From Struthio camelus (Eukaryota > Chordata > Aves > Struthioniformes > Struthionidae), in contig NC_090967.1 of NCBI RefSeq assembly GCF_040807025.1, forward strand, positions 6,626,001 to 6,690,000: a stretch of DNA of 64,000 bases, in the 5' to 3' direction. The notes under the pieces were generated by a model. The model was not told the DNA's origin. It did not search any database and was given only the letters and a program-made list of their open reading frames with translations. Position 1 is the first letter of the stretch, and every line of letters starts with the position of its first letter. Positions 1-64,000 of this stretch are shown in pieces. The position numbers and the translations under genes are program-made.

Positions 1-700
1 ATGGCCCGGGGTCGGCACGTGCCGGTGCGGCGCACGTGGGCCGCGCGGAGGCGGCGGCGGGGGCAGCTGCGGTCCCGGGCGCCGGCCCCGCGGCCCCCGG
101 CCCGGCGCGCCGCTGCTCCGTGCCTCGGTTTCCCCGGGGCGGGCGGCTCGGCGGAGGAGAGGCCCGCGGGCTGCCGGGGAGGAGACGCAGCACGTTATTG
201 CTATTCCGCTCACACGCGCAGTCGCGCGCGCCCGCTCCCGTGCCTCCCCGCCGCCCGGGCCACCGCGTCTATTGTCTGCAGCTAAATTTAGCCGCCTGCC
301 GACTCCCCCACTTTAGTTGCCGCAGCCGCGTGGCCGGGGCGGGCGCGAGCCTCGGCCGTCCCGCTCGCCCCGGCCCCCGGGCACCCGCTCCGCCGCCGCT
401 TCCTTCGCCCACAGCACAAACTTTTCTGCCGGATTTTCCCTCCCCGGCGCCCATCGCCCCCGGGGGCAGCGGGAAGCGGAGCCGTGCCGGCCCTGGCCAC
501 GGGTGCACGAGCAGGACCGAGCACCCGGGGCAGCACAGGGGCCACGCGCCCCCGCCCTCGGCATCGCGCCCGCCTGCGTGTCCGGCTCCCCGGGACGTGC
601 CGATTTCGGTCGGCAGGAGATCGAGGCCCTCCCCAGGCAGCGGGCAGTCGGGGTGGCCGAGGGCTCTGCTTGGCGCCGGGGGGATTTGGCCCGCGCCGCG
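1..700. other. CpG-dense GC-rich stretch, no gene recognised
   Basis: The first 700 bases are very rich in C, G and CpG and read like a CpG island or the flank of one. Several open frames cross it on both strands, but their proteins are arginine-, proline- and alanine-rich low-complexity sequence with no family signature, so I treat them as chance frames. In human the gene beyond CCDC124 is KCNN1, and by synteny its 5' end would face this region. I saw no KCNN1 coding sequence, so that link is inference. Confidence 0.4.
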
Positions 701-896
701 CCTGTGTGCTGCATGGTGCAGTGCGCGTGTTGGGAGAGAGCAGCAAGGCGTGTGCCGGGCGGGTAGTGCACAGCGTGTGGGTGGATGCGTGTGTGCGAGC
801 TGCACACCAGCCTGCAGTCTCCCCCCGCTCCCGCTCCCTTTGTCAAGCAAGAGAGCTGCCTGCAGCAACGGGGTGTGCGCGTGTCAGTGGGCTACA

Positions 897-920
897 TGTG
901 TGTGTGTGTGTGTGTGTGTG
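897..920. repeat. (TG)n microsatellite
   Basis: A near-perfect run of about twelve TG dinucleotides. It sits at the start of a longer TG- and GCA-rich degenerate stretch that continues toward position 1,640. Confidence 0.9.
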
Positions 921-979
921 CACAGGATGCCTTTGTGCACAGGGGCAGCGAGTGTGCTTTGAGAAATGCACAGTAAATG

Positions 980-1998
980 CGTTTGTGCATTGAGAGCAAG
1001 TGCGTGTGAATGAAGCCCGTCAGTGTGTACATAGGTGTGTGCACAGGGTGTGTGGGCAGTGTGTGTGCAGGCCTGGGGGTGTGTGGAAGGGAATATGTGC
1101 AGGGTTTGTAGTGTGCGCATGTATATTAGGGTTTGTAGTATGTAGAAGCATGCATGCATCGGGTGTGCTTTGTGTAGGGGCATGCAGGGTGTGCAGTATG
1201 TAGGGCTGTGCGCATGAACACTTGTTTTTGTGCACAGAGTGAGGTGTGCAGGGGTAAGAACATAGGCCTGCACGTATACATGCCAGGTGTGCATGCATTG
1301 CCCTGCATATGTGTGCAGGGGGGAGCATGCACAGCTCTGTATGTGCACAGTGTGCAAGGGGTGCACACAAGCAGGGATGGATGCGGTGTGCATAGAAGAG
1401 TGTAGTGTACAAGGAGTGCATGCACGGCTCTGTGTGCAGGTGCGCGCACTGTGGCGCAGCATGCAAGGGGGTGCATCGTGCAGGAGACTGCATGGTGCAG
1501 GGCGTGGTGTGCAGGCCACGCATGCACAGCGGCACAGTGTGCAGCACCCAGGGGGCTGTGCATCAAACAGGGAGGCGCAGCGTGAAAGGGGGGCACGCAG
1601 TGCCAGAGAGGTGTGCAGTGTGGTGTGGCGTTCCTGGTGCAGGGGGGTGCATGGCGCAGGGAGTGCATGGCGCAGGGGGTACATTGCATGGGATTGCGGG
1701 TGAGGCATTGTGCAAGGGCGGTGCATGGTGCAGGGAGTGCATTGCATGGGATTGCAGGGAGGGACGTTGTGCAGGGGGGTGCACGGCGCAGGGGGGTGCA
1801 TTGCATGGGATTGCGGGTGGGGCATTGTGCAAGGGCGGTGCATGGTACAGGGAGTGCATTGCATGGGATTGCAGGGAGGGACATTGTGCAGGGGGGTGCC
1901 CGGTGCAGGAGGGTGCATTGCGTGGGATTGCGGGGAGTGCACGGTGCAGGAGGGTACATTGCGTGGGATTGCGGGGGGTGCACGGCGCAGGGGGGTGC
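980..1998. repeat. Degenerate GTGCA-rich repeat grading into a ~118-bp minisatellite
   Basis: From about 980 to 1,640 the sequence is a loose repeat built on GTGCA and GTGTGCAG. From about 1,640 it becomes a clear minisatellite in which the phrase TGCATTGCATGGGATTGCGG recurs. The higher-order spacing is about 118 bases (for example from 1,687 to 1,805), and each unit holds two related halves of about 60 bases. The long open frames across it, such as minus 884-2368 and plus 1405-2337, merely translate the repeat and are not genes. Confidence 0.85.
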
Positions 1999-2310
1999 GG
2001 GGGGCGCGCTGCGCCCGGCGCAGGGGCGGCGGGAGCAATCCCGGAGCGGCGCGGCGCGGCGCGGCTGCGCGCGGGGGAAGCCCGAGGATCCCGGGGCCGC
2101 GTGACCGCCCCTCCCCCCGCGGGTTCCCCCGCCCCCGCGCGCCGCCCCCGCACGGAGCTGCCCGTTTCCATGGCAACGCCCCCCCTCGGGGCTGCGCGCG
2201 GCGCCAACCCGCCCCTCCCCCTCTCGGGAGGGGGGGCGCGAGGGGGGAGGGGAATCCCCCTGCCGGGGGGGGCGGGGCAGGGAAATCCCTCCCCTCTCCG
2301 CAAGGGGCAG
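1990..2310. promoter_or_regulatory. CpG island with an RFX X-box palindrome
   Basis: This 300-base stretch is unique sequence, very CpG-rich, and lies between two minisatellites. Positions 2164-2177 read GTTTCCATGGCAAC. The other strand reads GTTGCCATGGAAAC, which fits the X-box bound by RFX factors. A compact CpG island with an X-box is typical of a promoter. No coding exon is recognisable next to it. A promoter or untranslated first exon of the next gene to the left (KCNN1 by synteny) is possible but unproved. Confidence 0.45.
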
Positions 2311-2329
2311 CGGGGAACCCCCCTGCAAT

Positions 2330-2960
2330 GGGGGTAGGGGGCGCCCCCCCTTGGCCCCTTCCCCCCACGGGGGCAGGGAACCCCCTGCCTGCGCTGGTGT
2401 GGGGGGGGGAAGGAACCCCATTAATCCCTTGCTTGCCACTGGGGCATCCCCATTAACCCCATCCCTGTAACTGGGGGCTGCCTTCCCCGCACAAGGGGAT
2501 CCCCCATTAACCTTTTTCTCTGAATGAGGGAACCCCTTTCCTGCCCTGCAGGTTCCCCCATTCATGCCTTCCCCACACTAGGGGATCCCCCCATTAACCT
2601 TTTTCTCTCAATGAGGGAACCCCCTTCCTCACCCTGCAGGTTCCCCCATTCATCCCCTCCTTGCAATGGGGGATGTCTTCCCCGCGCTGCAGCTTCCCCC
2701 CATTAATCCCAGCCTTGCTCTCCAGAAACCCCACGTTCCCCTTCTGCATGCAATGAGGGGATCCCTCCCCATTAACCCCTTTCTTGCAATTGGGGAATTC
2801 CACCCCCCTCCCCCATTAACATCGCTCTTGCAATGAGGGAACCCCTTCCCTGCACTGCAGGTTTTCCCCATTCATCGCTTCCTTGCAATGGTGGATGCCT
2901 TCCCTGCACTGCGGCTTCCCCTCATTAACCCCATCCTTGCAATCAGGGAACCCCACAGTA
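2330..2960. repeat. Minisatellite built on CCCCATTAACCCC / TTGCAATGGGG
   Basis: Phrases such as CCCCATTAACCCC, AATGAGGGAACCCCTTCC and CTGCAGGTTCCCCCATT recur every 50 to 60 bases with drift, giving units of roughly 50-110 bases. A run of G follows at about 2,978-2,995. There are no coding features. Confidence 0.8.
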
Positions 2961-4454
2961 ACCCTTGTGGGCTATTGTGGGGGGGGGGGGGGGGAAGGCT
3001 GCTTTCCCCATTAACCCCTTCCCCTAGGAAGGGGGCTCGCTCCAGCCCATCTGCCCAGAGAGGGGAGTGCAGCATGTGGGCCCCTGCCACACACCTCCAA
3101 GGGGGCAGGGGGGCCGCAGCCCCTGTGCATGGGGCGGGCACTGGGACAGCCTCCCCATTTCCAAGGGGAGGCCACAACCTGAAGGCTGCGGGCTCAACGC
3201 GTCCACGAAACCAGGGGAAGGCAACTCACATGGATGAATCATTTAAGCATAAAATAATCGTGACGGCCGCGCTGTTACAGGGCCAGCGCGAGTGGGGAAG
3301 GGGGGCTGGTGAGAGGAAAGCGCATAGCCGTGGTTGTCAGGAGAGCGGAGAGCATGGAGCACAGGCAAGGGGGATGGAGACACGCACTGGCTGCCCTAGC
3401 CCCAAAGGGCCTGGACATGCGCTGCGCAGGGATCCCCTGGACCCCACGCACACACACCAGCCCTCGCTCTTTCTGCCTCCACGCATTTCAATTCATCAAA
3501 CAAGAGCACAGCAAAGCAAGCTCGGGCCCAGGGAGGAAGGCGCTCTCCTTCCCTGCTCTCAGCTGCAGGTCATGAGAACTTTGCATTTCTTCAGCATCTT
3601 CGAGGCCGGCCCCTGCACCCCGGAGGGGTCCCCCCCTGCTGCGCTGGCACCCCAGCAGTGAGGCTGTGCCGTGCCATGCTGTGCCAGCTGGATTTGATCC
3701 AGGCAGCGAGGAGGGACGCTCCAACCCTCGGCTTGTGCCTCCCACCGGACAAAGAGCAGCTCCAAGGCTCTGCCTCAAAAACAAAGCTTCCAGCTGAGAC
3801 TTGGCCAGCAAAGCTCCCTGCACCTTGCTTCTGCTCTCGCCTCTGCCTGCTCAGCCCCCCGGGAGAGTAGGGAGGGGGGTCAGGCTGGGCAGGCAGCTAG
3901 CACTGGGCAAGAAACAGCCACAAACCTGCCTGTAAACAGCTGAAACGTCGGAGCAAGCGCTCCGCGCTCACGCAGTGCCACAGGAGCGCTGGGGCAGAGC
4001 CTCTTTCCTTACCGGAAACCAAGGCTACAGCTGCTGGAGAGGCCACACTTCCCTCGAACCCTCCAGCAGAGCCGCACTAAAAGGGCCATTAAGCAGAGAA
4101 ATTTCACCAGGATTTTTAAGAGCAATTTCAGTGGAAACTGGGAGAGGGTGGAAACATTCCCTTCAAGAACAAGCCAGGAAAATGGAGCCCGTCACCCCCC
4201 CGGGCCGAGGCTCTTTCGGGAAGCCAGCAGCCGTTTCGCTGGCCGATAGCCGCGAGAAGGATCACCCCACTCACGGGAGGCCAGCAGGCAACTCCGCTCG
4301 CCCAGTGCCTTCTGGGAGGGATCCCCGTTGCCTCTGCTGGTCCCTCACTACGGAGACGGATGCACGGCAGCGTCACAGCAGCGCTCTCCTACTTGAGCAA
4401 AGACAAATGCAAAGGGAGAGGGAAGGGGGATTTATGCCAGCATTTTTCCAACAC
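2961..4454. other. Intergenic stretch without recognisable genes
   Basis: Unique sequence between the left minisatellites and the presumed 3' end of CCDC124. The open frames are short, overlap on both strands and match no family I recognise. I saw no RNA gene or mobile element here. Confidence 0.4.
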
Positions 4455-4460
4455 TTTATT
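4455..4460 (-). terminator. CCDC124: Candidate polyadenylation signal of CCDC124
   Basis: The minus strand reads AATAAA here. It is the first canonical signal I found downstream of the CCDC124 stop at 6706-6708, and would imply a 3' untranslated region of about 2.2 kb. Human CCDC124 has a shorter one, so an earlier non-canonical signal could be used instead. Confidence 0.4.
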
Positions 4461-6705
4461 CCTTCAACAGGTTAACAGATTTTTTTTTTCATTTTTAATT
4501 GAATTCCAACACAACAAACTTCTCACAAAAAGGGGAGACACCATGTGCATTTCTCCCTGTCTTTACCAGCTGGACTTGCTTGAACAGGGGGGAACATTGG
4601 CAGGGGCAGGCCCAACTTTTTCATTCTGTTTCTGCAACAGACGTGAGCAGGGTACAAAGAGGGCTTGGGAGAGCCACAAAAACCAGGAGCAGGAGCTAAG
4701 AACAGCAGGAGGATCTCAGTCTCAGCATGAGTTTTTGCCATCTCAAATCCCTTCAAAATCCTTCACTGCCAAAGTGCAAATGCCTCTGCAGCCTTTAAGT
4801 GAGACACTCCTACTACCCTTCCCACCTGCTTACAGGTGATCCTCAGCAGGGCTAAAGCTGCAGGGCCACATGCAGCCCAGTTACCCAGCTCAGGATAAAC
4901 CCTGTTTGTTTTGTACCGTCAGAAGAAACCCCAGCCTGAGCTGCCAACCCAGAGCATCACTGCAGGATGCCACATTAGCGATGAATTTGCCCCCCACAGC
5001 AAGGGGTCTTGGCCTGGCAGCCCTACCTATATACACATGTAAGCACCAAAGGGCGATGGAGCCAAGTACCCAGCTGTCGCATTGCAGGGGATCCCGCAGG
5101 GCTGCTCTCAGGGCCGCAGGTACCTCTGCTCAGCCCTGCGCCGGGAGAGGGCCGGAGGAGACGGGGCACCTTGGCGGGTGTCGGAGGCCTCACCTCTGCT
5201 GCTACCTCGTCGAAGGTTTAGATTTGGGATGGCCTCCTAGGCAGGGTATTCCGCTCCAAAGGAGGCAGCTAGAACAAATCTAAAAGCTGAGAGGGAAGAG
5301 AGGAAAACCAAATGCTTGATTAAGGCAAGGGGCAGCAGGACATTTCTCCACTGTGGCTCCTGGGGCGAAGCCTCTCCAGCCACACTCCCGGTCTAGGTGC
5401 TGCCACGGCCCTCCAAAGGGAGCTCACTGGTTTCTTCTCTGCCTTCACCTCAATCCTGCAAACTGTTGCGGGAGGGGCAGTGAGGCCTGCTAACCAAAAT
5501 CATCCGCAGCACTGCAGCCTGGGCCAGTGGACAAAACAAGGGGCTCCTGCTGAAGGGGAGCACAGGCAGCATACAGAGCCAGATTAGTGCCTTCTGTCCA
5601 GAGGTAGGAGAAAGCTGCTGAGCTGACAGTTTCACACCCCTTTCCACAGGCTCACAGGGCACTTCCTTCCCTGAGCTGGGGGGGGCGGGGGGGCACGTAG
5701 GGGGAGAAGTGATGGGAGAAGCAGCAGCTTCCCTTCTTGGGACAGTTCTTGCGCAGCACTGGGTTACAGCCCCACCAGGAACCCTCCTGTCCCACCAGTG
5801 AGGCGTGCGGCTCAGGACTCCCGTGTGCGTGGGTTGCAAGGCCACCAGGCAAGATGCACGGAGAAGTCTGGCACCTCGTGCTCTGCAGAGAGACAAGGCA
5901 GGGACGGTGCTGTGCTGTGCACAGGTTATTTCAACCTTCTGTCTTCAAGGGGTAGCGAGACATTTCTCTCTGCCATACAACACTGCGTACAACCCAGAGC
6001 TTCTACTCACATTGTGGCTCCTCCTCCCCATCTGATGGGCTGCCAGTCAAAATCAAGAGAAGCGGCCAGCAGGACACAGGGCCAACACCAATCTGAGTCT
6101 GGAATCTCTTCAGAAACATCCCAGTGCCAAATACGACATGAGCAACAGAAAACAGGTGCCTTCCTTGTGCTGTTCTCGTGATGCGTTCTGCAAGGTGAAT
6201 TCTTGCAAACAAGGGTGCAGTGCAGTCATGGTACAGACAGGGATGAATGCACTTTGGCTCAGGTCCAGGCTGCGAGAGGGGGTTAAATGCATGATGCTAG
6301 CCAGCATGGGGGTCTCTACCTTGGCAGGCAGCAGTGCGGATGAGCATCGTGCAAGCGCTGCCCATACTGAAGAGCCGTACGCAAGTTAGTAGCTTTTTCG
6401 TAATACGACAACCGAATTCAAAAGCATAAAGGTAGTGTTAGTCCATCCAGGTCACTGTGCACCAGCTGCCTGAGGAGAGATGAGTATGCGAGGGGCAGGC
6501 CTTCCGAGTGAAAAGAGCAGGACACCGCAGGGTCCCAAGGCTAGCTGTGGCCTCATGCTTATCTTAAATCCAGAATAGGGAAAGACAGAAGATGGGGGTA
6601 GGGAAGCAAAACAAAGGAGAAGAGGCTCCTTGTGCCTCTTTTTTTCATCTGAGCAAAGCCCTGGGGCTCCAGCCCACTGTCTGTGGGGGATGACCAGCTC
6701 TAGTT

Positions 6706-9700
6706 CTACTTTTGGCTGTTGTAAGCCTTGTGCCTCTGGTTCATGGGGTTTTCTGGAGACTTCATCCACTCCTTCTTGAGGAGCTGCTTGAGCTGGGAGA
6801 GGCGCATGTTTGGGTTCTCTTGCTTCAGGCGCGGCAGATTGACCTCTTCAAAAGCAGTGAAGGCAGCTTTCATCCGGCGCTCCGGGTGCCGGTCCAGATC
6901 ATTGGCAACACTGTCAGAAACACAGACATGCATCAGAGACACCTCCCTGCAGGCACCAGTCCCTCGCCCAGCTCTGATCCCCTGTCAGTGCAACAAAGTG
7001 AATGCAGAATAACTTGACCGATAAAGTAGAAAACCCTACAACACTTGGCCCTACCCACTTTGAAAACCCGCTACAGAAGGTCAGGGCTGGGATGCCAGTT
7101 CTGGGGGAGGGAATGTCTGCTGAACTTCTCATAAGGAAAGCGTCCCTTCAAAGGGGAGCACTGCTGTGACGCAGCCAAGTACCTGAGGACAGCAATGGCA
7201 TCTTCAATTGTCCTGGCCTCCACTGTTCCTTCCTCCAATACCCTTCTGTTGATGTTCTCTTCCAAAGGAACCTCCAAGTGAGTTTTCTCCTTTTCCACTG
7301 CACAAAAGGAAGGAGGATAGGGAAAATGTTAGAAGTCAAGTTCAATCTGTGTAAAAATCTGTGTAAAAAAACCTTCAGAAGAGGCAGAGTCTCTTCCAAA
7401 CATCTGGCTGACAAGCACTTTGAAGAAAGCGCTGGCAAGACTCAAATCTACAGCCACATTTTAGGCACAGTCCTGGAAATTAAAGGTGCCTGTTTTGCAG
7501 CTCTCTGCTTCTCCCTCAAAGGCGAGAAGAGATTTCTTTTTCCTCATTTCAATGTGTGGGGCTAGACACCAACACAGCAAAGCCCACGGCACTGAGAGAA
7601 TAGCCGCAGGGTGCTCTAGCCTTCAAACCACCTTTCCTTCAGGGACAGCAGATCTTTCTGCTGCCCAGCCTCCCATGGCAGTCAGGGTCTTTCTTCTATG
7701 GAAAGAAGGAAGGGCTGCACCAAACCTGTGTCTGCATTCTCCTTCTGCTGCTGGTCTTTTCTGATTGTCTCCTCAATCTGGGCCCTGGTGACTTTGCCCG
7801 GAGTGACCTGCTTGGGCGACTTCCCTTTCAACTTTGAGTCTTCCTCTTCTAGCAGACGCTGCAGTTCCTTCTTGCGCTCCAGCTGCTCCAGTCGCCGCTT
7901 CTCCCTTTCCTCCTAGAAGGGCAAAGAACCAGGTCACCTCTGCCCCTGCTGCCCTCATTCACCTGCATAGCAGAGGGATCAAACTATTCCTTACAGGAGC
8001 AGGAAAGAGCTGCTTGAAAAGAAACAAGCACCTCATTTCCAAAGCTAATTGAGTACCGACCTTGCCTTATAGGAAAAGATGTTGGCCAGTTCCCCGCCAG
8101 ACCTCCAACAAAGCAGCGATAGCCTGGCCTGTCCCTTCAGACTAGTAATTCCTCAGTCCCTGCCCAGTCTGCAACCACACTGGTTCCCTGTGATGTCAGG
8201 GCTGCGAAATGTAACCCCGCTGTCGAGAAAGAGCACAGAGTGCCAGCCAGGACTGCTGACAATCAGGGTAAGTTTTCCACTTTAATTTTAATAAGTGGCT
8301 GGAGGTTAAAAGTTCAGCAGTTGTTTGAGACAAACCAGTTAGGAGGCTGAACTCGCTCTCAGGTCTTACTCAAACTCTCCCTAAGAGCCAGGGCATGGGG
8401 TTAGACTGAACTCCCCGCACTATGCGGCTCCTCTCGTGGAGTACTTTCAAATTAACACAACAAGTTTAAGAGCCACTTTGTCCTCTACGGCTCAGCCAGG
8501 ATTGACCATACAACAGGCCCTTAGGGGCTTTCAACACTTTGGTTTCAATTTTTTTTTCTCCTTTCCCAAAGTTCGTAAGCTTTAGAAAAAAAAAGAGAAA
8601 GAAACCACAAATGAGCATCTTTTTGTCTAGGTCAGGTCAGTGTCACAGGCCACAAAGTACCTCGTATTTAGGTTAGTTACATGAATACTCTTAATTATGG
8701 GTCTCATCTATTATTCACAGGGATGGCACGACTTAACTCATCGAGTCTTAACAGAACGGGTTCTACTCAAAAGAAGCTGTGCAGCAAAACAACTGCAGTA
8801 GTAACACAAGCTGCTTTGTTCATCGGTGTTTAAGGAGTAGGAACAGAATTATACACACCAGGGTAGGGCCCGCTCAGAGACAGTAAATAAGGCTGGGGTT
8901 AGGGTTAGGCTGGTGAGACTTAACAATTGCAAGTTGCTCCACAGCTCAATCATTTAAAGGAAAACCCATCAAAACACAGTATGGAAGCTCACAAATACTC
9001 AATCAAAACATGCCCCACGGCTGCTGCTTCCATCAACCACAATAAGGACTAAGCCTTTCAATCCAGATTGAGGAGGGGAAGACTTGCCTACCTCCACTTC
9101 CAAGCAACTGTGACCAAGGATGGGAAAAAAGCCATTACAGGGACAAAGCTTTCATTACAATTGGCAGGCTTCAAATTCGTGGTCATTAAGTGCTTAGTGC
9201 TAGTGCCTTGAGTTGCAATGCCACGGTAACTGGACCGTGCGTGACATCCAAGTGCCAACTCATTTACTCGAAACAGGGCCTTTCCCTACCCACTGCTTTC
9301 CTGTTGGGCCCCTCCCTCTTTTAGTAAAGACTGAGCAAACACAGTTACTGAACCTCCCAGATTAGCAGGGACTTATAGTCACTCCTGGATTGGAGGGGTG
9401 TCACACGAGGGGAGGGGGACTTTGCACTAACAGTTTATACACAAAAATATACCTGGGCAAGGGCAGCCACAGGTGCTTTCCTTCCTGTACCCATCTTCAT
9501 TTTACACAGCATAGGATAGCTCCAATTCCAGCTAGGATCTCCAGCTCAGCCACCAGAATCTACTTGAACACCACGCAGTTTTAAGGAGGAAAGTAGGAGA
9601 AGCAACGAGACTGAAGAGATTATTGTGCCAAAACAAAGAGGGCCACACGCTTTCCCCTCTTTGCCCTGGGTGACTCAACAAACCTGTCGCCGAGTGCTGC

Positions 9701-12700
9701 AATTCTATTTCACCTCGTAAAAGACCACAAGAGGACAGCAAATCTTTTAAAGCTTACAGGGCTCTGCTGCCAGTATGAATGCGCACAGAGAAGCAGAAAC
9801 TGATTCTAGGGGCTGCCAGGGGAAGAGGTGGAGCGACCAGCTGCCCGGCGCAGAGCGCCAGAGGAGCCAGCAGCACCGCGGGAGGTGCCAGCTCCAAAGG
9901 CTCCCAGCAACAATGTCAAGCTTCACCATGGAAAATTTTAACAGGCTCATGGACGTGCCTTGGTTCACAGGAGGGTCAGAAACTTGGGTTAAGGTTAGGG
10001 GGACTGTGAAAGGACTCCAGCAGCCGTGCTGGGTCCCACAAGGGAACACATCAGCAGGCTGCGCGCAGCTCAGGGATGATGACACTGGGCAGATGGATGA
10101 AATAGCACAGTGAGGGGACCGCTTGGTCACCCGTTGCTCCCTCCGAGGCAACGCTTGTCAGAGTGGGATTTGCAAGAGCTCTCCCCGCAGAAGTCACTGA
10201 ACATGCAGCATGCAGAAAGACTAAGTCATTTAATTAGATGCAAAGCACATGCAGGAGAAGCAGCGTTGTGTTTTCAGGATACTGGCATCGCGTCTAGAAC
10301 ATGGATTACTGTAAAGAGAAATTGTCCCCTTCCTGCTCTTCCTGTCTGAGGTCCAGGTGTGACTGAACAAGGTAACCCAAAGAAACTGCTGGCACAGGGA
10401 ACACCTTAGCAAGGCTACAGGCCTGGCTGTGGTTTGCATAATTCAGCAGGCAGATAAAAGAGCGGATACACAAGTACTAATGACCTAAGGGAGGAGAGCA
10501 AGATACTTCAGAACAGAAATGTTATTTATAGTTGGAGAAGCTTATCTTTTACCCCTGCTTATTACAGGAGAACTGTCCTACAAGCCAGCTAACTCAGCAG
10601 TCTGTTTCACACCACACAGCCCCATCTGGGATGATGATCTGACAGTGCAGAAATTCAAGGATAATACTCTGCTGCTCTTAGTTCCTTTCAAATAAAACTC
10701 TCCAGATAGGACACATCCACTTAATGAAGAGGAAATGGAGATGCAAACAGGGCACAGAGCCACCTTCTTGCACTTGATGCTGCAGAGGACCTCTAGTTAC
10801 TCTTCTCCTCTCCTCCAATTCCCTTCTCTAGCCATGGGAGTAAGCTACTCTCTGGCATTTACAATTGAGTTTCTATTTGTGGAAAGTAAATACGCCTGCA
10901 CCGTTACTAATTTGTCACAAGGCTTGCAAGATCTACACGCTCAGGTTCCCTGCAGACCATCACTTTCCCTGCAGACCATCACTGCGCCTTCCCTCGTGTT
11001 CAAAAGTACACAAGGCCGCAGCTGCCCTGAGCAGTCTGCACAAACAGGCAGGACCAGGAACTGAAATGGAGTAATCAAGCTTGCATGCAAGCGACTGAGC
11101 ACAAAGCCCTGAAAACGTCAGAGCCAGCACCCCAGAGCTACTCCTGGTGGCTTTCTTAATGGGCTGCTGTAATGCAGAGGTCAAGATGCATCCTTCACAG
11201 AAGGCCTCTCTCCAGACAGAGACGAGGTTGTGGGCAAACGATGCATCTGTGTAGATCGTCACCTTGATGTCTCAGCTCCACACAGCACTTCTCTTGCACA
11301 ACATGCATAATTTATCTCTAATCCTGAAGCACAAGGGGCCCTGAAGCAATCACTTCTGAAAACTTTTCTCAGGTTGGGCCAAACCAAACCAATCCTTTGT
11401 ATCACTGACATGAATCAGCTCAAGCATCCTGATGAAACGGAGGCTTGAATTTCTGTAAATGAAACACGTAGCAAAGCTATTAGAAAATGAGAAGGGAAAT
11501 GAGTAATTTTCTCACTCAACATTGCTACACTCAGCAGGACACTAGAAGAAGCAGGGGGTGAGATTTCTTTAGCCGGACATTTCTGTTCACAAGGATTTGT
11601 ATTATAAAATGCTAGTTTCCAGCCTTGCAGAGAACCGTCTGAGCAAGGAACAACTTATTAGCTTCCAGAACAGCTTCCCACCTGCTAGACGGAAGGAGAA
11701 CAAGGTCCCACGCACATGGCTTTGAGAGCAAGCGGTCAATTGAAGCAGCAGTGCTCCCAATCAACCTCTCAGCATGAAGCCCGAGGAATGCTGGAGCACG
11801 CCAGCACGGCAAAGCGTGCCGCTTCTCACGGCAGAAGGACGACGCAATGCAAAACCTGACGCAGTCAGAAGGAAAGAGGTACACAAGCGATCTGGATTAC
11901 GTCCAAGCACTTGCAGGACTCTCTTGAGGTAGACCAGAGCTTTCAGGCAAGACCAAACACACCTCTTCTCGGACCCACAGGAAATCAAGGTAAACATCAC
12001 GGGGATGCCAGAGAGGAAGTCAGTTGTGGGGTTTGAGCCCCAGCCTTACATCATCAGGTGCTCTTTCCACTACATCACTGTCCCCTGCATTTCTCATTCA
12101 AGCCATTGGATTTCGGTACTGTGAAGCTTGTACCACACAGACGTCCTCCAAAGAGGAGAGAACAGTCATTTGATCTGTTTAACATTTCATCCGAGTAAGA
12201 GCTGGTGCTCACAGCTAAGTAATTCTGAACTGAATCAGAGGAGGAGGGGAGAAAAAAAAGTCATTGCTCGCCTGCCTGTGATACCACTGCAGTTTGGACC
12301 TGTCCGTGTATAGAGCCTGCCACCCCATACCCTGAAACGGAGGCTAACAGGAACGATAAAGACATAAAACCCAGATACTGAAACAGTCACTGCTCTCTTG
12401 TGGGCTCTCTGAATTCTTTTAGTACAACTACTCACCCTGCTTTTATCTTGAATCTTTCCCCAGACCTTTCATACATTAGCATGGAAGGCCTCCTTGCTCC
12501 CATATGATCCATACGCCCTCTTTTCCATTCCCACAGAGCAGCACCAAGCAAAGCCACAGGAGAGACCTCCAATGCAGGGGAGCACTGCCAACACCACAAC
12601 ATGCTGGGTAAAGGTGGAGAGAGGTTTTGAGCAGCTGGGGAACAACAGCAAGCAACTGGTTTCCTGGAGTCTCCAAAATCAGGGCACTCAAAAAACATAG

Positions 12701-15700
12701 CTCAGACAAAATACAGCCGGAATGGGTAAAAGGGCTTGTCTTCCCTCAGCCAGACAGCCCAGGCAGGAGTCTGGGAAGGAGACCAGGAACTTGGCTGTGT
12801 TCTTCCATTGGACGCGTTTCATCTCAACCTCAGCAGCAGTCCCAACCAGTGAGATGTTTCCATGCACAACCACAGGGCACACAGCTAAACGCAAGGCCGC
12901 CAGAGAGAGCAAGGTCTGAATCCTGCAGGGAGACCTCTGCCCAGCATGGCTGCTCATGGGCCGCAAACGCTGCCCTTGACAGAGGCTCCACTAGTCCTCT
13001 CTTCCCGTAACGCTTCAGCCTATTTAATGGTTTGTCACCCTTCCAAGTCTGCCTGCAGCCTCACCCAGAATGCATCTGTGGTTATTCCACCACCAGACCC
13101 ACTTTAGCTAATTGCACAGAGAGAAAGAAACACACTGATCTAGCTGATTAGGAGTGGCATCCTCTGAGCTGGCAGTCTAACTTTGCATATGAAGAGTGGA
13201 GAGGGAAGAAAGGATGGCTGAAGATACCTGAACGTTAAAAGAGCAGCATTATCGAGGTAAAACCCAGAGCCTTTCAACAAAAACAAAGTAGATTTTGTGC
13301 TTTCCAGCCAGAGTTCTCCAGGGAAGGTAACAAACTATGACTCGTGCTGAAGTGCTGGAGAAGGAATACACGTATTGCAGTCTAGTAATATTAGCTCAGA
13401 TGGTCCTTTAGGCATCATCACAGAGCCACTAAATGAGTGTCAATCTCTGTTAGCAGAGATCAGCCCCAAAAACTGATCTCAGAGCCCAGGAGGGGGAAGA
13501 TTAAAAAACAAAAACAAAAAAAACCCCCAAACACAGCTAAAGGAAACAGGACAGTCATCATCCGGTGACAATGAACATCACATCAGCAAGGCACTGCATT
13601 CTGAGCTTCCCTATACCCAAATATTAACATTGCACCACAACATGTGTCACTACCGCTCAAGTGAGACCACCAGACTGCCACACACAGCCACAACACCCTG
13701 AAATGGTCTGGTGAGGCAGCAGCTTGACAGAAATAGAGGGTTACAGTCTAATTTATTTCACAGAGGCTTTGCTGGTCATCTGCTGGGGGGAAAGGGATTA
13801 AAAGGGGCATGCAAGTTTTGGTTCTAACATATGTCCTGCTGGGTAATGTTCCAAAGGCATTAATTCCTGCCTCCTTATTATGCAGGAATTCAGAGGTGAT
13901 GCACGCAGCTTGCTGCAGAGCAGTTAATGTGTTACCGCCATCGCCTGGAGAGCTGCGGAAGAGCTGCTCTAGCACGGACTCCACAAGATGCTGAGAACAT
14001 CCTCCTACACATACTGTAATATCCTCCTCTGCGTGCTGTAACGGAGAGCAACACAAGTCCCTCCTACAGCATATGGCTGTGGCCAGCAGGGATATTTCCA
14101 TGCCAGCACCACCCGTGAAACTGCTACTTATCCAAGGAAGTTTGATTCTTGTGAACACTTTGGCTTCTGTTCTCCTCTAAGATGAGGATGGAAAGCCATT
14201 TACAATCTGACTTGCACATCCCTTCCCTGCTGGGACACCACGGGACAGAGGCAGCTTCTTCTGTTCTCTGTGGAGATGTTCTCTGTGGAGATGTTCCAGG
14301 CCTGATGGCACTGGAGAAGCACTGGAGAAGTTTCACTGCTTTTTCCAACAACCCACTCATGCTTGCCTGCTGGCCACGTACTCATCTGCACAAACGTCCA
14401 GCCTTTGCTCCAGTTCTTGCAGTGTCATGGGTTAAACCCCCCAGCCCTGTGTGATGCACCCACAGAAGGAAGAGCCCCTGCACAGGTACAGTTGTGCTTG
14501 GAGTCCTTCTGGTAGGACAGCTTTTCCATTTGAGTTGGGAGGCGCTTGCTGCTGTGAGCTGCAGCTCCGCAGGGGGTTCCTGTGAGGCAAACGTACTAAA
14601 ACACAGCACTCAGGTGGGAGTCAGACCTTGAGACTACGGCTACGTTGATGAATTCCTGGTGGAAGGTCTCACCACAGTGGCCCTTGAGGGAGAAGAGCTG
14701 TCCACCTGCACACATGTGCATCCAGTTCCAGCTGGGCTGCACGCTCTGAGCCACCCACTGCCAGGCTCGCACTCGGTTTTCCTTCTTTACTTCTCCGATA
14801 AGGTTAAAATTTCACTAGGGAGAGCCTCACAAACCCAAGTGGTGAAGGGATGGGGTGAGCTCTCGTTGGAGGGAAGATAAATTATTCAGTAAGCATCAAC
14901 ATGCTGTAAGAGTCACATGGGGAAGAAAAAGGATGCAGCAGGGCTGACCTCACCCCTACAGCTGGTCTAACCCTGCCAAGTGCCAAGCTCCTGAGCACAG
15001 CCTGACCCCACTGCTGGGCAGGCGCTGCTCCCGCACAGCAGCCTGGCAGCAATTACTCTCTCAGATCCTTACTGCACTCTGTCTCTTTTTAAGAAAGGCC
15101 AGAAATCCTGCAGGGCAGCCAGTGAAGCATGGAATAGTGAGAGGAGCTGAAACATCGAGTGAAAGCCACCTCGCTGGCTTTCCTGAAACACAGTCTGAGG
15201 CTGTCACGTGGACCCTAACTTTGCAGTTAACAATTCAAGCTCACGACACAGTTTGCCCATTCAAAACTCCCATGCCCCTTGCCTGCAGGAGGTTGTTTTA
15301 GAAGACCATTAAAATAGGTCAGTGTTGGCAAGATCCTAAGCAGAACAGCAATAAGACCTTGTTCCAAGAAGTAATTAGACAGCATTACAGGATTGCATTT
15401 GGGAACAACGCACAAGACAACAAATTCCAATTGTCAAGACACATATTAGGGGGTGAATTCGAACAAAGGTACACGGCACAGAGCTATCAAGGTCACAGGG
15501 ACATGCTGGCTTCCCGCCTGCTGCTTGGCCAGTGCACTCAAGCAGCAACACACAGAGTTCAATAAGCACCAAAGAGCTTACAGTCATAGAACTTAAGCAG
15601 CGCAAAACCAGTAACCCCATAAATTCCATTGATGACGTCAGCCAAACTCCTGTCTAGATAGCACGAGGATAAACAAGTTGTTTTGGAAAAGCAAGCTGAG

Positions 15701-16617
15701 TTGTCACCAAACATTGTGTTGCTAGAAAAATCAACAAAACCAGAAACTAGATTTGTGGAGCACTGATGCAGATGCAGCTTACTGATTTTTTTTGCAGTTT
15801 CATTCTGGTAAGTCAGATCAGGATGAGACAGGAAATATAATGGGGAAGGTATATTAGAATAACATTCAAAAACAAATAACAGAAATTAACACTGAACTAT
15901 TGTGTTTACTGAACGCCTAGGCAAACGTGTGCCCAGGGTGGAGCAGGCTGATAAGACTAAACCTGAGAGAGTTTTTGAGACATATCAGCGTGTGGCACAC
16001 CAAGTGGCAGGGAAAACCTTTTTATATTTAACTCTGTTGGTAACTTTCTTTTGATTTTGGTGAAGGAAAAAGAAAAGAAAGGGGAATAAAAAAGATGAAG
16101 ACCTGCCTAGTCAAAAATCAAGCCCTACAGCAGCATTTCTGATCCCTTAATTCAATTTTAAATGATTCCAACAACAAAGCTTTTTCTGTCTCCCTCGGGA
16201 ACATAGCTCTAAGATCTATAGGATCTCTGAATTACGCGTCAAAGCTTACACTTACTCCCACGCTCTGCTTCTTTTAGTTCCCAGAGAAGATACCAATTCC
16301 AGCTTTTTTGCCTGAAAACTAAGTGCAGGGCAAGGTTTGGAGAGACAGTCGCAACTTTGGGACAGAGGAAGAGAAGTAACATTGTAAGTAAGCTTGAAAT
16401 TCAAGGGCTTAGCATAAGATCAGCTAGAAGTTCCCCTTCTACCTGTCTAGCAATTCACCTTCCTTTGTTCCTTCCTCATCACGTGTTTGTCTTCATCCTT
16501 CCAGTAGGCATCTTCCAGCTCCTGTTGGCGTTTGGCATCGGCTGCTGCCTTTGCCTCAGCTTTCCTTGCGCGGGCAGCAGCCGACTTGGTATTTTCACCT
16601 TGGAACTTCTTGGGCAT
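6706..16617 (-). CDS. CCDC124: CCDC124, ribosome-associated coiled-coil protein
   Basis: Four coding exons join in frame: 16617-16459 (ATG at 16617-16615), 7912-7726, 7297-7183 and 6910-6706 (TAG at 6708-6706). They total 666 nt and encode 221 aa; the human protein has 223. The protein starts MPKKFQGENTKSAAARAR, has a charged coiled coil (about residues 18-130), then HLEVPLEEN and EARTIEDAIAVL, and ends with the highly conserved RHPERRM, AAFTAFEE and NPNMRLSQLKQLLKKEW blocks. All introns obey GT-AG. The first coding exon has an acceptor at 16631-16632 with only 13 bases before ATG, so exon 1 is untranslated and lies upstream, probably in the CpG island near 18.7 kb. Intron 2 is about 8.5 kb. 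The family is the animal relative of yeast Lso2, binds idle 80S ribosomes, and also acts at the midbody in cytokinesis. Confidence 0.97.
7913..16458 (-). other. CCDC124: Large intron of CCDC124
   Basis: An 8.5-kb intron, much larger than any other in this window and also much more AT-rich. I found no coding exon of any family in it. Its short open frames are random. It contains one tRNA-derived SINE (see separate entry) and short A-rich runs, for example near 13,503. Confidence 0.8.
11990..12095 (-). mobile_element. Old tRNA-derived SINE fragment (MIR-like)
   Basis: The minus strand reads GTGATGTAGTGGAAAGAGCA followed by CCTGATGATGTAAGGCTGG and then GGCTCAAACCCC. This matches the tRNA-like head of MIR-type SINEs, with an A-box region and a B-box close to GGTTCRANNCC. 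The body after the head is poorly conserved, so the copy is old and partial. It lies in the large CCDC124 intron. It is not a functional tRNA gene because it lacks a cloverleaf and an anticodon stem. Confidence 0.5.
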
Positions 16618-17949
16618 CCCTCAAGGTGCTCTGTAAAGGTGGAAGAAAGCAAATGCACAGTTCAAAATCCTTGCCCTGGCCAGGATCACGGGTTTACCAT
16701 AACCCTTGACAAGCAGGAATAGCTTGAGTCCAGATCACGAAAATTCCCTTTTGTTGTTGCCTCAGAGCATTTCAAAACCCTGGAAAGAACAGCTCCAGCA
16801 GTGTTATAGCTCACCCAGGAAGAGCTCTGCTCACTCCACCCCAGATTATAAGTAAATTGGTGACAGTTCCTTCCACTTATGTGTTGCGGTGCAACAAATC
16901 AAGCTGCTGAGTTCCTGGTACTGAGTCAAAAGCACCACTGCCACATGAGCCAAAACATTCTCCCCAAACTTACGCTGCTGAGTCAAAATGAAAGCTGGGT
17001 GCTTTCATTTTGCACTAGCAGGCTCTATGGCAGCAAGCTATGGAGAAGTTACTGCTAGCAGCAGAGAGGGCTAACACAACATAAACCCTATATCGAGCCC
17101 CCTGACTAATTATACAGAAACACACTCATGTGGTCACATTTAGCCTGGATAAATGACTACACTGAGATGCTGCATTAATTTCACTTACATCACCAAGGCA
17201 GGAAAAAAAAAAACTAAAAAGCAGTTGAAATAGGAGCTAGAAAAGAAAGAAAATTAACTAGACACTACAAAAGGCCTCTCCTCCTCAGCGCGCTGCCCAT
17301 GTTGATACCAAGTACTCGGCCTCAAGCCTTTGCTTTTAATAGCAGATTAATGTTTGATAAAGAACACAAGAAGCAACAAAAAAGGGCTGCCATTTAGAGT
17401 TTATTACTCGAATCGCAAGCTTTTTAAAGTCTGGGTTGAATTAATTCCCCTGTTTCCTGACATGTGCTGATAACCCTTCTTGAACACTGCGATCTGGGTC
17501 AGGCCCCAAGGAAAGGCTGCGAGAGAGCGCCCACAACACGTCGGCGGGTCAGGACACCGCATCCATCCGCGGCGCAACTGCCCGCAGCCTGGAAGCGGCC
17601 GCAAGGGCCCAGCCCCGCTCCAGATCCGGGAAACGGAGCTGGCCTGCCCCAGCCAGCCCCACTCAAAGGCTGGGCCCCTCCCTGAGCAGACCCCCACCCC
17701 TGCCCCACACCAGGGGGCTGGCATCCTCCCCACAGGGCCCTGCAGAGCCCCCCGCAGCCCTGCTCCTCCCCCACAGATCTCCAGGGGCCTCCGCGTGCCC
17801 CCTTCCCTGCTGCTCAGCACCTGACAAACCTTCCCCCAAACCCCTAGAGCCTTTGCCCACCCTCACTGCCCCCAGTCCTTCCTCCCCATCGCTCCCTTGG
17901 TCTTCCTCTCCCCCCCCACCATTACCCCCTTGCTTTGTCGACCCCTAGG

Positions 17950-18490
17950 CCTTACCTCCACCCCCCCCACGCCCCATATCCCCTTAGGCCTTCTTGTATC
18001 TCCCCCCTAGGCCTCCCCCAACCCCCTCGGCTCCCCTTAGGCCCTCCTCCGTGTCCCCCCCATCTCCCCCTAGGCCTATCTCTGCACCCCCCCCCGCCCC
18101 ATATCCCCTTAGGCCTTCTTGTATCTCCCCCCTTCTCCCCTCTAGGCCTCCCCCAACCCCCTCGGCTCCCCTTAGGCCCTCCTCCGTGTCCCCCCCATCT
18201 CCCCCTAGGCCTATCTCTGCACCCCCCCCCGCCCCATATCCCCTTAGGCCTTCTTGTATCTCCCCCCTTCTCCCCTCTAGGCCTCCCCCAACCCCCTCGG
18301 CTCCCCTTAGGCCCTCCTCCGTGTCCCCTCCATCTCCCCTTAGGCCTATCTCTGCACCCCCCCCCGCCCCATATCCCCTTAGGCCTTCTTGTATCTCCCC
18401 CCTTCTCCCCTCTAGGCCTCCCCCAACCCCCTCGGCTCCCCTTAGGCCCTCCTCCGTGTCCCCTCCATCTCCCCCTAGGCCTACCTCCGT
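17950..18490. repeat. ~126-136-bp C-rich minisatellite, about four copies
   Basis: The phrase CCCTTAGGCCTTCTTGTATC recurs at about 17,981, 18,107, 18,241 and 18,377, giving units of roughly 126, 134 and 136 bases. Each unit also carries the phrases CTCGGCTCCCCTTAGGCCC and CATCTCCCCCTAGGCCTA, so a shorter sub-repeat is nested inside. The strand is almost free of G outside AGG. It lies just downstream, in transcript order, of the presumed first exon of CCDC124, so it is probably intronic. Confidence 0.9.
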
Positions 18491-18539
18491 CCCCCCATCT
18501 CCCCCTAGACCTCCCTCCGCCCCTCGTCCTCTCCCCATC

Positions 18540-18990
18540 ACCCCACAGCCCTCCCCCTGCGGCGGGCGGCGGCCGCGGCCCAGCCGACCGAGCCCCGCTC
18601 CTACCCGGTCCCCGCCGCGCCGGCCGTCGCGCGCTGTGTGCGTCACAGGGACGCGCCGCCGCCGCCGCCCGCCGGGAGGGGGAGGGAGCGGCCGCCGCCG
18701 GCTTTTCACGGCCGGCGTGGCGCCGCCGCCATCTTTGCTACGGGCACGCCCCGCCTCGCCCCGGCGCCAAGCCCAGCGGCGGAGCCGCACGGCAGCGTCC
18801 GCACACGGCAGCGCCCACCCGGGGCGAGCCGAGCGGCGGGCAGCGGGCAGCGAGCGGGGAGGGGGGGAGGGAGGGAGGGACACGGCTCCCTCTCGCCCGG
18901 CCGCTCCCTGCCCGCCACAAAGATGGCGCCGCCACCCCAAGATGGCGGCGCGCGGCCCGCAGTCGAGATGGCGGCGCAGGCAGCGTCCGT
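18540..18990. promoter_or_regulatory. CCDC124: CpG-island promoter with YY1 motifs on both strands
   Basis: A dense CpG island sits where the untranslated first exon of minus-strand CCDC124 is expected. On the minus strand a YY1-type motif (AAAGATGGCGGCG) lies at about 18,724-18,736. On the plus strand related motifs occur at about 18,919-18,930 (AAAGATGGCGCC), 18,939-18,949 (AAGATGGCGGC) and 18,966-18,976. YY1 sites of this kind sit just downstream of start sites in CpG-island promoters, so their opposed orientation suggests divergent initiation. A possible minus-strand donor (GG|GTAGGA) is at about 18,604. The exact start sites are inferred. Confidence 0.6.
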
Positions 18991-19059
18991 GCCCGCGCGC
19001 GACCGCGCACACGCGGGACGCCCGCCACGCGCCTCCCGCGCCCACACACGTCCTGCTCC

Positions 19060-19922
19060 CATGTGCGTCCCATTCCCACGTGGCCCGTGCCCATGCGTGC
19101 CCCATTCCCGTGTGTCGCGTTCCCATGCATATCCCGTTCCCACGTGTCCCATTCCCACGTGTGCCTCATTCCCATTTGTGCTGTGCTCACGCGCATCCTG
19201 TTCCCGTTCCCACACATGTCCCGTTCCCACGCATGCCCCTTTCCCACACGTGTCCCTTTCCCACGCATATCCTGTGCCCACGCGTGTCCTGTTCCCATGT
19301 ATGTCCCATGCCCGTGTGTCCTGTTCCCACGCGTGCCCCGTTCTCGTGTGTGCTGTGCCCATGCACGTCCTGTTCCCACACATGTCCCATTCCCACGCAT
19401 GTCCCATGCCCACGCATGTCCCATTCCCGTGTGTCCCATGCCCACGCATGTCCCGTCCTTTGTGTCCCATTCCCATGCGTGTCTCATTCCCACGCGTGTC
19501 CAGTTCCCAAGCGTGTCCCGTTCCCACGCATGTCCTGTTCCCGTGTCCCGTTCCCACGTGTGTCCCGTTCCCGTGTGTCTCATTCCCACGTGTGTCCCGT
19601 TCCCACGTGTGTCCCGTTCCCACGTGTCCTGTTCCCACGTGTGTCCCATTCCCGTGTGTCTCATTCCCACGCGTCTCGTTCCCACGCGTGTCCCGTTCCC
19701 GTGTGTCCCGTTCCCACGTGTGTCCCGTTCCCACGCGTGTCCCATTCCCGTGTGTCCCATTCCCACGCGTGTCCCGTTCCCACATGTGTCCCGTTCCCGT
19801 GTGTCCCATTCCCATGTGTGTCCCGTTCCCACGCATGTCCCGTTCCCGTGTGTCCCATTCCCACGCGTGTCCCGTTCCCACGCGTGTCCCGTTCCCGTGT
19901 GTCCCATTCCCACGCGTGTCCA
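19060..19922. repeat. ~17-bp minisatellite of TTCCCACG(T/C)GTGTCCC, ~860 bp
   Basis: A short-unit tandem array alternates GTCCCGTTCCCACGTGT, GTCCCATTCCCGTGTGT and close variants. TTCCCAC, whose complement is GTGGGAA, occurs more than twenty times, and many copies also contain CACGTG. The long open frames on both strands (for example plus 17,994-20,954 and minus 18,738-20,888) translate to periodic SHVCPVPTRVPFPCV-like or HGNGTHVGTGHA-like peptides and are artefacts of the array. The array lies between the CCDC124 promoter and the SLC5A5 3' end. Confidence 0.9.
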
Positions 19923-20033
19923 GCCCTCCTGCCCCCGTCCCGGGCCCGTGCCGCCCCCTCGGCCCCACGCCGGCCACGCGGCCGCGGCCACGCCAAGCAC
20001 TCGCTGCCGGCCGAGCCCGCGCGCTGCCCTGCT

Positions 20034-20039
20034 TTTATT
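20034..20039 (-). terminator. SLC5A5: Polyadenylation signal of SLC5A5
   Basis: The minus strand reads AATAAA about 75 bases past the SLC5A5 stop codon (20118-20116). This gives a very short 3' untranslated region that ends just before the 17-bp minisatellite. Confidence 0.75.
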
Positions 20040-20115
20040 GCGGCCGGGGGGCCGGGAGCGGGGCGTTCCCGTGGGGAGGGGGCGGCCGTGCCCGCCGCGC
20101 TGGCGCAGCCCGGCC

Positions 20116-23100
20116 CTACACGTCCGTCTCCTGCAGCAGCTGGGTGGCGGCGGCGGCGGGGGGCTCGGGGGGCCGCGGCCAGCCGCCCGCCTCGGCCGGC
20201 CTCCGCGTCTTGGCGATGTCCCGCCACAGCACGCCCGGGGGCGGCCGCTCGGCCCGTCCTGCCGGAGAGCCGGTGCCGCGGGAAGCGGGGGCGACCGCGG
20301 CGCCACCGGCTCCCGTCCCCCCCTTCCCCGGCCGCCGCGGCCATCGCCGGCCTCCCGGCGCCTCTCACCTGCCAGGGCGCTGGCCAGCGCCCCCACGGCC
20401 ACGGTGCCCAGCGTGCCCAGCGCCCCGTAGTACAGGTAGGACACGGCGTAAAAGCCGCCCGCCGCCGCCGGCCTGCGGGCAGAGCGGGGCCGAGGGGCGG
20501 CGTGGGGCAGGAGCCGGGAGGGGGGGGACGGGGGGGGGGAAGGCGCCGTTGCAGCCTCCCCCTGCCCCAAAACCCCACCGCCGCTCACCGTGCCGGGGCC
20601 GTGCCCGGGCCGGGCGGGACGGTGCCGTTGAGGCCGGCGCCGTGGTCGTGCCGCGGGCAGAGGGCTCCGGAGGCCGGCAGCGCGCCCGTGGTGCCGGCGC
20701 CCGGCGGGTGCACGCTGCCTCCCACGGCCACCCAGGAGGAGAGGGCCAAGCCGGCGCCCAGGCCCACCAAGACTCCCTGCGGCGGAGGAGAAGGATCGCG
20801 CGGCGCCCGGAGAGCTCCCGGCCGGCGCCCGCACCGCGGCGCCCGACCCCGCGCCTGGCCCGTTTCGGCCCCGGCCCCCGCGCCGCACTCACGGCCGTGT
20901 TGCACGCCGGCACGAACATGCCCAGGACGAAGGCTCCCAGCAGCGGGCCGCTGATGGCCCCCATGACGGTGAAGGAGCCCTGGAAGACGCGTGGCGAGCT
21001 CTGCCCAGGCGCCCGCCGCAGCCCCTGCCCGTGCCCGTCCCTCCCGGGAGCCCGGCGGCACCGGGATGGTTCCTCCGAGGTGTCACGGAGACGGCGCGCA
21101 GTGCTGCCCCGAGGCCTCGGCGGCTCGCGCGCCCCGGCGAGCTCGAGGGCTCTCCTGCAGCCGGCGGCGCGTGCCGGGGTGCCCGCTCGGCCGGGCAGAG
21201 CCGCAGGGGATGGGGCCGGCCCCGGGCGCCGGGGCTCACCTGCAGCACGCCGCTGCCGAGCAGGGAGGCCAGCGCTGCCACCGTGATGCACGCGGTGCCG
21301 TAGATCAGCGCTGCGGAGGAGACAGGGAAGGCTCAGGCAGCAGCGCGGTGCGGCACAGCATGGCATGCTGCAGCACAGCATTGCGTGGCACAGCACCGTG
21401 CCGTGCAGCACAGCATGACGCTGTGCAGCACGGCACAGTGCAGTGGCACGGCACGGTGCTGTGCAGCATGATATGGCACAGTGCCGTGCAGCACGGCACG
21501 GTGCAGTGCAGCACGGCACAATGCAGTGCAGCACGGCACAATGCAGCGCAGCACGGCACGGCACAGTGCAGTGCAGCACAGCACAATGCAGCACAGCATG
21601 CCATGGCACAGCGCAGTGCGGCACGGCACGGCACGGCACAGCGCAGTGCAGCACAGCACGGCGCAGTGCAGCACGGCACAACATGGCACGCTGCAGCACG
21701 GCATGGTGCGGCACAGCGCAGTGCAGCACGGCACGATGCAGTGCAGCACGGCACAGCATGGCACAGCGCAGTGCAGCGCGGCATGGCGCGGCATGGCAAC
21801 GCTGCAGCACGTCATGGCGCGGCACGGCGCAGTGCAGCACGGCACGGCACAGCACAGTGCAGCACGGCATGGCGCCGCATGCTGCAGCGTGGCGCGGCAG
21901 CCTGGGCACCTGCCCGCTGCCGGCCCCACTCACACAGCCCCTTGGAGACGAGGGCCAGCCTCCGCGGCGGCAGCGCGGGCATCCTGGGCTTGATGAGGTC
22001 CTCGACGGTGACGGCCGCCATGGCGTTGATGCTGGTGGAGGCGGTGCTGGGGCGAGGGCACAGGGCGGCGCTGAGCCCCGCGGCGGCCCTCGGGCAGGAG
22101 GGGCCTGAGCACCCCTCCGCGGGGGCCGCGGGGCAGAGCGCCGGCCTCACCTGAGGGTCCCACTGTACGCGCAGGCCAGGAACAGCCCCGGCACCCCTGG
22201 GTGCGTCTCGAAGATGTCCAGGACCAGGTAGGGCATGTACTGAGGGGGGAGATGGCTGCGTCAGGGGGCCAAGGCGGCACCTCTGCCCGGGCTCGGGGCC
22301 CCCCTGCCCTCCCCAGGGGAGCGCAGACCCCCCTGCACCAGGGCTGAGACGAGCACCCAGGTGCTCCTCTCCGGCCCCCTCTCCGTTCCGCCTCCTGCCT
22401 CGCTGCCCACAATTTGCCGCTCGAGAGGGCAGGTCCCGGCTGCCGGCGGCGGGGGCCAGCACCTGGTCCGGGGCCGAGATGTAGCCGGCGAGGAGGGGGT
22501 CGCAGTCCTTGTACAGCGCAAACATCACAATGCCACAGGCCACCGCGCTGGAGACGATGACGAAGAGCCCCACTTGATTCACCAGCAGCGCTCTGCAAGC
22601 ACAGGCGAGATCGCAGCCCGGCCGGGCCGGCACAGTGCCCGGGCACCGCGCCAGCCTGGCCCGTGCACGGGGAGGAGTCCAGGCCGGTGGCCCTGGGGGA
22701 CAGCGCCCCTTCCCCCACCGCCTGCCTGGCACGGCAGGGCTTCCAGCGATGCGGCAGCTGGGCTGGCAGGGGATGCACATCTTCGCTGGGGAGCTGGGTC
22801 CATGCACAGGGGTTACGGGGTCCATGCAGGGGTGCAGGGTCTGTGCAGGGGAGCTGGGTCCATGCACAGGGGTTATGGGGTCCATGCAGGGGTGCTGGGT
22901 CCATGCACAGGGGTTACGGGGTCCATGCAGGGGTGCAGGGTCCATGCAGGGATGCTGGGTCCATGCACAGGGGTTACAGGGTCCATGCAGGGGTGCAGGG
23001 TCCGTGCGGGGGTGCTGGGTCCATGCACAGGGGTTACGGGGTCCATGCAGGGGTGCAGGGTCCGTGCAGGGGTGCTGGGTCCATGCACAGGGGTTACAGG

Positions 23101-24970
23101 GTCCACGCGGGGGCTTCAGGGGAAGCCCTAGGGGGCCGGGATCAGGGTCCCCGCAGGGGTCAGGCTGGGAGCACTGTCCCCACCAGGGCAGCCCGTCCCC
23201 TCATGACCCCCCCGGCCTTGCAGACTCACATCTTCGCCTCCCTCTCGCTCTTGCAGGCCACGTAGCGCTGCACCTGGGCCTGGTTCACGCCGTACATGGA
23301 GAGCCAGAGCAGCGTGCCGCCCAGCAGGAAGGTCCAGAAGGTGTACCGGCTCCGCGGGTCGGGGTTGAAGCTGGCAGAGCGGCACGCGGCCAGGGCAGAG
23401 GGTGAGCCGGGGCCGGCACCGCCGGCACAGCCATCCCAGCGCCCGGCTCTGGCAGCCAGCAGCCCAGCGACGGGGCCGGTGCGGGCTCAGGACCGTCACT
23501 GCTCCAGCAGCTCTGCGGCTCCTCCCCGGCACGGGGATGGCCGGGCAGCGTGCATGGGGGTGCAAGGACTCACTCGCCGAAGTTAACCCTGGAGCCGTTG
23601 GCCGCGATGGCCAGGACGCTGGCGGGGCCCCCGGCCAGCAGCATCCCCCGGGCGATGACGGCGACGAAGCCGGAGAGCATCACGAAGACCTGGAAGACGT
23701 CGGTCCAGACGACGGCCTTCATCCCGCCCTGCAGGAGACGGGGCCGTGCATGAGGGCTGGGGCACGTCCCCCGTGGCGCCCGCGGCCGCCCGCTCCCGCG
23801 CTCACGATGGTGGTGTAGAAGGTGCAGACGGCTCCCGTGGAGAGCAGCGATGCCCAAATGTCCAGGCCGGTCACTAAAGGAGAAACCACGATGCTGAGCA
23901 GAGCTCCGGCCCCTCGGATGAAGTTGAGGGGGAAAAACGGGCTCAGCCATCCCCGCCGGGACGTGCCGGGGAGCGGGGCGCCGCCGTACCCTGGTTGAGG
24001 ATCAGCGCGGGGGCGTAGATGACGATCCCGGTGTAGAGCATCTGCGGGAGAAGGAGGGTCAGGACCGGCGCCGGAGCGCTGCGGACGGGCGGGAGGCCGG
24101 GAGGGCTGCAGGGAGCCCGCGGGTCGGCGGCGATCAGAGCCGGCCCCACGGGGACCGGGGCAAACGTGCCACGGCTCCCGCACCGTGTCCAAACACAGTG
24201 TCCGGGCACTTGGAAAACACTCGGGTTTTCATTCAAAACAGCACCCCCGCAAGGCCCCTCCGCGGCGTTATTTGTGTTGAACGAGGCGGCGCGGCAAACA
24301 CGAGCACGAGAACCCGAGCGTTTCCTCCGGGGCCAAGGAAAACGCCGAGCCCGGCTGGGAACAAGCCCCCCGCCACGGCCGGCCCCGGCGGTGGCTACGC
24401 ACCGTGGCCACCACGTACTGGACGGTCCCGCACAGCCGGACGCTCCTGCTGAACCGCCGCTCCAGGTACTGGGGACGCGGAGAGGGACGGCGTGGAGGGA
24501 GGGTGCCGGGGCCGGTCCGGGAGCCCCGGCGCCTGCGCTCCGTCCGTGCCCGGGCTTCGCCGGGCGGCCAGCGCTCCCCGCTGCCGGCGACCCACCTCGT
24601 AGGTGCTGGTGAGCCCCAGGCGGTGGAAGACGGGCAGGAAGAGCAGGGCGGTGAGGAGGGTGCTGAGCAGCTGCCCCAGGCACATCCAGAGGAACTTGGC
24701 GCCGTAGCGGTACGCCTCGGCCGGCACCCCCAGCACCTGCACCGCCGACATGAAGCTGGCCGAGAGCGACAGCCCCACCGGCACCGCCGACATCCGCCGG
24801 CCGCCCGTGAAGAAGTCGTCCGCGGTCTTCTGGCCGCCCCGGGAGAGGGCTTGGAAGAGCCCGATGCCCGTGGAGACCAGCAGCATCAGGCCGAAGACGC
24901 CGTAGTCCGCGAGGCTGAAGGTGCGCGTCTCCGGCCCCCGCGCGTCCGGGCTCCCCGGCGCGGCCAGCGT
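20116..24970 (-). CDS. SLC5A5: SLC5A5, sodium/iodide symporter (NIS)
   Basis: Sodium-coupled iodide importer of the SLC5 family, a basolateral membrane protein of thyroid follicle cells. Fourteen coding exons join in frame: 24970-24596, 24468-24403, 24041-23990, 23873-23806, 23728-23574, 23370-23230, 22592-22463, 22239-22151, 22046-21934, 21310-21240, 20979-20893, 20776-20589, 20472-20369 and 20258-20116 (TAG). The product would be about 593 aa against 643 in human. Diagnostic blocks include [81 protein letters not shown] and [18 protein letters not shown] near residue 231 and an NGT in the last loop are glycosylation sequons, as in human. The tail is shorter than human but ends ETDV, a class I PDZ ligand (human ends ETNL). 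No ATG is in frame in the first exon. The best start is an ACG at 24970-24968 preceded by GCCGCC, so the 5' end is uncertain. A possible acceptor at 25001-25000 would allow an upstream exon. Confidence 0.93.
21345..21905. repeat. ~20-bp minisatellite (GCACGGCACAGTGCAGTGCA) in an SLC5A5 intron
   Basis: A 560-base array of GCACGGCACAGTGCAGTGCA and variants fills the intron between the exons at 21240-21310 and 21934-22046. The open frames over it, rich in RHGAVQHGT or CRAVPCCTAL peptides, are translations of the repeat. Confidence 0.9.
22790..23115. repeat. 40/60-bp minisatellite in an SLC5A5 intron
   Basis: The phrase GGGTCCATGCACAGGGGTTA recurs at 40- or 60-base spacing, alternating with GGGTCCATGCAGGGGTGCAG. 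The array lies in the intron between the exons at 22463-22592 and 23230-23370. The open frames over it are repeats of [13 protein letters not shown]-like peptides, not genes. Confidence 0.9.
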
Positions 24971-25001
24971 GGCGGCGGCAGCGGGCGCGGGACCACCAAC
25001 T

Positions 25002-27592
25002 GCGGGCGGACGGAGGCCGCGGCTGCGCTGCCGGCGCCGGGGACGGCCGGAGCCGCACGGACACCCGGCAGCAGCAAAGCTGGAGCGAAAGGAAAGTTTG
25101 TGCAGTTATCAAGTGACGTGGAGCGCGCGGCGGGAGGGCTGAGCGCGGGGCGCAGGGCAGCGCCGGGCTGCACGCAGCGCGCGGCGGCGGCGAGGCAGGA
25201 GCCACCAAAGGGACAGACCTTCCTCAGCAGGGAGAGTGCCCCAAATACCTCCCGGTTGGAAGCATGCGTGAAATGCTCGGTCCGCTCTGCTCCTGAGCAG
25301 CGCAGACGCCCCTCCTGCGCGAACCCACGGCCCGGGGCAGCGACGGCCCCCGCGGGAGCCGCAGCCGGCGGCAGAGCGATGCCGAAAGCGGCTGCAGCCG
25401 CGGAGAGCGCAGCAAGCAGGGAGGGAGGGAGCAGAAAAACCGGCCGAGCAAAATTCATCTTTAGGCAGAGGACAAAACAAAACCAACGCGCGCATCTGTA
25501 CCAGAACGAGCCCGTTCCGCGGTGGCTCCACAAGGAGCGGGACCCCGCCGAGCTGCCAGAAAAAGGGAAGCGGAGCAGAGCTGGGGACGGCCGGCGGCCC
25601 CCGGGCAGCCCGGGGCAGCGGCGGGATGCTCGGCGCCGGCGGGCGAGGAGCCTGCTCCGATGTCCTTGGGGGTGTTGCCGTGCCGGAGGGGAGAGCAAGG
25701 CCACGCAGCCCCGGCGGCGAGGGGCTGTCCGTGCCTCGCACCCCTTCGGCGCCGGCCCGCGGGGCGGGAGCTGCTCCGGGCACCGGCGGCAGGTTTAGGG
25801 CACCGGGGAGGGACGTCAGGCGCTGCGTGGGGGGTTGGCGTCCAGCTGGGTGTCCCGAAGGGGCGAAGCCCATAACCCCTTCCCGCCCGCTCGCCCCGGC
25901 GCCGGCTGGCTCCTGCCCTTTCCTGGCCGCCCGGGACGGGTGCGGGACCCTGGCCCAGGGTCCGAGGGTGGCTCAGCCCCTGCCCCGCCGCCCGGCGCTC
26001 CCGGCCTCCCTCCCTCATCCCTGCAAACACGGGGACGCCTCGGGCGGGCTTGTGAGCCTGCCCGGAGCTGCGGATGCCAAGTTTCAGGCAGCGGGAGCTC
26101 CTGCGGGGGGCTGGCGCAAGCCCCTGCCGGGGGCCAGCCGGGGCGACGGCGGCGGCCCCGACCCGCCGAGGTGCCTCCGTGCCATGCCGGCACCGCCGCG
26201 AGCCAGAGCGTGGCCCCGCCGCCAGCCCGGCTCGCTGCCGGCACTGCGTCCCGGGGCGCCCCGGGGCTCTGCGCCGGTTCAGCGCCTCCCTGCCCACGGC
26301 GAGAGCGTGGCCGTGGCCGGGTCCCGGGGCGGCACCGGCAGCCCCCCCCCGTCCCGCGCCTCCGGCTTTGCCGCTTCGAAGAAATGGTTAGAGCAGCAGA
26401 AAGGGCAAAGCAACAAGCGGTGGCTGCTGGGGCCCCCCCCGCATCCGCCAGCCGCCGTGCAGAGCTGCACGGCACGGGGCCAGGCACGGCACGGCACAGC
26501 ACGCACACGGCGCCGCGCGCACCCAGGCAGCGCCCAGGCAAAGGGTCTGACGCCGTCCGCATCCCTTCCCGGGGGGGAACCCAGGGTGCATCCTCCCCGT
26601 GCCCGGGCGAGAGGAGGGGCCGGGGCGCAGGGATGCTCTGGCCTGGCCGGCGGTTCCCGCGGCACGAGGAGGTGCCAGCGCTGGCCCTGGATGCCCCTTT
26701 GCCCCCCCGGTTGGGCCCTTCTTGCCCTCAGTGGTTCCTTTCTGCCCCGGGGCCCCGTCACCCCGCTCCCTCGCCAGGAAGTCCCCAGGCAGCTCAGAGA
26801 CTCTGTGGGCAGGAAGGAAGTCAGAAAGGGGATTTTTTTTTTTTTTAACTCTCCCCTTCTTCACTCGCAGCCTCCTACGCAGCCCAGAAAGCCCAACGCC
26901 GGAGGTGCCAGCGCTGCTGGGACCCTCTGCCCGGGGCCGGAGGACGCCGGGCGCCAGCCAGGCCGCGGGGAGCGCAGCAGGTAGCGCGGCGGCACGGCCG
27001 CGCGGGGGGCTTCGCGGGTCGGGGCACGGCGCACGGCTGGCGAGGCGAGAGCGGCGGTGGGAAGGGCTGGGGAGGACCGGTTCGTCCAGCTGGGAAAACT
27101 GCTGCGGCGTGCCTCGGTTTCCCCTTCTGCAAAACAAGTGCCGGGAGGCCCAGGACGGGCTGGTCGCAGCCCTAGGCATGCTGCGGGCTTTGCTGCGGGG
27201 TTTTAACCCCGGGGCAGGAAGGATGCCGGGGGAGCCGCGTAGGGAAGGGTGCGCGGGCAAGGCGAACGCCCCAGCTGCTGCCGAGAGCCCCCGGGCACGG
27301 CTCCAGCGCCTGCTCCTCGCCGCGGCCCCGAGCAAGCGAGCACCCGGTGGCAGGGTTTAAACCCTGCCGAGTCCCTGGGCGACCCTGCTGCTGGCACCCG
27401 GCAGGGCAGAGCCAACACGGCCGTGCAAGAGATCCCCCCCGCAGCGGGGGACCAGAGGGTCCTTTCCCAGCGGCGCGGCTGGGATCCCCCCCCCCCCCCC
27501 CGCCAGCTGGGGTGATGCCGGGGCGGGGGGCGGACGTGCCTCCGTGGGGGACAGCACCACCCTTGCGCTGAGCACCCTCGCTGTCGTGACAG
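25002..27592. other. GC-rich stretch between SLC5A5 and JAK3, no gene recognised
   Basis: About 2.6 kb of CpG-rich sequence between two divergent genes (SLC5A5 minus, JAK3 plus). It should hold both promoters and their untranslated first exons. Many long open frames exist on both strands because stop codons are rare at this GC content. Their products are low-complexity and overlap one another, so I call none. A T-run lies at about 26,830-26,846. The human order has RPL18A between JAK3 and SLC5A5; I found none of its conserved peptides here. Confidence 0.6.
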
Positions 27593-27600
27593 CACCCGCC

Positions 27601-35909
<8,309 letters not shown>

Positions 35910-36008
35910 CGGGCGAGGGGCCGGAGTGAGGCCGGGGGCCGGACGCCTCCATCCCCGGCACAAGGCGGTGACAGACGGACACACGGATGCAGCGATGCTG
36001 CAACATGC

Positions 36009-36014
36009 TTTAAT
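36009..36014 (-). terminator. Possible minus-strand polyadenylation signal (ATTAAA)
   Basis: The minus strand reads ATTAAA 100 bases past the JAK3 stop. It could end a minus-strand transcript coming from the INSL3-like relic, which would then overlap the JAK3 3' untranslated region. The support is the motif alone. Confidence 0.25.
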
Positions 36015-36499
36015 GGCTCCGGGCGCAGCAGAGGGACCAGGCAGCGAGGGGGTGACACGGCAGCAGCGGGGACATGGGATGGGGCCGCAGCAGCCCACGG
36101 TCCCATTTTGGGACAGAGCGGAGCCCGGGGCAGCACGGAGCCGGGCCCGGGACGCCGAGCCTGTGCTGGCATCGCCTGCTGCCCCCGTGGCCGTCCGGAG
36201 CTGCCTTTCCACCCAGACCCGCAGTGGCTGGGGGGGTCCCAGCCCCAGCGCTCATCCTCCCACCTTCCCCTCCACCCACGAGGACTGGAAACTTCCCCAT
36301 AACCCTCCCAGCACGTGATGGCAAACGCTGCTTTTCCCGTAAAGGGGGTGTCCGGGGCGGGGGCCGCGTGGCTCGCCGGGCAGCAGGCGCGTGGGCACTG
36401 CCTCCCGCAGGCATCACCGGCCGCTGGTGCTTTACCCTGCAGCCTGCCCCCTTTTCCAGCCCTTACTGCTGCAGTCACAGTGGGACTTGGCCAATTTCT

Positions 36500-36505
36500 A
36501 TTAAA
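36500..36505 (+). terminator. JAK3: Candidate polyadenylation signal of JAK3
   Basis: ATTAAA on the plus strand, about 590 bases past the JAK3 stop, in a short AT-rich patch. No AATAAA was seen earlier in the 3' region. Confidence 0.5.
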
Positions 36506-36654
36506 TTTCAGTAGAATTTGTCAGCAGGGTGACAGCAAGACGGAGAGGGAGGGAGAGGAGACCCGCGCGCGCACCTCTCCCCGCTGAAAGAACCGCTGCA
36601 GCGTGAGCTCAACCCTCCTATTAGCCACCGGCGAATCCCTTTGGCGCGGAGCAA

Positions 36655-36945
36655 GCAGGGCGCTGGCTCCCGCTGGGTGCAGCCGCCCGAGCAGCATGCA
36701 CCGGCACCCGGGGGGACCCGGGGGGTCCGCTCTGCTGGGCTGCCGGAGCGTGGGGCAGCGGGGAGCGGGCTGCGGGGGCGCAGCCGAGGCCGGGGCCCCC
36801 GCACTCACCGGCGGATCGCCCGGGCAGCGGGCTCCGGCGGGCGCCCCCGCACCGGGCGACGATGGCCCGCATCAACTCCCGGCCACGAGGGCCAGGCTCA
36901 CCTGCCGGCGTGTGGTGCACAGCACCCCCAGGCTCAGGGACCCGC
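36655..36945 (-). pseudogene. INSL3: INSL3-like relaxin-family relic between JAK3 and B3GNT3
   Basis: INSL3 lies between JAK3 and B3GNT3 in human. Here the minus strand carries both halves of a relaxin-family hormone. At 36890-36835 it encodes GRELMRAIVARCGGARR, like the B chain (human INSL3: GHHFVRALVRVCGGPRW). At 36702-36655 it encodes ACCSGGCTQREPAPC, like the A chain (human CCLSGCTQQDLLTLC). A donor (GTGAGT) follows the B-chain exon at 36808, about where relaxin genes have their intron. The relic looks broken. The first B-chain cysteine reads Arg (CGT), although one extra T before it would restore LCGREL. The A chain has seven rather than eight residues between its last two cysteines. No stop follows the A chain, no clear signal peptide is seen, and the visible splice phases do not match. 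It lies convergent with JAK3, whereas I recall human INSL3 and JAK3 in the same direction. Sequencing error is an alternative. Confidence 0.6.
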
Positions 36946-36970
36946 TGGGCTTCGCTCCTCATCTCGCTGC

Positions 36971-36976
36971 TTATAT
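36971..36976 (-). promoter_or_regulatory. TATA box upstream of the INSL3-like relic
   Basis: The minus strand reads GCATATAAGCAG, a good TATA element, about 80 bases upstream of the B-chain motif. Initiation would be expected near 36,945, and the ATG at 36962-36960 would then lie upstream of the start site. It supports a former or present minus-strand gene here. Confidence 0.45.
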
Positions 36977-37136
36977 GCGGCCGCTGCAGCCCTGAGCATC
37001 CCGGGCTGCACGTGGTAGCCCACGGGGCGGCATCCCCCCTGCCGGTGCCCCCGCATCACCCACAGACTCGTGCCAGGCTTGCCCCCACCCCCGGGAAGGC
37101 ACCGGACCGCACACGCTCGTTTACACCACGCACTCG

Positions 37137-37142
37137 TTTATT
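37137..37142 (-). terminator. B3GNT3: Polyadenylation signal of B3GNT3
   Basis: AATAAA on the minus strand, about 315 bases past the B3GNT3 stop codon at 37458-37456. Confidence 0.7.
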
Positions 37143-37455
37143 CTCCCGCCGATGCCTCGGGTCTGGCTGTGCAGCGGGAGGACAGAGCCCGAGGCCAAAG
37201 CAGGCGCAAAGCCGGCTCTGGGGGCAGGCTGGGCCCGCCGAGGTGCTCGGCAGCCCCTGGAGATGGGGCTCAGCACCACCGGACCGCCGGCAGCCGCCTC
37301 TCTGTGCACCCAGGAGCCCCCATCGCAGCCCGGCGGCACCGAGCACCAGCAGCGACGACGGGGCATCCGGGAGAGAGCAGCAGCCGGACCGACGCTCTGC
37401 GCTCACCATCACCCCCCACCCCAGCGCTTGATCCTTCTCGGGCACCGGGGTGCTC

Positions 37456-38595
37456 TCAGGTGCTGGGGTAGATGCCCACCCTCCTGCCGCAGCGCAGCTG
37501 GGGCTCGTGGAGGGCCTGCCACATCAGCACCATCTCGTAGGGCGCGAAGCGGTGCACCAGCAGCAGCTCCCGGTAGTAGCAGGGGTCGAAGGGCTCGGCC
37601 TTGGAGGGCACGTGGAGGCCCGTGGTCCGGATGCCGGCGTGCAACGCCGGGGCCAGCCCTGCCTTCTCCAAGCACATGCCCAGGTAGACGTCGTCGATGG
37701 GGAAGAGCTCGATACCCCGCGACTCCCGGTAGATGATGCGGGCGGTGAAGCCGGACATGAGCATGCCGCCGCCTCCGCAGTAGGGCGGGTACCACTCCGA
37801 GGACGTCACCTGCGTGGGCACGTAGTACTTGCTGCCCTTGCTGCGGATGGGGCCCACGTTGGTGATGAGGTGGCCCACGAAGAGGTGCTGGTCCTTGGCC
37901 TCCCGGGCGGCCAGCGCGAAGCGGATGACGTTGTCCGTGTTGACGAAGACGTCGTCGTCCCCGTTGAAGATGAAGCGGACGCCGGGGCAGTTCTCCTCCA
38001 GCCAGGCGTGGAACAGCACCTGCTTCAGCGTCAGGTTGAAGAAGGTGTCCCAGAAATCCCACTGCAGGACGTCGCCGTGCTCCCGCTGCTCCAGCCGCAG
38101 CAGCTGGTTCAGCTTGGGCGCCTCCGCGCCGCCGGGAGCCACCCCGCACAGGAAGACCCGGCGGACGCGGGCCCCCGCGAACACCCGCTCCTGCCCCCAC
38201 GTCTTGCGGATCACCTCCCGGCGCACGTAGTTCCCCGGCGAGGACTTGATGGCCAGGAGGAGGAAGATGCCGGGGGAGCGCGCCGGGCCCCCGCACTTCC
38301 CCGGCACGTCGAGCAGCGCGGGGAACGCCCGGCAGTGCTTGTAGCGCAGGAAGTCCTGCACGTGGCCGGGCAGGGCGGCGAAGCCGGAGACGTTGTGCAC
38401 CGACGCGTTGGCGGCGCAGGGGGCGGGGGGCTCGGCCGAGGGCGGCGGGAGCCCGGGGGCGGCGCTGGGGCTGGGCTCGGGGCCGGCGGGCGTGCGCGGC
38501 CGGAGCCACGCGTCGTGCGACAGCAGGTAGCAGAGCCCCAGCAGCCCCACGGCACCCAGGCCCCACGTCTCCAGCCTGTAGCGCCGCTGGGACAT
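37456..38595 (-). CDS. B3GNT3: B3GNT3, beta-1,3-N-acetylglucosaminyltransferase 3
   Basis: Golgi glycosyltransferase of family GT31 that adds GlcNAc in beta-1,3 linkage. In mammals B3GNT3 extends core 1 O-glycans, including those of L-selectin ligands. One exon carries the whole frame of 379 aa (human 372). I start at ATG 38595-38593 because a splice acceptor (CTCTTGCAG) ends at the base before it, so upstream codons are intronic. The protein is type II: a short basic tail, one membrane segment at about 9-25, and a proline-rich stem at about 34-60. The catalytic domain shows KSSPGNYVRREVIRKTWG (117-134), FFNLTLKQ (185-192), the metal-binding GDDDVF (212-217), VGPIRSKGSKYYVP, YCGGGGMLMS, FPIDDVYLG (298-306) and FDPCYYRELLLVHRF. 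NLT at 187-189 is a sequon. Closest human match is B3GNT3, supported by its place between INSL3 and FCHO1. The untranslated 5' exon was not located. Confidence 0.95.
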   Translation of the reverse strand: MSQRRYRLETWGLGAVGLLGLCYLLSHDAWLRPRTPAGPEPSPSAAPGLPPPSAEPPAPCAANASVHNVSGFAALPGHVQDFLRYKHCRAFPALLDVPGKCGGPARSPGIFLLLAIKSSPGNYVRREVIRKTWGQERVFAGARVRRVFLCGVAPGGAEAPKLNQLLRLEQREHGDVLQWDFWDTFFNLTLKQVLFHAWLEENCPGVRFIFNGDDDVFVNTDNVIRFALAAREAKDQHLFVGHLITNVGPIRSKGSKYYVPTQVTSSEWYPPYCGGGGMLMSGFTARIIYRESRGIELFPIDDVYLGMCLEKAGLAPALHAGIRTTGLHVPSKAEPFDPCYYRELLLVHRFAPYEMVLMWQALHEPQLRCGRRVGIYPST

Positions 38596-38597
38596 CT

Positions 38598-40408
38598 GCA
38601 AGAGAGGTGGCGGGGGGGGGGGGAGCGGGGCTCAGCCGGGGCGCCGCTGCCATCCGTGGGGCTGGTGCTCTCCGAAGGGGAAGGGACCGTGCACATCCTC
38701 CCACGCTGGTGATGACTGCAGAGGCCGAAGGCTCCCTCTCCGCTGGAGCAAGCCCTGCTTCGCCCCATGGCCCAGCACCTCCAGGTGCCCCTCTCCCCGG
38801 GGAGCGCCGGCCGCGGCTCCCCCGCCCCGGCCCCGGCACCTGCTCTCCGGCTTCTGCGCGCCCGGCTGCTGCGGGGGGACCCCAGCCCGGCCCATGGGTG
38901 CTCCCCGAGCAGGGAGCGCGGGGTGGCCCCCTGCCCCAGCCTTCCTCCCGGAGCCCCTCCTGCCCCCCCGGGGGTCCGGCGAGGGGCCCCGCTGCGGCCG
39001 GGGCTCTCCGAGGCCGCGCACCCTCCTCCGCTCGCCCCACGCCGGGGCAGGCGGCACAACCTGCCCCCTCGGCCTCGCCGCCGTCCCCTCCTCTCCCGCC
39101 CCTTCCTCCACGACACGCGCAGGGGGGGCAGCCCCGCTGTTCCCCGCGCTCGGGGGCCATCCTGGGAAAACCCTGCCCTCTTCCCCACCTTCCCTTCCAT
39201 CCTTTTGGCCCCCAAAGCCACTTCCCAGCCCCTGAAGGGAGGGATGCTGCAGCCCCGGCAGAGGCAGCTCATCTCCACCGCGGGGCTGCAGCCCGGTCCT
39301 GCACCGTCCCGGGCTGCCGCTGGTGGGGGAGCGGGGAGCCCTCCCCGGGCTGGCCCTGCACCCCAGGGTCACGCCATGGTGCAGACATCCGCTGCGCTCC
39401 TTGCTCTGGTGCACGGAGGGGCCAGGCACCCATGGGTGCAGGGCAGAGCAGCTGGAAACACCTGAGCCCCAGGCAGAGCAATAAATGTGGGGGAGTTCCA
39501 GGACGGGGCTGTTTTCACTGGGCCAAAGGTCTCCTAACAGCCCTTCCCGGCGCTCCCGGGCACAGCTTGGAGAGAGCAAACACCTCTGACCCCTCCAGGG
39601 TGCGGCCTCGAAGCCAGGGACTGCCAGGGAGGGTGCAGGGACACAGGCACCCAGGGCTGCGTTGCCTCCAAGGGTGTTGCCCAATGGCACCGACTAAGGC
39701 GATGGCCGGGCAGGCCCAGGGCCCGTGGAGAAGCCAGCCTGGGTTTGCTGGCCTTGGCCCTCGAGGAAAAACCACAGCCGACACGAGGACGCCGGCTGCA
39801 TCTCGCCCGCTGGGCGCCCACCGTCCCCGCGGCCGGGCACGAGGGCAGAGCCCGGCCGGCCGGGACAGGGGAGCACCGGGGAGCGCCACATTGGCACCCC
39901 GGTTGCACCAGGCTGCTGCCCTGGCTGCAAAGAGCTGCTGGTGCCCCTGGAAACCCAAACCCTGGAGCCTCCCGCGCCCCCCGCCAGCATTCTCCCCAGC
40001 GGCCCCCGATACCTTGGTGTGGCGCTGGCTGCAGCTCAGGGCCGCCCCTGCGTCTCAGCCTCTTCCTGTGCACAAAATGCCCCGGCAGCTGTGTTATCTC
40101 CTCTCCCGAGATCCTCCCACAGGCAGGTGTCGCGGAGGGAGGCCACCTGCCCGCCCTCCACCGCCCCCAGGAGCATCGCCGGCAGCTGCAGGGCGCTGCA
40201 AGGTCCGCCCTGGCTCCGTGCCTCAGTTTCCCCCCAGCCCTGCCCAGGCCGCCGGGGGAGCGCGGCGCGGCGCCCCGGTGCCCCCCGGGAGCGGGGCGCA
40301 TCAGCCGAGCCATGTTGCCAAGGAGGAGCCCGGAGCCACCCGGGGAGACGTCACCAACGGCTCCGACCCGGCGCCGCGACGCAGGCAGGAGGCGGCGGGG
40401 AATTATTA
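38598..40408. other. Upstream region of B3GNT3, no other gene recognised
   Basis: GC-rich sequence between the B3GNT3 coding exon and the FCHO1 3' end. It should contain the untranslated first exon and promoter of B3GNT3. A 600-codon plus frame (38,607-40,409) covers nearly all of it, but it is a proline/alanine/arginine-rich chance frame without any family signature. Confidence 0.6.
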
Positions 40409-40420
40409 GAAAATAAAGTG

Positions 40421-40426
40421 TTTAAT
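40421..40426 (-). terminator. FCHO1: Polyadenylation signal of FCHO1 in a bidirectional AT patch
   Basis: The minus strand reads ATTAAA about 285 bases past the FCHO1 stop (40711-40709). The same AT-rich patch holds two plus-strand AATAAA copies at 40412-40417 and 40424-40429, so a plus-strand transcript might also end here. Confidence 0.55.
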
Positions 40427-40708
40427 AAAAGAGCAGCTCCTGCTCCCTTCACAGCACAGAGGAGGACGGAGGGGACCATCCTCCAGCCAGCAGGAGACGA
40501 CGGTTACAGCCAAGGCGACCACGGAGGGGAGCCAAGAGGAAGAGGAGGAGGAGGAGGAGGAGGGCTCTTACCCGGCCAGCGCAATGCCAGGGCCTCGGTT
40601 GTGGCCAGCAGCACCCCCTCCCCAGCCAGCCTCCATCCAGTGTTTTGAGTTCAACCAACCAAGGAGAAAGCCCGGAGGAGCTCGGAGGATCCGAGCGGGA
40701 GGCGACGC

Positions 40709-43700
40709 TCAGGACCCAGCCAGGTAAATCCCTGCAGGAGGAACAGCAGCAAGGAGGGGGTGAGCGCAGCCGGATGAGGCCCGCGCCCAGACGGATGCGT
40801 CCCCGGCACCAAGCCCAGCCGCTCGCGCCGTCCCCAAGCTGGGCACTGCCGTGGGGCAGGCCCCAACGTGGGCAAAAGGGAGCCTGGGGCCACGGGGAAG
40901 GGACCTTGTGCACCCCGGGGCCATGGGGAAGGGACCTTGTGCACCCCGGGGAAGGGAGCTTGTGCACCCTTGGGCCATGGGGAAGGGACCTTGTGCATCC
41001 CAGAGCCATAGGGAGCAGGGAAGGGACCTGGGCACCCCAGGATTGTAGGGAGCGGGGACAGGACCCTGTGCACCCCGGGGTCATGGAGAGCAGGGATGGG
41101 ACCTCGCGCACCGCAGGGAAGGGACCTCGCGCACCCAGCAGCAGTACCTGTGGCAAACCTCTTCTTGACCAGCGACATGCGGTAGCCAGCGCTCGCCAGC
41201 TCCACCTCGACGCCCGACAGCGTGCTGCCCTCGCTGGTGAACTGGGCCGCCACGGGGCTGGGCTTGCTGGGCCCGTAGAGGGGCTCCCAGCTGGCCGAGA
41301 GCCGGCCGCAGCCTGGGGGCGAGCGCAGAGCTGGAGGGGACGGCGCAGAGCCCCTGTCCCCTCGCGCAGGGTGGCCGAGCAAGGACCCAGCCGGGGGCCG
41401 GCCCCTGCTCTCCCCGCTCCCCAGGGGCAGGCACCCCCCAGCCCCTGCCCTCCCCGCGGGGCCGGGGCAGCCTCACCTCCCTGGCCCGGGGCCCCGGGAA
41501 TGTCCAGCAGCCTCCAGAGCAGCCTCTTCTCCTCCAGGTTCCTGCAGGACACACGCACGTGGCGTGGGCCGTGGCCGTGTGTGGCCGTGGGCCACAACCC
41601 TGGGCCGAGACCCCCCGGCGACCCCAAACCCCCCAGCTCCGTCCCATCCTTAGATCCCCCGGCAGCCCCAAACCCCCCAGCTCCGTCCCATCCTTAGATC
41701 CCCAGACGACCCCAAACCCCCCAGCTCTGTCCCATCCTTAGGCCCCCCGGTGACCCCAAACCCCCCAGCTCCATCCCATCCTTAGATCCCCTGGCAGCCC
41801 CAAACCCCCCAGCTCCGTTTCATCCTTAGGCCCCCCGGCGACCCCAAACCCCCCAGCTCTATCCCATCCCTAGATCCCCTGGCAACCCAAATCCCTCAGC
41901 TCCATCCCCTCCCTAGACCCCCAGGTGACCCCAAGCCCCCCAGCTCCATCCCCTCCCTAGACCCCCAGGTGACCCCAAGCCCCCCAGCTCCATCCCCTCC
42001 CTAGACCCCCAGGCGACCCCAAGCCCCCCAGCTCCATCCCCTCCCTAGACCCCCAGGCGACCCCAAGCCCCCCAGCTCCATCCCCTCGCTAGACCACCAG
42101 GCGACCCCAAGCCCCCCAGCTCCATCCCCTCGCTAGACCACCAGGCAACCCCAAACCCCCATCCCTGTCCCATCCCCACAGCTCCCACAGCCAGGGCATC
42201 CCTGTCTTCCCCCCCCCCATTCCCCCAGCCTGGGACCCCCCCAGCACAGGGAGCATTTTGGGGCTGGGGAGTCCCGATCCCCCCGGCCCCGCTCACCAGC
42301 TGGCCGCGGGCTGCAGCCGCACGTTGGTGACGGGCTCCTCCACGGGCAGCAGCACCTGGACGTTGGCGAGGGGCACGGGCACGGCCAGGGCGCCGGCGTT
42401 GTAGCTGTACTCCACGCTGACCCGCGTGGCGCCCGGCGAGCAGTCCCAGCGCACGCAGAGCTGCAGCGGCGCCGAGCCCGGGCCCAGCTTGGAGAACTGC
42501 GGGGGGAACCGGCGAGCGGCTCAGCGGGGACCGAAACCCCTGCTGCCCCCAGGAGCCGGGCACGGCGCCCCGGAGTCCCGGCCCCTTCCCCGCGCCGCGG
42601 GGCTCACCTGGTACTTGAGGAGCGCCACGTTGTAGTAGGAGGCAGCCGGGCTCTGCTCCGCCTGCTTCTGCAGGTGCCCCGTCAGCGCGGCCATGTTCAG
42701 CCAGAAGTCCTTGGTGCTGGGGTCGCTCTGGGACGGGTCGCTGCGGGCAGGGGGGCACAGCGCTGCAGACCCCTGCCACCGCCTGCGCCCGCTCCCCCGG
42801 GCACCCCAACCCCAGCTCCCCATCACCTGCTCCCAGGCCCCCCACTTCCTAACCCTGCCGCTGCCTTGGCTGGCTCCGAGGATGCCCGGCCACCCCGGGC
42901 ACCCCGTTCCCCGCTCCTGGCTCCCAGGATGCCCAGGCACCCCGTTCCCTGCTCCTGGCTCCCAGGATGCCCGGGCACCCCAGGCACCCCGTTCCCCTCT
43001 CCTGGCTCCCAGGATGCCCAGGCACCCCGTTCCCAGCTCCTGGCTCCCAGGATGCCCAAGCACCCCGGGCACCCTGTTCCCGGCTCCTGGCTCCGAGGAC
43101 GCCCAGGCACCCCGTTCCCAGCTCCTGGCTCCCAGGACGCCCAGGCACCCCGTTCCCAGCTCCCGGCTGCTGCCTCGGAGGACACCAGCAGCCTGCCGCG
43201 GGCCCAGTGCCACCGCGCTCGCCCGGCCCCCGCACCTGTAGAGCAGCTCGGCGTTGGGCAGGAACTGCTCGATGGCGCCGGCGTTGACCAGGCGGAAGCT
43301 CAGCACCGGCGGGGCCAGGCTGCCGCTGAAGACGCGGACGATGCCGGCGGGGAAGGACATGGTGAGCTCGCCCGTGACCTTCACCAGGCAGCTGCCGGGG
43401 AGAGGGACGGCTCAGCGACCGCCCCGGGGGCCGCGGGAGCCGCCGGGCACGGCGGGGAGGGACGCAGCGGGCACGTGCGCAATGCCCCCCCCCGGACCCC
43501 CGGACCTGTCGGAGTCGCGGCCCTTGAAGTAGGCGTGGATGTACTCGGTGAAAGCCGTGGCCACGGGGAGCGCATCCTGCGAGCCCAGCACCACGGGGCT
43601 GGGCCCCCGCGACAGCCCTGGGGAGGCAGGCAGGGGTCAGAGCCCGGCCCGGCCGGGGCCCCCCCTCCCGCCCCCCGCCGGGACCCACCGAGCGCAGGCT

Positions 43701-46700
43701 GGGAGACGGCGAAGAAGCCCCGCTCGCCCAGGCTGGCGGGCGCCGAGTGCGAGGGGCCGCAGCTCCAGGAGGGCGACGGGCTCAGCGAGCGGGACTGCAA
43801 GGCGAGAGGGCGTCAGGGGGGCACCCGGCCGAGGGCACCCGCCTGCCCCAGCCCCCCTGGCCACCCACCAGCTCGGTGTTGCTGCCCGCGGCCTGGCCGG
43901 CCGTGGGCCTCTTCGTCCGGGAGCGGCGGGGGGGGGCCACGAGCGGGACCTCGCGGGGTGCCGCGCTGGGCCGGGCGCAGGGAGCATCTGGGGGCGAAGT
44001 ACAAACGGGGGTGAACGGGGTGGGGGGGACGGACCTGGCGCCACGGGGACCGCAGCTCGGCTGACCCGCCACAGCAGGGGCCCTGCGGGGTTGAAGCTAG
44101 GGTCTCACCGCTGCAGCGAGTTTAGCAGGTCTCAGCCTGGCTTCTCAGCAAAACCGGGACTGGGGGCAGAGTTAAGGGTAAAATCCCTCGGACTCACCAG
44201 GCTCAGCCTGTGGAGGGGGACCTGCCGGCGTGCCGCCCTCGGAGAGCCTCATGCCGGACCCTTGGCACGTCCACGGAGAGGGGCTGGAGGACTCGCCCCC
44301 GCTGGCAGGGGCCGGAGAGGAGGAAGAGGAGGAAGCCGAGTTGGAGGAAGGCCGGGGCTGCAGGGGCCGGTCCCCGCCGGGGCTGCGGGGCCTGGCCCAG
44401 GGCGGGGGCTCCCCGAAGGGGTCGGGAGAGGGGGCTCGGCGGGGCACCGGGCCGCCGGGCCAGCGGGACCTGCCCCGCGCCGCCGGCCCCGCGTCCTCCC
44501 ACGGCTCCTCGGCCCCGGGGCCGCTGAAGACGGCGAAGCCGGGCAGCTCGGGGAGGCGGCCGGCGGGGCTGCGGGGCCGCGGCGGCCAGGCGCCCGGCTC
44601 CTCGGCGGCGGGCGGCGGGGACGGCGGCGGCGGCAGGTCCCGCGAGCCGCCCCGCTTGGGGAGGGGGCTCTGCGGCGTGCCGGGCTGCGGCGTCCACGGC
44701 CTCGAGTCCGGGGACGGGCCGGGCGCGGGGCGCGACGGCGAGTCCAAGCCCGAGTCTTCCACGTTCTCCGGGGAGGAGGAGGAGAAGGGGGACGAGGAGG
44801 AGGTGAGGACGTAGGCGCGGGAGGCTGCGGAGAGAGCCCGGGGCTGGCCGAGCGCTGCGGACCAGCCGCGTCCCCCCCTCCCCGGACGCCTGGGTCCCCC
44901 AGCCGCCTCACCCGAGAAATCCTCCGCTTCGAAAGCCGACTCCAGCGGGGGCCCGAACAGGGCTGCGGACGGCACCGCTTCCGCGGGGGTTTTCCCGGGG
45001 CAGCTGCCGGCGGCACGGAGAGACGGAGCGAGACGGGGCAGGTCGGCACCCGGCCGCCCCGCGTCCCCCTCCCCGGGGCCGGCCGCCGGCTCGCGCCGGT
45101 GCCTCCGCGCGCCCGGGGAGGGAGCTCGGTGCTTCGCCCCGCGCCCGAGCGGGGTGCCCCGTACCTGTCAGCCCGCGCCACCGGGCGCCCCTTCCCAGCG
45201 CTGTCACCTGCAGGGAACAGGGACGCGTTGGGGACACTGCAGAGCCATCACCCCACCCCGCGTCCCTGGGGACCCCCCCAGCACGGCCTCACCTGCCGCC
45301 GGCGTCTCCTCGGGGTCCGTCTCGACCGGGGCAGGGGCCAGGGCCGCCATGTGGCCTGGGGGAGGTCGGGGACAGGCAGCGTTAGGGGACGCGGACCCAC
45401 CGAGCCCCCCAGCCCTGCCGGCCGGGGAGCCGCGCGGGGGACACCCCGGGGTGCCACTTACGGGACGACTGTCGCTTCACGGTGCCCTGCAAGAGAAGAG
45501 ACGGGGGGTCAGCCCCAGGTGGCGGCAGGGGGGTGCCAGCACGGCCGCCCCCCGCCCCGGGGACCCCCCCGTCCCCCGTGCCTCTCACCGCGACGCCGGG
45601 GGGCAGAATGAGGTTGCCCACGGTGGCCTTGAGCTGCTCGACGGCGGCCTCGGCGCTGCCGCCCGCCTCCCGGGGCTGCACGGGCTTGATGCGCACGTAG
45701 AACTTGCGGGGCTCGTCCTCGTCGTAGTCCGAGTCGGAGGACGAGCACGCGTGGTTCTCGGCCTCGCCTGCGCCGCCGTCAAGGCAACACCCCGCGCTCG
45801 GCGGCCCAGCCCGCCCCCCCAAAACCCCAAAAACACAAGGATATCGTGGGTGACGTCTGGGCGCACGGTGAATCCGTCCTCGTCCACCTCCGGGCCGGCC
45901 TGCGGGGAGATGCTCGGGGAGAGGCGCTCGGGGGGAGGCGCTCGGGGAGGCGCTCGGGGGGAGGCGCTCGGGGGAGGCGCTCGGGGGGATGCTCGGGGGG
46001 AGATGCTCGGGGGGAGATGCTCGGGGGATGCGCTCGGGGGGATGCTCGGGGGGAGGCGCTCGGGGGGAGATGCTCGTCCCCCCCTCCCAGTGCCCCCAAC
46101 CAGGCCTGGCTTTTGCAGCGGAGGGAAGAGCAAATCCGCCCGCTGGGTGCTGGGGACCGCTGCCCCACGCGGTGAGCGGGGCGACTCACCACGTCGGCGT
46201 CCGGCGACTCCCTGGGGGAGACAGAGGCAGCGTTAGCGCCCCGAGCCGGGCAGGGCAGGGGGGCGCGGGGGGCGGGCAGCGGGCTTACGCGGCATCCCGG
46301 TCCCTCTCCTTGCGGCTCAGCCCGGGGATGCGGAAAGCCTTGCTGCGGCTCCTCTTGGGCGCTGCGGGGACGGAGGGGTGAGCGGCGCCCGCGGGCGACC
46401 CCGGCCCCGGCCCCGCCGGGCTGCCGGCTGCACAGACGTACTTGCCTTCCTGCGCTGGGGCCAGCCGGTACTCGTCGAAGTCCAGCGCGCCTGCGGCGGG
46501 CAGCGGGGTGAGCCGGGGCCCGCGGCCCCCCCGGCGGCCGGCCCCGGCGCGAGGGCAGCGCGTGGGGACCGTGCCCCGCGCCTCACCTGGCCGCTCCCGC
46601 CCCGTGCCCTTGCTCTCGGCAAACCTCCGCAGCAGCATCTCGGTGCCGATGTTCTCCACGTTCTGCTTGAACTCCTCGTGCACCTGCGGGGCGGACGGGG

Positions 46701-48874
46701 AGGGGGCCGCTGCGCCGGCGCACCGCGGACAGCCCCCGGCCCGGCCCCGCCGCCAGCCCCCCGCGACCCACCTGCCCGATCTGCACGTGCGTGTCCTCCA
46801 CCGAGTGTGAGTAGGAGCCGATGAGCCCCTTCATGTGCCGCAGGTGGGCTTCCTCCACCTCCTGGAAACGCTGCGGGCCCAGGGGCGCTCAGCGGGCACC
46901 GAGCGCGGCCCGCCGCCCCCTGCGCCCCCCGCTCCCGCCTGTCCTACCCACCGTGGCCGAGTCCAGCATCCTCTGCTCGAAGTCGGCCCGTGCCGCGTTG
47001 TACTTCTCCACCGCGCGCCGCAGCGCTTCGCCCGCCTTCTTGGACTTGAGCTCGGCCTGCGGGCAGGAGGGGCAGGCGTGAGCGCGGGCACGGGGGGGAT
47101 TTTGGCGACGTCCCCGGCACGGGCGCCACGGCGGCTCTCACCTTGTCGATCTCCTTCTGGCTGGTGCCCTCCTTGCGGAGCCGCTCGTACTCCTGGCACT
47201 TGCTGTAGTAGCTCTCCTTGGACTTGGGCAGCAGCTGGGCGACCCCGTGGAGCAGCTGGACGGCCTCCAGCGTGCCCGACACCTCCTCCTTGGACTGGGG
47301 ACGGGGACACGGGGGTGGGCGAGGGGCCGGGCCGGGGGTCGTGGGGGGCCACGGGGGACCCGGTACCTTCTTGTGCACCCGGCCCTGCTCCTCGCCGTAG
47401 CGCGAGATTTCCTTGATGAGGTCGTGCAGCTTCTTCATCAGCTCCAGGTGGCACAGGGCCAGCTTGTCCGAGGAGATGCGGAAAACCTCCCAGAGCGGCG
47501 CGAAGGTCCTGGCGCGGCGCCGGCAGAGCCTGAGACGGGCTGCCCCGGCCCGCGGGCACCGCTCCCCCGCCCCGCGCCGCCCTCGGCCCCCCTTACCCCA
47601 GCTGGGTCCCGTTGGTGGCCATCTTCGACAGCTTCACCATGGCCTTGGCGTAGTTCTCCTCGATGGCAGCCCTGGGGACGGGCAAGGAGGGGTGAGAGAC
47701 CCCCCCCCCGGGCCGGCGTCTCAGCCTGGCACCAAGGGGCACCCGTGGAGAGGGACCGGGGACCCCCGGCGCCGCCCCGGGTACCTCTCGCGGACGAAGT
47801 CGGCCAGCTCCTTGGTGGAGATCTGCCCGTGCTTCATGTTGTGGTAGAGCACGTCGAAGCCGTGGTTCTTCTCGCCCTGGCGGGGACAAGGCGGTGAGGG
47901 GGGCAGCTGGGCCGGGGGGGGGGGACACGGCCGCAGCAGCGAGGGCCCAGGACACCTGGGCCCCCCCAGCAGGAAGGGGTGGGCTGAGCCCAGACTCCCG
48001 GGCTCTATTTCGGGCGCTGCCCGCTCAGGCGGCCCGGTGGCGCGGGGGCAGCACTTCCCCTCCGCCGGCACCTGTTTACTGCCGCTTCGGGGAAGCTGCA
48101 GTGGGGAAACTGAGGCAGCGCAAGGATCCTGCCCGCCCCGGGCCCAGGACGGGCCGAGGAGCCCAGGCGTCCTGGTACCTCGCCCCGCGCCCCGCTTCCC
48201 CGGCAGCGGCTTTAAGAAGGAGGCGGCGCGGGGCTGAAAGGCGAGAGGAGAACAAGGAGGCCGGCGGCTCGGCCGGCCGGGAGAGTCGCTTAGCGACACC
48301 GTCCCCTCCTGCATGCCAATGGGCGCCGCGAGGCCGGGGGGCTGCGGAGCTGCTGCCGGGTCCAGCCCGCACTGCACCCCGCCGCCAGCCGCTGCCCTGC
48401 CTCAGTTTCCCCATCGCAAGGACACGGGGGTCCCGGAGCAGCGGCGGCGTAGCCGGGTCCCTGGCGGGAGACGGCCGCCGCGAGCCAGGCTCGGCGCTGC
48501 CTCGCTCCCGGGGACGCCCCGGCGCCCGCGCGGGGGTCCGGCCCCCGGCGCCGGTCCGACCCGGAGCAGCGCCGGCTCCGTCTCACGCTGCGAACTTCCC
48601 CCCGCCGGCGGCTCGGAGATCCCCGGGGCAGGCAGGGCGCTCCCGGGCGCCGCCGAGTTCCCCTTCCAGCACGGCGGGCGCCGAGCCCCCGCGCGGCCGG
48701 CACCCACCTCCCAATTAATTCAGGGCATTAAAGGAAGCGCGGAGCAAAGCCGGGACCAAGGACCGGGGGCCAGCGGTGCTCGGCGCGCCGCGGCCCGGGG
48801 CTCCCCCGCTGCGAGGAGCCGGGCGCCCGCGGGTGCCCTCGGCTTACCCAGAAGTGCTCGGCGAAGTAGGACAT
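40709..48874 (-). CDS. FCHO1: FCHO1, F-BAR nucleator of clathrin-mediated endocytosis
   Basis: Plasma-membrane protein that starts clathrin-coated pits by bending membrane and recruiting AP2, EPS15 and cargo. Twenty-seven coding exons join in frame to 1,030 aa (human 889): 48874-48848, 47876-47785, 47671-47597, 47508-47367, 47294-47142, 47056-46952, 46870-46772, 46683-46587, 46490-46446, 46361-46289, 46211-46190, 45899-45845, 45767-45589, 45486-45462, 45355-45293, 45207-45165, 45003-44912, 44824-44198, 43987-43869, 43794-43689, 43617-43506, 43391-43236, 42740-42608, 42496-42297, 41541-41477, 41312-41148 and 40731-40709 (TGA). It starts [16 protein letters not shown]. The F-BAR domain covers about 1-275 ([34 protein letters not shown]). 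A long Pro/Ser-rich linker of about 208 residues in exon 18 explains the extra length. The C-terminal mu-homology domain (about 755-1030) has [39 protein letters not shown] and [12 protein letters not shown]-like blocks. It includes 22- and 25-base micro-exons, one GC-AG intron and one U12-type intron. Confidence 0.97.
40865..41125. repeat. ~30-bp minisatellite in last FCHO1 intron
   Basis: GGGAAGGGACCTTGTGCACC with CCGGGGCCAT spacers repeats about eight times between the last two FCHO1 exons. Confidence 0.85.
41580..42150. repeat. ~42-bp minisatellite in FCHO1 intron
   Basis: The unit combines CCCCAGCTCCATCCCCTCC, CTAGACCCCCAGGCGACC and CCAAG. About 13 copies fill the intron between the exons at 41477-41541 and 42297-42496. 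Confidence 0.88.
42855..43180. repeat. ~38-bp minisatellite in FCHO1 intron
   Basis: The unit combines CACCCCGTTCCCAGCTCC with TGGCTCCCAGGATGCCCAGG. About eight copies, some with an extra CACCCCGGG segment, lie between the exons at 42608-42740 and 43236-43391. Confidence 0.88.
45362..45461 (-). other. FCHO1: Short FCHO1 introns flanking micro-exons
   Basis: The intron around here is about 106 bases (45356-45461), between a 63-base and a 25-base exon. It is typical of this gene, where most introns between exons 9 and 21 are under 200 bases. There is no separate feature inside it. Confidence 0.6.
45768..45844 (-). other. FCHO1: U12-type AT-AG intron of FCHO1 (77 bp)
   Basis: The exon reading ...RPDVTH plus one base ends at 45845. 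The intron then begins ATATCCTT on the minus strand, the consensus 5' site of the minor (U12) spliceosome. It ends GCGCAG before the exon that starts at 45767. Near its 3' end is TGCCTTGAC, close to the U12 branch-point consensus TTCCTTRAC, with the branch adenine about 11 bases from the AG. The join in phase 1 gives [20 protein letters not shown], which aligns with human DVTQNSTAEPSRFSSSDSDFD. No GT donor in the vicinity keeps the frame. Confidence 0.8.
45900..46075. repeat. GCTCGGGGGGAGAT / GGCGCTCGGGGGGA tandem repeat in FCHO1 intron
   Basis: A G-rich 9- to 23-base repeat of GCTCGGGGGGAGAT and GGCGCTCGGGGGGAG fills most of the intron between the exons at 45845-45899 and 46190-46211. The runs of G could form quadruplexes on the plus strand. 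Confidence 0.85.
46362..46445 (-). other. FCHO1: GC-AG intron of FCHO1 (84 bp)
   Basis: The donor reads GAAG|GCAAGT on the minus strand and the acceptor CCCCGCAG. Splicing at this GC donor gives [22 protein letters not shown], in step with human LQEAMKRLRGAKAFRLPGLSR. The alternative GT four bases further on (AA|GTACGT) breaks the reading frame. GC-AG introns are a known minor class of U12-independent introns. Confidence 0.75.
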
Positions 48875-48931
48875 CTTGGAGGCGCGCAGGGCGAGGGCGG
48901 CTCGCCGACCCGCAGCTCAGCTCCCGGCGCC
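48875..48931 (-). other. FCHO1: FCHO1 5' untranslated part of the ATG exon
   Basis: The base at 48931 follows an acceptor (CGTCCCCAG on the minus strand), and the exon runs through 57 untranslated bases to ATG at 48874. So at least one further untranslated exon lies upstream. Confidence 0.6.
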
Positions 48932-49685
48932 CTGGGGACGGAGCGAGGGCGCTCAGCCCGCCGGCAGCGCCGCGACGCCGGGGTCCCGCTCCCGGGGGGT
49001 CGCCGGCGCACGGCAGAGCCGCGACGCAGCCCGCCGGCCTCCCCAGGCCTCCCTCCCTGGATGGGCTTTGCGGCGGTGGGTGGTGGTGGGGGGGGATTTG
49101 CAGCGGGGATTTGCTTTTGCGGGGTGGGAGGGGGATGCTGGGCAGGACCCCTGGCAGGGTCCCCACCTTTTCGAGGGGTTCGGCTGGGAAATCGGCTCCT
49201 GGAGCTGCAGCGTCCATGGGAACGGCGTGCCGGCGCCGCGGCCCCCTCCCCACGCGCCCGGCCGGGCGGCCCCGGGGCGGCGGGTGCCAGGCACCCCGGG
49301 GGCAGCGCGCTGGCCCGACACCAGATACGCAGCTAAATAATAAATGAGCAGCTGCTGCTGCGCGGCCGCCTCTCCTCCCGGCCGGGCCGCCTGCCTGCAC
49401 TCCCCCAGCCGCTTGCCCCGGGATTCGGGACCCAGGAGTCCTGCCCCCCCCCCCCAACCCATCTTCAGGTGCGCGAAGCCGGCTGCAGCGGGGATGCTCA
49501 GCGCCGACGGCCCCGCGCACCCCAGCCCCCCGCTCAGCCCGCGGCAGAAAAACAGGAAACCAGAGAAATCTTTTGCATAGCCGGGTTTGGGGTTTTTTTT
49601 TTTTTCGTTTTTTCCCCTCCCTCATCACGATCGGGGGTCTGGGCATGGGAGGGCCGGGGCCCGAGGGGGTCCCCGGCGGACTCAC

Positions 49686-49755
49686 CCTCGGCTGCAGGCG
49701 GGCTCGCCAGGCCGCCCCGCTCATCCTCGGCGCGCCGGGCTGCCGACGGCGCGGT
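49686..49755 (-). other. FCHO1: Candidate untranslated FCHO1 exon with an upstream ATG
   Basis: On the minus strand an acceptor (TCTCCCCAG) precedes 49755 and a strong donor (GG|GTGAGTCC) follows 49686, framing a 70-base exon. It contains an ATG. If spliced to the exon beginning at 48931, that ATG would open a frame of about 17 codons ending before the FCHO1 start. The exon is inferred from splice signals only. Confidence 0.35.
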
Positions 49756-52053
49756 CTGGGGAGAGAAACCGGGGTTACGGGGCGCCCCAGCCGGCCCCGG
49801 CCCCCTGCCGCTCCCCCCCAGCTGCTGCCCCTCCGCAGCTCCGCTGCCAAGCAGGAAGCACCGAGGCAGGGGACTGGCGGAGCCACCTGTGTCACGAGCG
49901 GGGCGGGCTCAGCACAGGCCTCCGCCACCACTTCCCCTGACAGATGCGCCCCAATCGGCGGCCACGCTGCCGCGGCGCTTCCCGCCCGCGAGCGCCCCAC
50001 CGGTGGGGAAAGCGAGGCAAGGCTCGGCGGGGAGAGGGACCCAGGCGTCCGGGGGACCGGCAGCAGCAGCGGAGGCAGCGCGGAGGCAGAAACCAGGGGT
50101 GCAGGCTCACGCGACAGCAGCACGTCGGCGCCTGCAATGCTCCTGCAATAAACACCTCCATCTCGCCAACGCCTCCATTAACCCCCGCAGCAGCGAGGGC
50201 AGCGCGGGCCCAGCCCTGCCCCGCCGGGCTCCGGCTCGCGCTGCAGCCGGGGTTGCAACCGCCGTTGCATCTGCTGGGGTGCAACGGGCCCCAGGGCCGG
50301 GCGCCCCGCGGGGCGGCTGCTCGCCTGGGCTGCGCCAGGAAAGCGAGTTGCCCCAAATCGCTTCAATTTGCAGCAAAGGCAGGAGCAGGACCGGAGCGCG
50401 CAGCTGCACGTGTGGCTGTGCACGGCCAAGCGCGCTGCTCCGGGGCTGGGATTTGGACCCGGGAGTCCTGGCTCCAGCCCACCTCAGCTGCCGGGAGCTC
50501 ATCGCACCCTTCCCACCGGCCCGAGCTGCTCGTCTCGGGTGATGGCGCACGCATCGAGCTGCCTCGCCTCGAGCTGTGCCCCGGGCGGGCGAGACGGGCT
50601 GGATCCGGCCCCTGCTCCACGGCAGGAGCAGGAGGGAGGATCCTGGGATGCTCGCGGAGCAGGGGCTCCTCGGCCTGCACGGGCCACGGGGGAGCTGAGG
50701 CGCCTCGAACTCATTGCACCCAGTGCGCAGAGCTCACTGCCGGACCCCGCCGCCGGGGCCAAAGTCCCCTCGAAAGCCCTGAGATGGCAAAAGCCACTGA
50801 GCGCTCACGTCCCCGTGCAAGACGGGGGCGACGTCAGGGCCACGTCCCGGGCCGGGGGGGCCGCGGGTGCTCGCGTGCCCGCGCAGCAGGTGGGTGCAGA
50901 GCGGCTCGTCCCCACCGCCGGGCCAGCGGGTGCCGGGGCTGTGCTGCAGTGTGCTCGCGGGGGCACGGCACGCGCTCGCCGCCCCCGAGGAGCTGCTGTT
51001 GCGGGGGGGGGGGGGGGAGGCACGTCCCGGGGCGCGAGACCAGGCCCCGCACGGCCGCATCCCCCGCGGGGAGGGACGCCGGGAGGCCCGGCGGCGAGCA
51101 CCCGCAGCGATGACCTTCAGCGGCGTGCGGCCGTCCCTCCCGAAACCGCAGGTCCGGAGCCGGTGGCGGCAGGTGGCAGCGGCGCAGGGCGCTGCACGGC
51201 CGGAGCTCGTCACGCCGCCACCGGTGCAATAAAGCGGCGCAGGAACGAGCAAGGTGGCCGGTCCCCGTCGGCGAGCGCGTCCCCCACCTCCCGGCTCACC
51301 TGGCGGTGCCGGGGGCTCGGGGGGGGGGGGTCACGCCTTCCCCAGCCGACACGAGACGGCCGGATCCAGCCCTCCGGAGCAATGGGGTCCCGGGGGGAAT
51401 CGTTGCACCTGCCCGCGCCAGGGCGGGTGATGCTCAGCAGGTGCTGGGGGGCTCGGGGGGGCCCTCGCAGCCCGGATTTGCCCTGTCCCTCCCCAGGCAG
51501 CTCTGCCACAGCAGCGCAGCAGGTCCCCGCGAGAGGGGGGCAGCAGGGAAGGGGGGGGCTCTTGCAGCGCAGAGAGGAGCAGATGCACCCCCCCGAAGAC
51601 CCCACCGCCCGGAGGGGCTCGGGGGGTGCAGGCAACCGCCCCCCCACCCCAGGGGGGAGCGTCGTGCACGGAGCGGGGGGCAGCCGCAGTAGGGTGGGGG
51701 GAGCGGTGGGGGGGCGCCCAGACACCTGGAGAGGGGGCGCGCGGCGAGAGCGCAGGAGGGGAGCAGCTGTCGAGGAGGGGCTGCCCCCCGGCCCCCCACG
51801 GGGGAGCCTTGCCGGGCTGCACCCCACGCCGGGCGGGGCTGCCCCCAGACCCCCGGACGGGGTTGCATTGCAGGGGGCGGCCGCACCCCACGCACGGAGG
51901 GTGGGAGGGGAGAACCTCGGGGGGGGGGGAGAGGGCCAGGTTTGCAAGGTGGGGGGGGATGTCCAGCTGCATGCACGGGGTGGGGGGCGTCACGCCGGGG
52001 TGGGGGGGGGGGAAGCAGAAGGAGGGAGGGAGGGCGGCCCGGGCCGCACTCAC

Positions 52054-52345
52054 CTGGCGGGGCCGCCGCCGCCCCGGCGCTGCTCCGCCGCCCCGCGCCC
52101 GCTCCGGGCTGCGCCGCGCGCTCCGGGGCCGCGGCCGGCGCGGGCGGGCGGGCGCGAGCCGGCGCGGGAGCAGCAGCGGCGGCGGCCCCGCCCGGCCCCC
52201 CCACGGCGAAGGGGCGGAGCCCGCGCGCCCATTGGCCGCCGCGCCCGGCAGTGGTTACAAAAGGAAACAGCCGCCGCCTCTCATTGGCTCGGCCGCTGGC
52301 GATGTTGCCATTCGGGGGGGGGCTGATTTGCATATTTAAAGGAGC
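52054..52345 (-). promoter_or_regulatory. FCHO1: FCHO1 CpG-island promoter with CCAAT boxes and octamer
   Basis: A donor (CCAG|GTGAGTGCGG, minus strand) at 52053 marks the end of a likely untranslated first exon starting at 52054. Upstream on the minus strand are CCAAT boxes at 52235-52231 and 52287-52283, a GC box near 52,212, and the octamer ATGCAAAT at 52333-52326 beside a TTTAAATA element. This arrangement points to initiation near 52,150-52,210 on the minus strand. The octamer is the site of OCT1/OCT2. The TATTTAAA at 52333-52340 could also serve plus-strand initiation. Confidence 0.55.
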
Positions 52346-53739
52346 CACCGCCTCAGCGCTCGACACTCCCCCCCCTCCTCTCCGCACCGCACCGCACCGC
52401 GCGCGCGCCCCCGGGGGAGGCGGGAGGTACCCGCGGGCTGGGGAGGGGGGGGGGAGCAGCGGGGAGGGGGCGCCCCCAAAGCCGCCCAGCCCGTCAGCCG
52501 CGGGGGGCCAAGCGGGAGGGGAGGGGGGGGCTCAGCCTCCCACGCGCGGCCGTGGGCGAGAGTGGCTCCCACGCGGGGCTGCGCTTCCCCCCCCCCCCCG
52601 CGCCCGGCTGCTCCATAGCGCGCCCGAGCCTGGCCGCAGCACCGCTGGGCTGATGCAACCCCGGCGCGCGCCGAGCTGCTGGGGGTCACCGCTACCGCCC
52701 TTAACCCGGCGCCCGATGCAGCCGTGTCCAACGCGGCCCCCGCGGGGCCCGGCTCGGCTGTGCCCCCGGCCTGCGCCGCACGGCCCCTCGCACCCGCCGC
52801 CCCGCTCAGCTCCGGCTCCGGCTCCGGCTGACACCGGGCAGCCGCGGCCCGGAGGGATGCCGGGAGACGCGTGCCCGGGCGGCCAGATGTCTCCTCGGCG
52901 CGCTGGCAGCAGCCCAGCCGGGCTGCAAGCCGGGAGCCGTCGAAGACGCGGGGCAGGATGCGACCCATGGGAATGGGATGCGGCTCGGAGGGGACTGAGG
53001 AAAGACCGGCCAGAGGCGGGAGCAGGAGCCGGGCGCCTGGTTTGCAGCCCCAGCCCCGGGCCGGGCTCCCACCGCAGCACCAGGGCTCCCGCTTGCACCC
53101 GCTTCCCCTGCCCTTTCCCGCAGTTCCTCTCCGGCACGGCGCATGCGCTTTCCCACAGTGAATCAGCCAGAAATATCCCCTCCGAAAAGGGGAACCAGCC
53201 CCGAGACCGGGCAAACCCGCCGGGACCCCCCGGCAAAGCTGGCACCGCCGGCGCAGCGGGGACGGCCCGGGATCGCGGCGGCACGCGGAGGGCTTCGCTT
53301 GCGCTTTCTTTTGTCCCGTCGACCTCTGCCAGCACCTGCCGGCCCGCAGGGACCGGCTCGCTCTGCAGCGCTGCGGGCAGTGCCGCCCCGGGGCTGCGCC
53401 GCGCCAGCAGAGCCCGGCCACCCCGGGGCGAGCGCGCCGCGCCGCCGCAGCCCCCGCCCGCGCGAGCATCGCGGCTTCATCCTGCTCCCGTCAGCCGCTG
53501 GTCAGGGACCCACCCGGCAGCTCCCACCGGCCGAACACGGCCCCAGCGGGGACTCAGCGGGGGTTTCTCCGCATCGCCAGAGGGGCTCCGGCCACGCAGC
53601 CGTGCCACGCTGCCCGGCAAGGCTATCCTGGAAAAACGGCCATCTCCGTTGGCGCCAGGGGTCTTTCCTGCAGCCACAAACCTGCCCCTGGGGCCAACTT
53701 TCCTCGTGTCACAACCACAGGCAACCGCCAGGGTCTGGG
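52346..53739. other. GC-rich intergenic stretch upstream of FCHO1
   Basis: CpG-rich flank of the FCHO1 promoter. Open frames are long because stops are rare, but none shows a family signature. I saw no RNA gene or element here. Confidence 0.5.
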
Positions 53740-53970
53740 CTGCCTCGCCACGCGTGCACCGAGCTGTGCACGTGCCGAGCCTCCTTGCTGTGCATGCACT
53801 GAGCCACCTCGCTGTGTGCGTGCTGAGCCTTGCCATGCATGCACCGAGCCGTGCACGTGCCAAGCCTCCTTGCCGTGCATGCACCGAACTGCCTGGCTGC
53901 ACACACGCTGAGCCTCACCACGCATGCACCCAGCCTCCTCGCTGTGCGTGCGCCGAGCCGCCTCGCCATC
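53740..53970. repeat. ~28-bp minisatellite (GTGCATGCACCGAGCCNCCT)
   Basis: GCCGTGCATGCACCGAGC and CCTCCTTGCTGTGCATGCA variants repeat about eight times. Several copies hold the palindrome GTGCATGCAC. It is intergenic between FCHO1 and MAP1S. Confidence 0.8.
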
Positions 53971-54858
53971 GCTCTTTGTTAGAGCTCGGCGCGTGACGTC
54001 TCGCCTTTCCCCACTCTCCAAGGCTGCTTTTGAGCTTCGGTCTGGCCCCAGCCGCGGTGCTCAGCAGCTTGTCCTGGCTGGCTCTGCGCTTCTGCGTTTC
54101 ACCCTCCAGCCAGGCGTGACGGGGCGAAGGGGAGCAGCGGGGTCCGCGGGGGGAGCAGGCAGCCCTCCCCGGTGCTGGGATCGGGCCCCCGCCAGCCCCG
54201 CTGCAGCCGCAGCACCCTGGGGCGCGCGAGGCCAGGCCGGCCGCTATCAGCGTGCCCCGCGCACCCTCCTGCGTGGCCTTTGCTCTGCTGCTCTTGCAGA
54301 CGCGGCTGCAACCCCCCAGCATCGCCCAGCCCAGCAGCAGCTTGCAAATTGTACAGTCATAGCTGGAGAAACCTCTGCCTTCCCAGGGAGAGCTTTTACC
54401 AGCCCTTCCTCAGCAGCAGCTTAACGGTCCCTTTTGGCTCGTACAGCAAAAGCAAACTGGGGAACATCTTATGTCCCTGGGGACAAAAGCCACGTCGTGC
54501 TGGTCCGTCCAGCCAAACCCTGGTGCTCCAGGAGCTGGGGCTGCAGGGGCTCGGCAGGGTCCCCTCCCTGCAGCCGCATCCCGGGGGCCACGCGTGCTGC
54601 GGGGGCCGGCCCCCTCCCCAGCACTGGGCACAGCAGCGCAGCTCTGGCAGGGATGCAGGCAGTTGCCATGGAAACTCCTCATCCATCCTCAGCCGTGCAG
54701 CGCCGGCGCGACTGGGCCCACGTCCGGGGCCCGCTCAGCCCCGAACCGGAGCTGGCCCCACTCCCATTCCCATGCCAGGGCCGCTGCCGAGGGTCCGCGG
54801 CCCCCTCCTGCCTCCCCCCAACACACAGAGGCAGACAGCAGCATTGAGCTATTATCTC

Positions 54859-54864
54859 TTTAAT
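54859..54864 (-). terminator. MAP1S: Candidate polyadenylation signal of MAP1S
   Basis: ATTAAA on the minus strand in an AT-rich patch, 1.87 kb past the MAP1S stop at 56734-56732. The intervening sequence (54,870-56,730) looks like a 3' untranslated region, with A- and T-rich runs near 55,250-55,290 and no other gene. Confidence 0.45.
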
Positions 54865-56731
54865 GCTTGTTTTCAATACATTTGCCAAACCGTAACATCG
54901 TGTGCAACACGGGGGTGCGTGCTGGTGTCCGTACGTCTAGCAGTGACAACCGCCGTGGGCTGGCAGCGCGAGCAGGACCACAGCCCCGGGCGGGGGGCTC
55001 CAGCTCCTGCCACCCCTCCAACATTAAAAACAGCTTCCAGCTAAGAAAAAATATATAAAGCACTAAAGGTGAAACATTCAATCCCCTCCCCCCCATCCCC
55101 TAACACATAGGACAATACAATCAAATGTAAAAAGGCCCCCGCGGCCACGAGCCGGTCCCCAGGGCTGGGGGCCGAGGGGCTGCAGCCTCACAGTGGCAAC
55201 CACAGATAAATAAGAACCTCCCGCAGGAACAGTTTTGGTTTGTTCAGTTTTTGTTTTTTTTTCCTCCTCTTTTTTAAAAAAAAAAAAAATCATTACAAAA
55301 AGAGCCAGCAAGGAGCCCCCTACAAAACTGGTTAGTGTTTGCCCTCAAGCCGGGGGCCGGCAGGGACCAGGTTTCTCGGCCGGAGCCGCCGAGACTGCGC
55401 GCGGAGGCAGAGCGCGGCCCCTGCTCCCGCGGGACACCGGGCTGCGAAGGGGACAGACCCCAGCCCTGCTCCCCACGAGGCCCCGCTGCGCTCCCCTGGT
55501 CCCAGCTTAACACACAAAACCCCTTAAAAATTGCACGTGACATTTGGTTTCTTAAAAGCCTTCCAGCTACTTGAGGGCTCCAGGGGTTGAGGGGAGGGAG
55601 AGCCACTTTCCCCAGCCCAGCCCGCTGCACCGGCTGGGGAGGAGAAGGGAGAGCCAGCCTGGCCCCGAGCCAGCCAAGAGGCCCTGCTGTCAGGGAGGGA
55701 AGAGCCATCGGTGCAGCAAGCTGGCAGGTCTCAGCTCCATGCAGAACAAAGCCTCCAGCTGCTGCATATGAGGACAAGAGGATATGAGGGGCAGAGATTG
55801 AGAGGGAAGAGGGGACATGATGGCTCTTAGCAGGACCTGGGAGGGTTCCTGTCACCCCTCACGCTTCCTTGCTCGCGCCGGTGCCACAGACGGAGGAATC
55901 ACGGACAGTGAGACAGACGGTGGCGTAGCAAAGCCCCTGCCCACCCCGCTCCCGGCCCCTTTCCCCGTGGCGGTTGGCAGTGAGGAGTGCCGAGGTGCCG
56001 GCCATGCAGTCTGGGCAGCGCCCGCGTGTGCGGAGCAGGACGGGGGGGGACAAAGCAAGGCGCTGTAGTGCCGTGGACCAGGGCCGCCAGCCCCGCGCTG
56101 CCCCGACACGGCGGCCCCGGGGATGCTGCTGGAGCTGCCGCGGCCCATGGGGCTGGGAAAGCCGCGGGGTGGCTCCGGGGGCGGGAGGCCGAGGTTGTCC
56201 TGCCCCGGCTCCCACCCCGGGGGGGGCAGTAGTGGCTGATCTGGGCTGGGGAGCAGGAACAGCAAACAACAAAAAGTTACCCTGTAAGTCGAGCACGGCT
56301 CAGGCTTGCTGCCTGCCGGGAAACGGCTCAGCACCGCAGCTGGATGCGGGAGGGGACGGCTCCTGCCCCCAAAGGCAGGGTCACCCCAGCCCCCCACCCC
56401 TATGCCGGGGCTGCGGCGGTGCAGAGTGAGGAGCGCGTGGCTCCGGCGTGGGCATGCGCTAACCACACGGTGTGTGACGGTGCAGCACACCTGGGTGCCG
56501 TGGGCCCCATGGGGCCCCCAGCAGCCCCTGCCCATCCAGAGGGAGGGGATGACCCCATCTCCTTCCTCCCCAGCAGACCCTTCCCCTCCCTCCCCTCCAA
56601 GGCTCAGTGGCCAGCACAGCCCTGAGTCATAGGGAGGGAGAGAGGGGGCATGCAGAGGAGGAGGAAGGTGGGATGAAGCCCCTGTGGCCTCCTCCCCCTG
56701 GCTGGGGAGGGTCATGTCACCGCAGCCCTCC

Positions 56732-59700
56732 TCAGAACTCCACCTTGCAGGCGGGGAAGGTCTCATCCTGCATGGCCACGGTGCTGTTGCTGCCCAGCAC
56801 CGTGATGCCCAGCTCCTGCTGCCGGTCGTGGGTCTCCTGGTACCACTCGTGCATCACCAGCGAGTCGAAGGTGGGGATCAGGGTCACCTGTGGAGACACC
56901 GACAGCACTGGGTCACAGCCCTGGTCCCTGGCGAGACCCCTCACCCAGGCACATTCCCCCCCAGGACCCCTGCGGGCTCACCTGAATGTCGGTGCCCCAC
57001 TGGTGCTTGCCGGCGAGCAGGGCATCCAGGATGGTCCGCATGACGCCCTCCTTGAGGTGGTCGTCGCCGCTCACCACGTAGCAGAGGGAGCGCACGCGCC
57101 GGAAGAACTCCTCGTCCACCGTCCGGGCGCTCCATGAGCCAGGCAGGTAGGCCAGGTCCACGTAGACAGGGGGCCCTGGGGGGGCTGCAGCTCGCGAGCC
57201 TGCAAGGACAGGGACGCGGTGCTGTGGGCTGCGAGGGGCAGCCCCTAGCCAGCCTCCAGCCACCCTTTTCCCCAGGACATCATACACATCCTACCCCAAA
57301 CCCCCAGACCGCATTGCCCCAGCAGCGGCTCCGAGCTGCTCCGGTACAGGGAAATCGGAGGCGTCCCGGAGTCACGGTGTCCTGCTCCTGCACCCACACC
57401 CCATGGCACCACCCCCCCAGCCCCACAGGAACCCCAGGCCTTACCTGCCGGAGATGCCCTGCCGGCTCCTGCCAGCGGCCTGGCTCCAGCGCTGCGTGTG
57501 GTCCCAGGGGTGCGGGAGTCCCCACCTGCCCCAGCATAGGGGCCTTTCTTGTCCCCAGGAGGCAGCCTGGCCTTGTCCCCAGCATCACGGGCCGAGCTCA
57601 CGGGGCCCCTGGCCTTGGAGCTCAGGGTGGAGTGCTTGGGGGGTTCAGCTTTCGGGGCTGCAGGCGCCGAGCCCACGCGGGACGGGGTCCTCTTCACCTT
57701 GCCGGGGAGCTCCTTCTTCCCCGAGCGGGTCTGGTCAGCCGGCAGGGCCTCGGGGTCCACCATGCAGATGCCGGGCTGGGCAGGGATGGGGCAGGGGTCC
57801 TTCATGGGGGCTGGGAGCGGGTCTCGGGCCCTCGCGAGGCCCCGGGCAGGGTGCTCCAAGTCCTCGTCCGACTCCAGTCCGTCGGCCAGGATGGAGGGGC
57901 AGTCCTCGGTGGCCGGAGGGACATCGGAGTCGGAGAGGGTGGGCAGCGACTCGCTCACAGAGGTGGGGGGCGTCTCGCCCCCTGGCTTGCGGGCCTGGCT
58001 CCGGCGCTGTGCCAGGGGCTGTGCCATCTCCTGCGACAGGTCACTGTCCGACAAGTCCCGTGGGCTGACGTTGGCGGAGGGCGACCGCTCCGACTTGGGG
58101 TGCTCGAACTCGCAGGGCGACACCAGGCACAGGTCCACGTCGTGGGGCGAGTCGGAGCGACGCCCGTGGCGCGGCAGCCCGTCCCCATCTGCCCGCTGCG
58201 GGTGGTGGCAGGGCCGCAGAGGCAGCGACAGCCCGCCCTTGGTAGCCGCAGGGTCCGGCTCCGGGGTCAAGCTGGCCCCGCGGGGCCGGTTCCCCCCCTC
58301 TTCCTGGGGGGACTCGCTCACTGGGGGCAGCACCTGCTCAAAGGAGACGGAGAGTGACTCGTCCACCTCGGTGGAGTGTGGGGACCCCACCTCGGCCGGC
58401 AGCGAGGGGGTGGTGATGGTGGGGGACACATCAGGGACGTCGTCCTTGAAGGGGCTCAGGGACAGGCAGCCCGTCTGCTTCTCCTGCGAGGAGCTGGAGC
58501 TGTCACGCGAGACCTTGGCCGCGGCCGGCGGCCAGGAGTTGGGCTGCTTGTTGGCGTTGGTGCCGGCACCCGGCTCCTCTCCTGCCTCATCCACCGGGGA
58601 CTGGTGGAAGGGAGTGTGTCCGGCGCTGGCAGGCCCCGAGCTGGCCGGAGACATCATCTCCAGGGTCTTCTCCTCAGAGCTGCCGCAAGGGTCCTCACCA
58701 CCCTCCGGGCAGTGGTTGAGCAGCCCGGTAGGCGTCAGGTCGAAGTTGACGCTGCGGTCGCTCTTGGGGGTCTTGGCCAGAGGCGACGGGGGGCCGATGG
58801 CTTTGAAAGGGCTACTCTCGAGGTAGCGGAAGCGCTGGGGGCTGTCGGGGTCCTCCAGGCCATTCTCCATGCAGCCCAAGTCAGCAGCCCCTGGCCCAGC
58901 ACGTGCCCCAGCCTCCCCGTTCTCCAGCGGGGATGGCTCCAGCTCACTCTCTGCTGTGGTGATGCCTTCATCTGTTGACTCCTCCTTCCTCCTCCCCTCT
59001 GCTCCTGGTGATGCAGCCCCCCGGCCCTGCCCAGCTTCTGGCAGCATGTCCTCAGGGGAGGAGGACTTGGAGCCATCCGATGCCCCTGGCTCCTTCTTGT
59101 CACCCACCTCCTTGGGCACTTTGGCCTTGGGCTTCTCTGGCTCCTTCTTGAGGGTGGATTTCTTGATGCTCCCAGCCTTGACCAAGGGTTTACGGGTGTC
59201 TGGGCCTGGTGTTTTCCGGGCCGTGGGTTTCGCAGCAGCCTTGCCCTCTGCCTTGCTGTCCTTCACATCCTTTCGCAGCGTCTCAGCCTTCACTTCCTTT
59301 TTCACTGTCTTCACCTCCTTCCTGGCTTCACCCTTGACCTCAGTCCCATCTTCCTTCTTCAACGGCTTCTTCTCCTCTTTTCGGGCAAGAGGCTCCTTCT
59401 TGGGCAGAGTTTTCTCCTTACTCACCTTCGGCTTTGTGTCTGCTTTGAGCTTCTCCATCGAGGAGTCCAGCTTGGCTCGAGCATCCTTGGCTCTCTCCTC
59501 CTCAGACCCTGTTCTAGTCATCTCCCCCAGCAATCTTGGCTTCTCCTTGGTCCCTGACTTCACCTCCTTCTTCTCCGTCTTTGGAGCCTTCTCCTTTGGT
59601 GCTGGCGTCCCAGTGTCCACCAGGCTCAGCTTGGAAGAGGACTTCAGGCTCTCCTTGCTCTCTGTCCTCCTCTGCTTGAGCTGCTTCTCAGGCTGGGGTG

Positions 59701-61837
59701 CAGATAGCCCCTTCAAGTCGTTTTTGGTGACCACAGGGTGCTTGAGAAACTCCAGGTGTTTCACCTTCTCCAGCCCCTCCAGGACACGGGCCTGTGGGGT
59801 GCAGCCAGGGAAGAGGACCCTGATGATCTTCTCGGAGGGACTGACGGGGTGCCAGACGAGCAGGGCACAAACAGAGGTCAGACACTGTAGGGGCAAGTCG
59901 TGCTCCTTGGGGTAGCTATTGCCTGACCAGTGCTGCATGAGGAACTCCAGCTCCTTGGTGCCCTTCACAGGGTTCAGGACGTACATGTCCAGCCGGCCAA
60001 CCCCCATCTTCTGGAAGAGGACAGTGGGCTCCACGCGGGGGCCACTATCCCGTGCGAGCGGGTTGGGGAGGATGCCCAACTTGTCCAGGTAGTGCAGGGT
60101 CAGGGCAGCCTCGTCACAGCTCTTCAGCACCCGGGAGTTGCCCTCGATGTCCTTCAGCTTCTCAGAGGCGTTGAGAAACACAACGCCCAGTTCTGGGGAG
60201 ATGAGGTTCTTCGCCCAGTCCCCGTTGCCCTGAGCGCCCTGGGACGGGTCCTCCTCCAGCTCCGCCAGCTTCCTCTGCAGCAGGCTGTTGACACCAGGCA
60301 AACTGTCAGTGCCTGCATGCGTCACCAGGATGGAGTCGATGCGGTCCAGGTGCCGCACCAGCTTCCAGAAGGACGACTTGGGATTGGAGCCCCCATTCAC
60401 CAGCACATTGAAGCCATTGACAGCAAAGAAGGCCGAATCCCCTCTCCCACCCGGGAAGATATAGCAGCAGGGCTTGGAGAGCTTGAGGAAACCGACCATG
60501 GTGGGGGGCTCGAGGAGGTCAAAGGGGGACTGGGGCTCCAGGGACTCCGAGAGGTACTCCACAAACTCCTCCAGCCCCTCCATCTCCGGCAGGATGCAGC
60601 CTGGGTTGTACCGCAGCTCAATGAAGTCCTGGAGGTTGTGATGGTCCAAACCAGAGTCCTTCCACTCTCCAAAGTCAGGGCAGCTGATGGTCAGCCTGGC
60701 CTTGGTAGAGGGGTCTGCAGAGCTCAGCATCTCTCCTACCTGTGAGGGCACAGGGACAGTCAGAGTTTCAGGCCCTGGTCACCTCATCCTGCATGGGGCA
60801 CTCAGGCCGGGCAGCACCTTGGGCTCCCACGTGAGATGGGGCAGCCCATGGGGCACCTCAGCCCTTCCTCCCTCGGCAAGCACAGGGCACACCTTCCCCA
60901 GGGGATCTGGGAGCTCCTGTGAGCCTGTCCCCTGCCCATCGCTTGGGGCTGGCTGCAGGCATGATGTCCACAGGGTGCTGGTGCCCTGACTCGCACTGAG
61001 GCCCAGACAGGGCTCAGAGGCAGGATGCAGCGGAGCCCCCCACCAAGCTGCTGTTTCCTGGCTCCGGGTCCCTCCCAGCCCTGCACCGCAGAGGGAGGAA
61101 CGTGCCTGCCACGAGAGGCAGCGTGTCTGCCTGCGGAGCAGACGGCTCGGCAAGCCTCCCGCCTCGCTCCAGCTCCACTGCCATGCCCAGCTCCCTGCGG
61201 AGACGCTGGAGAACGTGAGCAGACAGTCGCTCTGCCAGTGCAGACAGTGACAGACTGCAGCCCCCTCACCCCCACCTGCGTCCCCCTGCACGCCAACAGC
61301 CAGGCTCGGAGACCTTGCACCCAGTATAGCCCCAGCCAAACCCAGCCCAGGGGAACAGGGTGGGGGGACCAGGCAGCTCATCCTCTGGGCTACAGACCCC
61401 ATTCCCCAGCCAAGCTCTCCTCCCTGGCTGCGGGAGAGCAGGGAAGCAGGGCCCTGAGGGCCCAGCACCGCACCTCTTTGTCCGTGAAGATCTGGATGAA
61501 GTCCCGCAGCGAGAAGCAGCCCGTCTGCAGCATCAGCTCCCCTGTCTCCTCCACGCAGGGCCCCGCGAACACCAGCAGCTTGTGCTGGGACACGTCCGTG
61601 ATGAGGTTCCGCAACTGAGGATAGGAGGGGACGTGAGGACATTGTGTCCCCACCTGGACCTTGTCCCACAGCACTGCCCCACGAGCCGCTCCATGCAGGC
61701 TGGGGCGGAACGGGACACAGCCATGTCCCTACGCCCTGGGCCTCCCCTGCTCACCTCATCGCACAGGGACTTGTCCGAAGGGTTAAGCAGCACCAGGGTC
61801 TCCAGCACGTCTCCCCGGTGGTGGAGGGTCCGCTGAC
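56732..61837 (-). CDS. MAP1S: MAP1S, microtubule-associated protein 1S (5' part outside window)
   Basis: MAP1-family protein that binds microtubules and links them to mitochondria and autophagosomes. The visible exons join in frame: 61837-61755, 61614-61474, 60739-57445, 57199-56982 and 56887-56732 (TGA). They encode about 1,297 residues, already more than the 1,059 of human MAP1S. The N-terminal exons (human residues about 1-75) were not found and probably lie beyond 64,000. Conserved blocks are [124 protein letters not shown] and [17 protein letters not shown]. The light-chain part is [11 protein letters not shown] to [16 protein letters not shown], ending ACKVEF as in human. The middle of the giant exon encodes a lysine/glutamate-rich segment with KKE and KKEV motifs, more extended than in human, like the KKE repeats of MAP1A/B. 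That explains the extra length. Confidence 0.96.
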
Positions 61838-64000
61838 CTGTGGGGAATGAGGGCTGACACCTGGCCCAGCACCACCTTCCCCAAAATGCTGGGGACCCTG
61901 GGGCAATTGGGGGGGGGGGGCACCTTGCAGGTTGGGAGCCCCACAGCTGGCTCAGGTTTCTCCCACTTGGAGAGGAGGGGCTGGACGTACCCAGCACATG
62001 GCCAAGGCGGTGGTGGGGACAGAACCTGCCCATTTTCGCTGTGCAAGAAGGACAGCCACCAACCTGCTCCTGGCCACCAGCTGGACACGGTGGAGGCCAG
62101 CGGATCTGCTGAGCCGAATGACACGTTTCCCTGCATCCTTCCTGTCGCAGGGAGGGGAGGAAGAAGCAGCTGGCCAGGCTGGGGGCACCCCATCCTCTCC
62201 CCCATGAGCGGGGCTGCACAGCCAGCGTGTTACCTGCCTGCCCAAGAGCCACGGCCCTTTCCTCTCTGCACGGCACGAGCCCCAGATGCCCACCACAGTT
62301 GCAGCACTGCATCTGCCCAGCCCAGGCGGGCAGGCACCCAACGGCCCTGCTGCCCAGGGAGCACGGAGGAACCCAGGTGTCCAGGCTCCAGTCAGGCCCT
62401 TGTCCCACGCCAGGCCCAAACAGGAAGCCTAGAGAGCACATGGAGACCCGCTCATCACCCTGCCCTGGGGTGACCCCCTGCCTGCACAGGAAGGACAAGT
62501 GGACGCGGCAGGGAAGACATCTTCCGGAGCGGCACGGCCTCGGAGGCGGAAGCAGCAGCTCCAGCAGGCCATGGGCAACAGCCTGCCCCCCGGCTTCTTG
62601 GCTGTTTCCTCAGGAAATCACACCCCTCAGCACAGCCAGACCCCAAAAAGCACCACGCACCCAGGGCCAGAGCTGGCACTGATGTCCCAGCTCAGGCTGG
62701 GCAAGGCTGCCTGGAGGGTGATGGCTCTGGAGGGGAACATCCCAGCAACGCAGCCCCACAGCAGGCGAAGGAAGTGGCTTTGCCAGAGGCAGAAGCACAT
62801 GGGAATCACGGGGCTCAGTCCCACTGCCGCCAGCCTGGCTGGCCACAGCCCAGACAGGGCCCAAGGGCTCAGGCAGCTGCGTCACGCTTTAGCTGAGCAC
62901 CAGCGCAGTGGAATCGCTGGCCCTTTCGCTGCGGCAGCATCTCCTCTGCTTCCCACGATGGACGGGGAGAGGTTTGGGCTCCAGCACGCAAAGAAGCAGG
63001 AGACCAGGGTGGTTCCCACTGTAGAAGAGAGGCTCTGCCAGAGCTGGGAGCTCATTTGACCGTGTTTCCCAGCTCAAATGCCAGTGCATGCAGTGGCATC
63101 AGCAGGGAGCACTGAAGGAGAGAGGGCTCCCACAGCGGGGCTGCTTCAGGGCACAAGGAAGAAGCTGGTTCCTCTGACTGCTCCCTGCTGCTGTGGGGCA
63201 CCAGGACAGGCACCCAGCGGGACTACGGGTACTGCATCCCCTGCGGCCAGGCCAGCATCAGGGCAGCTCCTGCTTGGCGAAAGGAAGCACCTCTGCAAGG
63301 CGGTAACGCACAGATCCCAGGCAGAGGCGATGACCGGGGAGCCCTGGAAGCTGCTGCTCCCCTCACCAAGGCTCTGGTGAGGGGCTGAGCCCAGGAAGGG
63401 CTCCGCAGCTTGGCTCGGGCCCCTGCTGAGCTGGCCAGGGCCTCCGTCACCCCCACGCACCAGCAAACGGCTGCAGCAGCTGCTCAGCACAAAGCATAGC
63501 CTGTTCCCGGCTGTGCTGGGGGCGGCGGGGACGGTGCCCACCCGGGGATGCTGCGGGGGCTGCTCACACCTCCCACCCCCACAGGCACCCCCGCGGCGTC
63601 CCAGCACGGTCAGTTCCCACGCCGCGCTGGAACAAGCTGTCCTTTCTCCGCGACACAGCCGGAGCCACCCCAGCCCACGAGACGAGAGTGGGAGCAGACA
63701 GCCCCGCAGACACTGCTGCATCCCCAGGGCAGCCCTGGCCTGCCCTGGGGGACACCCCAGCTCCCCACATAGGTGAGAGCCAGCCCCACTTGGAGGAGCG
63801 GCAAGGGACACAGGCAGCCCGGCCAGGCACGAGCAGCTCCCCCAGCCCTCAGCCAGGACCTGCCCTGAGGCCTGGGACAGCGTCAGGGAGGGAGCACACA
63901 ACTAGCTCAGCACAAAAGCTGTTTTATAGACACAGCTAAATGTTTGCCCAGCTCAGCAAACAGCAGTCAGCGAGTGCAAGACCCCGGCTTGCGGCAGTGC
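61838..64000 (-). other. MAP1S: MAP1S intron running to the window edge
   Basis: Sequence upstream of the first visible MAP1S exon. The acceptor (CCCCACAG) precedes 61837 with a split codon, so at least one further exon is required. I did not find peptides like those of the human first exons (LLTYVLEELERG, EQLKVFVSRHSA) on the minus strand here. Short open frames are present but not convincing. Confidence 0.55.

Follow-up and report, generated by a model that had tools for sequence, protein, structure and literature searches.

Relaxin-family hormones are recognized by a B chain of the form C-G-x10-C-G and an A chain of the form CC-x3-C-x8-C, and their genes have two exons with a single intron in the C-peptide. 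A working INSL3 is made with a signal peptide ahead of the B chain and a C-peptide between the B and A chains, which are linked by disulfides. INSL3-driven testis descent has been dated to the therian ancestor, and the INSL3 of monotremes is described as more similar to RLN3 and as not sharing the Arg-to-His change that therians have at B12 (PMC10877632). In zebrafish, insl3 marks Leydig cells (PMC2805637). Mammalian INSL3 has been placed between MYO9B and JAK3 (PMC10877632), with its 5' end adjoining the 3' end of JAK3 (PMC9019166), and where remnants of the gene are described in afrotherians the gene order is conserved, with B3GNT3 in the locus (PMC6023123).

For birds the published record is mixed. 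Three ligand genes have been mapped in chicken, in which RXFP2, the INSL3 receptor, is reported to be a pseudogene (PMC3310001). For birds as a group two relaxin-family ligands, RLN3 and INSL5, are predicted, and RXFP2 appears among the receptors predicted for them (PMC9676923), a listing that sits badly with receptor loss across all birds. For the dot chromosomes of birds, a 2026 study of missing genes reports that no pseudogenes of the lost genes were met (PMC12954441). No INSL3 relic in a bird is described in the titles, abstract openings and passages covered by our literature search, which does not show that none has been published. Here we describe an interval of ∼340 bases (36,640-36,980, minus strand) in the gap between JAK3 and B3GNT3 that is likely to be such a relic.

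The locus and its gene neighbors

The window, by which we mean the whole 64-kb stretch of DNA analyzed, holds CCDC124, SLC5A5, JAK3, the relic, B3GNT3, an FCHO-type gene and a MAP1-type gene, in that order:

6709-6984, minus strand: C-terminal exon of CCDC124 (Pfam Ccdc124, 2.5e-31)
near 24.7 kb, minus strand: SLC5A5 (sodium/iodide cotransporter match, 1.6e-50)
30513..35909, plus strand: exons of JAK3 (SH2, pseudokinase and kinase parts; kinase part matched to solved JAKs)
37456..38595, minus strand: B3GNT3, as we take it to be (Galactosyl_T family, Pfam, 3.2e-39), a single uninterrupted ORF of 379 aa
near 47.8 kb, minus strand: FCHO-type exon (sole PDB match FCHO2)
near 57-61 kb, minus strand: MAP1-type gene (MAP1-type match)

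The comparison of JAK3 with solved JAKs covered the kinase part, which scored 438.5 bits with JAK3, 419.0 with an unlabelled kinase chain and 416.6 with the best labelled JAK2. The name B3GNT3 is our assumption from the position of the Galactosyl_T gene, and the FCHO-type exon and the MAP1-type gene are assigned by position to FCHO1 and MAP1S. With the CCDC124 exon the gene block extends past SLC5A5. We take the block running from CCDC124, SLC5A5 and JAK3 to MAP1S to be that of human 19p13.11, with relative strands alike. The relic lies inside this block in the JAK3-B3GNT3 interval, with the 3' end of JAK3 (35,909) facing its 3' side and B3GNT3 adjoining its 5' side. RPL18A, which in the human genome lies between SLC5A5 and JAK3, was not found at 25100-30500 with short motifs, and is either absent or was missed. 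An Rfam scan of the window at gathering scores gave 0 hits, and bacterial promoter and terminator patterns, meaningless for vertebrate DNA, likewise numbered 0. The compactness and GC-richness of the locus make a bird source likely; a CR1-type tail repeat, the one marker of birds used, gave 0 matches. Long GC-rich tandem arrays occupy 17942-18523, 19050-19921, 21353-21899, 22788-23121 and 41608-42160.

The relic itself can be divided, from its 5' to its 3' side, into the following parts:

36970..36977, minus strand: TATA-box-like CATATAAG, a putative promoter element
36960..36962, minus strand: sole ATG in frame upstream of the B core, within the open frame
36834..36887, minus strand: B-chain-like core RGRELMRAIVARCGGARR, from its translation and relaxin-profile match, with an RxxxRxxV motif and CGG (Arg) at the Trp position
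36885..36887, minus strand: codon CGT (Arg), read in the B frame, where the first B-chain cysteine would be expected
36732..36808, minus strand: possible phase-1 intron of 77 bases, GTGAGT...CAGCAG, predicted to join the B frame to the A frame
36718..36729, minus strand: possible RTPR basic cleavage site ahead of the A-like chain, its function suggested by the letters
36655..36699, minus strand: A-chain-like core ACCSGGCTQREPAPC, from its translation and profile match, with CC-x3-C-x7-C

A first-pass annotation of this DNA had read two minus-strand peptides here, and both are exact in sequence and follow the order B then A on the same strand. The cores are separated by 134 bases (∼135), and from the second B cysteine (36,851-36,849) to the CC of the A chain (36,696-36,691) the distance is ∼150 bases, as had been given. 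The B core carries RELMRAIV, an instance of RxxxRxxI/V, the conserved B-chain motif for receptor binding (PMC9676923). The TATA box and GTGAGT donor cited by the annotation are also both present, the TATAAG at 36,975-36,970 and the donor starting at 36,808, but the donor does not count as evidence on its own, because GGTGAGT is common in the window (10 found versus 6.6 expected). TATAAG occurs four times in the window against 2.1 expected: three copies fall in the first 17 kb, which is richer in AT, and the fourth, at the relic, is the sole occurrence in 17,501-64,000. The in-frame ATG starts 13 bases after the first base of this TATAAG and is therefore probably upstream of any start site that the TATA box would set. 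Between the B and A frames six frame-compatible splice pairs were listed, two of which use GTGAGT in phase 1; the predicted 77-base intron, ending at 36,732, would put RTPR ahead of the A part in the candidate structure. A weak two-copy tandem duplication of 25 bases spans 36808-36857, from the end of the B core to the donor, and could represent one event altering the C-peptide part.

That the interval lies at the syntenic site of INSL3, as the annotation held, is upheld by its place between JAK3 and B3GNT3; its orientation, on which the annotation did not remark, departs from the expected arrangement. The relic is on the minus strand and JAK3 on the plus strand, so that the two are antisense, with the A-chain side of the relic facing JAK3 and its TATA side facing B3GNT3, whereas in mammals it is the 5' end of INSL3 that faces the 3' end of JAK3 (PMC9019166). 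Simple collinear orthology therefore fails and an inversion is needed, and it is probably INSL3 alone that is inverted relative to mammals. No comparable relaxin-like site lies on the plus strand of the gap (best B score 7.92 bits, best score on the first 12 A columns 12.09). The flanking repeats, inspected as a possible trace of inversion, have only short arms, the longest of 22 nt at 73%, and are not convincing.

Similarity to the relaxin family and the choice of paralogue

Profiles were built from the chains of human RLN3, RLN2, INSL3 and INSL5 and searched in six frames of the 64 kb. The B-like site scored 23.27 bits, compared with 9.66 for the next best site. When one residue was allowed to be missing, the A-like site scored 20.76 and was outranked by one tandem-repeat site, at 31,048 (22.08); on the first 12 A columns, ungapped, the A-like site was the best in the window (22.61). 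The site at 31,048 (minus strand) outscores the A half but lies inside JAK3 and is repetitive, and it was rejected as an A chain. The array at this place (30957-31441, between JAK3 exons, with units of ∼22, 42 and 106 bases) contains several relaxin A-like sites and can mislead motif scans; the bare pattern CC-x3-C-x7to9-C is found at 13 places in the window, 11 of them in the repeat array at 21.4-21.9 kb.

Two kinds of control were used. In 300 windows shuffled in 1-kb blocks with dinucleotides kept, the B score was never reached and the A score was reached in 15, while none held B and A in order on the same strand, within 3 kb of each other, with an equal sum. A Gumbel fit put p for B at 0.0047 over the whole window and at about 1e-4 over 1.5 kb, and p for A at 0.062 and about 1.5e-3, respectively. 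With column-permuted profiles run on the real window, the B score was reached by 2 of 500 profiles and that of the first 12 A columns by 10 of 500; restricted to the JAK3-B3GNT3 gap, neither score was reached by any of the 500. The gap is a fair search space because gene order predicts INSL3 there. Either half alone is thus only suggestive across 64 kb, and at the predicted site the evidence is strong. Similarity in excess of random sequence was therefore found, and the relaxin-family origin proposed in the first-pass annotation stands, on the gap between the best and next best B scores and on the lack of any equal pair among the shuffled windows. Searched against PDB sequences, the B-like peptide gave two matches, both relaxin-3 B chains, at weak E values (0.082 and 0.12); the same search with the A-like peptide gave no match, and Pfam run on both ORFs gave 0 families at E up to 10, with the insulin/relaxin family profile unmatched.

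Which member of the family this is cannot be told from the letters. The B core had BLOSUM scores of 50 with RLN3, 41 with both RLN2 and INSL3, and 24 with INSL5, and the A core had scores of 39 with RLN2, 38 with INSL3, 36 with RLN3 and 35 with INSL5. The motif GCTQ(Q/R)(D/E) after CC had been regarded as distinctive of INSL3, but these scores, with B nearest RLN3 and A nearest RLN2, do not single out INSL3, and we rejected GCTQ as proof. The INSL3 identity rests on position. At the position of the derived His of therian INSL3, our own alignment shows Arg in the relic.

Departures from an intact hormone and the age of the probable decay

The annotation's view that the gene is no longer intact agrees with what we found. 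Arg stands where the B frame should have its first cysteine, leaving one in-frame cysteine of the two in C-G-x10-C-G. The L-C context that relatives have at the first cysteine fits another frame on the 5' side, and it is in that other frame that the most hydrophobic upstream stretch lies, a modest one (mean 1.50 over 10 residues, versus best values of 0.34 in the B frame and 0.85 in the third frame). At the first-Cys position no homopolymer run of at least 4 is present. The conserved Trp, found in all four human peptides used, is replaced by Arg, and the A loop is x7 rather than the x8 of the family, one residue short. Judged by hydrophobicity only, no signal peptide is evident after the in-frame ATG, and neither a usable start with signal peptide in the B frame nor a prompt stop after the A chain is evident; the next in-frame stop after the last A cysteine comes only at 36,510-36,508. 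The B-to-A spacing is also short and has room for a very short C-peptide only. In mouse, the Insl3 intron alone is given as 739 bases (PMC9738330). Errors from a careless local assembly are made less likely by the unbroken 379-aa frame of B3GNT3 and by the lack of a homopolymer where the first Cys should be.

To gauge the remaining columns, leave-one-out profiles were made without those of the damaged positions (first Cys, Trp and short A loop). Here the candidate scored higher than the omitted intact human peptide in three of four cases for B (RLN3 being the exception) and in four of four for A. When the B core was mutated at random, its score fell by ∼4 bits at 0.05 changes per site and by 14 bits at 0.2. 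Given these losses of score, cores that match like intact paralogues have probably drifted little or remain under constraint, which suggests that the loss may be recent or that some residual constraint may act. Cores kept this well do not fit a long period of neutral decay, and this counts against a simple old relic.

Competing explanations and described counterparts

We regard it as likely that the interval is a decayed, non-functional remnant, a unitary pseudogene, of INSL3 at the JAK3-B3GNT3 site, probably inverted relative to mammals. In such a remnant the B and A cores would have survived, with the first Cys, the Trp, the A spacing, the signal and start, and the stop missing or altered, and because of those losses no correctly bonded, secreted hormone would be made. 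The Cys and Trp losses could each have arisen from a single T-to-C change, or that of the Cys from a frame shift, and as a guess such T-to-C changes would fit GC-biased conversion on a GC-rich chromosome. A fuller history, which we put forward as possible but doubtful, is that INSL3 of the bird line persisted until recently at its ancestral locus, flipped with respect to JAK3, and is now undergoing GC-driven erosion at its cysteine and tryptophan codons. If that recent loss were true, the lineage would not have been INSL3-free from its base, and living relatives may keep a working hormone that annotation has overlooked.

The good state of the cores, which outside the damaged positions score like intact family members, could instead mean that INSL3 is working, or was until very recently, with its start, signal peptide or first cysteine in missed exons or alleles. 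The possible in-frame phase-1 splice with its RTPR site and the TATAAG, the sole one in 46.5 kb of GC-rich DNA, would suit such a gene. We nevertheless think it improbable, in view of the five departures (first Cys, Trp, A-loop length, signal/start and stop), the lack of a homopolymer where the cysteine is missing, the modest hydrophobicity of the upstream stretch and its location in another frame, and a B-to-A distance that fits a very short C-peptide only.

Chance resemblance in GC-rich intergenic DNA draws on the marginal standing of each half when taken singly over the window (2 and 10 of 500 permuted profiles, 15 of 300 shuffles for A, Gumbel p of 0.0047 and 0.062), on the 13 occurrences of the bare A-chain pattern, on a strand opposite to the mammalian arrangement and on the lack of a Pfam match. 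It is made very unlikely by the ordered B+A pair, unmatched in 300 shuffles, and by each half being unmatched in 500 permutations inside a gap that gene order had singled out without reference to the motif. We give equally little credence to a broken copy of another relaxin paralogue, of RLN3 or RLN type, duplicated into the gap. This would explain the inverted strand, and RLN3 is indeed the closest match to the B core (50 versus 41 for both INSL3 and RLN2), as RLN2 is, by a small margin, to the A core (39 versus 38 for INSL3); yet a chance landing exactly in the INSL3 gap is unlikely, the INSL3 of monotremes is itself more similar to RLN3 (PMC10877632), and the window has no second B-like site near such a score.

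The annotation linked such a loss to internal testes. We rejected loss of testis descent as the cause, since INSL3-driven descent arose in the therian ancestor (PMC10877632), and insl3 already marks Leydig cells in zebrafish (PMC2805637). Paired loss with RXFP2 would be the better frame, because chicken RXFP2 is reported to be a pseudogene (PMC3310001); the prediction of RXFP2 for birds (PMC9676923) weighs against it. With a readable INSL3 remnant, the loss of the ligand could be dated at an exact site and compared with the fate of the receptor, and a check made for surviving working copies; such a remnant would also bear on the role of INSL3 before its therian use in testis descent. The relic described here could serve as the precise place to test when INSL3 vanished.

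Among described systems, the INSL3 of monotremes, at the RFLC-II locus (PMC10877632), resembles the relic in adjoining JAK3, in its RLN3-like character and in being without the Arg-to-His change; the comparison is by description rather than letter by letter, and the monotreme INSL3 is described as genes, whereas the relic has no intact frame. The INSL3 remnants of tenrec, elephant shrew and manatee (Sharma et al. 2018, PMC6023123) are also broken, with lesions in the A and B chains, conserved gene order and B3GNT3 in the locus. Those are placental mammals in which testis descent was lost, whereas the relic is of the non-therian type (Arg, not His) and is inverted with respect to JAK3. The RXFP2 pseudogene reported by Yegorov and Good (2012, PMC3310001) concerns the receptor locus, in chicken, and the relic the ligand locus; as a loss of the receptor partner in a bird, it would fit a paired loss of hormone and receptor.
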